Shown here: piece after piece, positions 1-64,000 of the stretch | How the letters are laid out: each line of letters starts with the position of its first letter | How positions within the stretch are numbered: the stretch's first letter is position 1 | Assembly (NCBI RefSeq): GCF_017876545.1 | Contig: NZ_JAGIOD010000001.1 | Coordinates: forward strand, 2,542,001 to 2,606,000 | DNA length: 64,000 nt | DNA from: Brachybacterium sacelli | GTDB taxonomy: Bacteria; Actinomycetota; Actinomycetes; Actinomycetales; Dermabacteraceae | Direction of reading: 5' to 3' | Program-made: the position numbers and the translations under genes | Notes under the pieces: model-generated | Told to the model about the DNA's origin: nothing | The model's input: the letters and a program-made list of their open reading frames with translations, nothing else | The model's database searches: none

Positions 1-1
1 G

Positions 2-751
2 CTGTCCCTCGGCATCGAGACCAAGGGTGGCGTGATGACCAAGCTCATCGAGCGCAACGCGGCCATCCCGACCAAGACCTCCGAGGTCTTCTCCACCGCC
101 GAGGACAACCAGCCCTCCGTGGCGATCCAGGTGTTCCAGGGCGAGCGTCAGTTCACCCGGGACAACAAGATGCTCGGCACCTTCGAGCTGACCGGCATCG
201 CCCCGGCCCCGCGCGGCATCCCGCAGGTCGAGGTCACCTTCGACATCGACTCCAACGGCATCGTGCACGTGACCGCGAAGGACCGCGGCACGAACAACGA
301 GCAGTCCATCCAGATCACCGGCGGCTCCGCCCTGTCCGACGAGGACATCGACCGCATGGTGAAGGACGCCGAGGCCCACGCCGCCGAGGACGAGGAGCGC
401 CGCAAGAACGCCGACGCCCGCAACACCCTCGAGCAGCTGGTCTACCAGGGCGAGAAGCTGCTCAAGGACAACGAGGACAAGATCGCCGACGCCGACAGGA
501 CGAAGGCCGAGGACGCGATCAAGGAGGCCAAGGACGAGCTGGCCAAGGAGGAGTCCGAGACCAGCGACCTCGAGGCCAAGCGCGACACCCTGAACGAGGC
601 CCTGCAGGCCGTCGGCACCGCGATCTACTCGCAGGCCGAGGACGGTGCCGAGGGCGCCGAGGGTGCTCCCGAGGGCGAGGCCGGCGCGTCGTCGGACGAC
701 GATGACGTGGTCGACGCGGAGATCGTGGACGAGGACGAGGAGAAGAAGTGA
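2..751 (+). CDS. dnaK: Chaperone DnaK, C-terminal part (5' end outside window)
   Basis: This is the Hsp70 chaperone that binds exposed hydrophobic peptides in an ATP-driven cycle with DnaJ and GrpE. The reading frame is open from base 2, so the gene enters from the left and the ATPase domain is missing here. The visible part begins in the substrate-binding beta domain (SLGIETKGG, then [13 protein letters not shown] and [11 protein letters not shown], all typical of DnaK). It continues through the helical lid and ends in an acidic tail rich in Asp and Glu. The stop codon overlaps the grpE start in an ATGA arrangement, so the two genes are translationally coupled. The promoter and any HspR operator of this operon lie outside the window. 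Identity is very secure. Confidence 0.98.
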
Positions 752-1413
752 TGACCGAGGACCGAAGCACCCCGGATGACGCCGAGCGCCCCGAGGACGA
801 GCCGAGGTTCTCCTTCACCGACAAGCGGAAGGTGAACCCGGAGGACGGCACCGTCCGTCCCTCCGGGGACACCCCCGCCGATCCGGCGCAGCCGGTGGAT
901 CCGATCGACGCCGAGGCCGCATCGCTCTACGAGCAGGCGGCCGAGGGCGGCCAGGACCCCGTCCCGGCCGATGCCGGGCGCGTCGCCGAGCTGGAGGGCA
1001 AGGTCACCGAGCTCTCCGAGGAGCTCAAGCGCGAGCAGGCCGAGTACGTCAACTCCCGTCGACGTATCGAGGCCCAGGCGGAGTCCGGCAAGGAGGCGGC
1101 CGTCGGCCGTGTCCTGACCTCGCTCATCAGCGTCCTGGACGACGTCGAGGCGGGCCGCCAGCACGGCGACATCGCCGAGGGCACCCCCTTCCAGGCGATC
1201 GCCCAGAAGCTCGAGGACACCCTCGCCACCCACGGTCTCAAGCGCTTCGGCGCCGTCGGGGAGGAGTTCGATCCGAACCTCCACGAGGCGCTCATGCACG
1301 AGGAGGCCGAGGACGTCGAGACGGCGACCATCTCGCTGGTCATCCAGCCGGGATACTCGATGAACGACCGGGTGCTGCGCCCGGCCCGCGTCGGGACCCG
1401 CGGCCCCGCCTGA
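751..1413 (+). CDS. grpE: Nucleotide exchange factor GrpE
   Basis: GrpE releases ADP from DnaK and resets the chaperone cycle in the cytoplasm. The protein has a long acidic disordered N-terminus (about 60 residues). A coiled coil follows (ELEGKVTELSEELKREQAEYVNSRRRIE). The C-terminal beta domain carries the family signature around FDPNLHEALMHEE and ends near VRPARV (here VLRPARV). The ATG at 751 overlaps the dnaK stop; a GTG one codon earlier (748) is also possible. About 220 residues is normal for actinobacterial GrpE. A strong hairpin separates it from dnaJ. Confidence 0.96.
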   Translation: MTEDRSTPDDAERPEDEPRFSFTDKRKVNPEDGTVRPSGDTPADPAQPVDPIDAEAASLYEQAAEGGQDPVPADAGRVAELEGKVTELSEELKREQAEYVNSRRRIEAQAESGKEAAVGRVLTSLISVLDDVEAGRQHGDIAEGTPFQAIAQKLEDTLATHGLKRFGAVGEEFDPNLHEALMHEEAEDVETATISLVIQPGYSMNDRVLRPARVGTRGPA

Positions 1414-1446
1414 TCCACCCGGTCCGAGCGCGACCACCCTCAAGGC

Positions 1447-1491
1447 GGTGCGGGGCCTGCCGGCCGATGACCGGCCGGCAGGCCCCGCACC
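1447..1491 (+). terminator. Perfect 19-bp hairpin between grpE and dnaJ
   Basis: The arms 1447-1465 and 1473-1491 are perfectly complementary over 19 bp (GGTGCGGGGCCTGCCGGCC and its reverse complement) with a 7-nt loop. No T-run follows. It could be a GC-rich terminator or attenuator that lowers dnaJ-hspR expression relative to dnaK-grpE, or an RNA processing/stability structure. Confidence 0.6.
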
Positions 1492-1544
1492 CGCTGAACC
1501 CCACGACCCCACGAAGTACCTGACGCTCCCGGAAGGAGACGCGC

Positions 1545-2570
1545 ATGTCCTCACAGGACTGGCTCGACAAGGACTTCTACGCGGTCCTCGGCGTCTCGAA
1601 GGACGCGAGCGCGCAGGAGATCAAGAAGGCCTACCGCACACAGGCCAGGAAGTACCACCCCGACCATCACGCCGACGACCCGAAGGCCGAGGAGAAGTTC
1701 AAGGAGATCGGCGAGGCGTACTCGGTGCTCAACGACGCCGAGCAGCGCGAGCAGTACGACGCCATCCGCGCCATGGGCTCCGGCGGCGCCCGCTTCTCCG
1801 CGGGCCAGGGAGGCCCCGGCGGCGCCGGCTTCGAAGACGTCTTCTCCTCCATGTTCGGAGGCCAGGGCGGAGGTTTCCCGGGCGGCGCGCGGCCCGGTCC
1901 CGGAGGGGCCGGCGGCGCGGCGAACCCGGACCTGGACGACATCCTGCGCATGTTCGGCCAGGGCGGCGGCACGGCCGGTTTCGCGGGCGGCGGCTTCCCG
2001 GGCGGCTCCGGCGGCGCCCCCGCGAAGGGTTCCGACCTCTCGGCCCGCACCCGCATCAGCTTCCGCGACGCCGCGCTGGGCACCGAGATCCGGCTGAACG
2101 TCGACGGACGCTCCGTGACCACCCGGATCCCCGCCGGCGTGCACGACGGGCAGAAGATCCGCCTGCGCGGCAAGGGCCGCCCCGGACCGGGTGGCGCCCC
2201 CGCGGGCGACCTGCTGCTGACCCTCGACGTCGACGAGCATCCCGTGTTCAGCAGCGAGGGTGCGAACCTGCACCTGACGCTGCCGGTCTCCTTCGACGAG
2301 GCGGTGCTCGGCACGAAGGTCTCCGTGCCCCTGCTCGACGGAGGCACCGTGACCCTCAAGGTGCCGGCGGGCACCCCCTCCGGCCGCACCCTGCGGGTGC
2401 GCGGGAAGGGACTGGTCACCAAGAAGACCACCGGCGACCTCCTGGTCACCGTGCAGGTCGCCGTCCCCACACACGTCGAGGGCAAGGCCAAGCAGGCCGT
2501 CGAGGACCTGCGCGAGGCGCTGGCCGACGAGGACCCGCGCGCCGGGCTCGCCGAGGCCGCGGCGCACTGA
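1545..2570 (+). CDS. dnaJ: DnaJ-type co-chaperone lacking the zinc-finger domain (CbpA-like, type II)
   Basis: This J-protein delivers substrates to DnaK and stimulates its ATPase. The N-terminal J domain (about residues 9-75) holds the HPD motif in KYHPDHHAD. A very long Gly/Phe-rich linker with FGGQGGGFPGG-like segments follows, then two C-terminal beta domains (from about residue 160). The CxxCxGxG zinc repeats of classical DnaJ are absent, so the 341-residue protein has the type II (DnaJB/CbpA) architecture although it sits in the dnaK operon. ATG 1545 is preceded by a good GGAAGGAG site. Hairpins flank it on both sides. It is followed by hspR. Confidence 0.93.
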   Translation: MSSQDWLDKDFYAVLGVSKDASAQEIKKAYRTQARKYHPDHHADDPKAEEKFKEIGEAYSVLNDAEQREQYDAIRAMGSGGARFSAGQGGPGGAGFEDVFSSMFGGQGGGFPGGARPGPGGAGGAANPDLDDILRMFGQGGGTAGFAGGGFPGGSGGAPAKGSDLSARTRISFRDAALGTEIRLNVDGRSVTTRIPAGVHDGQKIRLRGKGRPGPGGAPAGDLLLTLDVDEHPVFSSEGANLHLTLPVSFDEAVLGTKVSVPLLDGGTVTLKVPAGTPSGRTLRVRGKGLVTKKTTGDLLVTVQVAVPTHVEGKAKQAVEDLREALADEDPRAGLAEAAAH

Positions 2571-2582
2571 GCTCCGCAACGC

Positions 2583-2608
2583 GCGGCCCGGTCATCTCAC
2601 CGGGCCGC
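2583..2608 (+). terminator. Hairpin between dnaJ and hspR
   Basis: Ten-bp perfect arms, GCGGCCCGGT at 2583-2592 and ACCGGGCCGC at 2599-2608, with a 6-nt loop and no T-run. It lies just after the dnaJ stop and may limit read-through into hspR. Confidence 0.45.
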
Positions 2609-2676
2609 GGCCCGCGACGTGGGAGAGTGGAAGGCGCAGGCAGCGGTCGCACGACACGCAGGAAGGAGCACCGGAC

Positions 2677-3114
2677 ATGGCAGCCCAGCACCGCATCGAC
2701 GAGCGAGCTCCCGTGTTCGTCATCTCCGTGGCGGCCGAGCTCTCGGGGATGCACCCCCAGACCCTGCGCCAGTACGACCGCATCGGACTGGTCTCCCCGC
2801 AGCGCACCCGTGGCCGCGGTCGCCGCTACAGCGCGCGCGACGTGGCCGCACTGCGCGAGGTGCAGCGGCTCTCCCAGGACGAGGGCATCAACCTCGCCGG
2901 GATCAAGCGGATCCTCGAGCTGCAGGACGAGGTCAGCGACCTCGCCGAGCAGCTCGAGAGCGTCCAGGAGTCCCTCGACTCCCTGACCCCCGCCCAACGG
3001 CGCGTCTTCGCCGCGGACCGCGACGGGGAGATCAGCGCACTGCGTCGGGGCGAGCGTCCCCGGCGGCGCGAGGCGGGAGCGCTCGTGCTGTGGCGCCCCC
3101 AGCGTCGGCGCTGA
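2677..3114 (+). CDS. hspR: HspR, MerR-family heat-shock repressor
   Basis: HspR represses dnaK and clpB-type operons by binding HAIR inverted repeats, and uses DnaK as co-repressor in Streptomyces and Mycobacterium. The N-terminus carries a MerR winged helix (VFVISVAAELSGMHPQTLRQYDRIGL, residues about 13-38, then RRYSARDVAALREVQRLS). A coiled-coil region (LELQDEVSDLAEQLESVQESL) and a basic tail follow. About 145 residues matches the family. ATG 2677 has AGGAAGGAG upstream. It is the last gene of the dnaK operon. Its 3' end overlaps the convergent glycosyltransferase gene by 83 nt. A HAIR-like site in front of clpB at 34062 is a likely target. Confidence 0.95.
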   Translation: MAAQHRIDERAPVFVISVAAELSGMHPQTLRQYDRIGLVSPQRTRGRGRRYSARDVAALREVQRLSQDEGINLAGIKRILELQDEVSDLAEQLESVQESLDSLTPAQRRVFAADRDGEISALRRGERPRRREAGALVLWRPQRRR

Positions 3115-4288
3115 GGGTCCGCGTCCGCCGGTGCGGGCGCACTCCCGTGACCCGGTAGATCTCCTGCAGATCCCGGGCGACCTGACCGAGGTCCACGTCC
3201 TGGGCGGCCCGGCGCCCCGCGGCGGTGAGATCCTTCAGCTCACCGGCCAGCAGCGCCGACAGGTGGGCGGCGACGTCCCCGGCGAATCCCGGGCCGTCCC
3301 CGGCGACCTGGTGCGTGAGCACCCCGTCGGGCATCCGGTCGCGGTACAGGGGGATCGCGCGCACCAGCGCGGGCACCTCGCAGGCCAGCGCCTCCCACAG
3401 CACGATCCCCTCGGTCTCCTCCTTGGTCAGGAAGCAGAAGGCGTCGGCGCCGCAGTAGGACTCCCGCAGTTGCTCCGCGCTGACGTACCCGGGGAACAGG
3501 GCGTTGGCGGGCGCGGTGGCCAGCGCGCGCTGGACGTCGGCCGTCAGCAGCCGTTCATCGGTGCGCCCGTACCAGACGAAGGTCACCTCGGGCAGTCGGC
3601 GGGCGACCTCCACCCAGTCCAGGATCCCCTTGCGCACCAGCTGCATGCCCACGCTGAGCACCACCGTGGCGTCCTCGGGGAGGCCCAGGGACTCCCGCAG
3701 CCTCGCGCGGGCGGAGGGATCGGGGCGGAAGAACGTGGTGTCGACCCCGTTGGAGAGCACGTGGACCGGCGCGGAGATGCCGTACTTCGGCGCCGCGATC
3801 AGCTCGCGGGAGTACTCGCTGGGGGTCACCACGGCGTCCCCTCGGCGGTACAGATGCGCGATCCAGCGGCGGAAGGTGGGGGCGAGGGCATTGGCGCCCG
3901 GGAAGGAGTCGCGGAAGTCGTCCTCGGTCGAGTGCGCCCACATCAGCACCGGGCGACGCCACACTCGGGCCCACCGCGCGATCAGCGGCGTGTCCGGGAA
4001 CGGGGTGTTCAGGTGTACGACGTCGAAGGGGCGCAGGGGGTTGGTGACCACTCGGTGCCCCAGGGAGAGCACCGCGGTCTCCTGATGGCGCATCGCGGCA
4101 CCGATGCCGGACTCGCGGGCGAGGCTCGACAGGCCGCGGGGCATCAGCACCCGCAGCGGCTCGCCGGCGCGCACGTTGCGGCGCGGCTGGCGGCCCGGCA
4201 GCACCGAATGGAGCGTCTTCTCGAGCCGGCGCGCGGCACGCTCCCAGGGCCGACGGGGGCGCCTGACGGCGCGGGTCTTCATGTACAT
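3032..4288 (-). CDS. GT4-family glycosyltransferase
   Basis: This is a predicted retaining GT-B glycosyltransferase, probably acting on a membrane glycolipid at the cytoplasmic face. After a basic N-terminus (MYMKTRAVRRPRRPWERAARR) come the acceptor domain (HLNTPFPDTPL, TPSEYSRELI, LSNGVDTTFFRPD) and a nucleotide-sugar domain. The latter has VLSVGMQLVRKG and the E-x7-E signature EETEGIVLWEALA (about residue 310). ATG 4288 has GGAGAA upstream. It is the last gene of a three-gene minus-strand operon, 13 nt after the VTT gene. Its last 27 codons, a basic low-complexity tail, overlap hspR on the other strand. The sugar donor and acceptor cannot be told from sequence. Confidence 0.85.
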   Translation of the reverse strand: MYMKTRAVRRPRRPWERAARRLEKTLHSVLPGRQPRRNVRAGEPLRVLMPRGLSSLARESGIGAAMRHQETAVLSLGHRVVTNPLRPFDVVHLNTPFPDTPLIARWARVWRRPVLMWAHSTEDDFRDSFPGANALAPTFRRWIAHLYRRGDAVVTPSEYSRELIAAPKYGISAPVHVLSNGVDTTFFRPDPSARARLRESLGLPEDATVVLSVGMQLVRKGILDWVEVARRLPEVTFVWYGRTDERLLTADVQRALATAPANALFPGYVSAEQLRESYCGADAFCFLTKEETEGIVLWEALACEVPALVRAIPLYRDRMPDGVLTHQVAGDGPGFAGDVAAHLSALLAGELKDLTAAGRRAAQDVDLGQVARDLQEIYRVTGVRPHRRTRTLSADAGGATARALPPRAAGDARPDAVR

Positions 4289-4301
4289 GGTGGTTCTCCG
4301 T

Positions 4302-4997
4302 TCACCAGGGCAGGAAGCGCAGGATGACTGCGCTGACCCCGAGGCCGTACGCGATCAGGGCCCACGGCTTGCACAGCAGGATGATCAGGGCATAGGTGCG
4401 CCAGCGCATACGGGTGGTGCCAGCGATGTAGCAGAGCAGGTCGTCCGGGGCGATCGGCAGGGCGATCGCGAGCGCGAAGGCCCGCGTGAAGTGGGCGTTG
4501 CGGGTCCAGCCCAGGAACTTCTCGACCGTCCTGGTGGGGAAGATCCGCTCGATCAGGGCGAGCCCGACGTGGCGGGCGATGAGGAAGTTCAGCAGGGAGC
4601 CGGCGCACACGGCGAGATAGTTGTACAGCGTCCCCTCGACCGCGCCGAACAGGACGGGACCGGCGATGACCAGCAGGCCGCCGGGGACGATGGGGAACAC
4701 CACCGAGGCGGCGGAGACGACGAGGAAGACGATCGGGCCCCAGGCACCCAGCGAATCGATGAACGCCTGCAGGTTCTCCAGCGATTGCAGCACCCCGGTC
4801 TGCAGACCCCAGGCCACCAGGCCGATGCTGACGGCGAGGCCCAGCAGCGGCGACAGCTTGGCCGCGAAGCGCAGGGGGTCGCGACGCGGCGGCGCAGCGT
4901 GCTCCGCGGGGACGCGCGGCGTGGTGCGGGTGGGCGCCTCCTGCACCGAGCGGTGCGGAGCGGACACGACGGGCACGGAGCCGGTCAGGGTGCTCAT
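4302..4997 (-). CDS. VTT/DedA-type (TVP38/TMEM64) integral membrane protein
   Basis: This polytopic membrane protein belongs to the SNARE-associated/VTT family; relatives act as lipid or undecaprenyl-phosphate transporters, though function varies. A 45-residue proline-rich cytoplasmic N-terminus is followed by several hydrophobic helices. The VTT core includes the FPIVPGGLLVIAGPVLFG re-entrant loop and LPIAPDDLLCYIAG, with a conserved basic residue in between (NFLIARHVG). It lies between two GT4 genes: its ATG overlaps the upstream glycosyltransferase stop (ATGA) and the next gene follows after 13 nt. This context suggests a role in lipid or lipid-linked sugar movement, which is inference. 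Confidence 0.85.
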   Translation of the reverse strand: MSTLTGSVPVVSAPHRSVQEAPTRTTPRVPAEHAAPPRRDPLRFAAKLSPLLGLAVSIGLVAWGLQTGVLQSLENLQAFIDSLGAWGPIVFLVVSAASVVFPIVPGGLLVIAGPVLFGAVEGTLYNYLAVCAGSLLNFLIARHVGLALIERIFPTRTVEKFLGWTRNAHFTRAFALAIALPIAPDDLLCYIAGTTRMRWRTYALIILLCKPWALIAYGLGVSAVILRFLPW

Positions 4998-6358
4998 GCC
5001 GCCACGGCCTTCGTGGCGATGATCTGCGGCGAGCGGCGCCGCAGGACCTGCTGGTACACCGCGAGCACGGCGCGCCCGAACTCCGAGGCGCCGCAGGTGG
5101 CACGTGCGTGCTCGGCGGCCTCCGCGGACATCGTGCGCCGCAGGGCCGGATCATCCAGCAAGGTCTCGAGCCGGGCCGAGAACTCGGCCGAGGTCTCGTA
5201 CTGCCAGCCGGTGCGTCCCGCGATCACGACGCTGGCCAGGGAGGGATCCCGACGGCACAGCAGCGGCAGGCCGCTGGCCAGGGCCTCGATGAAGGTCAGG
5301 CCCTGGGTCTCGCTGCGCGAGGCGCTGACGAAGGCGTCGCCGATGCGGTACCAGCGCTGCACCTCGGCGGGATCGACCACCCCGGCGAAGCGGACGCGAT
5401 CGGCGATCCCGAGCGCCTCGGCGTGGGCCTCGAGCTCCTCGCGATACGGCCCCTCGCCCACCAGCACCAGCACGGTGTCCTCACGGTCGGCGGCCGCGAC
5501 CAGGTCCAGCACCTCGTCGAGGTTCTTCTCCTTGGCCAGGCGGCACACGGAGACCAGCACCTTCTGCTCGGCGGTGATGCAGAGGCGCTCGCGCAGCGCG
5601 GCGACGTCGGCGCGCTCGGCCGCGGAGCGGGCGGGGCGGAAGCGCTGCAGGTCGAGCCCGGTGGGGACGACGTGGAGGGGACGATGCACCCCGTACCCGT
5701 CCAGCAGTCGCGCCACCTTCGCGGTCGGCGCGATGACGGCGTCGGTCCCCGCCAGCACGCGGCGCGAGAAGGTCGCGACGACCTTCCGGCCGACGGTGCG
5801 GCTGGGGGAGTAGTAATGGGTGTAGTCCTCGTAGATCGTGTGGTACGTGTGCACCAGCGGCGCCCCGAGGGTCCTGGCGATCCGCCGTGCCCACACGTGC
5901 GTGGAGAACTCGCACTGGGAATGGATGACGTCCGGTCCCCAGCGCACGATCTCGCGCAGCACCCGGCGGCTGCCCGGCATCCCGATGCGCGCCCGGTCGT
6001 AGAACAGCCCCGCCGAGACGGAGCCGATCCGGTAGACGCCCTCCTCGCTGCGGGTGCGCATCCCCTGCGAGAGGGTCAGCACACGGACGTCGCAGCCGAG
6101 GGCGAGCAGCTCACGCCGCAGCGTCGCCACGGAGGCCACGACGCCGTTGACGACGGGTTCCCACCAATCGGTGGTCAGCAGCACGCGCACGGGGCGCTGC
6201 GGGGTGCCGGTCCGCTCGGCGGGGCGCATCCTGGTCAGGTTCACCCCTGAAGACTCGCACCCGTGGACGCTCACGGCGTCCTCCGAGCGGATGAACGGGG
6301 TCAGCCTCCGGTCTGATCCTCGCTCCACGCACTCCGTGCGGATTGTCGTCGACCTCAT
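4994..6358 (-). CDS. GT4-family glycosyltransferase (diacylglycerol/mannosyl-transferase-like)
   Basis: This is a GT-B enzyme resembling alpha-glucosyl or alpha-mannosyl transferases that decorate diacylglycerol or phosphatidylinositol lipids. The fold starts near residue 55 (VRVLLTTDWWEPVVNGV, the N-terminal glycine loop). It continues with HTYHTIYEDYTHYY, VVPTGLDLQRFRP, VSVCRLAKEKNLDEVL and the donor-site E-x7-E in SRSETQGLTFIEALASG. The start at 6358 is supported by a TAATCT box exactly 6 nt upstream (leaderless); this gives about 54 extra residues that are not conserved-looking. ATG 6229 (MRPAERTG) is an alternative. It is the first gene of the operon and overlaps the VTT gene by 4 nt. 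Confidence 0.86.
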   Translation of the reverse strand: MRSTTIRTECVERGSDRRLTPFIRSEDAVSVHGCESSGVNLTRMRPAERTGTPQRPVRVLLTTDWWEPVVNGVVASVATLRRELLALGCDVRVLTLSQGMRTRSEEGVYRIGSVSAGLFYDRARIGMPGSRRVLREIVRWGPDVIHSQCEFSTHVWARRIARTLGAPLVHTYHTIYEDYTHYYSPSRTVGRKVVATFSRRVLAGTDAVIAPTAKVARLLDGYGVHRPLHVVPTGLDLQRFRPARSAAERADVAALRERLCITAEQKVLVSVCRLAKEKNLDEVLDLVAAADREDTVLVLVGEGPYREELEAHAEALGIADRVRFAGVVDPAEVQRWYRIGDAFVSASRSETQGLTFIEALASGLPLLCRRDPSLASVVIAGRTGWQYETSAEFSARLETLLDDPALRRTMSAEAAEHARATCGASEFGRAVLAVYQQVLRRRSPQIIATKAVAA

Positions 6359-6364
6359 GGTTCG

Positions 6365-6370
6365 AGATTA
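6365..6370 (-). promoter_or_regulatory. -10 box TAATCT, leaderless start for the GT4 operon
   Basis: TAATCT ends 6 nt before ATG 6358, placing the transcription start at the initiation codon. This is the reason for choosing the long form of the protein. Confidence 0.5.
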
Positions 6371-6436
6371 CGACTGCAGGTCGGGCGGGGCGACGGGGCG
6401 CGCCCGACAGGTCGCGGAGTGTTCCCCCCTGGTGTT

Positions 6437-6919
6437 TCAGCCCTTCACCTGGTAATGGGCTGTGAGCGACGCGGAGGCCAGCTGCTGGGTGAACAGGGCG
6501 AAGCGGGTGCCGACGTGCGGGGCCTCCGGGTCGGCGCCGAGGCTCTCGACCGGCAGGGCGTGCACGGTGAACACGTAGCGGTGCGAGGGGCCGGCGGGCG
6601 GCTCGGGGCCGTCGTAGCCGACCTTCCCGAAGTCGTTGACGGCCTGCTGGAGGCCGGGTTCGTCGCGGTCCACCCCCAGCGGCAGGGAGGTGGTGTCCGC
6701 GGGGAGGTCCCAGGCGATCCAGTGCCAGAACCCGGAGCCGGTGGGGGCGTCCGGGTCGAAGAGCGTGAGCGCGTAGGAGCGCGTGCCCTCCGGGGCGCCG
6801 GACCAGGTGAGGTCGGGGGAGAGGTTCTCGCCGCCGAGGTTCTCCACCAGCTGCTGGGGAGCGACCACGCTGCCGTCGGGGGTCGCGGACGAGGTCAGGG
6901 TGAACGTCGCTGTGCTCAT
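6437..6919 (-). CDS. YbhB/YbcL-family PEBP (Raf-kinase-inhibitor-like) protein
   Basis: This is a phosphatidylethanolamine-binding-protein fold of 160 residues; the bacterial members have no settled function. Visible family blocks are NLSPDLTWSGAPEGTRSYALTLFDPDAPTG (residues about 32-61), the WHWIAWDLP segment, and GYDGPEPPAGPSHRYVFTVHAL, which line the ligand pocket. No signal peptide is present, so it is probably cytoplasmic. A TACCCT box lies 7 nt upstream of the ATG with no Shine-Dalgarno, suggesting a leaderless monocistronic mRNA. Confidence 0.9.
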   Translation of the reverse strand: MSTATFTLTSSATPDGSVVAPQQLVENLGGENLSPDLTWSGAPEGTRSYALTLFDPDAPTGSGFWHWIAWDLPADTTSLPLGVDRDEPGLQQAVNDFGKVGYDGPEPPAGPSHRYVFTVHALPVESLGADPEAPHVGTRFALFTQQLASASLTAHYQVKG

Positions 6920-6926
6920 ACCGGTC

Positions 6927-6932
6927 AGGGTA
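6927..6932 (-). promoter_or_regulatory. -10 box TACCCT, leaderless start of the PEBP gene
   Basis: TACCCT on the minus strand lies 7 nt from ATG 6919; no ribosome binding site is visible. Confidence 0.5.
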
Positions 6933-6991
6933 GGGACGTCACCGGAGGATGTCGACCGCCGCGGGGATCGGCACGGTCCGGGTGCGGCGGC

Positions 6992-8266
6992 TCAGAAGCC
7001 GTCGGCCGACGGCCGCGGGTAGTGCTGCAGGAACTTCTTGACCTGGTTGGCCTTCGCCGCGAGCACGTAGAGACGGCGCCTGATCCCCTCGACGGAATAG
7101 GCGAGCGGGTTGACGGTACGGCGACGACCGATCTCCCGGACCCGCGCGCGCAGGTCCGGGTCGATGAGATAACGGCGCAGCAGGAACCACGGCACGATCG
7201 AGTAGAGGACCTCCTCGCGCGGCACCATCCGGGTGATCCCGCGGTCCTCGACGAGATCGGCGACCACGGGCTCGGCGACGTTCGCGCCGGCCGCGGTCAT
7301 GTAGTGGTTGTTACGACCGATGCGGGGGTTGACCTCGAAGAACTTCGCCGTGCCGTCGCGCGGGTCGATCTTCACGTCGAAGTTCGCGTAGCCCCGGTAC
7401 CCCGTGTGCTCGAGGAAGCGCACCGACTGCTCGAACACCTCGGGCAGATCGGTGGTGTACATCGCGGCCGGGTTCCCGAGGGCTCCGGGGGTGTGCTCCT
7501 CGAGCAGCACCTGCGCCCCGCCCAGCAGGGTCACCTCGCCACGGGTGTCCACGTACGCGGTCACCGACAGCATCGCCGTGTCATCCCCCGGGATCATCTC
7601 CTGGAGCACGAAGCGGTCGCGGTACCCGGCCGCGGTCAGCCGCTCGATCAGGTCCACCAGCTGGGGTCGGTCCGCGATCTCGAAGACCTTGCGCTTGCCC
7701 GGGAAGGAGACCGCGTTGTACGCCGAGGAGCGGGAGGCCTTCGCGACCAGCGGCCAGCCCAGGTCCAGCTCCGGGACCTCCGGTGCGGAGCCGTCGCCGA
7801 AGTCGAGCACGACGGTGCGCGGGGTGGGCACGCCGATCTCGGTGCACCGCTCGGAGAAGATCGCCTTGTCGGCGACTGCGCGCAGCACGTCATCGCCGAG
7901 CAGGGGCAGGTGGTAGTACTCGCCGAGGCGCTCGCGGTGCGCGGCCAGCAGGGCGACCAGGAAGTCGGCGTTGGCCAGCAGCACCGGGCGGGCGCCGCCG
8001 GGCCGGGAGGCCTTGTCGGCCCCGATCTGCACGAGCGCCTCGATCATCTGCCCCTCGGTGGCGGCCATGCCGAGCTCGTGGGTGCGCAGGATCGTGGAGT
8101 GGGCGACGGGGCCGGCGACCTTGCGGGTCACGACCGTGGCAGTCGTGCCGTACTTCTCGTGGAAGGCACGGGCGAGGGCGTAGATCCCGATGTCCCCGCC
8201 GAGCAGCACCAGGTCCACCCCCGGGGTGGGGACGGCGGCGAAGGGGTGGGAGGGGGTGTCGGGCAT
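6992..8266 (-). CDS. ATP-grasp carboxylate-amine ligase, copy 1 (candidate peptidoglycan cross-bridge D-amino-acid ligase)
   Basis: This is an ATP-grasp enzyme of 424 residues that should form an amide bond through an acyl-phosphate. The N-terminus has a Rossmann-like pre-ATP-grasp domain (VDLVLLGGDIGIYALARAFHEKYG). The central part binds ATP (GWPLVAKASRSSAYN, FVLQEMIPGDD). The metal-binding motif is KFFEVNPRIGRNNHYMTAAG (about residues 311-330). Its length and the NPR-GR-N-Y-TAAG pattern recall D-aspartate ligases (Asl) of Enterococcus and related Gram-positives. GGAAGGATC precedes the ATG. It lies 21 nt downstream of a paralogue with the same layout, so the pair is probably an operon made by duplication. 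The substrate is not shown by sequence. Confidence 0.82.
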   Translation of the reverse strand: MPDTPSHPFAAVPTPGVDLVLLGGDIGIYALARAFHEKYGTTATVVTRKVAGPVAHSTILRTHELGMAATEGQMIEALVQIGADKASRPGGARPVLLANADFLVALLAAHRERLGEYYHLPLLGDDVLRAVADKAIFSERCTEIGVPTPRTVVLDFGDGSAPEVPELDLGWPLVAKASRSSAYNAVSFPGKRKVFEIADRPQLVDLIERLTAAGYRDRFVLQEMIPGDDTAMLSVTAYVDTRGEVTLLGGAQVLLEEHTPGALGNPAAMYTTDLPEVFEQSVRFLEHTGYRGYANFDVKIDPRDGTAKFFEVNPRIGRNNHYMTAAGANVAEPVVADLVEDRGITRMVPREEVLYSIVPWFLLRRYLIDPDLRARVREIGRRRTVNPLAYSVEGIRRRLYVLAAKANQVKKFLQHYPRPSADGF

Positions 8267-8287
8267 CGGGCAGGATCCTTCCCGGGC

Positions 8288-9547
8288 TCAGAAGCCGGTA
8301 TCGGTGGGGCGGGGATAGACGGTGCGGTACTTGCGCACGAAATTCACCCCGGAGACGACGGAGTACGCGCGCATCCACAGTCCCTCCGGACGGTACCGGA
8401 AGGGGTTGCGCAGCCCCGTGCGCGCCACGCGGCGGATGTGCTCGCGCAGGGCGGGATCGCGCAGATACCGCAGCACCAGGCGCACCGGCAGGATCGAGTA
8501 GAGGATCTCACGAGTGACCACCACCTGGTCGAGGTCCCGCTCCTCCAGGCGGTCGGCGACGACATGACGGGCCACGCTCTCCCCGGCCGCCGTCACGTAG
8601 TAGTTGTTGCGGCCGATCCGCGGGTTGATCTCGAAGAAGCACTCCCGGCCGGTGCGGGGGTCGACCTTCACGTCGAAGTTGGCGAAGCCGACGTAGTCCA
8701 CGGCGTCCAGGAACCGTTCCGCGGCCGCGGTGAGGCTCGGGAAATCACCGGTGACCATCGCGGCGGGCCGCCCCAGCGCATCGGGCGTGTGCTCGCCCAG
8801 CAGCACCTGTGCGGCGCACAGCAGGGTGACTTTCCCCCGCGAGGAGCGGTAGGCGGTGATCGAGCGTTCGGCGGTGTCGTCGCCCGGGATCAGCTCCTGG
8901 AACAAGAACCGGCCGGTGAAGCCGGCCCCGTGCAGGCGACGCACCAGGTCGAGGTGCTCCTCGGGGGTCTCCAGAAAGAACACCTTGCGCTTGCCGTCGA
9001 AATGCACGTGGTGGTACTCGGCGGTGTTCGCGGCCTTGCCGACCACCGGATAGGACCAGGGCAGCTCCCGCTCCCCGTTCCAGTCCGGCTCCTCGGCCCG
9101 GGAGAAGTCGACGGTCACGGTGGGCACCGTGCCGATTCCCAGCTCCTCGCAGAGCTGCGCGAAGTCCGCCTTGTCGGCGAGGCGGGCGAGGAGCGCACCG
9201 TCCACCTGAGCGAGCACGTAGTGCTCCTCGAGCTCGCCGCGGAAACGGTCGATGAACTCGATCAGGGAATCGGCATTGGTCAGCAGCAGTGCCGGCCGTC
9301 CCGCGGGACGCTGGGCCGCCAGCGTCAGCAGGGCGTCGCGCATCTCCTCGTCGGAGGCCTCCGCCCCGAGCACCAGCTGATCGCTGGTGACCGTGTGCTC
9401 GTTCATCGCCACCGGGACCCGCACCACCGTGGTGCACCGCATGCCGTACTGCTGGTGGAAGGCGATGGTGAGGTTCAGGGAGTTCAGCCCGGCACCGAGG
9501 ACGACGACGTCGAACCCCGGGTCGACCGGTGAGGAGGGCGAGCGCAT
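8288..9547 (-). CDS. ATP-grasp carboxylate-amine ligase, copy 2
   Basis: This 419-residue paralogue of the next gene has the same order of motifs. They are VVVLGAGLNSLNLTIAFHQQYG at the N-terminus, YPVVGKAANTAEYHHVHFDGKRKV and LFQELIPGDDTAERS in the ATP-binding region, and CFFEINPRIGRNNYYVTAAGESV as the metal site. The Asn-His start of the domain and the C-terminal basic helix (VRKYRTVYPRPTDTGF, compare HYPRPSADGF in the other copy) are shared. ATG 9547 is chosen because a TAGGAT box lies 7 nt upstream; longer reading-frame extensions upstream run into the trpS region and are not plausible. The gene is divergent from trpS. Confidence 0.82.
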   Translation of the reverse strand: MRSPSSPVDPGFDVVVLGAGLNSLNLTIAFHQQYGMRCTTVVRVPVAMNEHTVTSDQLVLGAEASDEEMRDALLTLAAQRPAGRPALLLTNADSLIEFIDRFRGELEEHYVLAQVDGALLARLADKADFAQLCEELGIGTVPTVTVDFSRAEEPDWNGERELPWSYPVVGKAANTAEYHHVHFDGKRKVFFLETPEEHLDLVRRLHGAGFTGRFLFQELIPGDDTAERSITAYRSSRGKVTLLCAAQVLLGEHTPDALGRPAAMVTGDFPSLTAAAERFLDAVDYVGFANFDVKVDPRTGRECFFEINPRIGRNNYYVTAAGESVARHVVADRLEERDLDQVVVTREILYSILPVRLVLRYLRDPALREHIRRVARTGLRNPFRYRPEGLWMRAYSVVSGVNFVRKYRTVYPRPTDTGF

Positions 9548-9554
9548 GGTCGAG

Positions 9555-9560
9555 ATCCTA
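9555..9560 (-). promoter_or_regulatory. -10 box TAGGAT for the ATP-grasp operon
   Basis: TAGGAT on the minus strand ends 7 nt before ATG 9547 and would give a leaderless mRNA. The divergent trpS box lies about 100 bp away. Confidence 0.5.
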
Positions 9561-9658
9561 GCGGCGCGACCCGGCGAGGCCGCAGAGGAAGCCCGCCCTC
9601 CGCGCTCCGGCGTGACCGGTCCGACGCCGCGGACGGCCGAGCGCTGACGCGCGGCCGC

Positions 9659-9664
9659 TAGCAT
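9659..9664 (+). promoter_or_regulatory. -10 box TAGCAT, leaderless trpS
   Basis: TAGCAT ends 6 nt before GTG 9671. There is no Shine-Dalgarno, so initiation is probably leaderless on a GTG. Confidence 0.5.
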
Positions 9665-9670
9665 GGACGG

Positions 9671-10747
9671 GTGAGCGAACCGATCATCTCCCGCAGCAGC
9701 TATGACACCGCCAGGACCCGCAGCGACGCGGTCTGGGCGAAGATCGCCTCCGACCCCTCGGGTCTGCGCATGCTCACCGGCGACCGTCCCACCGGCGCGC
9801 TGCACATCGGGCACTACTTCGGCTCGCTGCGCAACCGGGTCCACCTCCAGGACGCCGGCATCGAGACCTGGGTGCTGGTCGCCGACTACCAGGTCATCAC
9901 CGACCGTGAGGTGGTCGGGGACATCACGGGCTCCGTGCGCGAGCTGCTGACCGACTATCTCGCCGTGGGCCTCGACCCCGAGCGGTCCACCTTCTTCGCG
10001 CACTCCGCGGTGCCCGCGCTGAACCAGCTGATGCTGCCCTTCCTCTCGCTGGTCACCCAGCCCGAGCTGGAGCGCAACCCCACCGTGAAGGCGGAGCTCG
10101 CCGCGGCCGGGAAGTCCGCCATGGGCGGGCTGCTGCTGACCTATCCCGTCCACCAGGCCGCCGACATCCTGTTCTGCGGGGGCAATGTGGTGCCGGTGGG
10201 ACGGGACCAGCTGCCCCACCTCGAGCAGACGCGAGTCATCGCCCGGCGCTTCAACGAGCGCTACGGGGGCGGCGAGGAGGTCTTCGCCGAGCCCGACGCG
10301 CTGCTGTCCGACGCCCCGACGATCCTGGGCCTGGACGGCGAGAGCAAGATGAGCAAGTCCCGTGGCAACACCGTGATGCTGCGGATGGACGAGGCGGAGA
10401 CCGCCAAGAAGATCAAGAAGGCCAAGACGGACTCCGAGCGCGTGATCACCTACGACCCGGAGGGTCGTCCGGAGGTCGCGAACCTGCTGACCATCGCCGC
10501 CCAGTGCCGGGGCCGCTCACCCGAGGAGATCGCCGAGGAGATCGGCGACAAGGGTTCGGGCACCTTGAAGGTGATGACGGCCGAGGTGCTCAACGAGCAT
10601 CTGGCACCGATCCGCGCGCGTCGCCGCGAGCTCGAGCAGGACCCCGGGTACCTGTTCTCCGTGCTGCGGGCGGGCAACGAGCGGGCCAACGAGGTCGCCG
10701 ATGCCACGCTCGCACGGGTGCGCGAGGTGATGGGGATGGTCTACTGA
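9671..10747 (+). CDS. trpS: Tryptophan-tRNA ligase
   Basis: This class I aminoacyl-tRNA synthetase charges tRNA-Trp. The HIGH signature is in GALHIGHYFG (about residue 45) and the KMSKS loop in ESKMSKSRGN (about residue 226). The 358-residue length fits bacterial TrpRS with a few extra N-terminal residues. GTG 9671 was chosen from the leaderless promoter pattern. It is monocistronic and convergent with the DUF5129 gene. Confidence 0.97.
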   Translation: MSEPIISRSSYDTARTRSDAVWAKIASDPSGLRMLTGDRPTGALHIGHYFGSLRNRVHLQDAGIETWVLVADYQVITDREVVGDITGSVRELLTDYLAVGLDPERSTFFAHSAVPALNQLMLPFLSLVTQPELERNPTVKAELAAAGKSAMGGLLLTYPVHQAADILFCGGNVVPVGRDQLPHLEQTRVIARRFNERYGGGEEVFAEPDALLSDAPTILGLDGESKMSKSRGNTVMLRMDEAETAKKIKKAKTDSERVITYDPEGRPEVANLLTIAAQCRGRSPEEIAEEIGDKGSGTLKVMTAEVLNEHLAPIRARRRELEQDPGYLFSVLRAGNERANEVADATLARVREVMGMVY

Positions 10748-10794
10748 CCCGCTGACGCGTGCCGACCGTGCGGCGGGGCGGGCAGGGACAGGCC

Positions 10795-12378
10795 TCAGAA
10801 CCGGCTCGAGCTGCCGGCCCCCGAGAAGCCGCCGGCGGCGGCCGAGTAGCCCGCGGTGCTGCCGCCGCCGCTCGCGGCCGACGGATTGCGGTGCGTCTCC
10901 AGCGCCGTCGCGGACTGCGTGGACCAGTTCGAATACCACAGCAGCGGGCTGAGGGTCCAGAAGACGTCCGCGGAATCGCTCGCCTCGTGCTCGAGCGCAT
11001 GGCGCCGCCCGCGCACCGAGCGGTAGCCGCGCTCCTCGACGTCCGCCGCGGCCCCCTCCAGCAGCTCCCGCTCCTCGTCGTCGGACGCCATCCGGGAGAT
11101 GCGCCCGCTGCGCAGGCGGGTGACGGCCGCCGAGAGCTCCCGGGTCAGGGTGTCGAGGCGCTCCAGGGCGGAGTCGGGGTCGATCCGGTCCGCCTCCAGC
11201 TGGCCGGTCAGCGAGTCCAGTTCGACGGCGATGTCCCCGCCGAGCTCGCGCACCTCGGAGGCGGCAGCGGCCTCCTGCTCGGAGACGCCCCCTTCGTCCT
11301 CCGTGACCTCTTCCCCGGCCAGTTCGCCGGCTAGCGCGCCATCGAGGGCGCTGAGGGAGTCCCGCAGCGGGCGCAGCTCGCGCTCCCAGGCCGTGCGCCA
11401 GCCACCGCTGCGCCGCAGCAGGTCGCTGGTGGCGATGATGTCGTCGTCGGCCTCATCGAGATGGCGGACCGTCCCCTCGAAGCTGCGGGCCAGCTTCCGC
11501 TCCGTCCCTGCCAGTCCCCAGGCCCATCCGCGCTGCTGAGGTGCGGGGAGGTGGTCGTGCATCTCCTCGACCTTCTCCAGGCGCTGCTGGAAGTCCTGGT
11601 GGGCCACCAGCACCGCGTGGGCATAGGGAGAGGTCGTCGGCAGCGACCGGGCGGCGGCATCGGTCTGCACGCGCCGCTGCTGGACGTCCTCGTAGCGGGC
11701 CAGCGCGGAGTCGGCCCGGCGCCGGGCCGTGCGCCGACCGGCCAGGGCGCCGCCGCCGAGGACCAGGACGACCCCGACCACCACGGCGGCGACCGTCATC
11801 ACGGCGGGATGCCGCCACCACGGCCGATCCAGCAGACCGGCGTACTTCTGGGTCCCCGCCTCGAGGGCGTCGGCCCATCTCCCGTCGGCCGCGTCGTCGC
11901 GCATGGCATCCTGGACGGCTTCGAACCCACCCTCGTCGAGGGCCACTTCCTCGCCGCCGTAGGTGCCCAGGAACCGATGCGTCGGATCCAGGGCGAGGAG
12001 CACGGTCCCCTCCGCCCAGTGCTCGCCGTCCTCGGAGAGCAGCTCGGGGGCGGTGTCACGGGCATGGGCCAGCACCGCATCGTTCAGCGCGGTGTCCTGG
12101 GCGGGATCCGAGTCGTACTCGGTGACGTCGAGCACCACGACCGCGAGCTGCACGTCCTCACGGAAGTCGATCTCCTTCAGGCGTGCCTGGAGCAGTTCGG
12201 GGTCGACCTCGCCGGTGGTGTCGGTGACGGTCACCGAGCTCGGCGGGACGGCGTGCGCCGGCTGCGGCGGCATCACCTGCAGCGCGAGCACCAGGGCCAG
12301 GATCAGCGCGAGCAGCGCGCCCGATCGCTGGAGGAGCCGATCGAGCGGCGGGGTGCGGGTCACGAGGGAGGACGCCAT
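10795..12378 (-). CDS. Membrane-anchored TPM/DUF5129-type protein
   Basis: This 527-residue envelope protein of unknown function resembles the DUF5129 family found in actinobacteria. An N-terminal hydrophobic segment (about residues 17-35, ALLALILALVLALQVM) ending in AHA looks like a signal peptide or anchor. A TPM-like domain (about 45-180) carries LQLAVVVLDVTEYD and RFLGTYGGEEVAL. A second membrane helix follows (about 190-215, VMTVAAVVVGVVLVLGGGALA). The long cytoplasmic part contains coiled-coil stretches and a Gly/Ser/Ala-rich C-terminus ending GAGSSSRF. ATG 12378 is set by a TAGTCT box 7 nt upstream. The upstream reading-frame extension is not needed. Confidence 0.75.
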   Translation of the reverse strand: MASSLVTRTPPLDRLLQRSGALLALILALVLALQVMPPQPAHAVPPSSVTVTDTTGEVDPELLQARLKEIDFREDVQLAVVVLDVTEYDSDPAQDTALNDAVLAHARDTAPELLSEDGEHWAEGTVLLALDPTHRFLGTYGGEEVALDEGGFEAVQDAMRDDAADGRWADALEAGTQKYAGLLDRPWWRHPAVMTVAAVVVGVVLVLGGGALAGRRTARRRADSALARYEDVQQRRVQTDAAARSLPTTSPYAHAVLVAHQDFQQRLEKVEEMHDHLPAPQQRGWAWGLAGTERKLARSFEGTVRHLDEADDDIIATSDLLRRSGGWRTAWERELRPLRDSLSALDGALAGELAGEEVTEDEGGVSEQEAAAASEVRELGGDIAVELDSLTGQLEADRIDPDSALERLDTLTRELSAAVTRLRSGRISRMASDDEERELLEGAAADVEERGYRSVRGRRHALEHEASDSADVFWTLSPLLWYSNWSTQSATALETHRNPSAASGGGSTAGYSAAAGGFSGAGSSSRF

Positions 12379-12385
12379 ACCCCCG

Positions 12386-12391
12386 AGACTA
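12386..12391 (-). promoter_or_regulatory. -10 box TAGTCT, leaderless start of the DUF5129 gene
   Basis: TAGTCT on the minus strand lies 7 nt from ATG 12378. Confidence 0.45.
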
Positions 12392-12498
12392 GGGTGGAGG
12401 TGGCCCGGAGCCCTTCGACCTCCGTCGAGAGTTGGGTGGCGTGTCGGCGGGTGTCCGGGGGGAGAACCCCGATTGGACGACCCTCGGACCGGGCCGGT

Positions 12499-12504
12499 TA
12501 TGAT
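12499..12504 (+). promoter_or_regulatory. -10 box TATGAT of the cysK-cysE operon
   Basis: TATGAT is a strong -10 match about 58 nt before cysK. A TTGGAC lies upstream but at a long spacing (20 nt), so the -35 is uncertain. Unlike many neighbours this gene has a real 5' leader with a GAGGAGGAAG ribosome site. Confidence 0.4.
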
Positions 12505-12562
12505 CATCCCAAGCGCACCTTTTGGGTCACGCCGATCGTGATCCGCCCTTCGAGGAGGAAGC

Positions 12563-13492
12563 ATGCCTGTGTACGAGAACGTCTCCGAGCTGGTCGGCGG
12601 CACCCCGCTGGTCCGACTCAACCGGCTGGGCGACGAGGTCAAGGCCACGGTGCTGGCCAAGCTCGAGTTCTACAACCCCGCCAACTCCGTCAAGGACCGC
12701 ATCGGCGCGGCGATGATCGACGCCGCCGAGGAGTCCGGGCAGCTGCAGCCGGGCGGCACCATCGTCGAGGCCACCAGCGGCAACACCGGGATCGCCCTGG
12801 CCATGATCGGCAGTTCCCGTGGGTACAAGGTCGTCCTCGCGATGCCCTCCTCGATGTCGAAGGAGCGCCGCATGCTGCTGCGCGCCTTCGGTGCCGAACT
12901 GGTCCTCACCGAGCCCGCCCAGGGCATGAAGGGTGCGGTCGAGAAGGCCGAGGAGATCGCCGCCGAGACCGGAGCGGTCCAGGTCAAGCAGTTCGACAAC
13001 CCGGCCAATGTGGACGTGCACCGCCGCACCACCGCCGAGGAGATCTGGAACGACACCGAAGGCGCGGTAGACGTCGTGGTCGCCGGCATCGGCACCGGCG
13101 GCACCATTTCCGGCGTCGGCCAGGTGCTCAAGGAGCGCAAGGGCGAGGTGAAGATCATCGCGGTCGAGCCCGAGGAGTCCGCGATCCTGACCGGCGGGGC
13201 TCCGGGCCCGCACAAGATCCAGGGCCTGGGCGCGAACTTCGTGCCCTCCATCCTGGACCGCGAGATCTATGACGAGGTCGTCGACATCGACGCCGAGACC
13301 TCGATGGAGCGGGCCCGCTCCGTGGCCCGCAGCGAGGGCCTGCTGGTGGGGATCTCCTCCGGCGCCGCGATCGAGGCCGCCGCCCGGGTCGGCGCCCGGG
13401 AGGAGTTCGCCGGCAAGACCATCGTGGTGGTGCTGCCGGACTTCGGCGAGCGTTACCTCTCCACCCCGCTGTTCGCCGAGTACGCGGACTGA
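12563..13492 (+). CDS. cysK: Cysteine synthase A (O-acetylserine sulfhydrylase)
   Basis: This PLP enzyme converts O-acetylserine and sulfide to cysteine. The PLP lysine is Lys44 in NSVKDR. The substrate loop is EATSGNTG (about residues 69-76), the phosphate loop is GTGGT, and the PLP-ring serine lies in GISSGAA. The 309-residue length is standard. Strong ribosome site GAGGAGGAAG before the ATG. The gene is followed after 8 nt by cysE, so enzyme and substrate supplier are co-transcribed, and the two proteins usually form the cysteine synthase complex. Confidence 0.97.
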
Positions 13493-13500
13493 ACGCGGCG

Positions 13501-14097
13501 ATGAGCGGGCTGATCGGCGCGCTCGCCGATCGTGTGCTGGGCACCGTCGCGACGCTCCGGGAGGACGTCGCGGCGGCCCACAGACGCGACCCGGCAGCCA
13601 CCGATGACCTCGCGCTGCTGCTGACCTCGCCGGGGATGCACGCGATCTGGACCTACCGCCTCGCCCACCGGCTCTGGGCGCGTGGAGCGACCCGCCCTGC
13701 GCTGGTCATCGCGCAGGGGGCACGGTCGATCACCGGGGTCGAGATCCACCCCGGCGCCACCATCGGACGCCGCTTCTTCATCGATCACGGCATGGGCGTG
13801 GTGATCGGCGAGACCGCCGAGATCGGTGACGACGTGATGCTGTACCACGGCGTGACCCTCGGGGGCCGTTCCATGGAGCGCACCAAACGCCACCCCACGG
13901 TCGAGGACGGGGCGACGATCGGTGCCGGCGCGCGCGTGATCGGACCCGTCGTGATCGGCCAGGGCGCCCAGATCGGTGCCAATGCCGTGGTCGTCAAGGA
14001 CGTCCCGGCGCTCGCCACCGCGGTCGGGATCCCGGCGACGGTGCGTATCGAGGCCGCCCATCCCGAGGAGCAGATGGATCCTGCGATCTGGATCTGA
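13501..14097 (+). CDS. cysE: Serine O-acetyltransferase
   Basis: CysE makes O-acetylserine from serine and acetyl-CoA, the committed step of cysteine synthesis. An N-terminal helical part ([18 protein letters not shown]) precedes the left-handed beta helix of hexapeptide repeats. The active-site block is [31 protein letters not shown] (about residues 92-122), and it has the C-terminal IW tail (MDPAIWI) used to dock into CysK. It is a short-form enzyme of 198 residues. It lies 8 nt after cysK and converges on the sirtuin gene with a 5-nt gap. Confidence 0.96.
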
Positions 14098-14102
14098 GTC
14101 CC

Positions 14103-14885
14103 TCAGAAGGGGTCGAGGAAGGAGGTCCCGCCGACGTGGTGCAGGCTGCGCTCCCAGTCGGGCAGCACCTCGTGGGCGTCCTCGGCGATCACGTGGTCGA
14201 AGGCCGCGCGCAGGGAGGGATCGAGCGGCGGCGCGACGTCCACCAGCACGGTCGTCGCCCCGTGGGCCTTGGCCAGGGGCGCCAGCTGCGCCGCCGGGAA
14301 GACCGTCCCGCTGGTGCCGACGGCGACGAACAGGTCCGCCCGCTGCGCCAGGCGCATCCCCAGCTCGAGGGCGTCCGGGGGCAGCATCTCGTCGAACAGC
14401 ACCACGTCCGGCCGGGTGGGCGCGCCGCACCTGGGGCAGGCAGCGGGCACCCCGTGATCCTCCGGGCGGGGCCCGGTGCCCGGCACCAGATGATCCCGCC
14501 AGCGGCAGTCCGGGTCGAGGCACACCGCGTGCAGGGCACTGCCGTGCAGCTCGGCGACGACCTCGCTGCCGGCCGCCTGGTGCAGACCATCGATGTTCTG
14601 CGTGATCACCGGCGCGCCCAGGCGGGCGATCGCCCGGTGCCCCGGGGTGGGGCCGTGCTCCGCGGCGATCTGCGCCATCCGGCCCCAGACACTCCACAGC
14701 TGCGGCAGCGACCCCGGCAGCAGCTCGGCGTGCATCGCCTCTTCCGTCTCGGGTTCCAGGGCCCACAGCCCGTCGGGCCCGCGGAAGGTCCCCAGCCCGG
14801 TGCGGGCGCTGATCCCCGAGCCGGTGAGGAAGACGATCTCCTGGTGCTCCGGGCCGGGGGAGAAGCGGCCCGTCGGCCTCACCAC
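14103..14885 (-). CDS. Sir2-family NAD-dependent protein deacylase
   Basis: Sirtuins remove acyl groups from lysines, often regulating acetyl-CoA synthetase. NAD-binding motifs are visible: LTGSGIS with TFRGPDGLW (the usual GAGIS reads GSGIS here), TQNIDGLH with the ELHGS catalytic histidine, and VGTSGTVFPAAQL. Four cysteines (CLDPDC and CPRC, about residues 123-152) make the zinc site. The length of 260 residues is normal. The gene starts at GTG 14885, overlapping the end of the aldo/keto reductase gene by 7 nt, so the two are coupled. acs, a classical sirtuin target, lies 42 kb away in the window. Confidence 0.88.
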   Translation of the reverse strand: MVRPTGRFSPGPEHQEIVFLTGSGISARTGLGTFRGPDGLWALEPETEEAMHAELLPGSLPQLWSVWGRMAQIAAEHGPTPGHRAIARLGAPVITQNIDGLHQAAGSEVVAELHGSALHAVCLDPDCRWRDHLVPGTGPRPEDHGVPAACPRCGAPTRPDVVLFDEMLPPDALELGMRLAQRADLFVAVGTSGTVFPAAQLAPLAKAHGATTVLVDVAPPLDPSLRAAFDHVIAEDAHEVLPDWERSLHHVGGTSFLDPF

Positions 14886-15733
14886 TCCTCGTGCTCGCGC
14901 GAGTCCCAGGCCGCGTCCTCGCCGAGGTCGAGCGTGGCCAGCAGTTCACGGTCGGCATCGTCGAGACGCACGTGGTCCAGGGTCGCATTGTCCCGCTGAC
15001 GCTGCGGGTCCGAGGACTTCGGGATCACCACGATGCCCTGGTCCACCGCCCAGCGCAGCGAGATCTGGGAGGCGCTCGCGCCGTGCTTCTCGGCGACCCG
15101 ACGCAGCGCGAACTGCGCATCCAGGCCCTCCCGGCCTCCGAGCGGGCCCCAGGCCTCGGTGAGGATCCCGTGCTCGCGGTGGAAGTCCACCGCCTCGGGA
15201 CGCTGCAGCGCGGGGGAGAGCTGGACCTGATTCACCTCGGGCCACATGCCGGTGGCGTCGAACAGCTCCTGGAGCTGCTCGGGACGGAAGTTCGAGACCC
15301 CGATGTGCAGGGCCCTTCCCTCCTCCTTGAGGTCGATCAGCGTCCGCCAGGTCTCCAGGGCCAGTCCGCGCGAGGGATTGGGCCAGTGGATCAGCACCAG
15401 GGCGGCGCGCTCGAGCCCGAGGCGGCGCAGGGACTCGAGGTACCCGGTGCGGGCGGCCTCGCGACCCTGGTCCCCGCCGGCGATCTTGGTGGTCACGAGC
15501 ACCTCGTCGGGATCGACGCCGCTGACGCGCACGGCCTCGCCGACGGACGCCTCGTTGCCGTACTGCGCGGCGGTGTCGAGCAGGCGGTAGCCCGCCCCCA
15601 GCGCCGCAGCGATCCCGTCGACCGCGCCGCGGCCCTTCATGCTGCTGGTGCCGAAGCCGATCAGCGGGAACGAGGAGCCGTCGGCCAGAGACGTGGTGGG
15701 GATGGACAGAGCGGGAACGGACTGCGGGCTCAT
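14879..15733 (-). CDS. Aldo/keto reductase
   Basis: This is a NADPH-dependent aldo/keto reductase of the 2,5-diketo-gluconate reductase type (284 residues, TIM barrel). The tetrad is visible: Asp in LLDTAAQYGNE (with Tyr), Lys in VLVTTKIAGG, and His in LVLIHWPNP. The cofactor segment is VVIPKSSDPQRQRDN. ATG 15733 is preceded by AGGAGG at good spacing; the longer frame upstream is the shadow of the arginine deiminase gene. The real substrate is unknown. It is the first gene of a two-gene operon with the sirtuin. Confidence 0.88.
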   Translation of the reverse strand: MSPQSVPALSIPTTSLADGSSFPLIGFGTSSMKGRGAVDGIAAALGAGYRLLDTAAQYGNEASVGEAVRVSGVDPDEVLVTTKIAGGDQGREAARTGYLESLRRLGLERAALVLIHWPNPSRGLALETWRTLIDLKEEGRALHIGVSNFRPEQLQELFDATGMWPEVNQVQLSPALQRPEAVDFHREHGILTEAWGPLGGREGLDAQFALRRVAEKHGASASQISLRWAVDQGIVVIPKSSDPQRQRDNATLDHVRLDDADRELLATLDLGEDAAWDSREHEEW

Positions 15734-15814
15734 GGAGGCCTCCTGCGAAGGTCGGGAGCGGACACCACCAGCGTAGCGATCAGAGCCGGGGGAGGAGCAG
15801 GTGGTGGTCTCTGT

Positions 15815-15820
15815 TAGCGT
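15815..15820 (+). promoter_or_regulatory. -10 box TAGCGT upstream of arcA
   Basis: TAGCGT would place the start near 15827, leaving a leader of about 30 nt that contains the ribosome site GAGGAGGAG. Confidence 0.35.
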
Positions 15821-15857
15821 GCGGACCCCCCAGACGTCTCGAGGAGGAGAGTCTTCT

Positions 15858-17090
15858 ATGTCCGCTGCGCCCACCGCGCCCTCCGGAGTGCACGACGAGA
15901 TCTCTGATCTGCGCCGGGTGATCGTCCATCGGCCCGGCCCGGAGCTCGAACGCCTCACCCCGGACTCGCGGGAGGAGTTCCTCTTCGACGAGGTGCTCTG
16001 GCGCGGGCGTGCCGAGGCCCAGCACCAGGAGTTCTCCGACCTGCTGCGGGCCGAGGGCGTCGAGGTGCTCGAGCTGACGGAGCTGCTCACCGATCTCCTG
16101 GAGATCCCGCACGTGCGCGGCGAGCTGCTGGAGCGGGCGCTGGATCCTGCGGTGCTCGGCGACATCGCCGTGCAGGACCTCACCGAGGCGCTCGGCGAGA
16201 TGCCCTCGACGCGGCTGGCGGAGGTGATGATCGCGGGGATCACGGTCGCGGAGGTGCGCGGGCTGGGGGTCAGTCCCCGCTCGATCGCGCTGCAGCGGGT
16301 GGCCGAGGAGCACCTCGTGCTGGATCCGCTGCCCAACCACCTGTTCACCCGCGACCCCTCGGCCTGGATCGGCGACATGGTCTCGGTCAGCCCCATGCGT
16401 CACGGCGCCCGGCGCCGCGAGAGCCTGCATCTGGAGGCGATCTACCGCCACCACCCCTCCTTCGCCGGGCCCGCCGCCCCACGACGCCTGCTGGGCCGGG
16501 ACGGAGCCGGGGCCGCCACCGTCGAGGGTGGAGACGTGATGGTGCTGTCGCCGCAGGTGGTGGCCGTGGGACTCTCGGAACGGACCAGCGCCGTGGGAGT
16601 CGAGCGGCTCGCCGCCGACCTGCTCGAGCACGGCCCCGTCGAGCGGGTGATAGCGATCGCCCTGCCGCACCGGCGTTCGATGATGCACCTGGACACCGTC
16701 ACCAGCGTCGTCGACCAGGAGTCGATGCTGCGCTACGGCCCGCTGGGGTCGCTCGAGACCTTCGAGATCCGGCGCCCCGCCGGCCGGCTCGTCTCGCGCG
16801 CCCGGGCGGCCGACGAGATGGACGCCGTGCTCGCGCGGGGGCTCGGAGTCGACCGCCTGAGGGTGCTCAGCCCTCCGCTGGACCCGTACACCGCAGCCCG
16901 CGAGCAGTGGGACGACGGCTGCAACGTGCTGGCGATCTCCCCGGGTCGCGTGGTGGCCTACGAGCGGGCGGCGGCGACCAACGAGTACCTGCGCTCGCAG
17001 GGCGTGGAGGTGCTGGAGTTCGCCGGGGACGAGCTCGGCCGGGGCCGCGGCGGACCGCGCTGCATGAGCTGTCCCGTCGCCCGCGGCTGA
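15858..17090 (+). CDS. arcA: Arginine deiminase
   Basis: Hydrolyses arginine to citrulline and ammonia. Family blocks are present along the protein: [18 protein letters not shown] at the N-terminus, [13 protein letters not shown] (about residues 159-171), [21 protein letters not shown], and the catalytic cysteine near the C-terminus in [10 protein letters not shown]. At 410 residues it is full length. ATG 15858 has GGAGGAGAG upstream, so the longer frame is not needed. No ornithine carbamoyltransferase, carbamate kinase or antiporter gene is next to it, so it is not part of an arc operon here; citrulline must be used elsewhere or by distant genes. Confidence 0.95.
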
Positions 17091-17114
17091 AGGCTGGCCC
17101 GGGACCCGAGCCGT

Positions 17115-17687
17115 TCAGCGCCGGGTGGGTGGCGGCGGATCGGCTTCCGTCTGCAGCGCTCGCGCCTGCTGCGGAAGCGGCTCGGTCAGCGAGCGCTCGA
17201 GCAGCAGCTGCTGGGCGCCGAACTCCTCCAGCCCCTTGCGCACGGTGAAGCCGAGCTTGCGCAGCAGGGCGACGCTGCGCTTGTTGCGGGTCTGGCTGAC
17301 CGCGATCACGTGCTCGTCCTCGAGCTCGGACCGCGCCCAGGACAGCAGAGCGATGCACGACTCCGCGGCGAAGCCCTGCCCGGTCCACTCCGGCAGCAGC
17401 GCATAGGACAGCTCGAGCTCATCGCGGTCGTAGTCCAGCGTGATCGAGCCGATCATGGTGTCGTCGCCTGCCAGGGCGAGCGCCCAGCGGCCCCAGCTCA
17501 GTCCCAGCGGGGAGAGCTCCAGGGCCTGGCGGGAGGCGTAGTCCACCGACCCGCCCAGGTACTCACGGGTGACGGGATCGGTCATCAGCCGGATCATCGC
17601 CGCTCGGTCCTCGTCGCCCGGCGGACGGATCACCAGCCGTGGGCTGCGTATGCGCACCGGCCAGTCGCTCGTGCCTTCCTTCGTCAC
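17115..17687 (-). CDS. GNAT-family N-acetyltransferase (RimJ/RimL type)
   Basis: This is a predicted acetyl-CoA-dependent acetyltransferase of 190 residues. It starts with the RimJ/L-like RSPRLVIRPPGDEDRAAMIRLMTDP, shows IGSITLDYDRDELELSYALLPEWTGQGFAAES (the acetyl-CoA binding strand and the Q/RxxGxG/A-like loop), and ends RNKRSVALLRKLGFTVRKG, typical of the family. Start GTG 17687 is picked because TACGGT lies 6 nt upstream. It is divergent from the gcv operon. The substrate is unknown. Confidence 0.82.
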   Translation of the reverse strand: MTKEGTSDWPVRIRSPRLVIRPPGDEDRAAMIRLMTDPVTREYLGGSVDYASRQALELSPLGLSWGRWALALAGDDTMIGSITLDYDRDELELSYALLPEWTGQGFAAESCIALLSWARSELEDEHVIAVSQTRNKRSVALLRKLGFTVRKGLEEFGAQQLLLERSLTEPLPQQARALQTEADPPPPTRR

Positions 17688-17693
17688 GGCTAC

Positions 17694-17699
17694 ACCGTA
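17694..17699 (-). promoter_or_regulatory. -10 box TACGGT, leaderless GNAT start
   Basis: TACGGT on the minus strand ends 6 nt before GTG 17687. It decides this start in the absence of a ribosome site. Confidence 0.45.
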
Positions 17700-17816
17700 C
17701 AAGGTGCGCACCGGTGCTCCCGGCCGCCGGCGCGCGATCACGCACGGGCTCCCCGGCGGTTGCCTGCGGTTTCCACGGCGCGGCGCCCGAGTGCCTCCTG
17801 CGGCGGGGACGGACGG

Positions 17817-17905
17817 TATGGTGAGGCCTGCGGCACGCCGAGGTGCCGCGAACTGCCGGCTCACGGGAACGTGCCGCGGATGCCGAGGGGCGGCGATCCC
17901 GCCCC
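17817..17905 (+). promoter_or_regulatory. gcv operon promoter (-10 TATGGT) and hairpin leader
   Basis: A TATGGT box at 17817-17822 is followed by a roughly 95-nt leader. Two small hairpins are visible: CGGCAC/GTGCCG at 17831-17848 and GGGGCGG/CCGCCCC at 17887-17905. The second ends just before the AAGGAG ribosome site of gcvT. The conserved glycine riboswitch blocks were looked for and not seen, so any glycine control here would be by other means. Confidence 0.35.
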
Positions 17906-17923
17906 GTGACGAGAAGGAGCACC

Positions 17924-19057
17924 ATGGTCGAGCAGGCCCTGCGCAGCACGGCACTGGAAGCGACGCACGAGTCGCTGGGAGCGACCTTCACCGATTTCGC
18001 GGGCTGGCGGATGCCGGTGCGCTACGCCTCGGACCTGGCCGAGCACGCTGCGGTCCGCGAGCGCGCGGGACTGTTCGACCTCAGCCACATGGGAGAGATC
18101 CACCTGCGGGGCCCCCAGGCGGGCGACGCCCTCGACAATGCGCTCGCCGGGAAGCTGTCCGCCCTGTCCGTCGGCCGCGCGAAGTACTCGCTGCTGCTGA
18201 CCGAGGACGGCGGTGTGATCGATGACGTCATCACCTACCGCCTGGCCGAGGACCACTTCCTGACGGTCGCCAATGCCGCCAACGCCGAGATCGACGCCCA
18301 GGAGCTGACCGCCCGCGCCGCCGGGTTCGACGTGGAGGTCGAGGACGCCTCGGCGCGCACCGCCCTGATCGCCGTCCAGGGCCCGCGCAGCGAGGCGATC
18401 CTGCTGCGGTGGTTCGAGGGGACGGATCCGGGAGTCGAGGGACTTCTCGCGGAGGACCTCACGGGGATGAGGAACTACCGCTTCGCCGCGGGCACCTATC
18501 GGGGCCAGGAGCTCCTGATCGCCCGCACCGGGTACACCGGCGAGGACGGCTTCGAGCTGTACGTCCCCGCCGACCTGGCTCCCTCCCTGTGGGAACAGCT
18601 GACCGCTGCGGGCGGCGACGATCTCACCCCCTGCGGCCTGGCCTGCCGCGACACCCTCCGCCTCGAAGCGGGCATGCCGCTGTACGGCCACGAGCTCGGC
18701 CGCGATCTGCACCCGGCGCAGTCGGGCATGGGCCGGCTCCCCGCGCTGAGGACCAAGGGGGACTTCGTCGGCCGCGCAGCGATCGAGAACGCCGAGGTCG
18801 AGGACCGTCCGGTGCTGGTGGGCCTGGTGGCCGAGGGGCGGCGCGCCGCCCGCGCCGGCTCCGCGGTGCGCGGGCCCGACGGCGCCGACGTCGGGACCGT
18901 GAGCTCCGGCGCGCTGTCCCCGACCCTCGGCCACCCCATCGCGATGGCCTTCGTGCGGCCCGATCTCTCCGAGGCGGGCACCGAGCTCGTCGTCGACGTG
19001 CGCGGCAAGGACCTCCCGGTCCGGGTCGTGGCACTGCCGTTCTACTCCCGCGCCTGA
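17924..19057 (+). CDS. gcvT: Glycine cleavage system T protein (aminomethyltransferase)
   Basis: GcvT transfers the methylene group from aminomethyl-lipoyl-GcvH to tetrahydrofolate and releases ammonia. At 377 residues it is full length. Typical blocks are ATFTDFAGWRMPVRYASD, the catalytic-Asp region FDLSHMGEIHLRGPQA (about residues 47-62), RTGYTGEDGFELYVP and GLACRDTLRLEAGMPLYGHEL (folate binding), plus a C-terminal beta barrel. ATG 17924 has AAGGAG upstream. It is first in gcvT-gcvH-gcvP, with 60-nt gaps between successive genes. Confidence 0.97.
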   Translation: MVEQALRSTALEATHESLGATFTDFAGWRMPVRYASDLAEHAAVRERAGLFDLSHMGEIHLRGPQAGDALDNALAGKLSALSVGRAKYSLLLTEDGGVIDDVITYRLAEDHFLTVANAANAEIDAQELTARAAGFDVEVEDASARTALIAVQGPRSEAILLRWFEGTDPGVEGLLAEDLTGMRNYRFAAGTYRGQELLIARTGYTGEDGFELYVPADLAPSLWEQLTAAGGDDLTPCGLACRDTLRLEAGMPLYGHELGRDLHPAQSGMGRLPALRTKGDFVGRAAIENAEVEDRPVLVGLVAEGRRAARAGSAVRGPDGADVGTVSSGALSPTLGHPIAMAFVRPDLSEAGTELVVDVRGKDLPVRVVALPFYSRA

Positions 19058-19117
19058 CCCGCTCGTCCGCCCCGCACACCCCCCCACCCCGACCTCCCTC
19101 CAGGAAGGACCACCCCC

Positions 19118-19489
19118 ATGACCGCAGAGCTCCTCTACAGCAAGGACCACGAGTGGGTCCGCGTCGTCTCCGACGGCGTGGCCGTGATCGGCGTGACCGA
19201 CTATGCCGCCGAGCAGCTCGGCGACGTCGTCTACGTCGATCTGCCCGAGACCGATGACGCCCTCATCGCCGGCTCCGAGATGGGCGAGATCGAGTCCACC
19301 AAGTCCGTCTCCGACCTGTTCTCCCCGCTCACCGGCACCGTCACCGAGATCAACCAGGCCGTCGTCGACACCCCGGAGCTGGTCAACTCGTCCCCCTTCG
19401 ACGAGGGCTGGCTGCTGACGGCGAGCTTCGAGACGCTGCCCGAGGACCTGCTCAGCGCCGCGGACTACAAGGCCTTCACCGAGTCCTGA
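19118..19489 (+). CDS. gcvH: Glycine cleavage system H protein
   Basis: The lipoyl carrier of the glycine cleavage system, shuttling the aminomethyl group between GcvP, GcvT and the L protein. The 123-residue protein shows KDHEWVRV at the N-terminus. The lipoylated Lys62 lies in GEIESTKSVSDLFSP, and NSSPFDEGWL follows. A CAGGAAGGACC ribosome site precedes ATG 19118. It is the middle gene of the operon. Confidence 0.97.
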   Translation: MTAELLYSKDHEWVRVVSDGVAVIGVTDYAAEQLGDVVYVDLPETDDALIAGSEMGEIESTKSVSDLFSPLTGTVTEINQAVVDTPELVNSSPFDEGWLLTASFETLPEDLLSAADYKAFTES

Positions 19490-19549
19490 CCTCCGCCGCA
19501 GGGCGCACGCACCCACCCAGAACCGCGAGACCAGGGGCACCCCTCCACC

Positions 19550-22525
<2,976 letters not shown>

Positions 22526-22550
22526 GCCCGCGAGTCGTGTGAACAGCTGT

Positions 22551-22577
22551 GACGCCCCGGTTTCAAACCGGGGCGTC
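22551..22577 (+). terminator. Terminator after gcvP
   Basis: Perfect 13-bp arms GACGCCCCGGTTT (22551-22563) and AAACCGGGGCGTC (22565-22577) around a single central base. The hairpin sits 26 nt after the gcvP stop and separates it from the next promoter at 22586. Confidence 0.75.
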
Positions 22578-22585
22578 GCTGCTCC

Positions 22586-22591
22586 TACCCT
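22586..22591 (+). promoter_or_regulatory. -10 box TACCCT, leaderless MetE-like gene
   Basis: TACCCT ends 6 nt before ATG 22598, and no Shine-Dalgarno is visible. Confidence 0.5.
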
Positions 22592-22597
22592 CGTACC

Positions 22598-23809
22598 ATG
22601 ACCGAGATCCTCACCACCCATGCCGGTTCCCTCCCTCGCAGCGCCGAGCTGATCGCCGCCAATGCGGCACGCCCCGTCGGCGAGGACGGGCTGACCCCCG
22701 CGCCCACTGACGAGTTCCGCGAGGTGCTGCGCCAGGCGGTCGTCGACGTGGTCGCCAGGCAGCGTGAGATCGGCATCTCGATCCCCAACGACGGGGAGTA
22801 CGGGCACCTGATGGGCTCGGCCGTGAATTACGGCTCGTGGTGGTCCTACATCTTCGACCGCGTCAGCGGCCTGGAGCTGACCGGCGACGACCACTTCTCC
22901 GGAGAGCCGGTGCGCTCCGGCCCGGGCGACGTGCGCCTGACCACCTTCCCCGACCGCCGCGACTGGACGATCTTCGCCGAGGCCTACCAGGACCCGAACT
23001 CGGGTGTCACCGTCGGCTCCCAGCCCACCTTCCCGGTCGCGACCGGCGAGATCGCCTACTCGGACACCGGGCGCGAGCTGGTCGCCCAGGACGTGACGAA
23101 CGTGCAGGCAGCCCTCGGATCCGCCGGCTACGAGCAGGGCTTCCTCAACTCCCTCTCGCCCGGCTCAGGCAGCCGCATCGTCGACGGCCACTACGGCGAC
23201 GTCGACGCCTTCCTCGACGCCTGGGTCGAGGTGATGCGCCCCGAGTACGAGGCGATCGCCGCAGCCGGGCTCACGGTGCAGGTCGACGACCCGTCGATCG
23301 CCGAGAACTGGGATCAGATCAACCCCGAGCCGAGCGTCGAGGACTATCTCGCCTTCACCCGCAAGCGGGTCGACGCGGTGAACCGCGCGCTGGCCGGCGT
23401 CCCGACCGAGCAGACCCGCTTCCACCTGTGCTGGGGCTCCTGGCACGGGCCCCACACCACCGACATCGAATTCCGCCATCTGGCGCCGCTGCTGCTCGAG
23501 ATCGACGCGAAGTACTACAGCTTCGAGGCTGCCAACGTGCGCCATGAGCACGAGTGGACCGTGTGGGAGGACCTCGCGCTGCCCGAAGACAAGGTGCTCG
23601 TGCCGGGCATCGTCTCCCACGCGACCAACGTGGTCGAGCATCCCGAGCTGGTCGCCCAGCGCCTCGAGCGCTTCGCACGGGCGGTGGGCCCGGAGCGGGT
23701 CATCGGCTCCACCGACTGCGGCCTGGGCGGACGCATCCACCCGCAGATCGCCTGGGCGAAGCTCTCCTCCCTGGTCGAGGGCGCCGCGATCGCCTCCAGC
23801 CGGCTCTGA
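22598..23809 (+). CDS. Cobalamin-independent methionine synthase II family protein (MetE C-domain-like)
   Basis: This is a zinc-dependent methyl or alkyl thiol transferase fold related to the MetE catalytic domain and epoxyalkane:CoM transferase; it lacks the MetE N-terminal half, so it is not a complete classical MetE. Supporting blocks are TTHAGSLPRSAEL at the N-terminus, DGEYGH, FHLCWGSWHGPHTT (His and Cys zinc ligands, about residue 275), FEAANVRHEHEW, and the last zinc cysteine in STDCGLGGRIHPQIAWAKL. At 403 residues it matches this subfamily. The methyl donor and acceptor are unknown. It stands alone after the gcv operon. Confidence 0.85.
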   Translation: MTEILTTHAGSLPRSAELIAANAARPVGEDGLTPAPTDEFREVLRQAVVDVVARQREIGISIPNDGEYGHLMGSAVNYGSWWSYIFDRVSGLELTGDDHFSGEPVRSGPGDVRLTTFPDRRDWTIFAEAYQDPNSGVTVGSQPTFPVATGEIAYSDTGRELVAQDVTNVQAALGSAGYEQGFLNSLSPGSGSRIVDGHYGDVDAFLDAWVEVMRPEYEAIAAAGLTVQVDDPSIAENWDQINPEPSVEDYLAFTRKRVDAVNRALAGVPTEQTRFHLCWGSWHGPHTTDIEFRHLAPLLLEIDAKYYSFEAANVRHEHEWTVWEDLALPEDKVLVPGIVSHATNVVEHPELVAQRLERFARAVGPERVIGSTDCGLGGRIHPQIAWAKLSSLVEGAAIASSRL

Positions 23810-23835
23810 GCGCGACCCTCGGAGCGCCGGGGCGT

Positions 23836-23869
23836 CGAAGTGTTCACCTCGACGTCGCGAAGTTGTCAC
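23836..23869 (+). repeat. Imperfect direct repeat upstream of the third GT4 gene
   Basis: CGAAGTGTTCAC (23836-23847) and CGAAGTTGTCAC (23858-23869) are spaced 22 bp start to start, about two helical turns, within 70 bp of the next start codon. It may be a tandem regulator site. Confidence 0.35.
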
Positions 23870-23902
23870 GCGGGTGTGGCACCGAGTCCGCTCGCGGGGA
23901 CG

Positions 23903-25060
23903 ATGATCGAGGGCGTGAGGATCCTCGTCGTAGCCGAATCGTTCCTGCCCCACATGAACGGAGTCACCAACTCGGTGCTCCGCGTCGTCGATCACTTCGC
24001 CGCCACCGGCGACGAGCTCGCGATCATCGCGCCGCAGTGGCCGCGCGCCGAGACCTCGGTGCGCACCGCCTGCGGCCGCGTCGTCCCGGTGCATCGCGTC
24101 CCGTCGGCCCCGCTGCCCGGGTACTCCGCCGTGCGGATCGCCGCCACCAGCGCCGCCGCGCTGAGGCGCCGGATCGAGGAGTTCCGGCCGGACGTCGTCC
24201 ACCTCGCCTCGCCCACCATCCTCGGCGGACGGGCCGTGGTCGCCGCGCAGAAGGCGGGAGTGCCCACCGTCGCGGTCTTCCAGACAGACATCCCCGGGTA
24301 CACCGCCCGCTACGGGATGCCGTTCCTCGAGAGCGCCTCCTGGCGGGCCCTGCGCGACGTCCACAATCGCGCCACACTCACCCTCGCCCCCTCCACCCGG
24401 ACCCGTGACGAGCTGATCGAGCACGACATCGAACGGGTGGACCTGTGGCGACGCGGCGTGGACACCTCGCTGTTCTCGCCCTCCCTGCACGATCCGGAGC
24501 TGCGTGCACGGTACGCGGACCCCGACGAGAAGCTCGTGGTCTACATGGGCCGCCTCGCCCCGGAGAAGCAGGTCGCGGACCTCGAGGTCATCCACGACAT
24601 GCCGGGGGTGCGGCTGCTGATCGTCGGCGACGGCCCCGATCGCGAGGCGCTGCGCCGCCGGATGCCCCGGGCCCGCTTCGCCGGCTTCCGCTCCGGGACG
24701 GATCTCGCGGCCCACCTCGCCAGCGCCGACCTGTTCATCCATCCCGGTGAGCTCGAAACCTTCGGGCAGACCATCCAGGAGGCCATGGCCTCCGGTCTGC
24801 CGGTGATCGCTCCCCGCCGCGGCGGGCCCGTCGACCTCATCGCCCCCAGCCGCACGGGCTGGCTCTACACCCCGGGGATGCTCGATGAGCTGCGGGAGCA
24901 GGCCGGTGACCTCCTGTTCGACGACTCCAAGCGGCGAGCCTTCGGGCGGGCGGCGCTGGAGAGCGTGCACAAGCGCACCTGGCCGGTGCTCGCCGAGCAG
25001 CTGCGCGCGTACTACCTCTCCGCCATGGAGCGCCACCGGACGCCCCTCGGGGCTCACTGA
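23903..25060 (+). CDS. GT4-family (GDP-mannose-dependent mannosyltransferase-like) glycosyltransferase
   Basis: This is a GT-B glycosyltransferase resembling MgtA/PimB-type mannosyltransferases acting on lipid acceptors in actinobacteria. The N-terminal acceptor loop is VRILVVAESFLPHMNGVTNSVLRVVDH. Further blocks are VAVFQTDIPGYTARYG, APSTRTRDELIEHDI, LWRRGVDTSLFSP, VVYMGRLAPEKQVADLE and VGDGPDREALRR. The donor signature is HPGELETFGQTIQEAMASGLPVIA with E-x7-E. Start ATG 23903 is preferred over an in-frame ATG 63 nt upstream because the fold begins here. It appears monocistronic. Confidence 0.87.
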   Translation: MIEGVRILVVAESFLPHMNGVTNSVLRVVDHFAATGDELAIIAPQWPRAETSVRTACGRVVPVHRVPSAPLPGYSAVRIAATSAAALRRRIEEFRPDVVHLASPTILGGRAVVAAQKAGVPTVAVFQTDIPGYTARYGMPFLESASWRALRDVHNRATLTLAPSTRTRDELIEHDIERVDLWRRGVDTSLFSPSLHDPELRARYADPDEKLVVYMGRLAPEKQVADLEVIHDMPGVRLLIVGDGPDREALRRRMPRARFAGFRSGTDLAAHLASADLFIHPGELETFGQTIQEAMASGLPVIAPRRGGPVDLIAPSRTGWLYTPGMLDELREQAGDLLFDDSKRRAFGRAALESVHKRTWPVLAEQLRAYYLSAMERHRTPLGAH

Positions 25061-25110
25061 GCGCTGCCGGGCGCTGCGGCCGCAGGGCCGGCCGCCCCTG
25101 GCTTTCTCCG

Positions 25111-25145
25111 GCTGTTCGCGGCTCCCCGTGGTTGTTCGCGGCTCC
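25111..25145 (+). repeat. Short direct repeat, 20-bp period
   Basis: GCTGTTCGCGGCTCC at 25111-25125 recurs as GTTGTTCGCGGCTCC at 25131-25145, with one mismatch in 15. It lies about 105 bp before the amidotransferase start, in the promoter region. Confidence 0.35.
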
Positions 25146-25249
25146 CGTCATATTCAGCCACATAGCTCGTCACGCCCCCTCTCCGCGGGATGGACTGTGT
25201 CCTGTCGCCGGCTCCGGCGGCACGGATTCCCGCGGAAAGGACCACCATC

Positions 25250-25996
25250 ATGGCGCAGCGCACCACCCGTCGCCCGCTCATCGGCGTGACCGCAGGGACG
25301 CGCACCATGATGACCGGCGCCTGGGCGGGCCATGACGCCGTGGTGGTCACCGAGCACTACGTCCGCGCGGTCCGCGAGGCCGGCGCCCGCCCCGTCCTCC
25401 TCGCCCCGCAGGACGAGTGGAGCGACGAGGAGATCGCCGAGCTCGACGGCCTGGTCCTCACCGGCGGCACCGATCTCGACCCCGCCGCCTGGGACGGGAA
25501 CGCCCTGCCCACCGACATGACCCCGGACCCCCAGCGCGATGCCTTCGAGACCGCCCTGTACCGCGCCGCCCGGCGTGCCGACGTCCCGGTGCTGGGCATC
25601 TGCCGCGGTCTGCAGATCATCGTGATCGCCGAGGGCGGCGAGCTCCACCGCCACCTGCCCGTGGATCTTCCCGCGCATCCCGCGACGGGGGAGCGGCCCA
25701 CCCGGGTGGAGGCCTCCGTCGACGCGGACAGCGACCTCGCCCTCGCGCTCGGCACCCGCGCCGAGGTCACCGCCTTCCACCACCAGGGCGTCGCCGCTGT
25801 GGCCGGCGACCTGCGGGTCGTCGCCCGCCACGAGAGCTCCCTGCCGCTGGCGGTCGAGGCCTCGACCGGGTCCAGCGTGCTCGCCGTGCAGTGGCACCCC
25901 GAGATCGACGGGGCCGACGGCGACGCGGTCTTCGCGTCCCTGCTGACGGCGATCCGCCACCGCGCCGAGTCGGCACCTCGCCCCTCACTGGTCTAA
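25250..25996 (+). CDS. Class I glutamine-amidotransferase-like (gamma-glutamyl-GABA hydrolase / PuuD type)
   Basis: This is a predicted gamma-glutamyl hydrolase of 248 residues (peptidase C26 family), which would release glutamate from gamma-glutamyl amines such as gamma-Glu-GABA. The nucleophile is Cys118 in VLGICRGLQIIV, and the His-Glu pair is in VQWHPEID (about residue 215). The family blocks GVTAGTR and LDGLVLTGGTDLDP are also clear. ATG 25250 follows GGAAAGG. The upstream reading-frame extension contains no family sequence. No other polyamine genes are adjacent, so the real substrate is open. Confidence 0.87.
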   Translation: MAQRTTRRPLIGVTAGTRTMMTGAWAGHDAVVVTEHYVRAVREAGARPVLLAPQDEWSDEEIAELDGLVLTGGTDLDPAAWDGNALPTDMTPDPQRDAFETALYRAARRADVPVLGICRGLQIIVIAEGGELHRHLPVDLPAHPATGERPTRVEASVDADSDLALALGTRAEVTAFHHQGVAAVAGDLRVVARHESSLPLAVEASTGSSVLAVQWHPEIDGADGDAVFASLLTAIRHRAESAPRPSLV

Positions 25997-25999
25997 GAT
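25994..25999 (+). promoter_or_regulatory. -10 box TAAGAT overlapping the upstream stop codon
   Basis: TAAGAT includes the TAA stop codon of the amidotransferase gene. It would start an mRNA with a leader of about 70 nt for the small membrane protein. That leader holds a hairpin, CCCGGTCC/GGACCGGG at 26018-26040. Confidence 0.4.
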
Positions 26000-26074
26000 G
26001 GCATCGGCCGTCCGCGTCCCGGTCCGAGACCTGGACCGGGCGGAACGATCAGGTGACACGGAGGAAGAACCACC

Positions 26075-26314
26075 ATGAGCAACGAGCAGGTCACGAGCAC
26101 CGTCGAGACCACGGAGCGCCGTGAGGAGAACCAGACCTCGCACGGTAACAACCTGCTGCTCAGCATCGTGCTGTTCCTCGTGCTGTTCGGGCTCTTCGCG
26201 GGCGGGCTCTACGTCATGAGCCTGTTCACGACCGTGACCTTCGTCGTCGGGCTGGGCATGTGCCTGTTCGCGCTGTACCTCACCTTCGACCTGGTGCCGC
26301 GCTTCCTCACCTGA
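26075..26314 (+). CDS. Small two-helix membrane protein of unknown function
   Basis: The protein has 79 residues. A charged, Thr/Glu-rich N-terminus (MSNEQVTSTVETTERREENQTSHG) is followed by two hydrophobic helices (about residues 27-48, LLLSIVLFLVLFGLFAGGLYVM, and 52-72, TVTFVVGLGMCLFALYLTF). The end is short and charged. No family is recognised. It has a good ribosome site (CGGAGGAAGAA) and a terminator right behind it, so it looks like a real single-gene unit with its own promoter. Confidence 0.8.
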   Translation: MSNEQVTSTVETTERREENQTSHGNNLLLSIVLFLVLFGLFAGGLYVMSLFTTVTFVVGLGMCLFALYLTFDLVPRFLT

Positions 26315-26329
26315 TCCGCCCCTGGACAT

Positions 26330-26369
26330 GACTCGTGCCCGGTCGCCGAACGGCGGCCGGGCACGAGTC
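26330..26369 (+). terminator. Bidirectional terminator between the small membrane gene and deoD
   Basis: Arms GACTCGTGCCCGG (26330-26342) and CCGGGCACGAGTC (26357-26369) pair over 13 bp, and the loop can extend the stem (CGCC/GGCG). The flanking genes are convergent, so it can serve both. Confidence 0.7.
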
Positions 26370-26414
26370 GTTCCAGGAGCGGCAGGACCGCCGGATCGCG
26401 CGAGGGGTCCGCGC

Positions 26415-27140
26415 TCAGCTCCGGGGAGCTCCCTCCAAGCGGACCACCGACTCCAGCGCCACCACGATCATGTCCTCGAAGGTCTCCTGACGCTCGTGCG
26501 CGCTGGTCTCCTGCCCGGTCACCAGGTGGTCGGAGACGGTGCACAGCGCCAGCGCCCTCCGGGAGAACTGCGCGGCGAGGGTGTAGAGGGCGGCGGCCTC
26601 CATGTCCACGCCCAGCACCCCGTACTCGGCGAGGGTCGAGGTGACCGCGGGATCGGGGTCGTAGAACTGATCGGTGGAGAACAGGCCCCCGGGGACGAGG
26701 GGCAGCAGCTTCTCCTCGGCCACGTCGGACGCGATCCGCAGCAGGTCGAAATCGGCGGCCGGCGCGTAGGAGACGTGGCGGAACCGCGGGACGTTCATCG
26801 CGGAATCGGTCGAAGCGGCCACCCCGAGGATCACATCGCGCACCGAGACCCGCTCGGAGAGCGCGCCGCAGGTGCCCACCCGGATGATGGCCTGCACGTC
26901 GTGGTCGGCGAACAGCTCCTGGGCGTAAATGGCCAGGGAGGGTTGTCCCATCCCGGAGCCCTGGACGGACACGCGCACGCCCGCGTAGGTGCCGGTGTAC
27001 CCGAGCATCCCGCGCACATCGTTGAACTGGACGGGGTCCTCGAGGAAGGTCTCGGCGATCCATCGGGCGCGGTACGGGTCGCCGGGCATGAGCACGTAGG
27101 GGGCGATCTGGTCGGAGTAGGCACCGATATGCGTCGACAT
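26415..27140 (-). CDS. deoD: Purine-nucleoside phosphorylase, DeoD type
   Basis: Phosphorolytically splits purine nucleosides in salvage. The hexameric PNP family blocks are present: [13 protein letters not shown] near the N-terminus, [16 protein letters not shown] (phosphate loop), RVGTCGAL, and [14 protein letters not shown] (ribose and base site, about residue 180), with the catalytic Asp in TVSDHLVTG. At 241 residues it is normal. ATG 27140 is supported by TACGCT 6 nt upstream. The longer frame upstream reads into the MFS gene and is a shadow. It is divergent from the MFS transporter. Confidence 0.95.
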
Positions 27141-27146
27141 GGCGTC

Positions 27147-27152
27147 AGCGTA
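27147..27152 (-). promoter_or_regulatory. -10 box TACGCT, leaderless deoD
   Basis: TACGCT on the minus strand ends 6 nt before ATG 27140. Confidence 0.5.
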
Positions 27153-27224
27153 CGTCCGCCCACGATGCGCGGCGCGCAGACGGGCCCGGGTGGTTGGCAT
27201 CCAGGGCCCGCTGCCGGACAATAG

Positions 27225-28532
27225 GTGCCCGTGAACGTTCACTCCACCGGTGGCCCGCAGACCCCCGCCGTCGCCCTCGACGCGCGCCGGGCCCGGTGGG
27301 CGATCTCCCTGCTGTTCTTCCTCAACGGCGCCTCCTTCTGCGCGATCATGCCGCGGTACCCTGAGCTGGTCGAGAGCATCGGGCTGTCCAACACCGCCTT
27401 CGGGCTCGCGGTGGGCATCGGCCCGGTCGGCGGACTGATCGCCGGACTCGGCGCTGCGGGGCTGATGCGGCGCTTCGGCTCGGCCCGGGTCGCCGTCCTC
27501 GCCCAGCTCGTCGCCTCGACCACGCACCTGGCCGTGTACCTCTCCGGCTCCTGGCTCTGGCTCGCGGCCGCGCTCGTGCTGGCCATGGCCGCCGACTCCA
27601 TCACCGACATCTCGATGAACGCCCACGGCATGCGGGTAGAGCGGCGCTACCGGCGCTCGATCATGAACAGCTATCACGGTTGGTGGTCGCTCGGCGCGGT
27701 CGCCGGCGGCCTGATCGGCTCGACGTTCGCGCAGATCGGCCTGCCCCTGTGGGTCCAGGGTGTGCTCGGGCTCGTCGTCTTCGGCGTCCTCGCGGCGGTC
27801 TCGCTGCGCTCCATGCTCCCCGGGCACGACGCCACCGAGCGCGCGCCCGCGGCCGCGGGCCCCTCGGCCGGCTCCGGCGCGGAGGTGCCCGCCCAGATCG
27901 CCCCGAGCGGCCTGCGGATCGCAGGGATGAGTCTGCGCGCCCTCGGCCTCGTCGCCGCGCTCGGCATGGTGCTCGTGTTCGCCGGCTCCACCGAGGACGC
28001 CGGCAACACCTGGGGCGCGCTGTTCATGACCTCCACCTTCGAGGCCACGCCCTTCTTCGCCGGCATGGCCTTCGTCGCCCTGCAGGGCGCACAGACGATC
28101 GGCCGCTTCACCGGGGACGCCGTCGTCGACCGGATCGGGGACCGCGCCACCGCCCGCCTGGGCGCCCTGATCGGCGCCCTCGGCATGGGATTCGCCCTGC
28201 TGCTGCCCCACCCGGCCACCGCGCTGATCGGCTTCGCCGCCGCCGGGTGGGGCGTGGCGACCCTGTTCCCCTCCGCCTTCCGCGCGGCGGACGACATGCC
28301 GGGCGTGCCGCACGGGGTCGGGATCACCGTCGTGGGCTGGTTCGCGCGGCTGGGCTTCTTCGTCACCCCGCCGATCGTCGGGGCGCTGGGCGATGCGGTC
28401 ACGCTGCGCTATGCCCTGTGGATCGTGCCTGTATACATGGTCGGCATCCTGCTGTTCTCCGGGGTCCTGGAGACCCGGTGGCGGCGGAGGAGCCCGACGG
28501 CAGGCGGCGACCCGGCCGGGCAGGCGCGCTGA
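27225..28532 (+). CDS. Major facilitator superfamily transporter
   Basis: This 12-helix inner-membrane carrier has 435 residues. The N-terminal half shows [49 protein letters not shown], with the loop-2 to 3 motif region [11 protein letters not shown] cytoplasmic loop (about residues 195-225) separates the halves, and the C-terminal half has [21 protein letters not shown]. The type resembles YbjJ/FucP-like carriers but the substrate cannot be named. The start could be GTG 27225 or GTG 27231; a GACAAT box upstream favours 27231. It is divergent from deoD. Confidence 0.85.
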
Positions 28533-28592
28533 GACGAAGCCGATCGCGCAGCAGCGGGTCGCGCGGAGGCGGGGCGGGTGCCGGAAGCAGGG

Positions 28593-29228
28593 TCAGAAGC
28601 GGGTGATGTCCCCGGCGCCCTCGCGGGCGATCTCCAGCTCCCCGGTCGAGAGATCCACGACCGTCGTCGGCTCGATGCCGACCTCCCCGGAATCGATGAT
28701 CACGTCGACCTGCTCGCCGAGGAGGTCCTGGACCACCCAGCCCTCCGAGGGCGGGTCCTCCTGACCGGGCAGCAGCAGCGTCGAGGAGACGATCGGCTCG
28801 CCGAGGGTCTCCACCAGCGCGTGGGCGACCCGATGGTCGGGGATCCGCACGCCCACGGTGTGCTTCTTGGGGTGCGCCATCCTGCGCGGTACCTCCTTGG
28901 TGGCCGGCAGGATGAACGTGTACGGCCCCGGGGTGGCGCTCTTGACCAGGCGGAACGTCGGATTCGAGACGATCACGAACTGTCCCAGCTGGGCGAAGTC
29001 CGCGCACACCAGGGTGAAGTGATGGTTCTTGTCGACCTGGCGGATGCGACGGATCCGCTCGAGCCCCTCGGCGGCTCCCAGGGAGCAGCCCAGGGCGTAG
29101 CAGGAGTCGGTCGGGTACGCGATCAGACCGCCGTCACGGAGCACGTCGACGGCCTGGTCGACGAGACGCTGCTGCGGGTCGACAGGGTGGATGTCGAGGT
29201 AGCGGGCACGCGGTGAGGATCTGGCCAT
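28593..29228 (-). CDS. YciO/Sua5/YrdC-family protein (threonylcarbamoyl-AMP synthase-like)
   Basis: The protein has the double-stranded RNA/nucleotide-binding YrdC fold, which in TsaC makes threonylcarbamoyl-AMP for tRNA t6A. The blocks LRDGGLIAYPTDSCYALGC, IRRIRQVDKNHHFTLVC and VGVRIPDHRVAHALVETLGEPIVSSTLLLPG are characteristic. The PTDSCYALGC and HHFTLVC variants place it in the YciO branch, whose role is less certain than TsaC. It has 211 residues. ATG 29228 is chosen because TAGCAT lies 5 nt upstream. Confidence 0.87.
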   Translation of the reverse strand: MARSSPRARYLDIHPVDPQQRLVDQAVDVLRDGGLIAYPTDSCYALGCSLGAAEGLERIRRIRQVDKNHHFTLVCADFAQLGQFVIVSNPTFRLVKSATPGPYTFILPATKEVPRRMAHPKKHTVGVRIPDHRVAHALVETLGEPIVSSTLLLPGQEDPPSEGWVVQDLLGEQVDVIIDSGEVGIEPTTVVDLSTGELEIAREGAGDITRF

Positions 29229-29233
29229 GCTCG

Positions 29234-29239
29234 ATGCTA
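29234..29239 (-). promoter_or_regulatory. -10 box TAGCAT, leaderless YciO-type gene
   Basis: TAGCAT on the minus strand ends 5 nt before ATG 29228. Confidence 0.4.
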
Positions 29240-29279
29240 CGTCTCGGGATGCTGTGGACGCCATGAGGGCGCCGGCCTC

Positions 29280-29645
29280 TCAGGCGACGACGACGAACTC
29301 GCGGCCGATCCACTTGGTGCGACGCAGCCGCAGCACGGCGGAGACGGGCAGCGGTCCCTTGATGTGCGGATAACCGCGCCCCGCACCGTCGGAGTCGGCC
29401 TCGATGTCCACCGCGACCCCGGCCGCCTCGACCCGGGCCACGTCGATCTCGAGGATGACGAGGTCCGCCGGCCGGTCGGGGTAGACGCGTTTGGCGACCA
29501 TCGAGACCTGCTCGGGCCAGGAGGCGTGGATGTATCCCACGTCGGCGAGCTCCCGATCCCGGGTGGCCCGGGTGTAGGAGCCCTCCCGGACCGCCGCCTC
29601 CCAGGCGGACAGTTCGGTGATGTGCCAGATCAGGGGCGCGGGCAT
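29280..29645 (-). CDS. DUF952-domain protein
   Basis: The protein has 121 residues and resembles the DUF952 family, small proteins with an HI motif that are sometimes linked to ADP-ribosylation-like folds but without assigned function. Visible pieces are IWHITELSAWEAAVREGSYTR at the N-terminus, GYIHASWPEQV (the family HAS/HCS motif, about residues 38-48), LVILEIDVARV, and YPHIKGPLPVSAV near the end. ATG 29645 sits 7 nt after TACACT. It is 24 bp from the divergent GNAT gene and shares its promoter. Confidence 0.8.
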   Translation of the reverse strand: MPAPLIWHITELSAWEAAVREGSYTRATRDRELADVGYIHASWPEQVSMVAKRVYPDRPADLVILEIDVARVEAAGVAVDIEADSDGAGRGYPHIKGPLPVSAVLRLRRTKWIGREFVVVA

Positions 29646-29652
29646 GAGCGGC

Positions 29653-29662
29653 AGTGTACCGT
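29653..29662. promoter_or_regulatory. Overlapping divergent -10 boxes (bidirectional promoter)
   Basis: On the minus strand TACACT (29658-29653) lies 7 nt from ATG 29645. On the plus strand TACCGT (29657-29662) lies 7 nt from ATG 29670. The boxes share the central TA pair of bases, so one 10-bp core can drive two leaderless genes. Confidence 0.5.
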
Positions 29663-29669
29663 GACCGGC

Positions 29670-30032
29670 ATGGATGAGAGCTCCGCCGGGCCGGGCGCGG
29701 TGCGCCTGGTCCACGACGACGACCGTGAACGCTACGAGGCCCTCGAGGGCGCCGAGGTGGTCGGTGTCCTCTACTACGGCGACGAGACGCCGGCGGCCGG
29801 GGCCGGCGTGGCGAGCACCACGGTGCGCGACCTCCGCTCGACCGTGGTGGCGCCGGAGCGCTCGGGCCGCGGTGTCGGCACCGCACTGGTCCGCTTCGCC
29901 CTGGAGGACGCCCGCGACCGCGGCCTCCGGGTGCGGGCCACCTGCTGGTTCGCCCGGGGCATCCTCGAGCGTCCCGAGCACGCCGACCTGCGCGAGGATC
30001 CCGCCGAGGACGAGGGGAGGGCGACCCGATGA
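29670..30032 (+). CDS. GNAT-family acetyltransferase (small)
   Basis: This is a 120-residue GCN5-related acetyltransferase, reduced to the acetyl-CoA core. It includes VGVLYYGDETPAAGAGVASTTV, then LRSTVVAPERSGRGVGTALVRFALEDARDRGLRV with the RxGxG-type pyrophosphate loop (RSGRGVG, about residues 66-72), and CWFARGILERPEHADL. It resembles the YidJ/Gcn5 group that includes DUF1971-like N-acetyltransferases; the substrate is unknown. The stop overlaps the phosphatase start in ATGA, so it heads a four-gene operon. Confidence 0.8.
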   Translation: MDESSAGPGAVRLVHDDDRERYEALEGAEVVGVLYYGDETPAAGAGVASTTVRDLRSTVVAPERSGRGVGTALVRFALEDARDRGLRVRATCWFARGILERPEHADLREDPAEDEGRATR

Positions 30033-30535
30033 CCTATCGCATCCTCACGGTCTGCACCGGGAACATCTGCCGCTCGCCGATGGCCGAGTACATCCTGCGC
30101 GAGGCCCTGGAGCGCGCCGGGCTCGGCGAACAGGTCGAGGTCGCGTCCGTCGGCACCACCCGCGAGGAGGTCGGCAATCCGATCGACCCGCGCGCCGGGG
30201 CGCTCCTGCGCTCCCATGGTCTCGACCCCTCCGCGCATCGTGCCCGGCACCTGAGCGCCGCCGACCTGCACGAGGCCGATCTCGTGCTCGCCCTGGACCA
30301 CGACCACGTCCGCCCGCTGCACCGCCTCGGCGGACGGGAGCTCGCCGGCCGGCTGCACATGGTGCGAGACTTCGCCCCCGAACCGGTCGAGGACACCGGT
30401 ATCCGCGATCCCTGGTGGGGTGACGAGAGCGGCTTCGATCTGGCCTGGGACCAGATCAGCGAGGCCGTCCCCGGGATCATCCAGCACGTACGCGCCGCGC
30501 TGGAGAGCCGCGGACGGGCCGGGGCACGTCCATGA
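30029..30535 (+). CDS. Low-molecular-weight protein-tyrosine phosphatase
   Basis: Dephosphorylates tyrosine residues, or arsenate in some relatives. The catalytic P-loop is CTGNICRS (Cys9-x5-Arg15). The general-acid region is DPWWGDESGFDLAWDQI (about residues 130-146). The rest matches LMW-PTPs such as PtpA: ASVGTTREEVGNPIDPRAGALLRSHGLD. At 168 residues it is full length. Its start overlaps the GNAT stop and its end overlaps the amidase start, in a tightly coupled operon. No tyrosine kinase gene is nearby. Confidence 0.93.
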   Translation: MTYRILTVCTGNICRSPMAEYILREALERAGLGEQVEVASVGTTREEVGNPIDPRAGALLRSHGLDPSAHRARHLSAADLHEADLVLALDHDHVRPLHRLGGRELAGRLHMVRDFAPEPVEDTGIRDPWWGDESGFDLAWDQISEAVPGIIQHVRAALESRGRAGARP

Positions 30536-31989
30536 CCGGGCCGACGACTCCCGGGGACCGCGGCGCCCTGGCGACCGCCGCCGCCCTCCGCACCGGAGAG
30601 ATCGATGCCCTCGACCTCACCGAGCGGACCCTCGAGGCGGCCCGCATCGCGGGCGCCGAGGTCGGCGCCTTCGCCCACCTCCTCGAGGAGCTCTCCGGTC
30701 AGCAAGCGCACCACGCCGCCGAGTCCCTGACCGCGGCCCGGCGCGCGGGGGAGCTCGAGGCGCTCGCCGCCCGCTCCCCGCTGCTGGGGGTGCCGATGCC
30801 GATCAAGGACCTCACCCAGATCGCCGGGCAGCCCATTGAAGCCGGAAGTCTCGCGCTGCGGGGGAACATCGCGCAGGTCACCGATGGCGTGGCCCAGCGG
30901 ATCCTGGAGGCCGGCACCGTGACCATCGGCAAGACCACCACCCCCGAGTTCGGCATGCCCTGCTACACCGAGCCCGCTACCGGTGCTCCGGCCCGTACTC
31001 CCTGGGATCTGCGGCGCACCGCCGGCGGGTCCAGCGGGGGCGCCGGGGCGGCGGTCTCGCGGGGCATCGTGCCCCTCGCGCACGGTTCCGACGGGGGAGG
31101 GTCGGTCCGGATCCCCGCGGCCTGCTGCGGGGTCCTCGGGCTGAAGCCCTCCCGCGGACTGGTCTCGGTCGGTCCGTACTCCACCGAGGGGATGGGCCTG
31201 GTGACCGACGGCGTGCTCGCTCGCAGCGTGCGCGACGTCGCCGTGGGCCTCGATCTGCTGGCCGGTGGTCGGCCCGGGGACTTCATGCCCCTGCCGCGCC
31301 GTGCCTCCCGCTACCTCGACGCCATCGAGCAGCCCTCGGGGCCCCTGCGGATCGGCGTGCTCGAGGAACCGCTCGCGGCGGAGACCACGGTCCACCCCGC
31401 CGCCCTGCGCGGACTCGAGCGCGCCGTGGAGACGCTGACCGGACTGGGCCACAGCGCTGAGGCGATCCCCGCCCCCTTCACCGCCGAGGACTGGACGGCC
31501 TTCATGCCGCTGTGGACCGTCGGCGCCGCCACCCTCGAGCTCAGCGGGCCGCAGGAGGAGCAGCTGCTCGAGCTCACCCGCTGGCTGCGGGAGCGAGGCC
31601 GCACCTACAGCGGCGTCGACCTCGCCCTGGCCCTGGGCGGGGTGCAGACCCTGGCCCGCCGCACCGCGGAGGCCTTCGCCCCCTTCGACGCGGTGCTCAC
31701 CCCCGCCCTGTCCGGCCCGCCGGCCCTCCCCGGGCAGCTGCAGCTGGCCGACGGCGCCGCCGACTTCGATGCCCAGCGGGAGTTCACCCCATGGACCAGC
31801 ACGTGGAACATGACCGGCGACGCCGCGCTGTCCGTGCCGATCCATCGCGAGCAGGTCGACGGGATCGAACTGCCCTTCGGCGTGCAGCTGGGAGCGACCC
31901 GCCGCGGCGACGAGGCGCTGCTGCTGCAGCTGGCCGCCCAGCTCGAGCAGCACGACCCCTGGCCGCTGGTGCGTGAGCCGGCCCTATGA
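30532..31989 (+). CDS. Amidase (amidase-signature family)
   Basis: This 485-residue amide hydrolase has the Ser-cisSer-Lys triad. The catalytic lysine is in GVPMPIKDLTQIAG (about residue 90), the Gly/Ser signature is TAGGSSGGAGAAVS (about residues 160-173), and the nucleophile Ser is in GSDGGGSVRIPAACCGVLGLKPSRG. The substrate could range from aryl amides to glutamine-tRNA-like substrates, but it is not a GatA in an operon with gatB/gatC here. Its ATG overlaps the phosphatase stop (ATGA), and its own stop overlaps the S4 gene start the same way. Confidence 0.9.
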   Translation: MTGPTTPGDRGALATAAALRTGEIDALDLTERTLEAARIAGAEVGAFAHLLEELSGQQAHHAAESLTAARRAGELEALAARSPLLGVPMPIKDLTQIAGQPIEAGSLALRGNIAQVTDGVAQRILEAGTVTIGKTTTPEFGMPCYTEPATGAPARTPWDLRRTAGGSSGGAGAAVSRGIVPLAHGSDGGGSVRIPAACCGVLGLKPSRGLVSVGPYSTEGMGLVTDGVLARSVRDVAVGLDLLAGGRPGDFMPLPRRASRYLDAIEQPSGPLRIGVLEEPLAAETTVHPAALRGLERAVETLTGLGHSAEAIPAPFTAEDWTAFMPLWTVGAATLELSGPQEEQLLELTRWLRERGRTYSGVDLALALGGVQTLARRTAEAFAPFDAVLTPALSGPPALPGQLQLADGAADFDAQREFTPWTSTWNMTGDAALSVPIHREQVDGIELPFGVQLGATRRGDEALLLQLAAQLEQHDPWPLVREPAL

Positions 31990-32399
31990 CCCCGCCCGCC
32001 GTGGCGCCCGAGACCGCCGGCCCGCAGTCCGTGCGGCTGGACGTGTGGCTGTGGAGTGCGCGGCTGCAGCCCACCCGCTCCGCGGCCACCGCCGCCTGCC
32101 GTGCCGGCCACGTGCGGCGTAACGGGGAGCCGACCAAGGCAGCGCAGCGGATCGTCGTCGGCGACGAGCTGCGCCTGCGCTCGCCGGGTCGCGAACGGAT
32201 CGTGGTCGTCACCAGGATCCTCACCACCCGGGTGGGATACCCGGTCGCGCGGGAGGCCTACGAGGACCACAGCCCGGAGCCACCGCTGCAGCTCGCCGCC
32301 GCGCCCCCGCGCCGTGAGCGCGGCACCGGGCGCCCCACCAAGCGGGAGCGGCGGGCCTTCGACCGCTTGCGAGGACGGGATGAGGACCCGCGCCACTGA
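31986..32399 (+). CDS. S4-domain RNA-binding protein (Hsp15/HslR type)
   Basis: This small (137-residue) RNA-binding protein has an N-terminal S4 domain (about residues 15-80: SVRLDVWLWSARLQPTRSAATAACRAGHVRRNGEPTKAAQRIVVGDELRL). It ends in a basic tail. In Escherichia coli the HslR/Hsp15 relative binds stalled 50S subunits with nascent peptide after heat shock. No catalytic pseudouridine-synthase domain follows the S4 part. Last gene of the GNAT-phosphatase-amidase-S4 operon; ATG overlaps the amidase stop by 4 nt. Confidence 0.88.
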   Translation: MTPPAVAPETAGPQSVRLDVWLWSARLQPTRSAATAACRAGHVRRNGEPTKAAQRIVVGDELRLRSPGRERIVVVTRILTTRVGYPVAREAYEDHSPEPPLQLAAAPPRRERGTGRPTKRERRAFDRLRGRDEDPRH

Positions 32400-32431
32400 G
32401 CGCGGCCGCGAGGTCCCAGGGCGTCGAGAAC

Positions 32432-32469
32432 GCACGACGGCCCGGGGCCGCTACCCCGGGCCGTCGTGC
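32432..32469 (+). terminator. Terminator between the S4 gene and the PrsW-like gene
   Basis: Sixteen-bp perfect arms, GCACGACGGCCCGGGG at 32432-32447 and its complement at 32454-32469, with a 6-nt loop. It lies between convergent genes and can serve both. Confidence 0.75.
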
Positions 32470-32480
32470 CGAGCCGCCGC

Positions 32481-33878
32481 TCAGCGGGTGTGGGAGAGCA
32501 GCTCCTGACGGTTGCTGGTCAGTCGCCCCAGCAGATGCGTCTCGGTGGAGGTGACCTTGGGATTCGCACCGTCGGCCAGCAGTCTCTGGCGGATCGAGGC
32601 GAGATCCGCGCTCTCGCGGATGAATCTCTTCATCACGGGTTTGGCGCCGATCTGGTTCGCCCAGCGCTTGCCCTCGCGCCGTCCCTTCCAGGTCGCGAGC
32701 ATGTCGACCTCCTCGTGGGTGAGCCAGCCCTGATTGGCGTAATCGCCCAGCCGCACTCGGGTCAGTCGTGACTCGTCCCAGATCAGTGCGACGATCACGC
32801 CCATCCACAGCAGGGAGAGGACCGCCTCGAGGCCGAAGAGCACGATCGTGAACAGCAGACCGCCCCCGACAGTGGCGCCCAGGTTCCACATCCCGTGCAG
32901 CAGCATGCCGGGGATCAGTGCGGGGATGAACACCAGGAAGCCCATGGCGGTGCCCCACTTGCGGGCCACGAAGCCGACCAGGATGCCGGTGGCGGAGGTG
33001 TAGATCGCGTGGCCGAAGATGTTCAGCACACCGCGCATGATGAACATGACCAGCACGCCGGCACCCCCGGCCTCCTCGAGCCCGCGGGTGTAGTAGATGA
33101 TGTTCTCGGTGAAGGCGAATCCTCCGCCGATCAAGGAGCCGTAGATCAGCCCGTCCAGCGGTCCGTTGAAGTACCGCCGGGCCAACACCATCAGCAGCAG
33201 CAGGCCCAGGCCCTTGGTGGTCTCCTCGACCAGCGGAGCACTGATCACCGGCCCGACGAAGGCCACCGCGACCTCGCTCCCGGTGACGATCCACGTCAGC
33301 CAGGAGTTGAAGGAGTTGATCCAGTAACTGGAGAAGGCGGCGATGGCGGCGCCCCAGAACACGGCGATGACCAACAGCGGGAACGGCTGCGGATCCCACC
33401 GGTCCGCCAGTGTCATCACCAGCGCGATCACGACCAGCGAGAACGAGGCGATGAAGGCGGTGACCGGCCACCAGACGGGGTTGGCGCTGGAGGTGGTGAC
33501 GAACAGCAGGAAGAAGAAGCCCAGCACCAGCAGCAGGGCGATGCCCAGGACCACGGCCGCGATCCAGACCAGGATGCTCACCGTCGGGAGCTTGGAGCCG
33601 TGCTGGGCGACCTCCTGGACCCGACGCATCTGCGTGGACCAGGCCGACTGCGGCTGCGCCTGCTCCGGCCGCTGGATCTGCGCGGGGGCGTAGCGGGCCG
33701 CGGTGAGCCCGGAGGCCGGGCGCACGGAGGTGTCGTAGGCGCGCGGGTTGCCGTAGTCGACGTACCGGGGGTCGGACTGGAAGGACGGGGAGGCCGGGGC
33801 GGAGGAGGGGGCGCCGGGACGTGGTCGCCCGTTGGGCATGTACTGGCCACCGGGCGGCTGGTACGGGGTCTGTGACAT
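32481..33878 (-). CDS. PrsW-family intramembrane metalloprotease
   Basis: This is a predicted multi-pass membrane protease of the Bacillus PrsW type, which cleaves the anti-sigma factor RsiW. A long Pro/Gln-rich cytoplasmic N-terminus (about 100 residues, with MSQTPYQPPGGQ) precedes about eight helices. The catalytic glutamates are in SAPLVEETTKGLGLLLL (EExxK), and further family residues are in GFAFTENIIYYTRG, HAIYTSATGILVG and LLHGMWNLGA. A soluble C-terminal part follows (about 400-465). The start ATG 33878 has GAGG upstream. A cognate anti-sigma factor is not recognised nearby. Confidence 0.87.
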   Translation of the reverse strand: MSQTPYQPPGGQYMPNGRPRPGAPSSAPASPSFQSDPRYVDYGNPRAYDTSVRPASGLTAARYAPAQIQRPEQAQPQSAWSTQMRRVQEVAQHGSKLPTVSILVWIAAVVLGIALLLVLGFFFLLFVTTSSANPVWWPVTAFIASFSLVVIALVMTLADRWDPQPFPLLVIAVFWGAAIAAFSSYWINSFNSWLTWIVTGSEVAVAFVGPVISAPLVEETTKGLGLLLLMVLARRYFNGPLDGLIYGSLIGGGFAFTENIIYYTRGLEEAGGAGVLVMFIMRGVLNIFGHAIYTSATGILVGFVARKWGTAMGFLVFIPALIPGMLLHGMWNLGATVGGGLLFTIVLFGLEAVLSLLWMGVIVALIWDESRLTRVRLGDYANQGWLTHEEVDMLATWKGRREGKRWANQIGAKPVMKRFIRESADLASIRQRLLADGANPKVTSTETHLLGRLTSNRQELLSHTR

Positions 33879-34061
33879 GAGGGCCTCGGATTCGGCTGCG
33901 GGAGACGGGGGTCAGGGAGGGAGCCCGGGGCGCGCCGACGTCTTTGCCCCCACACGCGACGGCGCCCTGGTCCCCTGCGATGCTACAGGGGCGCATCCTC
34001 ATCATCGCCGATCCGGGGAGGGCCTCGGCGCGGATGTGGACGGCCGCCCGACGTGCACAGA

Positions 34062-34082
34062 GTTGAGCGGAATAGACTCAAC
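34062..34082. promoter_or_regulatory. HAIR-type operator, predicted HspR site over the clpB promoter
   Basis: GTTGAGC, 7 nt, then ACTCAAC gives a 7-N7-7 inverted repeat. It matches the HspR-associated HAIR consensus (CTTGAGT-N7-ACTCAAG) at TTGAG and CTCAA with the exact spacing. It covers a TAGACT -10 box (34073-34078), so bound repressor would block clpB. hspR is in the same window. Confidence 0.75.
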
Positions 34083-34133
34083 CTTGGCTTCGTTGCATCC
34101 GACGAGACCACACAGACCCAGGGAAGGAGCATC

Positions 34134-36800
<2,667 letters not shown>

Positions 36801-36828
36801 GACCGCCGCGGGGCACGGGGCGCGGGCC

Positions 36829-37974
36829 TCACCCCTGCGGGTCCCACGGCATGGGCATGTAGCGGCGGCGGGCGTCGTACCACTGCTCCGTATCGGTGGC
36901 GGCCTCGAGGCGCCCTTCGAGCCGGGTGCTCACGGCCTCGCTGCGCTCCTGCACCGTTCGCAGCCCTTCCGCGGTTTCCGGGCTGATCGGAGCGATCGCA
37001 TCGGCGGTGTGCCCGGTCGTGTCGGCCAGGACCGCGGGGATGTGCGGGCCCTGGCCGGCCAGGGCGATCTCCGTGACGGCGCCCCGGTGGCGGTAGATGC
37101 CGCGCTCGCCGGCCCGCACGGCGCCCAGGACATCCCCGTGCCCGAGGGCGTCGGCCACCTCGGTGCTGGTCTGATGTCCGTTCGCCAGTACGTGCTCGAT
37201 GCCCTCGGTGACGTCGCCGACCAGGGAGTTCTCCCCGGCGACCAGCGAGGAGACGTCGTGGGGGACCCGCGCCAGGTCGACCAGCGGCACGAACTCCTCG
37301 TGGCCGTCGTCCACCAGAGCGGACTCGGCTCGATCCAGTCCTTCGCCGATCAGGTCGTGACCGTCCATCAAGGTCTGCGCCGCTGCCGTGTACCGGTTGG
37401 TGTTGTAGAACGTGCGGCGCCAGTCGTGGCCGTGGGCGAGAGCCTCCTCGGTGAAGCCGAACTCCTCGCCCTCGGGCAGCGAGCGGGACGGATCGATCGG
37501 TTCCTGACGAGAGAAGGGCCCGCCCATCCACGGCCCGGGGGCGCCCAGGCCCTCCGGCCAGGTGACGGTGGGCATGTCCTCGACGTCGAACGGCGCCCGG
37601 AAACCGATCTCGGGCCCGTCCTGAGGTCCCGTGGGGCGGAGGGGGCCCGTGAGCAGCGCGAGCCACGTGGCCTGCGCCGCCGCGACAGGGTCCTCACCTG
37701 CACCGCCCTCACTCTGTGAGGCGACGGTCTGCTGGGCAGATTCCTCCTGCAGCTGCTTCGCGCGGCCCCGCAGTTCGATGCAGAGGTCTGCGGCCTCGCC
37801 GGCGACGGCACCGGTGGCCTGCTGATGCACCATGGCATCCGGCCCGAACCAGGCGACCGCCGCGGAGGTCGCACGTATCCGCTCGATCGCTCCGCCGATC
37901 CGCTCGGCCCCGGCCAGGAGGCGCTCGGCCAGCGCGTCCAGGCTCTCGGTGTCGCATCCGCAGAAGGTGTTCAT
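36829..37974 (-). CDS. WXG100-like N-terminus protein of unknown function
   Basis: The 381-residue protein begins with an all-helical region containing WFG (residues 42-44) in AVAWFGPDAMVHQQ, which is the position of the WXG turn in ESX/type VII proteins. A Glu-rich helix (ELRGRAKQLQEESAQQ) follows. The rest is acidic, with Asp- and Pro-rich segments, and is not recognised. No signal peptide or membrane helix is evident. The start has TACGGT 6 nt upstream, so it is leaderless. Convergent with clpB, next to leuS. No ESX core genes are in the window, so secretion is a guess. Confidence 0.7.
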   Translation of the reverse strand: MNTFCGCDTESLDALAERLLAGAERIGGAIERIRATSAAVAWFGPDAMVHQQATGAVAGEAADLCIELRGRAKQLQEESAQQTVASQSEGGAGEDPVAAAQATWLALLTGPLRPTGPQDGPEIGFRAPFDVEDMPTVTWPEGLGAPGPWMGGPFSRQEPIDPSRSLPEGEEFGFTEEALAHGHDWRRTFYNTNRYTAAAQTLMDGHDLIGEGLDRAESALVDDGHEEFVPLVDLARVPHDVSSLVAGENSLVGDVTEGIEHVLANGHQTSTEVADALGHGDVLGAVRAGERGIYRHRGAVTEIALAGQGPHIPAVLADTTGHTADAIAPISPETAEGLRTVQERSEAVSTRLEGRLEAATDTEQWYDARRRYMPMPWDPQG

Positions 37975-37980
37975 GCGGTG

Positions 37981-37986
37981 ACCGTA
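37981..37986 (-). promoter_or_regulatory. -10 box TACGGT, leaderless WXG-like gene
   Basis: TACGGT on the minus strand ends 6 nt before ATG 37974. Confidence 0.45.
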
Positions 37987-38103
37987 GACAGAGCCGGATG
38001 CCCAGCGCCGGGGCCGGCCCCGGATTGTGGATGAACGCGGTGTGGGGAGGAAGGATCACGGTCGGCGGCCCGTGGCGCCTCGCGATTCAGCGCCCCGGCA
38101 GCA

Positions 38104-38138
38104 CGACGGCCCCGATCCCGCAGGGACCGGAGCCGTCG
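38104..38138 (-). terminator. Hairpin after leuS
   Basis: CGACGGC (38104-38110) pairs with GCCGTCG (38132-38138), and the inner bases extend the stem (CCGATCCC against GGGACCGG). It lies 20 nt beyond the leuS stop. Confidence 0.5.
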
Positions 38139-38158
38139 GGCGCGGCGCGGGCGTCGTC

Positions 38159-41098
38159 TCAGACCACGATGTTCACGATCTTCGGGGCGCGCACGATGAC
38201 CTTGCGGATGCTCTGTCCCTCGAGCAGCTCCTGGACCCGCTCCTCGGCCATGACCCGGGCCTCCAGATCGGCCTCGGAGATTTCCGGGTCGACCTCGATC
38301 CGGTGGCGCACCTTGCCCTTGACCTGGATGACGCAGGTGACGGCGTCGGCCTTGACCAGCTCGGGATCGGCGACCGGGTAGGCGGCCCGAGAGATCGAGC
38401 CCTCGTGGCCCAGTCGCGACCACAGCTCCTCGGCCAGGTGCGGAGCCATCGGCGAGACCATCAGCACCAGGGGTTCGACGGCCTCGCGCGGAGACGCACC
38501 GAGTTTGGTCAGGTGATTGACCAGCTCGATCAGCTTCGCGATCGCGGTGTTGAAATGCATCTGGGACATGTCCCGGGCCACGCCGTCGATCGTGCGATGC
38601 GTGGCCTGCTTCGTGGCCAGGTCCGCCGGCTGGTCCGAGGCCGACAGCTCACCGGTCTCCTCATCGACCACCAGGCGCCACAGCCGCTGCAGGAACCGCT
38701 GCGAGCCGACCACGGCCCGGGTCTCCCAGGGCCGCGACAGGTCCAGGGGGCCCATCGACATCTCGTACACCCGCAGGGTGTCCGCGCCGTACTCCTCGTA
38801 CATGTCGTCCGGGGCCACCGCGTTCTTCAGCGACTTGCCCATCTTCCCGTACTCCTGGGTGACGGGCTCGCCCTGGTAGGTGTAGGTGCCGTCCTCGCCC
38901 ACGACGACCTCCTCCGCCGGGACGTAGACACCGCGGGAGTCGGTGTAGGCGTAGGCCTGGATGTAGCCCTGGTTGAACAGGCGGTGGTACGGCTCCTGGC
39001 TGGAGACGATGCCGCGGTCGAACAGCACCTTGTGCCAGAAGCGCGCGTACAGCAGGTGCAGCACCGCATGCTCCTGCCCGCCGACGTACAGATCCACGCC
39101 GCCGACGCCGCCGGAGGTGCGCGGGCCCAGCCAGTACTCCTCGTTCTCCGGCCGCACCAGGACGTCGTCCTCGGTGGGGTCGATGTAGCGCAGGTGGTAC
39201 CAGGACGATCCCGCCCACTGCGGCATCGTGTTCGTCTCGCGCAGGTAGCGCTTGGTCCCCTCTCCCAGGTCCAGCTCGACCTCGGCCCACTCGGTGGCCC
39301 GCGACAGCGGGGTCTGGGGTTCGGTGTCCGCATCCATCGGATCGAAGGTCTTGGGGGAGAAGTCGGGGACCTCCGGCAGGTCCACCGGCAGCATCGACTC
39401 CGGCAGCGCGATCGGCACCTCGGGGCGCTCGGGGTCGTAGACGATCGGGAACGGCTCACCCCAGTACCGCTGCCGGGAGAACAACCAGTCCCGCAGCCGG
39501 TAGGTGGTGCGGGCGCGACCGAAGCCCTCGCTCCGGGCGTACTCGGTGGCGCGGTCCTTCGCCTCGTCCTTGTCCAGGCCGTTGAGGTCCAGGCCGGCGC
39601 TGGCGGAGTTGATCTTCACGCCGTCCCCGGTCCAGGCGCCGCCGGTGAAGTCCTCGGGCGGGCGCACTGTGCGGATCACCGGCAGCTCGAACCTGGTCGC
39701 GAACTCGAAGTCGCGCTCGTCCTCGGCGGGGACCGCCATGATGGCGCCGGTCCCGTAGCCGGTCAGCACGTAGTCCGCGGTGAACACCGGCAGCTCCCGC
39801 CCGTCCATCGGGTTGGTGGCGAACACGCCGGTGAACACCCCGGTCTTCTCCCGGCCCTCGGCCGTGCGCTCCTCCTCGCCCAGAGCCGCGGCGCGCACCC
39901 GGTAGGCCTCGACGGCCTCGCGCGGACCGGCGGCGCCCGCGGTCCAGGCCTCGTGGGTGCCCTCGGGCCACTGCGCCGGCAGCGCCGACGGGTCCGCCAG
40001 CAGCGGGTGCTCCGGCGAGAGCACACAGAAGGTGGCCCCGAACAGGGTGTCCGCGCGGGTGGTGAAGACGTCGAAGGTCGCGTCCTCCAGAGCGGGGACG
40101 GGGAAGGTGATCTGCGCACCGTGACTGCGACCGATCCAGTTGCGCTGCATCGTGCGGATCGACTCCGGCCAGTCCACCCGCTCCAGGTCATCGATCAGAC
40201 GGTCGCCGTAGGCGGTGATGCGCATGTTCCACTGGCGCAGGCGGCTGCGGAAGACGGGGAAGTTGCCGCGCTCGGAGCGTCCCTCGGCGGTGACCTCCTC
40301 GTTGGCCAGCACGGTGCCCAGGCCCGGGCACCAGTTCACCGGCGTCTCGGAGATGTACGCCAGGCGGAAAGCATGGGCCAGGTCCGCGATCTCCGCCTCG
40401 GTGGCGCCGGGCACGTCCGCGGCCGCACGCCCCGCCCAGGCCGCGGGCAGCTCGACGCCCTGGCGGTCGGCTAGCGCGAAGGGGTCGACGCGCCCCGCGC
40501 GCAGCTCGTCGCGCAGCTCCGCGATGGGACGCGCCTTCCCGGTGATGCCGTCGGCGTTCGGGGCCGAAGGGTCGTACCAGGAGTCGAAGATCTGCAGGAA
40601 GATCCACTGCGTCCACTTCACGAACTCCGGATCGGTCGTGGCCAGGGAGCGCCGCGAGTCATGGGACAGCCCCAGGCGGTGCAGCTGGCGGCGCATGGTC
40701 GCCACGTTCGCTTCGGTCGTGGTGCGTGGATGCGTCCCGGTCTGGACCGCGTACTGCTCGGCCGGCAGCCCGAAGGCGTCGTAGCCCATCGTGTACAGCA
40801 CGTTCTTGCCCAGCATGCGCTGGTGGCGGGCGATCACGTCGGTCGCGATGTATCCCAGCGGATGGCCCACGTGCAACCCCGCCCCCGAGGGATACGGGAA
40901 CATGTCCATGATGTACATCTTCTCGGCATGGCCACCGGAGGCAGCGCTCGCGGCCTGCTCGAGCGTCTCGGCGCTGCCGCGCAGGGACCCCACCGGGTTG
41001 TCGGCGTGGAAGGTGCCGTCCTCGTCCCAGCGCCGCTGCCAGCGCCGCTCGATCTCGTCGGCCACCGAGGCGGTGTAACGGTGCGGGGCCTCGCTCAT
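38159..41098 (-). CDS. leuS: Leucine-tRNA ligase
   Basis: Charges tRNA-Leu and edits mischarged products. At 979 residues it is bacterial type. The HIGH signature is in [12 protein letters not shown] (about residue 76). The CP1 editing domain has [12 protein letters not shown] (the threonine-rich site), and [10 protein letters not shown] lies before it. The KMSKS-type loop reads KMGKSLKN (about 752). ATG 41098 has GGAGGA upstream; a longer in-frame start inside the leader is not needed. It is preceded by a leader with three consecutive Leu codons and a terminator, so it is probably leucine-regulated. Confidence 0.97.
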
Positions 41099-41157
41099 GA
41101 GTGAATCGTCCTCCGGAGGATCAGTGCGGCAGGTGCCGCCAGGCGTCTCGTGACATG

Positions 41158-41182
41158 AAAAAACCCCCGCGCAGGCGAGGGG
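41158..41182 (-). terminator. Attenuator terminator in the leuS leader
   Basis: On the minus strand, CCCC T CGC (41182-41175), loop CT, GCG C GGGG (41172-41165) form a hairpin with one mismatch, then an extra G and six Ts (41163-41158). It lies 60 nt before the leuS start, after the leader peptide. Confidence 0.7.
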
Positions 41183-41220
41183 AGCCGCACCGGTGCCCAC
41201 AGGTGCGCACCGCAGGCGCT

Positions 41221-41286
41221 TCAGGTGCGCAGGGCCGGCGCGGGCCTTGTCCGATGCGGCTGCCTAAGCAGGAGCCGTCGAGTCAC
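41221..41286 (-). CDS. Leader peptide of leuS with Leu-Leu-Leu (predicted)
   Basis: On the minus strand, GTG at 41286-41284 opens a 21-codon frame. It reads [21 protein letters not shown] and stops at TGA 41223-41221. The three Leu codons (CTC CTG CTT, 41274-41266) lie at positions 5-7. A TAGGAT box lies 6 nt upstream of the GTG, so the peptide would be translated from a leaderless mRNA. A hairpin TGCGCACC/GGTGCGCA (41231-41224 and 41211-41204) has the stop codon in its loop. Ribosome stalling on these codons when leucyl-tRNA is scarce is expected to affect the terminator at 41158-41182. The peptide has not been verified. Confidence 0.7.
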
Positions 41287-41292
41287 GCCTGC

Positions 41293-41298
41293 ATCCTA
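41293..41298 (-). promoter_or_regulatory. -10 box TAGGAT of the leuS leader
   Basis: TAGGAT on the minus strand ends 6 nt before the leader GTG at 41286. No good -35 is seen; the expected position overlaps a hairpin. Confidence 0.5.
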
Positions 41299-41303
41299 CC
41301 GTG

Positions 41304-41339
41304 CCCCTGCCGCGACCCGAGGAAGGGTCTCGGCAGGGG
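41304..41339 (-). terminator. Terminator behind the sugar-binding-protein gene
   Basis: Arms CCCCTGCCG/CGGCAGGGG (41304-41312, 41331-41339) and inner GACCC/GGGTC, one mismatch between them and a 6-nt loop. It ends the transporter operon just upstream of the leuS promoter. Confidence 0.6.
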
Positions 41340-41387
41340 TGCGGGGACACCGGCTCGTCGGAGGGGCTCGTTGCCTCCACAGAGGAT

Positions 41388-42788
41388 TCAGCGCTTGGGC
41401 ATCCGTAGGTTCGGGTCAGGTTCGCCGAAACCGTCCGGGAGCCGGAACGGGCAGAACTGCTGCATCGTCGGGTCCACGTACTGCTGGGCCTCCTTCACCA
41501 GGTGCTCGGGAGTGTCCGAGGCCTGGGTGAGGCTGCCCTGCATCGTCTCCATCGCGTCCCAGAGCTTCGTACCGACTGGCAGTGGGGGCCTGGATCTGGT
41601 GACGTCCAAGAGTTCTACGAAGAACGCTATGTCAGGATTCCACCCCGCGGGATCGGCGATTGTTTCAAGATGGGTGGGTATGCTGGCCAATTGTGGAGTG
41701 AGGATCTTCTGTCCCTCTGGTCCTGCGTAGAACTTGAGAAATTCCCAGGCGGCCCTGGACATACTGGATCCCTTGGGCATGGAAAGAGCAAATCCGCCCG
41801 ACCAGCTGTAGGGGTCGGTTCCCTCGTCGGGGACGGGGAGGTAAGTGACGGCATAATTCATGTCGGGCTTGTAATCCGCGAGAGCCTGGACACCCGATGG
41901 ATTGGTGATCTGGAGCAACTGGCGGCCCGAGAAGAAGGAGGTCTGCGTCGGCGGGGCGTTCTCCGGTTGGTACGTCGCTTTGAACGCATCCAGCCGCGGG
42001 AAGTCCAGTCGCTCGATCCAGCCGGCGTACATCTCTGCCACGGCCAGCATCTCGGGCGAGTCCAGCAGCATGCGGCAGGTCTCGTTGGAGAAGAAGGGGA
42101 CGTCAGCGGCCATCGCCCAGACGATCAGCTTCGCCTGATCGTCCCAAGGGATCCAGGTCACCCGTTCGTAGGTTCCGTTCTTGTCCTGCACGTTGAAGGA
42201 GTCGTTGATCTCCCACACCTGCTCATAGGACAACGGTCCGTTCTTCGGGTCGAAGAGTACGGGGTCGAGGCCGGCGTCATTCACTAGATCCATGTTCACG
42301 TACACGGCACGAGTGTCGGTACTTACTGGCAGCCCGTAGTACTGGCCGTCGTAGTACAGTTCGTCGGCGGCGAATTTGATCCACCCGGACATGAACTCCT
42401 CGGCACTGACTCCCTCGTACTCCTCGATGAGGCCGTCGATGGGTTCGAGGAGTCCGAGGGAGGCAAATTGTGGACTGTTGAAGCGATCCATCCAGTAGAT
42501 GTCCGGACCAGTTCTGCCGCGCACAGCAGTGATTGCTCCGGAGGCGTCACCCTCGCCGTTGGACGGCACCTGGGACACCTCGATCTTCACGTCCGGATGT
42601 TGTTCGGTGAAAGCCTCGATGACCTTAGCTTCTTTGTCCGAATCTGCAGCTCCAATGCCCCAAAGTCGCACGGTGTTAGGGTCGCGGTCCTCACCGACGG
42701 GATTACTGCACCCGACGATCGAGCCGCCCGCGATGGTGACACCGGCGCCGGCGCCGATGGCGCGCAGCAGGGATCGACGATCGATCAC
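41388..42788 (-). CDS. Sugar ABC transporter substrate-binding lipoprotein, copy 1
   Basis: This extracellular solute-binding protein of family 1 (466 residues) should deliver a carbohydrate to the permeases upstream. The N-terminus has a twin-arginine-like MIDRRSLLRAIGAG and a lipobox (SIVGC, about residue 27), so it is probably a lipoprotein. The start is GTG 42788 with GGAGAGTAAGA ahead; the longer frame is unlikely. It is a paralogue of the next gene and shares a 116-bp identical block with it. Parts of the DNA (about 41600-41760) look lower in GC than the rest of the window. It is the last gene of the operon, after a 175-nt gap. Confidence 0.87.
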   Translation of the reverse strand: MIDRRSLLRAIGAGAGVTIAGGSIVGCSNPVGEDRDPNTVRLWGIGAADSDKEAKVIEAFTEQHPDVKIEVSQVPSNGEGDASGAITAVRGRTGPDIYWMDRFNSPQFASLGLLEPIDGLIEEYEGVSAEEFMSGWIKFAADELYYDGQYYGLPVSTDTRAVYVNMDLVNDAGLDPVLFDPKNGPLSYEQVWEINDSFNVQDKNGTYERVTWIPWDDQAKLIVWAMAADVPFFSNETCRMLLDSPEMLAVAEMYAGWIERLDFPRLDAFKATYQPENAPPTQTSFFSGRQLLQITNPSGVQALADYKPDMNYAVTYLPVPDEGTDPYSWSGGFALSMPKGSSMSRAAWEFLKFYAGPEGQKILTPQLASIPTHLETIADPAGWNPDIAFFVELLDVTRSRPPLPVGTKLWDAMETMQGSLTQASDTPEHLVKEAQQYVDPTMQQFCPFRLPDGFGEPDPNLRMPKR

Positions 42789-42963
42789 TCTTACTCTCCA
42801 AGTCTGATGTCGCTGATGAGGAAGTGAGTCGCCGACGACGCGTGCGAAGGCGGCAACGGGCCTCTCCTCCGGTCGCACTTCGGATCGCGTCTGAAACAAC
42901 CCGTCGGCGGGGCGGCGGTCCGGATCCTGCTGAGAGGCCAAGACCAGGCGGGCGGACGGACGA
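42789..42963 (-). other. Spacer between the two binding-protein genes with a likely permease-end remnant
   Basis: The last part of this spacer (near 42790-42830), read on the minus strand, includes HFLISDIRLGE then a stop. It resembles the end of the permease gene (YFVSGITLGGFK then a stop) that precedes copy 2. This suggests the duplicated unit carried the permease 3' end with it. No other feature is seen. Confidence 0.4.
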
Positions 42964-44376
42964 TCAGGAGCCTGGTACCTCTTCGACCGGGAAATTCGGG
43001 TCCGGCTCCCCGAAGCCCTCGGGGAGCGTGATCGGACAGAACTGCTGCATTGTCGGGTCAACGTACTGCTGAGCTTCCTTCACCAGGTTCTCCGGAGTGT
43101 CCGAGGCCTGGTTGAGGCTGCCCTGCATTGTCATCATGGCGTCCCACAGCTTCGTCCCCACTGGCAACGGCGGCCGCGACCTGGCCACGCCCAGCAGCTC
43201 CACGAAGAACTTGATGTCCCGGTTCCAGCCCTCCGGATCCTTGACGGTCTCGATGTTCGTGGGGATGCGGCTGATCTGCGGCATGAGGATCTTCTGGCCC
43301 TCATAGCCGGCGTAGAACTTGAAGAAGTCCCAGGCGGCCTTGGACATGCTCGCCCCCTTGGGCATCGTCAGGGCGAAGCCGCCCGCCCAGGTGAAGGGCT
43401 CGTCGCCCTCATTCGGAACCGGCAGGTGGGTGACCGTGTACTCCATGTCCGGCTTGTAGTCAGCCTGCCCTTGCACGCCCCAGGGGCCGGTGATCTGGAA
43501 CAGCTGACGGTCCGAGAAGAAGGAGGTCTGCGTCGGCGGGGCGTTCTCCGGTTGGTACGTCGCTTTGAACGCATCCAGCCGCGGGAAGTCCAGTCGCTCG
43601 ATCCAGCCGGCGTACATCTCTGCCACGCCCAGCATCTCCGGGGAGTCCAGCAGCGTATGGCAGGTCTCGTTGGAGAAGAAGGTGACGTCATTGGCCATGG
43701 CCCACATCAGCAGAGAGGCCTGATCGTCCCAGGGGACCCAAGTCACCCGCTCATAGGTGCCACGCTCGTCCTGCACGTTGAAGGCATCGTTGATCTCCCA
43801 CAGCTGTTCGTAGGACATAGGGCCGTTGGCCGGGTCGAGCAGCGACCGGTCGATGCCTGCCTCGTCGGCCAGTCCCAGATTCACGTACATCCCGCGGGTG
43901 TCGGTATCCATCGGAAGCCCGTAGTACTGGCCGTCGTAGTACAGCTCGTCGGTGGCGAACTTGACCCAACCGGCCATGAATTCCTCGACGCTGACGTCCT
44001 CGTGCTCCTCGATGAGGCCGTCGAGGGGCTCGAGCAGACCAAGGGAGGCGAACTGAGCTCCATTGAACCGGTCCATGAAGTAGACGTCCGGACCGGTGCG
44101 GCCGCGCACGGCGGTGATCGCGCTGGAGGCGTCGCCCTGGCCATTCGAGGGCACCTGGGAGATTTCGATCTTCACATCGGGGTTCTGCTCGGTGAATGCC
44201 TCGACGACCTGGGCCTCTTTCTCGGCGTCGGAGGCCCAAATGCCCCAGACGCGCACGGTGTTGGGATCCCGGTCATCGCCAACAGGACGGCTCGTGCAGC
44301 CGACGATCGAGCCGCCCGCGACGGTGACGCTGGCGCCGGCGCCGAGGGCGCGCAGCAGAGTTCGACGATCGATCAC
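42964..44376 (-). CDS. Sugar ABC transporter substrate-binding lipoprotein, copy 2
   Basis: This family 1 solute-binding protein (470 residues) is very similar to copy 1 from end to end, with shared blocks such as DRFNGAQFASLGLLEP, ATYQPENAPPTQTSFFS and FCPITLPEGFGEPDPN. Twin-arginine-like N-terminus MIDRRTLLRALGAG and a lipobox SIVGC point to export and lipidation. The start is GTG 44376 with GGAGG ahead, and it overlaps the permease stop by 4 nt, so this copy is coupled to the permeases. A longer open frame upstream only reads through the permease gene. Confidence 0.9.
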   Translation of the reverse strand: MIDRRTLLRALGAGASVTVAGGSIVGCTSRPVGDDRDPNTVRVWGIWASDAEKEAQVVEAFTEQNPDVKIEISQVPSNGQGDASSAITAVRGRTGPDVYFMDRFNGAQFASLGLLEPLDGLIEEHEDVSVEEFMAGWVKFATDELYYDGQYYGLPMDTDTRGMYVNLGLADEAGIDRSLLDPANGPMSYEQLWEINDAFNVQDERGTYERVTWVPWDDQASLLMWAMANDVTFFSNETCHTLLDSPEMLGVAEMYAGWIERLDFPRLDAFKATYQPENAPPTQTSFFSDRQLFQITGPWGVQGQADYKPDMEYTVTHLPVPNEGDEPFTWAGGFALTMPKGASMSKAAWDFFKFYAGYEGQKILMPQISRIPTNIETVKDPEGWNRDIKFFVELLGVARSRPPLPVGTKLWDAMMTMQGSLNQASDTPENLVKEAQQYVDPTMQQFCPITLPEGFGEPDPNFPVEEVPGS

Positions 44377-45296
44377 TTGAAACCTCCGAGGGTGATGCCG
44401 CTGACGAAGTAGCGCTGGAAGATGAAGAACAGGATCACCAACGGCAGCAGGACCAGGAACGAGGCGGCCATGAGCAGGTTGAACTGGACGTCTTGTGAGT
44501 TCACGGAGCGGAAGACCTCCATACCGATGGAGAGCGTCTGCTTGCTCTGGTCCTGCAGGTAGATCAACGGGCCCATGAAGTCGTTCCAGGTGCCCACCGC
44601 GGAGAAGATCGCGATCACGGTGACGGCCGGACGTGCCGTGGGGAACACGATGCGCCAGGCGATCGTCCACTCGCTGGCTCCGTCGACCCGCGCGGCGTCG
44701 AGCATGTCTTTCGGGGTCTGCAGCATGAACTGGCGCAGCAGGAAGGTGAAGAATCCTCCGGCGAACAGCGCCGGGGCGATCAGCGGGACCCAGGTGTTGA
44801 CGAACCCGAGCGCCGCCCACATGTCGAACATGGGGATCAGGGTCACCGGGAAGGGCAGGAACAGCGTGGCCAGCACGACGAAGAACACCTTGTTGCGCCC
44901 CGGCCAGTCGACGCACGCGAAACCGTAGGCGACGACGAAGTTCGAGACCACGCTGAAGACGACGACGCTGATCGTGATGATCGCGCTGTTGCGGAAGAAG
45001 GTCCAGAACGGCATCACCGTGACCGCGTCGGAGAAGTTCTCCCACCTGAACTCGGTGGGGAACAGGGTCGGCGGGAACTGGGCCAGCTCCTCCGGTGTCT
45101 TCAGCGCCGAGATGAGCATCCAATACAGGGGCAGGGAGAACAGCAGCAGCACCGCAAGCATGACCAGGCGTGAGATCCAGGCACTGACGCCAGTGGGGCG
45201 GGAGCCGTCGGCATTGCGCCCGTAGTTCGAGCGAGACTTGAGCTTCGGGGCGCTGCCGAGGTCCTTGGTCCCGGAGTCGAGAGTGTTGAGAGCCAT
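44373..45296 (-). CDS. Carbohydrate ABC transporter permease (MalG-like)
   Basis: This membrane component of a sugar importer has 307 residues. Six hydrophobic helices follow a charged 35-residue N-terminus. The inner-membrane EAA loop that contacts the ATPase reads DAARVDGASEWTIAWRIVFPTARP (about residues 198-221), and the MalG-type end is YFVSGITLGGFK. The start has AGG ahead. The stop overlaps the binding-protein start, and 19 nt separate it from the first permease. No ATP-binding subunit is in the window; importers of this class often use a shared MsmK/MsiK ATPase. Confidence 0.93.
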   Translation of the reverse strand: MALNTLDSGTKDLGSAPKLKSRSNYGRNADGSRPTGVSAWISRLVMLAVLLLFSLPLYWMLISALKTPEELAQFPPTLFPTEFRWENFSDAVTVMPFWTFFRNSAIITISVVVFSVVSNFVVAYGFACVDWPGRNKVFFVVLATLFLPFPVTLIPMFDMWAALGFVNTWVPLIAPALFAGGFFTFLLRQFMLQTPKDMLDAARVDGASEWTIAWRIVFPTARPAVTVIAIFSAVGTWNDFMGPLIYLQDQSKQTLSIGMEVFRSVNSQDVQFNLLMAASFLVLLPLVILFFIFQRYFVSGITLGGFK

Positions 45297-45315
45297 ATCG
45301 ATATACCTCAGTTCC

Positions 45316-46336
45316 TCAGCCGGCCGACACGTCGTAGTTCACGAACCGGCGTGAGAGCCAGTAGATGAGTCCGGCGAGCAGCATGCCGAACAGGAACAGC
45401 AGCACGGCCAGGGCGGAGGCGAAGCCCAACTGCCCGTAGGAGAAGGCGTTGCGCCAGAGGTACAGCATGTAGAACAGCGTGGAGTTGTCCGGGCCGCCGT
45501 CGGTCATGATGAAGGCCTCGGTGAACACCATCATCGCGCCGGAGACACCGGTGATCAGGTTGAACAGGATCGTCGGGGTCAGCAGGGGGACTGTGATCGA
45601 CATGAACTGGCGGAACCTGCCGGCACCGTCGATGCGAGCGGCCTCGTACAAGGTGTCGGGGATGTTCCGGAGCCCTGCGAGATAGATCAGCGCTGCATTG
45701 CCGGCGCCGAGCTGGGCCATCACGATCATGACGATCTTCGCGTAGCGCGGTTCGCCCAGCAGGTTTGTGGCCGGCATCCCGAACAGCCCCAGGAACTGGT
45801 TGACGATGCCGAAGTTCGGGTTCACGAACACGATGAAGATGAACGACAGGGCGAACATCGGGATCAGCGAGGGCAGGTAGAGCAGCGTGCGGTAGAGCGC
45901 GACCTCGCGCACGTTGCGGTTCATCGCCAGCGCCAGCAGCAGCGCCACCACGAGTCCGATCGGCACGGCGAGGAGCATGTAGTACACGGTGTTGCCGACC
46001 GCGGTGTGCACCAGCGGATCGACGAAGGCGGCGATGTAGTTCTGGAACCCGATGAACGTCGGGGACTGCATGCCGGAGTACTGGGTCAGGCTGATCACGA
46101 AGGAGTAGATCAGAGGGTAGATGACGAAGACCGCGACCCCGATGATCCAGGGCGAGATGAACAGCAGTCCGGTCCGGAGGTTCCGTTTCTCCCGCCCCGT
46201 GAGCTTCCGCTTGCCCGTGGCCCCTCCCGTGGTGCCGTCGCGGGCCCCTGGCCCGCTCCGTGCAGTGAGGTCAGCGGCGGAACCGGATGATCCGGCCCGG
46301 GGGGGTGTCCGCCGCGACGGCGTCGCTCACGCTCAT
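45316..46336 (-). CDS. Carbohydrate ABC transporter permease (MalF-like), frameshifted in a 7-C run
   Basis: This first permease has the EAA loop EAARIDGAGRFRQFMSITVPLLTP and MalF-type helices. The expected start is ATG 46336, with AAGGGAG ahead. The frame from it breaks: it runs into a stop at about 46272 after reading through ACCCCCCCGGG. The continuing frame reads out the missing first helix (LLFISPWIIGVAVFVIYPLIYSFV) but has no start codon until GTG 46098. Six Cs instead of seven (46299-46305) would join the two. So either the run slips, the sequence has an error, or the gene is broken and translation starts at 46098 without the first helix. The coordinates given include the restored 5' part. 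Confidence 0.8.
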
Positions 46337-46441
46337 CGCTCTCCCTTCGGTACTCGCCGCACCGCTATCGGTGCGGTGATGCGGGAACAGTGGGCGTCGG
46401 TGCCCTCGCGGTCGCACTGGAGATCCGGGCCGCGTCGTCCC

Positions 46442-46463
46442 GTGTGAGGTAGGTTACTCACAC
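46442..46463. promoter_or_regulatory. Inverted repeat between transporter and ROK regulator
   Basis: GTGTGAG (46442-46448), 8 nt, CTCACAC (46457-46463). It lies in the intergenic region between the divergent permease and ROK genes, about 60 bp before the ROK start, and is a good candidate operator for the ROK protein. Confidence 0.5.
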
Positions 46464-46523
46464 CGATGGACTAATGCAATAACCGCTTAAGCACTCGCCT
46501 CGGCGGTCGGAGAGGGGGGTCCT

Positions 46524-47753
46524 GTGCGCGGCTCATCGATGACGGACATCGGCGCGTTCAACGAGAAGCTGGTCCTGCAGACGATCCGCAGCGCCCCGCA
46601 GGGGATCGGCCAGTCGGACGTGGTCCGGCTCAGCCATCTCTCGCGCCAGGCGGTCTCGCTGATCACCCGGCGCCTGATGGCCGACGGCCTGGTGGAGCAG
46701 GCGGGCCGGCGGATCTCGGGACCGGGCAAGCCGCACACCCTGCTGCGGGTGGTCGCGGACGCCCGGCTGGCGATCGGGGTGCACCTCGACCCCGCGCACA
46801 TCGCGGTGGTGATCTGCGACCTGGCGGCGCGCCCGGTGGCCCGTACGACGCTCGCGCCGCCGACGGAGGATCCCCGTGCGGACCTCGAACGGGTCGCCGC
46901 GGCCATCGCCGAGCTGAGCCGCTCGCTGGGGGCGAGCGTTCCGGCACCGGGCGAGGGCGAGCCCTCCACCCACCGCCGTCTGCTGGGGATCGGGATCGCG
47001 GCCCCTGCCGGGCTCGACGCCGATGCCGGGATCCTGCGGGACCCGCCCTGGATCCCGGGCTGGCGGGACGTGCCCGTGGTGGATGCGCTGAGCGCGGTGA
47101 CCGGACTGCCCGCGACGCTGGACAAGGACACCAACGCCGCACTGACCGGGGAGATCTGGTCACGCCACCTCGAGACCTCCCAGACCGTGCTGTACATGTA
47201 CGTCGGTCACGGGGTGGGCTCGGCGGTCAGCGGGGGTGGGCGGGTCCACCGCGGGGGCACGACCCAGGCCGGGGAGATCGGGCACCTGCCCATCGGGCGC
47301 GCCGACCAGCACTGCATCTGCGGCCGCCACGGCTGCCTGTGCCTGTACACCGATGCGCACGTGCTGGTCGGCGCGGCCCATGACGCAGGGGTCGAGGTGT
47401 CCGAGTCCTCCGGGACCACAGCGGCACTCGAGGCGCTCTCGGCCGCAGCCGCTGCCGGCTCAGCCCCGGCCCGGGACATCATCGGCTCCCATGCGGGCGC
47501 GCTCGGCGAGGCGATGCGGATCCTCGCCGGGGTGCACGACCCGCAGCGGATCATCATCGGCGGACCCACCTGGCCCGCGCTGCGGGATGTCGGTGAGGCG
47601 GAGGTCCGCGACGCTCTGGGGGACTGGCTGGCGAGCAGCGGCGGCGTGGTGGAGTCCTCGCACCTGGGCGACGACGTCGGCGCCATCGGGGCGGCCAGCC
47701 TCTTCCTCGAGCAGGAGCTCGCCCCCGGGACCGTGGCGCCGGGAACGGCGTAG
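46524..47753 (+). CDS. ROK-family transcriptional regulator
   Basis: This is a repressor/sugar-kinase-fold regulator of 409 residues. The N-terminal winged helix is VLQTIRSAPQGIGQSDVVRLSHLSRQAVSLITRRLMADGLV (about residues 17-57). A ROK domain follows from about 85, with VGIGIAAPAGLDADAG-like sugar and ATP pocket sequences and GGTTQAGEIGHLPIG. The zinc motif reads CICGRHGCLC, where the usual CxCGxxGCxE glutamate is a cysteine. ATP-site features of true kinases look incomplete, so a regulatory role is likely. It is divergent from the sugar transporter, whose ligand it probably senses. The start is GTG 46524 with AGAGGGGGG ahead. Confidence 0.9.
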   Translation: MRGSSMTDIGAFNEKLVLQTIRSAPQGIGQSDVVRLSHLSRQAVSLITRRLMADGLVEQAGRRISGPGKPHTLLRVVADARLAIGVHLDPAHIAVVICDLAARPVARTTLAPPTEDPRADLERVAAAIAELSRSLGASVPAPGEGEPSTHRRLLGIGIAAPAGLDADAGILRDPPWIPGWRDVPVVDALSAVTGLPATLDKDTNAALTGEIWSRHLETSQTVLYMYVGHGVGSAVSGGGRVHRGGTTQAGEIGHLPIGRADQHCICGRHGCLCLYTDAHVLVGAAHDAGVEVSESSGTTAALEALSAAAAAGSAPARDIIGSHAGALGEAMRILAGVHDPQRIIIGGPTWPALRDVGEAEVRDALGDWLASSGGVVESSHLGDDVGAIGAASLFLEQELAPGTVAPGTA

Positions 47754-47759
47754 GCGCGG

Positions 47760-47783
47760 CCGACGGTCAGCGGTGCCCGTCGG
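47760..47783 (+). terminator. Possible weak terminator after the ROK gene
   Basis: CCGACGG at 47760-47766 pairs with CCGTCGG at 47777-47783 over 7 bp with a 10-nt loop. It lies between convergent ends of the ROK and AEC genes. Confidence 0.3.
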
Positions 47784-47831
47784 GGCCTCGCGGGCAGCGC
47801 ACCCACGACCGGTCCCCGGGCCCGCCCGGGA

Positions 47832-48758
47832 TCAGACCCCGAGCAGGCCGGAGATCAGCAGCAGCACCAACACCGTGCCGATGGTGGTGATCAGGACGGT
47901 GTCGCGCGCGAGGTTCTCGGCGGCGCGGTAGCGGGCCGCCGCGACGTACACGTTCTGGGCGGTGGGCAGGGCCGCCATCACCACCACCTCGTACAGGGAA
48001 TGCCCCGAGAGCCCGAACAGCAGGCCGACGCCCAGCGCGATCAGCGGCATCGCCAGCAGCTTCGCGCTCGAGGCGACGGCGATCAGGCCGCGATACCCGT
48101 CGTCTTTCGCGAGCGGGCGGGAGCCGTGCAGGGAGAGTCCGTAGGCCAGCAGCATGGCGGGGATGGCCATGTCGGCCAGCGACTGGACCGGTTCGAGCAC
48201 CACCTCGGGGATCTGCGCCCCGGCCAGGGTGAGGACCAGGCCGATCGCCGCGGCCACGATCGTCGGGTTCGCGGCGATGCTGCGGAACACCCCGCCGGGT
48301 CCCATCGACTCCTTCTCGCTCCGCTGGTGCAGCACGAACAGGTACAGGGGGTTGTACACGCCCATCTGGAACAGGATCACCGGCAGCGCGTGGGAGATGT
48401 CCCCGAGCACGTAGGCGGCGATCGGGAAGCCCATGTTCGCGGCGTTGACGACGGAGCCGCTGATCGCTGCGACCAGCAGCTCGGTGCCTCGGCGGGCGGT
48501 GAACACCCGCAGCACGAGCACCAGCAGGGCCCCGGTGGTCAGGCCGGAGATCGCGGCCACGGCCATCGGGACCGACAGCACCTCACGGACGTCGGCCTCC
48601 AGCAGACCGATGAGGACGAGCGCAGGAGAGGCGATGAAGAACGTCGTCCGGTTCAGGACGTACCGGCCGTGCGGGCCGAGGACGCCGGTGCGGCCGGCCA
48701 CCCAGCCCACCGCGATGAGCGACCAGACGATGAAGAAGCCGGCCAGGACCCCGGTCAC
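47832..48758 (-). CDS. AEC-family (auxin efflux carrier-like) transporter
   Basis: This membrane carrier has 308 residues and about ten helices. It is related to plant auxin efflux and bacterial malonate/malate-type carriers. Characteristic blocks are GSVVNAANMGFPIAAYVLG (helix with the NxGxP motif, about residues 105-123), NPTIVAAAIGLVLTLAG, and LADMAIPAMLLAYGLSLHG. The substrate is unknown. The start GTG 48758 has no ribosome site; its GTGA overlaps the stop of a short upstream ORF, suggesting coupled translation. Convergent with the ROK regulator. Confidence 0.87.
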   Translation of the reverse strand: MTGVLAGFFIVWSLIAVGWVAGRTGVLGPHGRYVLNRTTFFIASPALVLIGLLEADVREVLSVPMAVAAISGLTTGALLVLVLRVFTARRGTELLVAAISGSVVNAANMGFPIAAYVLGDISHALPVILFQMGVYNPLYLFVLHQRSEKESMGPGGVFRSIAANPTIVAAAIGLVLTLAGAQIPEVVLEPVQSLADMAIPAMLLAYGLSLHGSRPLAKDDGYRGLIAVASSAKLLAMPLIALGVGLLFGLSGHSLYEVVVMAALPTAQNVYVAAARYRAAENLARDTVLITTIGTVLVLLLISGLLGV

Positions 48759-48787
48759 GGCAGGCGGCGGGGACGAGGCGGTATCAC
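48755..48787 (-). CDS. Short leaderless ORF upstream of the AEC gene (predicted)
   Basis: On the minus strand, GTG 48787-48785 lies 7 nt after TAGGAT (48800-48795) and opens a 10-codon frame (M-I-P-P-R-P-R-R-L-P). Its TGA (48757-48755) overlaps the AEC start GTG as GTGA. It may act as a translational coupler or a regulatory uORF. It is very short, so it is a prediction only. Confidence 0.4.
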   Translation of the reverse strand: MIPPRPRRLP

Positions 48788-48794
48788 TCGGTCG

Positions 48795-48800
48795 ATCCTA
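48795..48800 (-). promoter_or_regulatory. -10 box TAGGAT upstream of the AEC gene
   Basis: TAGGAT on the minus strand lies 7 nt before the GTG of the short upstream ORF and 36 nt before the AEC start. Confidence 0.4.
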
Positions 48801-48889
48801 GAGGGCATGCAGGAAAGGGGCTTCCGGTGTCCACGGGTTGCCCTGCCGGGGACTCGGCGAGGGGCGCCGGAGGGTGGGGGGAGCTGACC

Positions 48890-49315
48890 TCAGCGGATGC
48901 CGCGCGAGGCGCGTCCGCAGACCTGGTCGGGCATGCCGGGCACCGGCTCGGCGCCGTCGGCCCCGAGCGCGACGATGCGATTGCTCTCGTCGACGTGGAC
49001 CACGCGGGGGCGGTAGGTGGAGATCTCGCTCTCGTCGAGCTGCCCGTAGGCCATGACGATCACGAGGTCGCCGGGGGTGACCAGATGGGCGGCCGCACCG
49101 TTGATCCCGATCACCCCGCTTCCGCGCTCGCCCTCGATCACGTAGGTGACGAGGCGATGACCATTGGTGATGTCCACGATCGAGACCTGCTCGTTCTCGA
49201 CCAGACCCGCGGCCTCCGTGAGGTCGGGGTCGATCGTCACCGAGCCCACGTAGTGCAGGTCCGCCTGCGTGACCGTGGCCCGATGGATCTTCGAGGTCAT
49301 GAGAGTGCGCAACAT
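48890..49315 (-). CDS. panD: Aspartate 1-decarboxylase
   Basis: PanD makes beta-alanine for pantothenate. It is a pyruvoyl enzyme that cleaves itself between Gly24 and Ser25 in [13 protein letters not shown]; the ATG at 49315 puts this pair exactly at the Escherichia coli positions, which decides the start over ATG 49300. Further family blocks are [24 protein letters not shown] (with the Tyr and Arg that bind substrate), [23 protein letters not shown], and the end [15 protein letters not shown]. It has 141 residues. No panB or panC is adjacent. Confidence 0.95.
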
Positions 49316-49385
49316 CGTCCTGCCATTATCCCATGTCCCGCACATGCGCGATGATGGGCGGGTCCGCATCGTCAGGAGGATCACC

Positions 49386-50974
49386 ATGCCCAAGGCCCGT
49401 CGCCGCTCCGCCCACCGCTCGGAGCGGTTCGAGGACATGGCGCTGCCCGATGAGCTGCTCGGCGTCCTCGCCGAACAGGGGCTCGCGCATGCCTTCGAGA
49501 TCCAGTCCGCGATCCTGCCCGATGCGCTCGCCGGCCGCGACGTGCTGGCCCGCGCCGAGACCGGTTCCGGCAAGACCCTCGCCTTCGCCCTGGCGATGAC
49601 CTCCCGCTTCCGAGGGCGCAAAGTGCACCGCAAGCGGCCTCTGGGCGTGGTGCTGGTGCCCACCCGTGAGCTCGCGGTCCAGGTCGTCGACACCATCCAC
49701 CCGTTCGCCCGCGCGGTCGGACTCACGGCGCAGCTGGTCTCGGGCGGCATGAACATCGAGAAGCAGGCCGACGCCGTCGCCCGGGGCGTGGGGATCATCG
49801 TCGCGACACCGGGCCGGTTGATCGACCTGGCCGAGCGCGGCGCCCTGCAGCTCGATCTGGTGGAGACCACCGTCGTCGACGAGGCCGATCACATGGCCGA
49901 CCTCGGGTTCCTCCCCGACGTGCGCGACATCCTGGCCGCCACCCCCATGGGCACGCAGAAGATGCTGTTCTCGGCCACCCTCGACGGCCAGGTCGAGGAG
50001 ATCGTCGACGCCTTCCTGGTGGACCCCGTCAGCCACGAGACCACGCCCGTCGCCGCGGCGGTGGCCTCCATGGACCATCACGTGCTCGCCATCGAGCCCT
50101 CCGCGAAGCGGGAGGTGACGGCGCAGCTCGGAGCCCGTCCGGGGCGCACGCTGATGTTCACCCGGACCCAGCTCGGCGCCGAGCGGGTCGCGCAGGAGCT
50201 GGTGGAGGTCGGGGTGCCGGCCGCGGCCCTGCACGGCAACAAGCAGCAGGGACTGCGCACGAACGTGCTGGCCGGTTTCCGCGAGGGTGCGTTCCCGGTG
50301 CTGGTCGCGACCGACGTCGCGGCGCGCGGGCTGCACATCGACGACGTGGGCATGGTCGTCCACGTCGACCCCTCCGACGACGTCAAGGAGTACGTGCACC
50401 GCTCCGGCCGCACCGCCCGGGCCGGCGCCGCCGGCGTGGTGGTCACCCTGGCCCTGCCGCATCAGACCTCGAAGACCCGTCGCGTCGTCGGTGAGGCCGA
50501 CGTCGAAGCGGGCTGGGCCGAGGTGGCCAGTGCCGCGGATCCCGCGCTCGAGGAGCTCGGCGGCCGTACTCCGGCGGGCGAGCCGGCCGATGACCCGACG
50601 TTGGTGAAGTACAAGGGTGCCCCGCGCAAGCTCGATCTCTCCCGCCGCGGCGGAGCGGATGCCCGACGCGCCGAGGAACGGCGGGCCAACGAGGAGCGGA
50701 GGGCCTCCTGGGAGGAGGAGCCCGAACCCCGCCGGGGCAGGAGTGCGGGCCGCGGGGGCGCGGGCACGCGCCGCGGCGCGGGCAGCGCCGGGAAGGGCGG
50801 CGGCAGAGGTGGCGCCGGCAAGGGCAACTCCGGCCGAGGCGGCGCCGGCAAGAGAGGCTCCGGCAAGGGAGGCGCCGGCAAGAGAGGCTCCGGCAAGGGA
50901 GGCGGCGGCACGGGGAGCTCGGGCAAGGGCGGCGCGGGCGGCCGCAGCGACGGCCGTCGTCGAGGCGGCCCCCG

Positions 50975-50978
<4 letters not shown>
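49386..50978 (+). CDS. DEAD-box RNA helicase with a Gly/Lys/Arg-rich C-tail
   Basis: This ATP-dependent RNA helicase has 530 residues, with order Q motif ([12 protein letters not shown]), Walker [11 protein letters not shown] (about residues 58-66), PTRELA, the DEAD box written DEAD in [18 protein letters not shown], and motifs V and [16 protein letters not shown] and [10 protein letters not shown]. The C-terminal 150 residues are disordered and basic, with two perfect 30-bp repeats encoding [10 protein letters not shown]. Start ATG 49386 has AGGAGG ahead. It overlaps sdaA by 4 nt (GTGA), an unexpected pairing of an RNA helicase with serine metabolism. The tail should bind RNA. Confidence 0.92.
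50841..50900 (+). repeat. Two perfect 30-bp tandem repeats inside the helicase gene
   Basis: Copies at 50841-50870 and 50871-50900 are identical and in frame, each giving ten residues of the basic C-tail ([10 protein letters not shown]). Slippage there would change tail length. Confidence 0.85.
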
Positions 50979-52349
<1,371 letters not shown>

Positions 52350-52369
<20 letters not shown>

Positions 52370-53468
52370 TGCGCACCTCGCGCGGCACGGACGCCGCGCC
52401 GAGCCGATCGCGTACCAGCGCCCGCAGCTCCTCGGGCCCCGGGGAGGCGTTCGAGGTCACTGCGTGGGCGAGCGTGACCTCGGCGATCGTGCGGGAGCCG
52501 ACCCGTGGATCGTGCACCACCCGCAGCTGCACCGCGGTGATCCCGGGCTGGATGCGCAGCAGGTGGGCGACCGCCCCGGGGTCATGGAGCATCCCTCCCG
52601 AGGAGACGGCGCCGTCCGCCCGACCGGTCACCTCGATCCCTCCGTCGGGGCCGATCCGACCCCGATCGGTGATCAGGGTGCGCCCCCGGGTGAAGGAGGT
52701 CCGGGCGCGCAGCAGGCCGTCCCGCTCACGCAGCCGCACGCCGCGCAGCGGCCGCCCGTCGACGGCCAGGGGACCGGTCTCGGTGGTGCCGTAGACGTCG
52801 TGGACCCGGGCGTGGAAGTGCCGGGCGAGGTCCGCCTGCAGGGGCTCGGCGAGCAGGTCGGAGCCGGAGACGATGCGCGGGATCCGCAGCGGACGGTTGC
52901 CGGCGCCCTCCTGATCCGCGTGCAGGAGGTCCACCAGGTGCACCGGAACCCCGGTCAGCAGCGCCGGGGGCGCCCGGTGCAGCAGAGCGACGCGCTCCGG
53001 CGCCGGCAGGTGGGAGAGGTCGATCAACGGGGCACCCAGTGCGAGGGCGCCGAGCGCCACCAGCAGCCCGTGCCCGTGCACCCCCGGTGCGAGGCTGGCC
53101 ACCCGCCGGCCCGGACGCAGGCCGATGCGCCGGGCGAGATCCAGGAGGGTGGTGAGCTGGGCGGGTGAGAGCGCGCCGCGCCGCAGGGTACGGGGGTCGC
53201 CCGTGGTGCCGCTCGAGCGCAGATCCAGGGTGCCGTCGCCGGCCAGCGCCGTGACCAGCACCTGTCGCAGCGAGGCGGTGGACGGCAGGGTGGCCAGGCC
53301 GCGCGCGTGACCAGGATGCGGGGCGCGGCCGGGGCGGTGCCCGAGCAGTCGGACCTGATCCAGCAGTTCCGCCGCGGTCAGCTCCCCGAAACGGTCGACG
53401 AGCACCACGCCCCGGGACCGCAGCGCGACGCGGGCTCGCAGGGCGGTGGAGGTCCGCAGCAGTCTCAT
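52350..53468 (-). CDS. Short AMP-binding (acyl-adenylate-forming) enzyme lacking the C-terminal lysine
   Basis: This is an ANL-superfamily adenylating protein of 372 residues, shorter than usual. The phosphate loop is [18 protein letters not shown] (about residues 80-97), then [13 protein letters not shown] (A5-like) and a [20 protein letters not shown] (hinge and A8 region). The end, [12 protein letters not shown], stops before the A10 segment, so the catalytic lysine (normally in ..SGK..) is absent. The 3' end overlaps sdaA by 20 nt, as if truncated by a rearrangement. It may still bind acyl-AMP or partner with another protein. The ATG overlaps the SDR stop (ATGA). Confidence 0.8.
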
Positions 53469-54265
53469 CGCAGGGACCCGCTTCCGGATCCGGTCTCGCG
53501 CCGGGAGAGACGCTGCGCGACCCGGGACCCGGCACCGGCGGCGCGCGCGGTGAGGGCGGGAGCGGCCTGGGAGAGGACCGCACCGAGCCGGGACCAGGGT
53601 GGGGAGACCAGGGTGCGCCGGGAGTCCAGGGCTCGCAGCACCCGGGCGGCGGCCTGCGAGGGTTCGAGGGCGCCGCGCGGCGAGGAGCCGTAGGTCGGCG
53701 TGGCCATCGAGGTCGCGACCAGCGGCAACTCGACGATCGCCACCCCGACGCCCTGGGCCTCGGCCTGCGGACGGATCGCCCGCAACCAGGAGTCCAGGCC
53801 GGCCTTCGAGGCGCCGTAGGCAGCCCACCCCGGGGCCGGGATCCGGGTGGAGGCGCTGGTGACCGCGACGATCCGGCCTCGTCCGGCCGCGCACATCGGC
53901 GCCAGCAGGGCGAGGATCAGCGCGGCCGGACCCAGCAGGTTCGTCCCGGTCAGGCGCACGAGGTCGTGGGGGCGGCCGAAGGTCGCCTCGAGATCCCGGT
54001 GCACGCAGTGGCCGGCCAGATTGAGCACCGCCTCGGGGACGCCGTCCTCGGCGAGGATGCGCTCGGCCAGTTCGGCGACGGCCTGCTGGTCCCGCAGATC
54101 GCACGGGTGCGCGACCGCCCGGCCCCCGCGCTCGCGCACCATCGTGGCCACGGCCTCGAGCGCCTCGCCGTCCCGGGCGGTCAGCACCAGATGGGCGCCC
54201 CGCTCGGCCAGCGCCGTCGCGACGGCGCGGCCGACACCGCCTGTCGCCCCGGTGAGCACGATCAT
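53465..54265 (-). CDS. Short-chain dehydrogenase/reductase (SDR)
   Basis: This NAD(P)-dependent oxidoreductase has 266 residues. The N-terminal dinucleotide loop is IVLTGATGGVGRAVATALAERGAHLVLTARD (TGxxxGxG). Also seen are the NLAGH sequence (usually NNAG), SASTRIPAPGWAAYGASKAGLDSW with the Ser...Tyr-x3-Lys triad (about residues 136-156), and a C-terminal membrane-associated stretch. ATG 54265. It sits 19 nt after the OYE gene and overlaps the adenylating enzyme, forming a three-gene operon. The cluster could handle an acyl or keto substrate. Confidence 0.9.
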   Translation of the reverse strand: MIVLTGATGGVGRAVATALAERGAHLVLTARDGEALEAVATMVRERGGRAVAHPCDLRDQQAVAELAERILAEDGVPEAVLNLAGHCVHRDLEATFGRPHDLVRLTGTNLLGPAALILALLAPMCAAGRGRIVAVTSASTRIPAPGWAAYGASKAGLDSWLRAIRPQAEAQGVGVAIVELPLVATSMATPTYGSSPRGALEPSQAAARVLRALDSRRTLVSPPWSRLGAVLSQAAPALTARAAGAGSRVAQRLSRRETGSGSGSLR

Positions 54266-54284
54266 GGTCGGATCCACTTCTCGG

Positions 54285-55391
54285 TCACCAGGAGCCGCGG
54301 TGGTAGGCGCCCGGGTAGAGCGAGGCATCGCGGACGCCGAGCTCATGAGCGGCGCGCTGCGGCCAGCCGGGCTCGCGCAGCGCGGCACGGCCGAGGGCCA
54401 CGAAGTCGGCGTCCCCGCGGTCCAGGACCCCTTGGGCGCCGAGCGGCTCGGTGATGAGTCCGACGGCGGCGACCGGCAGGGACACGGCCTCGCGCAGGGT
54501 CCGGGCGAAGCCCACCTGGTACTCGGTGCCGACGGCGATGTCCGCGATGACGGCGCCTCCGGTCGAGACGTGCAACGCGTCGACCCCGGCGGCCTCGAGC
54601 TCCCGGGCGAGGTCGACGGACTGCTCGATGTCCCAGCCGCCGTCGATCCAGTCCGTGGCGCTGATCCGCACGATGACGGGACGATCGGCAGGCCACTGCT
54701 CGCGGACGGCCGCGGCGATCTCGCGGGCGAGTCGTCGTCGGCCGGCGCCGTCGCCGCCGTACTCGTCCTGCCGGGTGTTGACCAACGGGGAGAGGAACTC
54801 GTGGACGAGGTAGCCGTGGGCGAAGTGGAGCTCGACCGCGTCGAAGCCGGCCTGCTCGGCACGCCGGGTGGCGTCCACGAACTCCTGGACCACGGCGGCG
54901 ATGTCCTCGGTGCTCAGGGCGTCGGGTGCATCGAGCCCGGGGAAGGGGTCCGTGGTCGGGCCGACGGTCCGCCAGCCGGAGGCGAACTCGGGAATGGTGC
55001 CGCGCCGTGCCGAGTAGGCGGGCAGGGCGGGCCAGGTGGACGCCTTGCGGCCGGCGTGGGCGAGCTGCACCGCCGTGCTCGCCCCCTGCTGGTGGCAGAA
55101 GTCCACGATCCGCGACCAGGCCGTGGCCTGCTCGTCGTTCCACAGGCCGGTGTCGCGCGGGCTGATGCGCCCGGCGGGGCTGATGGCGGTCGCCTCGGTG
55201 ATCACCAGTCCGAAGCCGCCCGTGGCGCGGGCGCCGAGATGGACCAGGTGCCACTCGGTGGGGACGCCGTCCTCCGCCTCGACCATGTACTGGCACATGG
55301 GGGCGAGCCACATGCGATTGCGGATCTCGAGGTCGCGCAGATGGGCCGGGGCGAGGAGCGTCGGCTGGGACGTGGCGGAGTCTCGGACCAT
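54285..55391 (-). CDS. NADH:flavin oxidoreductase, old yellow enzyme (YqjM/NamA-like)
   Basis: This FMN-dependent ene-reductase has 368 residues. Supporting motifs are NRMWLAPMCQYMVEAEDGVPTEWHLVHLGARATGGFGLVITEATAISPAGRISPRDTGLWNDEQ (FMN binding, with the Cys of YqjM at APMCQY), QLAHAGRKAS, and the substrate pocket HFAHGYLVHEFLSPLVNTRQDEYGG. The FMN-phosphate loop is VGLITEP and DADFVALGRAALREP. Start at ATG 55391, 8 nt from TACTGT. It is first in the operon with an SDR and a truncated acyl-adenylating enzyme, which suggests a small redox pathway of unknown product. Confidence 0.93.
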   Translation of the reverse strand: MVRDSATSQPTLLAPAHLRDLEIRNRMWLAPMCQYMVEAEDGVPTEWHLVHLGARATGGFGLVITEATAISPAGRISPRDTGLWNDEQATAWSRIVDFCHQQGASTAVQLAHAGRKASTWPALPAYSARRGTIPEFASGWRTVGPTTDPFPGLDAPDALSTEDIAAVVQEFVDATRRAEQAGFDAVELHFAHGYLVHEFLSPLVNTRQDEYGGDGAGRRRLAREIAAAVREQWPADRPVIVRISATDWIDGGWDIEQSVDLARELEAAGVDALHVSTGGAVIADIAVGTEYQVGFARTLREAVSLPVAAVGLITEPLGAQGVLDRGDADFVALGRAALREPGWPQRAAHELGVRDASLYPGAYHRGSW

Positions 55392-55399
55392 GGGAACTC

Positions 55400-55405
55400 A
55401 CAGTA
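55400..55405 (-). promoter_or_regulatory. -10 box TACTGT of the OYE operon
   Basis: TACTGT on the minus strand ends 8 nt before ATG 55391, the longest spacing among the leaderless starts here. Confidence 0.35.
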
Positions 55406-55533
55406 GCGGCCCGACCTGCACGAGCGTGCGAGCGACCACGGAGAGGACCGAGACCGGATCGAAGGCCGTGGCGGCAGCATGTGCAGGGGCCCGGACGCGA
55501 GCACCGAGGATCACCGTGTGACGACGACGGCAA

Positions 55534-55547
55534 GAATGCTAGCATTC
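55534..55547. promoter_or_regulatory. 14-bp perfect palindrome over the RHH promoter
   Basis: GAATGCTAGCATTC is a perfect palindrome that contains the TAGCAT -10 box (55540-55545) of the next gene. The box ends 6 nt before ATG 55552. A palindrome on the core promoter of a ribbon-helix-helix gene is a typical autoregulator site. Confidence 0.65.
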
Positions 55548-55551
55548 GAGC

Positions 55552-55737
55552 ATGGTAGAAGCCCCCGGTGCTCGTGCACCCTCACCCAAGGTCCAGTTCA
55601 ACGTGTACCTGCCCAAGGATCTCGTGGTCGCGGTCAAACACCGCGCGATCGATGGGTCCACCAGCCTCAGCGCCCTCGTCGAGACCGCGCTGGAGCAGTA
55701 CCTCGCCCCTTCCGAATCCCACCGCGACGATGCCTGA
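55552..55737 (+). CDS. Small ribbon-helix-helix (CopG/Arc-like) protein
   Basis: The 61-residue protein has an N-terminal beta strand ([21 protein letters not shown], about residues 13-33) and two helices ([14 protein letters not shown]) as in CopG-type DNA-binding dimers. It is too small to be anything other than a DNA-binding factor or antitoxin. A palindrome covers its promoter, and the VOC gene follows immediately in the same direction. No typical toxin gene is next to it, so autorepression of this two-gene unit is the simplest reading. Confidence 0.75.
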
Positions 55738-55747
55738 GGAGTCCGTC

Positions 55748-56572
55748 ATGACAGAGCACACCCATCACCCCGCCGCCGACCCGGTGGCCTTCACCGTCTT
55801 CCCCCTGCGCTTCACCGCCGATCCGGCCGCGCTGATCTCCTTCCTGCGCACCCTCGGCATGGCACCGCTGATCACCACCGAGAGGGGCGGCTTCGCCGAC
55901 CTCGTGGCCGGCGGGGGCGGCCGGGTGATGGTGCACGCCGCCGGCGCGGCCTCCGCCACCGGCGCCCCCGCGGGGGAGACCCAGCTGAGCACCGCGGTGG
56001 CCGCAGCCGATGCGGCGGCCGAGCATCTGCGCGGCATGGACCTCGAGGTCGTCGTCTGGGACGAGAGCTACGGCCTCCAGGGGAACATCACCGGACCCCA
56101 CGGCGAGGCCGTCGGGATCAACGAGGACCAGGAGGATCACTACGGTTACCTCGCCCACGACGGGACCGACGCCGACCAGCGCCTCTCCGTCACCGCCGTG
56201 CGGGCGAGCGCCGACGGTCCCCAGCGGGAGCGCGACGTCGAGTTCTTCGCTGCTCTCGGCTTCACCCCCGTCGACGACGGTGACCGCTGGTACCGCGCCC
56301 TCGCGAACCCCGGGCACGGCACCATCGGACTGCACGAACCGGCCGACGGCGAGGCGGCCCACCGGCCGGGCGGCGACCCGGGGCATCCGGGCTTGGAGGT
56401 CTCGCTGGTCCGCCTCGGCTTCGAGACCACCGAGGACCTCGAGGCGCTCGCCGAGCGGCTCGACGCCGCCGGGCACGCGGCCCGGGTGGTCCTCGCTGAC
56501 GGGGTGCGCAGCGTGCACGTGATCGATCCCGACGGCCAGCACGTGGAGATCCACCCCCGCTCCTGGCGCTGA
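55748..56572 (+). CDS. VOC (glyoxalase/bleomycin-resistance-like) domain protein
   Basis: This 274-residue protein has two vicinal-oxygen-chelate halves. The first is about residues 11-120 (VFPLRFTADPAALISFLRTLGMAPLITTERGGFADLVAGGGG). The second is from about 135, with RDVEFFAALGFTPVDDGDRWYRAL and the end VHVIDPDGQHVEIHPRSW, which supplies the Glu typical of the metal site. The substrate is unknown. ATG 55748 is preceded by GAGGAG that overlaps the preceding stop region; in-frame ATG 55730 is less likely. The gene follows the RHH gene by about 10 nt. Confidence 0.82.
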   Translation: MTEHTHHPAADPVAFTVFPLRFTADPAALISFLRTLGMAPLITTERGGFADLVAGGGGRVMVHAAGAASATGAPAGETQLSTAVAAADAAAEHLRGMDLEVVVWDESYGLQGNITGPHGEAVGINEDQEDHYGYLAHDGTDADQRLSVTAVRASADGPQRERDVEFFAALGFTPVDDGDRWYRALANPGHGTIGLHEPADGEAAHRPGGDPGHPGLEVSLVRLGFETTEDLEALAERLDAAGHAARVVLADGVRSVHVIDPDGQHVEIHPRSWR

Positions 56573-56799
56573 GAGCGGGCCGACGGGACGCTCCGGCCGT
56601 CGCCGCGAGAGGTCGGGTGTCCCGGGATCCTGGCCGGCGACGACCGGGTCCCCCGGGGTACCGGGCACGGCGCCCCGGGTGCGTGCGCGGCGGGTCGTGA
56701 CGACCGGTGGACGATGCGCGTGACGTGGGTCTCCTGCGATACGGTGAAGGTGTCAGCCACGCCCCGGAGCGATCTGGGGCCCACGAAGCAGGAGAAGTG

Positions 56800-58779
<1,980 letters not shown>

Positions 58780-58796
58780 GCAGCTCGCCGAGGCGA

Positions 58797-58846
58797 GCAC
58801 GAGGGACGGGGTCCCGGTCCACGGACCGGGGCCCCGTCCCTCGTGC
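58797..58846 (+). terminator. Long bidirectional terminator after acs
   Basis: Arms of about 24 bp (58797-58820 and 58823-58846) pair almost perfectly with one G:T-type position, around a 2-nt apex. It sits between the convergent ends of acs and the DUF4097 gene. Confidence 0.75.
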
Positions 58847-58857
58847 GGAGCACCTGC

Positions 58858-59772
58858 TCAGCGCGTCACGAGCACGTCACCGAGCTCCGAGGTGACCGTC
58901 AGCGTGCCGGTCGTGGCCCCGGGGGCGCCGGTCACCCCGGGATCGATCCGCCGCTCGCCGAGCTCGGTGCGGGCCTCGATCTCCCAGCGTCCGGTGCCGG
59001 GCAGCGCGATCGCGCTCTCGCCGACCTCGGCGTCGACCCGCACGTCGGAGACCGCGTCCGGCGGCATCTGCAGGTCCACGTCGCCGACCGAGGCGGTCAC
59101 CTCCACGGCCGCCGGTGCGGGATCTCGCAGCTCGATCTCCACGGTGCCGACGTCTGCCCGCACCGCCAGCGACTCCGTGGCGGTCACCGGCCCGAGATGC
59201 ACGTCGCCCACGGCGGAGCGCGCGGCGAGCGAGGTGAACTCGCCGTCGGCCCGGATCTCCCCCACATCCGTGGTGACATCGAGGGCGAGCTGATGACCTT
59301 GCGGTACCAGCACCAGCACGTCGTGGTGCTCGTCGAGCCACGGCACCGGCCCGTATCCCTCGGACTGGCGGATGTCGAGCACCGGGGCGGCGGCGTCACC
59401 GTGCTGGGTGACGCGGGCACGGGCCGTCTCGCCCGGTTCGGGCAGCGCGGTCTCTCCCTCCTCGACCAGGGCGAGGGTGACCACCTCGACGTCGGTCGAG
59501 GGCAGGACGCGCACGTCGCCGACGCCGCTGCTGAGCGTGAGCGTCTCCGGGGTGCCGAGCTCCGTGGAGGCGGGGACGTCGTCGAAGCCGCGCCCCAGCC
59601 ACCAGCCCGAGACCGACACGGCGCTCAGGGCGAGCAGCATCAGCACCAGCACGGCCGCGCCGAGGAGGGTGAGGACGGTGCGCCAGGTGCGGTCCCCGCG
59701 CGGGGAGGGGGAGAGCCGTCGGCCCGGTTCGGCCACGGTGCCCCGGCGCGAAGCGGTTTGTGTGGTGGTCAT
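58858..59772 (-). CDS. DUF4097-type membrane-anchored beta-rich protein (LiaG-like)
   Basis: The protein has 304 residues. One transmembrane helix near residues 33-56 (TVLTLLGAAVLVLMLLALSAVSVSGWWLG) follows a basic N-terminus, so the rest is outside. That part repeats short strands with VGDV or VGEI turns (LSSGVGDVRVLPS, TTDVGEIRADG, SAVGDVHLGP, ADVGTVEIEL, ASVGDVDLQM). This is the DUF4097/adhesin-like beta-helical fold. The gene overlaps the response regulator stop by 4 nt, so it is the third gene of the two-component operon. The role may be envelope sensing or stress response. Confidence 0.85.
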   Translation of the reverse strand: MTTTQTASRRGTVAEPGRRLSPSPRGDRTWRTVLTLLGAAVLVLMLLALSAVSVSGWWLGRGFDDVPASTELGTPETLTLSSGVGDVRVLPSTDVEVVTLALVEEGETALPEPGETARARVTQHGDAAAPVLDIRQSEGYGPVPWLDEHHDVLVLVPQGHQLALDVTTDVGEIRADGEFTSLAARSAVGDVHLGPVTATESLAVRADVGTVEIELRDPAPAAVEVTASVGDVDLQMPPDAVSDVRVDAEVGESAIALPGTGRWEIEARTELGERRIDPGVTGAPGATTGTLTVTSELGDVLVTR

Positions 59773-60425
59773 GATCGATCCTCGGATTCCAGAAAGCGCA
59801 GCACGGCCATCACGCGACGGTTCTCCCCGTCCACGGGGGGAAGGTCGAGCTTGGTCAGCAGCGAGGAGATGTGCTTCTCGACGCTGCCGGCGGAGACGAA
59901 CAGGGTGTCGGCGATCGCCTGGTTGGAGCGACCCTGGGCCATCAGCGAGAGCACCTCCCGTTCGCGCGGGGTCAGTTCCTCGAGGGTGCGACGGCGCCGC
60001 GAGCGCGCGAAGATCTGCTGGACCACCTCCGGGTCCAGCCAGGTGCCGCCGTCCCCGACGTCGGCGACCACGCCGAGGAAATCGTCGACGTCGGCCACGC
60101 GGTCCTTGAGCACGTAGCCCAGGCCGTGCGACGAATCGGCGATCAGGTCCGAGGCGTAGCGCTCCTCGACGTACTGCGAGAGCACCAGGAGGGCGACGTC
60201 CGGATCCTGCTGACGGATCAGCATCGCCGCGCGCACCCCCTCGTCGGTGAAGGTCGGGGGCATCCGCACATCGATCACGGCGAGGTCGGGCTGGTGGTGG
60301 GAGACGGCGCTGAGCAGGGCGGTGGCGTCGCCCACGGCGGCGACCACCTCGTGCCCGGCATCGGTGAGCAGACGCTCCACCCCGGCGCGCAGCAGCACGG
60401 CGTCATCGGCGATCACGATCCTCAT
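59769..60425 (-). CDS. NarL/LuxR-type response regulator
   Basis: This two-component transcription factor has 218 residues. The receiver domain is about residues 1-125: acidic pocket IADDAVLLRAG and the phosphorylated Asp52 in AVIDVRMPP, plus Lys107 in YVLKDRVAD. The C-terminal helix-turn-helix spans about 150-212 (LTPREREVLSLMAQGRSNQAIADTLFVSAGSVEKHISSLLTKL). It lies between the histidine kinase and the DUF4097 gene with 4-nt overlaps on both sides. The order and partner protein recall the LiaSR envelope stress systems. Confidence 0.92.
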   Translation of the reverse strand: MRIVIADDAVLLRAGVERLLTDAGHEVVAAVGDATALLSAVSHHQPDLAVIDVRMPPTFTDEGVRAAMLIRQQDPDVALLVLSQYVEERYASDLIADSSHGLGYVLKDRVADVDDFLGVVADVGDGGTWLDPEVVQQIFARSRRRRTLEELTPREREVLSLMAQGRSNQAIADTLFVSAGSVEKHISSLLTKLDLPPVDGENRRVMAVLRFLESEDRS

Positions 60426-61759
60426 CGGAGGGCCTCCTGGAAGTCCGGGGCGGCAGCGTCGGCGGCCTGGGCGGGTGCGGGCGGGGTCGCCCCGGCGGTC
60501 AGGGGGATCACGGCGACCAGGACCGTGCCCCCGTCGGCAGGGCTGGCGACCTCGAGCCGCCCGCCGGTCGCGCGGACGCGGTCGGTGAGGCCGGCGAGGC
60601 CGGTGGAGAGCCCGTCGCGGCGGACGCGGGCCCCGCCCCGGCCGTCGTCCTCGACCCGGACCCGCAGCACCTCGGGGCTCTGGGTGACGATCACCGAGGC
60701 GGCGCTCGCGCCGGAGTGCTTGGCGATGTTGGTCAGCGCCTCGGAGACCACGAAGTAGGCGACGGCCTCCCGCTCCCGACCCAGTCGGGAGGGGTCGCGG
60801 CGGTCGAGGTCGACCTGCAGGTCGACGGGGATCGTGGAACGGGCGGCGAGGGCGGACAGCGCTGCGTCCAGCCCTCGGTCGGTGAGCACGGCCGGATGGA
60901 TGCCGCGGGCCAGCTGACGCAGATCCGTCATCACCGCCTTGGCCTCGAGGTGAGCCTGCCCGACCAGGTCGCTCGCCCGGTCGGGATCGGCATGGATCGC
61001 GTTCTTGGCCATCCCGAGCGTCATCGCGAGGTTCACCAGGCGCGGCTGGACGCCGTCGTGCAGATCGCGCTCGATCCGCAGCCGTTCCTGGGCCGCGGCG
61101 TCGACCGCGCCCTGCCGGCGCTCGGCGAGCTCGGCGACCTGCTCGCGCAGATCGTCCTCGGAGCCGGAGATCAGCACCCGGGCCAGCCCCCGGTCGGCGA
61201 GGGCTCCGAGGAGAAGGGTGACGGCGGCCAGCACCGCGGAGACCGTGGCGAGGACGCCGAGCACCCACCGCGACAGGGTGATCGAGCCCAGCGTCAGCGG
61301 CCCGTGCCGCAGGGCGATGTCGCCCGCGGTCCATCCCAACCAGATCAGCGCCAGCACGAGGGCGAAGAACGCCCCGGCCACGAGCATCGCGAGGTGGTGG
61401 TGGAGCACCCCACGCCAGAAGGCGCCGGTGCCGAGCTCGAGCCAGCGGTCGTGGAACCAACCCGCGGCCCCGCTGCGCCCGGAGCGGCGGCGGGCGGGCA
61501 GGATCACGGGGACACCGTGCACGGCCACCGCCCGGCGGCGCTCTATCCGCACCGCGCCCTGCATCAGCAGGAGCCAGGGGACCAGGAGGAACAGCCCTGA
61601 CCCCAGGACCGGGAGCGAGCCCACCCCCGTCAGCAGTAGGGTGAGGCTGATCCAGAACCAGGAGCAGAAGAGCAGACCTCCGAGCAGCACGGAGGCGAAC
61701 GCCGCGGCGGTCAGCCGGGGGCGCCGGGGCGCCGACGGGGGCGCGGTGGTGTCGTCCAT
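60422..61759 (-). CDS. Sensor histidine kinase (NarL/HisKA_3 type)
   Basis: This membrane sensor has 445 residues. At least four hydrophobic helices lie in residues 20-190 in a short-loop arrangement like that of DesK or LiaS. The phosphoacceptor His234 is in RIERDLHDGVQPRLVNLAMTLGMAK. The ATP domain ends with VEDDGRGGARVRRDGLSTGLAGLTDRVRATGG. ATG 61759 is chosen from TAGGCT 7 nt upstream (leaderless) and no ribosome site. It is first in the operon with its regulator and the DUF4097 gene. Confidence 0.92.
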   Translation of the reverse strand: MDDTTAPPSAPRRPRLTAAAFASVLLGGLLFCSWFWISLTLLLTGVGSLPVLGSGLFLLVPWLLLMQGAVRIERRRAVAVHGVPVILPARRRSGRSGAAGWFHDRWLELGTGAFWRGVLHHHLAMLVAGAFFALVLALIWLGWTAGDIALRHGPLTLGSITLSRWVLGVLATVSAVLAAVTLLLGALADRGLARVLISGSEDDLREQVAELAERRQGAVDAAAQERLRIERDLHDGVQPRLVNLAMTLGMAKNAIHADPDRASDLVGQAHLEAKAVMTDLRQLARGIHPAVLTDRGLDAALSALAARSTIPVDLQVDLDRRDPSRLGREREAVAYFVVSEALTNIAKHSGASAASVIVTQSPEVLRVRVEDDGRGGARVRRDGLSTGLAGLTDRVRATGGRLEVASPADGGTVLVAVIPLTAGATPPAPAQAADAAAPDFQEALR

Positions 61760-61766
61760 GTGCAGA

Positions 61767-61772
61767 AGCCTA
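61767..61772 (-). promoter_or_regulatory. -10 box TAGGCT, leaderless histidine kinase operon
   Basis: TAGGCT on the minus strand ends 7 nt before ATG 61759. Confidence 0.5.
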
Positions 61773-61899
61773 GGCGGGCCGGTGCCCGTCGCCCACGGGG
61801 ACCTCCCGCCTCCCGGGCGGGGGAAAACCCCCGGTCCGCCCGGTGCGCCGCGGACCCGAGCGTGTCGATCCCCGGGCCGCGTCACGCCGGAGGGGAGAA

Positions 61900-63108
61900 A
61901 TGCGGTTCAATGGGTCCATGAGCAGTGACGCGAGCGCCTCTTCCGATGGCACCATCGACCCCGCCTCCGACTCCGGGGCACCCCGCGGGGACGAGGGGGA
62001 GAGCGGTCAGGTCGTCGAGAACGTCGAGCAGACCGCCGAGGAGCTGGACTCCAGCGGCCAGCAGCGCGGCACCCTGCGCGACGTCGCGGATTCCCTGGGC
62101 ATCTCCAGCGCTGTCGCCCTGCGGGCCCTGCGCGGTGCCGAGGAGATCAAGCCCCTCATGGCCACCCGGGTGCGCGAGGCCGCCGAGCGACTCCGCTTCC
62201 CGCTCGAGGAGCTCAGCGAGGAGACCGACCACCGCGGCATCGTCGCCGTCCTGGTCAACACCATGCGCAATACCTGGATCTCGGACCTGGTCCGGGCCAT
62301 CCGCATCGAGCTCACCGCGACCGGTCGGTCGGCGATCGTCGTGCCGACCCGCCGCCGGGTGCCCGAGCACCCGGTCGCCGCGGACACCGACGCGATCGAG
62401 TCGTTGGTCCAGCTCGGCGTGGACGGCTTCCTGATGGTCTCGGACCTCGCCGACATGGACAGCGTGCTCGAGGCCACCGGCGACCGCCCCTTCGTCGGCA
62501 TCGGCTGCTCCCAGGACTTCCGCGGCAGATTCGACACCGTGCGCATCGACGACGAGGTGGGGCAGGGACTGCTGGTCGACCATCTCGTCGGCCTGGGGCA
62601 CCGCGAGATCGCCCACGTCGGCGGGGTCGGCGCAGCCGTCGCCCGCGAGCGAGCCGACGCCTTCCGCAAGGCCATGGCCCGCCACGGCCTCGAGGAGCAG
62701 GCCCGGGTCGAGCCCGGCGACTTCACCGAGCAGGTCGGGCAGACCGCGGGCTCGATGCTGCTGCGCGGCAGCCGCGTCCCCACGGCGGTCACCTGCGCGA
62801 ACGATGTCACCGCGGTCGGGGTGCTCTCGGCGGCGCGCGAGGCCGGGTACTCGGTCCCCGAGGAGCTCGCCGTCGCCGGCTACGGCAACACCTCCCTGGC
62901 CTCCTCGGGCGTCTCCCAGATCACCAGCGTCGACCCCAACTCCGACCGTCTGGGCGCGCTGGCCGCGCAGTTCCTCGTCGAGCGGGTCTCCGGGTTCGAG
63001 AGCCCGCCCCGCGACGTGGCGGTCGCCCCGTCGGTCGTGGTGCGCCGCTCCAGCTCCGCGGGGCCGCGACCGGAGTCGACCAAGCGCAAGCGCGTCTCGG
63101 TGGACTGA
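61900..63108 (+). CDS. LacI-family transcriptional regulator with acidic N-extension
   Basis: This sugar-responsive type repressor has 402 residues. An unusually long acidic N-terminus of about 56 residues (rich in Asp, Glu and Ser) precedes the DNA-binding helix-turn-helix (TLRDVADSLGISSAVALRALRGAEEIKPLMATRVREAAERL). The periplasmic-binding-like effector domain runs to about residue 385 (VAVLVNTMRNTWISDLVRAI, DGFLMVSD, VRIDDEVGQGLLVDHL, VTCANDVTAVGVLSAAR). The start is ATG 61900 because GGAGG lies at the right distance; in-frame ATG 61918 is later. No target operon is evident from the neighbours. Confidence 0.88.
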   Translation: MRFNGSMSSDASASSDGTIDPASDSGAPRGDEGESGQVVENVEQTAEELDSSGQQRGTLRDVADSLGISSAVALRALRGAEEIKPLMATRVREAAERLRFPLEELSEETDHRGIVAVLVNTMRNTWISDLVRAIRIELTATGRSAIVVPTRRRVPEHPVAADTDAIESLVQLGVDGFLMVSDLADMDSVLEATGDRPFVGIGCSQDFRGRFDTVRIDDEVGQGLLVDHLVGLGHREIAHVGGVGAAVARERADAFRKAMARHGLEEQARVEPGDFTEQVGQTAGSMLLRGSRVPTAVTCANDVTAVGVLSAAREAGYSVPEELAVAGYGNTSLASSGVSQITSVDPNSDRLGALAAQFLVERVSGFESPPRDVAVAPSVVVRRSSSAGPRPESTKRKRVSVD

Positions 63109-63155
63109 GAACCGGCACCGACGACATCGCGACCCGTGACCCCGACCCCCTGCGA

Positions 63156-63161
63156 TAGGCT
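63156..63161 (+). promoter_or_regulatory. -10 box TAGGCT, leaderless holin-like gene
   Basis: TAGGCT ends 6 nt before ATG 63168, with no ribosome site. Confidence 0.5.
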
Positions 63162-63167
63162 CCGATC

Positions 63168-63650
63168 ATGATCAACACCACGAACGATCCGAGCACGCCG
63201 CCCACCCAGCGGTCCATCGGTGAACTCGTCCAGTCCATCCGGGACGAGCTCCTCGGCGTCGTCCACCACGAGATCGACATCGCCAAGAAGGAGATCATCG
63301 CGATCGCGATCAAGGCGGGCATCATCGCCGCCTGCGCCGCGGTGCTCCTGTTCCTCCTGCTCTCGGCCTGGGTGATGCTGCTGTTCGCCGCGGCCACGGG
63401 ACTGGAGGCCCTCGGCCTGCCCTACTGGGCCGCGTTCTTGATCGTCGCCGGCGTGTTCATCCTGCTCGGAGCGATCGCCGGTCTGGTCGCCTTCCTCGTC
63501 TCCAAGAAGATCAAGGCGCCCGAGACCACGATCGAGACCGCGCAGTCCGCGGTCGATGCCGTCCAGGGCAAGCGGCGCGCCAATGCCGTCTCCTACGACG
63601 ACACCTTCGAGGAGCTCTACGGCAAGAAGGTCAGCGCCCGCGTCGAGTGA
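63168..63650 (+). CDS. Phage-holin-3_6 family (actinobacterial holin-X-like) membrane protein
   Basis: The protein has 160 residues and two close hydrophobic helices (about residues 50-75, AIIAACAAVLLFLLLSAWVMLLFAAATG, and 85-110, WAAFLIVAGVFILLGAIAGLVAFLV). The charged N-terminus starts with an amphipathic IGELVQSIRDELLGVVHHEIDIAKKEI segment, and a soluble C-terminus follows. Members of this family are common in actinobacteria outside prophages and probably are not lysis proteins. No other phage genes are near. A hairpin follows at 63666. Confidence 0.8.
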   Translation: MINTTNDPSTPPTQRSIGELVQSIRDELLGVVHHEIDIAKKEIIAIAIKAGIIAACAAVLLFLLLSAWVMLLFAAATGLEALGLPYWAAFLIVAGVFILLGAIAGLVAFLVSKKIKAPETTIETAQSAVDAVQGKRRANAVSYDDTFEELYGKKVSARVE

Positions 63651-63665
63651 GGCGCGCCCGGGGGA

Positions 63666-63694
63666 GCTCGGGGTGATCCGCGCGATCCCCGAGC
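63666..63694 (+). terminator. Hairpin after the holin-like gene
   Basis: GCTCGGGG (63666-63673) and CCCCGAGC (63687-63694) form an 8-bp stem with a 13-nt loop, before the cysS promoter. Confidence 0.45.
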
Positions 63695-63726
63695 GAGCCG
63701 CGGACCTCCGCTCCCGGCCAGGGCAG

Positions 63727-63732
63727 TACCCT
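63727..63732 (+). promoter_or_regulatory. -10 box TACCCT, leaderless cysS
   Basis: TACCCT ends 7 nt before GTG 63740, which sets this start. Confidence 0.5.
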
Positions 63733-63739
63733 GGTCCAC

Positions 63740-64000
63740 GTGACTCTCCACCTGCACGACACCGCCACCCGCACCACCGCACCGCTGACCACGGTGCGCG
63801 AGGGGGCGGTGTCGCTGTACGTGTGCGGACCGACGACCCAGGGAGCACCCCACCTGGGCCACCTGCGCACCTTCCTCGCCTTCGACGTGCTGGTGCGCTG
63901 GCTGGAGCGCAGCGGGTACGACGTCACCCACGTCCGCAACGTCACCGACATCGACGACAAGATCCTCGAGAAGTCCGCGGCCGTGGGGGCCCAGTGGTGG
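63740..64000 (+). CDS. cysS: Cysteine-tRNA ligase, N-terminal part (continues beyond window)
   Basis: This class I synthetase charges tRNA-Cys. The 87 codons present start GTG and contain [35 protein letters not shown]. The zinc cysteine is in VCGPT and the HIGH signature reads [23 protein letters not shown] follows, as in CysS. It could in principle be the related MshC ligase of mycothiol synthesis, but the GPTxQ...PHLGH block and TDIDDKI fit CysS better. The rest lies outside the window. Confidence 0.9.

Follow-up and report, generated by a model that had tools for sequence, protein, structure and literature searches.

The DNA analysed here, a 64,000-nucleotide stretch of Brachybacterium sacelli (the window), carries on its minus strand a large open reading frame which, from LeuS sequence features, we take to be leuS, the gene for leucyl-tRNA synthetase. 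Upstream of it lies a short leader frame reading GTG ACT CGA CGG CTC CTG CTT AGG CAG ... ACC TGA, with three consecutive Leu codons, followed by the two strands of an 11-bp long-range helix that includes one U:G pair (A:B) and by a predicted intrinsic terminator (Table 1). The letters and coordinates that the initial annotation had given for the TAGGAT box, the GTG, Leu codons 5-7, both helix strands, the terminator and its six T residues hold exactly on reading the sequence. Transcription probably starts at the GTG itself, as suggested by the spacing of the -10-like box, which would make the mRNA leaderless. The region between the leader and the gene upstream of it holds an inverted repeat, CCCCTGCC..GGCAGGGG, at 41304-41339, just 5' of the -10 box and over the expected -35 region. 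Further upstream on the same strand, at 41388-44400, are two tandem similar ORFs, which by their sequence features presumably encode solute-binding proteins of sugar ABC transporters, and the GC content of 40001-44000 (0.649) is below that of the other 4-kb blocks of the window.

Table 1 Features of the leuS leader region in the window.
Feature	Position	Strand	Remarks
-10-like box, TAGGAT	41293..41298	minus	6 nt ahead of GTG
Leader ORF, 21 codons	41221..41286	minus	GTG start at 41286; stop TGA at 41223-41221
Regulatory Leu codons CTC CTG CTT (codons 5-7)	41266..41274	minus	
Strand A of long-range helix, AGCCGCATCGG	41251..41261	minus	begins 4 nt past last Leu codon
Strand B of long-range helix, CCGGTGCGGCT	41183..41193	minus	ends 1 nt ahead of terminator stem
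Intrinsic terminator (predicted)	41158..41181	minus	7-bp stem CCCTCGC/GCGGGGG (41181-41164; one U:G, loop CTGC) and T6 (41163-41158)
leuS, leucyl-tRNA synthetase, regulated gene	38159..41098	minus	ATG at 41098; ORF and relatives by protein search

The last of the three Leu codons, CTT, makes up 1.06% of the 1,322 Leu codons in the 28 long ORFs of the window. Folding of the 200-nt leader gave only a modest excess of stability over shuffled sequences (z of -2.06, with 8 of 200 shuffles equal or better), so that a comparison with relatives was needed to decide. A terminator and a spurious short ORF lying together by chance would agree with this modest excess and with the ease with which hairpins arise in GC-rich sequence, but this explanation is refuted by the conservation and covariation described below, and we give it practically no credence.

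We searched 58 related genomes with the LeuS N-terminus and inspected 50 leuS upstream regions, 36 from the same genus (Brachybacterium, judging by named neighbours) and 14 from other families of the order, leaving out the 8 genomes with only weak LeuS matches. A leader with a TANNNT box, an ATG or GTG start and a Leu run was present in 36/36 same-genus regions and in 5/14 of the others. Within the genus, the box lies 6 nt ahead of the start in 35 regions and 7 nt in one, the Leu codons occupy positions 5-7, the first of them is variable (CTC, CTT, CTG, CTA or TTG) and codon 7 is CTT throughout; the conservation of Leu codons in related leaders, on which the initial annotation had staked its proposal, was thus found in all 36 genomes. 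A fixed rule (TANNNT, 5-8 nt, ATG or GTG, an ORF of 5-26 codons and a run of one residue within codons 2-11) detected a Leu run of at least two in 41 and of at least three in 39 of the 50 regions, which are not independent since 36 represent a single genus. Under the same rule, runs of at least two of the other 19 amino acids occurred in 0-2 of the 50 regions, except for Arg with 17, whose pairs we take to belong to these same leaders, and runs of at least three of any residue but Leu occurred in none of them. The observation made in the window is far beyond chance.

The same-genus leaders fall mainly into two lengths, with 14 of 8 codons and 19 of 21 codons next to single leaders of 12, 15 and 20 codons. 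Those of 8 codons end at a TAG that overlaps strand A and takes the place of codon 9, while the 20 leaders of 20-21 codons have a sense codon here, such as CAG, so that the frame continues. The helix spanning the stop, which the initial annotation had listed among the parts and which is present in the window (TGCGCACC/GGTGCGCA), was found in 20/20 leaders of 20-21 codons, 3/3 of 12-15 codons and 3/18 of 8-11 codons in a search run without a shuffle control; as it is missing in 15 of these 18 shorter leaders, we rejected it as a part of the conserved core. A stem followed by a T run was located, by sequence prediction, in 35 of the 36 same-genus leaders and is degenerate in the remaining one (G030). 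At the leuS locus of this species (L028), the leader and the A:B helix are kept, and the T run and the usual terminator stem are gone.

The long-range helix was assessed in a covariation alignment of 41 elements (40 distinct), in which A:B was paired in 96.8% of cells and 4 of its 11 pairs had changed on both sides. Taken together with the terminator, 95.3% of cells were paired, a value that fell to 34-49% when the partner strand was slid by 1-3 columns. Among 500 shuffles of the whole structure, none reached the observed pairing and 3 reached the count of both-sided changes; the measure of further pair types was matched by 49. RNAalifold, unaided, proposed most of A:B and the terminator. In the 54 distinct A/B pairs the core of the helix had also changed on both sides (GC to AT, CG to TA), and in three leaders (L170, L268 and L299, the first two from one genus) the last codon specifies Cys instead of the usual Arg and strand B carries the matching change, e.g. 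GCCGTG/CACGGC, so that pairing is kept while the peptide changes. The 11-bp helix with one G:U that had been proposed just past the Leu codons is therefore both conserved and covarying, and the relatives likewise support the proposal that the leader is rich in Leu, lies on an mRNA predicted to be leaderless and is followed by an intrinsic terminator. An RNA element of another kind, such as a T-box, a riboswitch or a protein-binding site, could be considered because a long-range helix and a terminator are by themselves usable by any sensor. The letters of the element that are conserved and unpaired are, however, codons of the leader frame, the 64-kb window gave no Rfam match at gathering score (T-box included), and the 11 sub-threshold Rfam hits around the leader belonged to unrelated families (E of 0.22-7.7), which leaves this explanation very improbable.

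A covariance model (R1), built on the alignment from one genus and five relatives, matched 127 of 394 genomes of the class and 42 of 137 genera. We fetched 129 of the 138 listed matches, leaving out 4 that were already included and 5 weak second matches, and found a LeuS motif downstream in 116. Five of the 13 matches lacking this motif (L168, L172, L173, L176 and L179) carry a leader beginning MRTRILVLG, of the IlvL type; that weak matches of a leuS model are IlvL-type leaders hints at a layout common to leucine and ilv leaders. With a parser that favoured candidates having a box 3-10 nt upstream, a leader with a Leu run was obtained for 114 of the 116 leuS-linked matches, in 16 families and 34 genera, the exceptions being L161, which reads VASQQQRLIGPR, and the truncated L178. 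The -10 spacing was 6 in 92 and 7 in 22 of the 114 leaders. The last Leu codon was CTT in 111 of 114 (one four-Leu leader being scored by its third codon), a share that is partly selected because all R1 training sequences have CTT in the Leu run. Two of the leaders (L175 and L177) gave no joint solution for A:B and terminator, which left 112 elements.

The 148 genomes of the class that were searched with LeuS itself comprised 51 with and 97 without an R1 match. Among 40 of the latter, hand-picked mostly to represent each family or genus once, a leader of this kind preceded leuS in 9; CTT is the last Leu codon of 5 of these leaders, lies further inside the run of 2 and is missing from 2. Two types of LeuS are preceded by the leader (as in G129 and G117), one resembling that of the window closely (often 950-1000 aa, E of about 1e-70 to 1e-80) and the other distantly (often 830-860 aa, E of about 1e-30). 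Among 80 named leuS loci, all 21 labelled Brachybacterium (20) or 'Actinomycetales bacterium' (1) matched R1, as did Georgenia ruanii and one Dermabacter metagenome assembly; the remaining 57 had no R1 match at E of 1 or below. On a second contig of the window genome (G000:C2, near 1431507; L181:950-1120) there is a further leader, of the leuA type, with a TACCGT box and the frame ATG CGT GGA TCG CTG CTC CTG CTT AGC CGC CGC GAC GGG ACC TGA (MRGSLLLLSRRDGT), whose final Leu codon is likewise CTT and whose downstream gene we take to be leuA.

An alternative explanation is that leader and terminator set a basal read-through via leaderless translation in general, without a response specific to leucine. 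In the available text of PMC1262725, leader codon mutations at S. coelicolor ilvB are described as without effect and those at leuA as having effects inconsistent with attenuation, which would suit such an explanation. Set against this are the recurrence of the Leu run before leuS throughout those 16 families and 34 genera, the lack of runs of at least three of any other residue in the 50 regions of the relatives, and the use of a codon that accounts for about 1% of Leu codons in the window; we therefore regard a purely basal role as improbable.

The geometry of the element is narrowly constrained at both ends of the helix. Among the same-genus elements, 4-5 nt separate codon 7 from strand A, and strand B ends 0-2 nt before the terminator stem (the junction in G030 was left unscored because its terminator is degenerate). 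Across the class, the distance from the Leu run to A is 4-5 nt in 105 and 3-5 nt in 110 of the 112 elements. The gap between B and the terminator, within the range of 0-6 nt covered by the joint search and under a small gap penalty, is 0 nt in 65, 1 nt in 28, 2 nt in 18 and 3 nt in 1, i.e. 0-2 nt in 111. The loop between A and B ranges from 18 to 58 nt across the 40 elements of the relatives set, with one 3-nt loop that is probably misassigned. Possible extension of the terminator into B was 0 nt in 107/112 elements and never exceeded 2 nt; for A:B, extension into the terminator was 0 nt in 106/112 and never exceeded 1 nt, so an antiterminator that shares bases with the terminator and excludes it was not found in the 112 class-wide elements. 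The statement of the initial annotation that all parts of ribosome-mediated attenuation are present was therefore too broad, as helix and terminator barely overlap and the usual mutually exclusive antiterminator is missing. Because the exclusion step lacks shared bases, we limit our own claim to an element that works like a ribosome-mediated attenuator.

The footprint assigned to the ribosome began about 14 nt ahead of the P-site codon and reached about 12 nt beyond the first nucleotide of the A site. We folded the 112 elements with the ribosome-covered nucleotides held unpaired. A:B was predicted with a probability (P) of at least 0.8 in 111/112 elements without a ribosome and in 110/112 when the first Leu codon occupied the A site; with the ribosome at the last Leu codon, where it covers about 2-6 of the 11 nt of A depending on the footprint assumed, the median P was 0.17, and with the ribosome at the stop codon P was below 0.2 in 107/112. 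The terminator had P of at least 0.8 in 107, 110, 108 and 103 of the 112 elements in these four states. A ribosome at the stop codon covers A wholly in 106 of the 112 leaders and partly in 5. Within the same genus it leaves A free in 20 of 35 leaders, with full cover in 14 and partial cover in 1; the subclade of the window has its stop 13 codons further downstream, and a ribosome terminating there leaves A free. The modelled probabilities suggest that the position of the ribosome controls A:B, yet that A:B and the terminator generally do not compete for bases. Base-pair competition between them was rejected as a general account, since the predicted terminator persists in 103-110 of 112 elements in every state; in the relatives set of 40, P(terminator) fell below 0.5 in some state in G000, G010, G011, G031 and G033.

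The minimum-energy fold of the window RNA pairs the Leu-codon region with the terminator, and its P(terminator) is 0.03 for the free RNA, rises to 0.89-0.92 when a Leu codon occupies the A site and is 0.0 when the stop codon does. As modelled, this equilibrium fold is the reverse of a useful switch, although a local hairpin may form ahead of such long-range pairing. Pairing of the Leu codons with the 3' arm of the terminator was rejected as part of the element because it is not conserved, P(terminator) of the free RNA being below 0.5 only in G000, G010 and G033 of the relatives set of 40.

The explanation that we consider best, with a probability of roughly 0.55, is a ribosome-operated transcription attenuator that would set leuS expression by the supply of charged Leu-tRNA, in which a stalled ribosome allows A:B to form and A:B sterically blocks the terminator. 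RNA polymerase would start at the GTG, and a 70S ribosome would load on the bare 5' end and follow. If Leu-tRNA is short, the ribosome would pause at the Leu codons, its front having reached the edge of strand A or entered it slightly, and A would pair with B once B emerges. One end of A:B would then lie flush with the 5' base of the terminator stem, at a nearly fixed distance from the stalled codon, and the duplex and the stalled ribosome would occupy the site in the polymerase exit channel at which the terminator has to close; termination would fail and leuS would be read. If Leu-tRNA is ample, the ribosome would cross A to the stop and shield A during the synthesis of B and the terminator, and transcription would end. 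Leader conservation, covarying A:B pairs, the narrow spacings from the Leu codons to A and from B to the terminator, the place of the stop codon and the reported leaderless start of the S. lividans ortholog point in this direction. As the calculated ribosome positions switch A:B but, in most elements, not the terminator, base-pair competition does not explain the switch, and a clash imposed by RNA polymerase or by the stalled ribosome might do so. The flush helix would either hinder closure of the terminator within RNA polymerase, perhaps together with the docked ribosome, or help it by stacking; the complete cover of A by a stop-codon ribosome in 106/112 leaders argues for hindrance. Several points weigh against the hindrance reading. 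The shifted stop in the subclade of the window leaves A free under a terminating ribosome. The CTT is the last Leu codon, where a stall covers most of A, which suits the opposite polarity. The predicted terminator is formed at equilibrium in nearly every state of most elements, so that the switch rests on the putative steric step. The P(terminator) values modelled for the window RNA are opposite to those required. The 49 shuffles that matched the measure of further pair types, and the S. coelicolor ilvB leader, whose codon changes are reported in PMC1262725 to be without effect, count on the same side.

The initial annotation had proposed that opposite polarity, with a stalled ribosome blocking A:B. 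In this scheme A:B would stack under the terminator and aid termination. A ribosome stalled at the CTT would cover the terminator-proximal half of A, A:B would fail to form and leuS would be read; with leucine present, the ribosome would leave, A:B and the terminator would form jointly and transcription would stop. The rare CTT is fixed in the position nearest A (36/36 in the genus, and the last Leu codon in 111/114 leaders of the class, subject to the bias of the model), a stall there lowers A:B as calculated above, the helix lies flush with the stem as in coaxial stacking, and A is left uncovered in the long-leader clade once translation has terminated; the fixed rare last codon and the free A of this clade leave room for help by stacking. 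However, the terminator alone is predicted to be stable in nearly all elements and all states, the stop lies inside or next to A in most members, so that A would be covered just when termination needs help, a stall at the first Leu codon keeps A:B intact, and the rise of P(terminator) on stalling in the window RNA fits neither polarity. With the footprint assumed, the claim that a stalled ribosome blocks the helix should thus hold for a stall at the last Leu codon and not for one at the first, and in most members the ribosome at the stop codon should be the blocker. We consider stacking help unlikely, though less so than a purely basal role, and probably less likely than hindrance, a preference that is weakest for the 21-codon leader of the window itself.

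More tentatively, hindrance could represent a kind of attenuator that operates without base-pair competition across much of the class. The helix would act as a clamp that holds the stalled codon 3-5 nt from one of its ends, with its strands ending 0-2 nt from the terminator whatever the loop length, and would bring duplex and ribosome to the base of the terminator, blocking its closure in the exit channel, with the near-invariant rare CTT as sensor or timer. We hold this wider reading to be possible but distinctly less probable than attenuation as such.

Several known systems resemble the element in part. Classical enterobacterial trp, his and leu attenuators likewise have tandem regulatory codons, a stop near strand 2 and an intrinsic terminator; their strand 3 belongs to the terminator stem, in contrast to strand B here, and a leaderless start also sets the leuS element apart. 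For leuS itself, attenuators consisting of leader peptide, antiterminator and terminator were predicted in Streptomyces avermitilis and S. coelicolor by Seliverstov et al. 2005 (PMC1262725), whose antiterminator may or may not correspond to A:B. In S. lividans, the available part of PMC8079986 describes a leader peptide before leuS, LeuL2 (MRAVRLLLSEPR), as leaderless by RNA-seq and followed by a hairpin and uridines. These Streptomyces systems share with the window the gene, a Leu-Leu-Leu leader and a terminator before leuS, and differ in genus and, for LeuL2, in length (12 codons against 21 in the window). In one family (f37), the LeuL2 peptide MRAVRLLLSEPR is encoded unchanged by 26 of 39 parsed leaders, and the other 13 differ by one residue; as R1, built on the relatives set, finds these LeuL2-type leaders, leader, helix and terminator upstream of leuS are homologous. 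The leuS leader is real, and it is a further case of the actinobacterial leader type already predicted in Streptomyces.

Outside leuS, the C. glutamicum ilvBNC 'fast attenuator', as presented in the accessible part of PMC11857589, also has a leader with a regulatory CUU and side-by-side hairpins, and pausing at the control codons is said there to allow the antiterminator; its hairpins share a GCC trinucleotide, whereas those of the leuS element share almost no bases, and gene and amino acids differ. According to the available portion of PMC13236596, M. tuberculosis ilvB1NC is likewise preceded by a terminator and by a leader frame containing codons for branched-chain amino acids, and the antiterminator strand is said to be masked when a ribosome sits at the stop, which is the polarity favoured here; in contrast to the leuS element, terminator and antiterminator are drawn as mutually exclusive, and gene and codons differ. 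Leaderless polycysteine leaders in mycobacteria are named among the references in that portion. The LEU element of actinobacterial leuA leaders also has a Leu-codon run in a short leader, but the text available from PMC1262725 describes it as having no obvious terminator and a pseudoknot that covers the ribosome-binding site of leuA, whereas the leuS element has a terminator. In the accessible part of a 50-genome survey (PMC11109978), the terms leucyl, leader peptide and tRNA synthetase gave no hit, and queries aimed at leuS leaders in open-licence papers yielded no earlier description of how the element is distributed in the class, of the CTT being fixed or of the flush helix.

The comparison extends published predictions for a few Streptomyces to a conserved regulatory RNA in about a third of the genomes of the class that were searched. 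It also offers a clean setting in which to ask whether termination can be controlled by a helix that lies against a terminator but has no bases in common with it, and why the sensing run keeps one rare Leu codon fixed.
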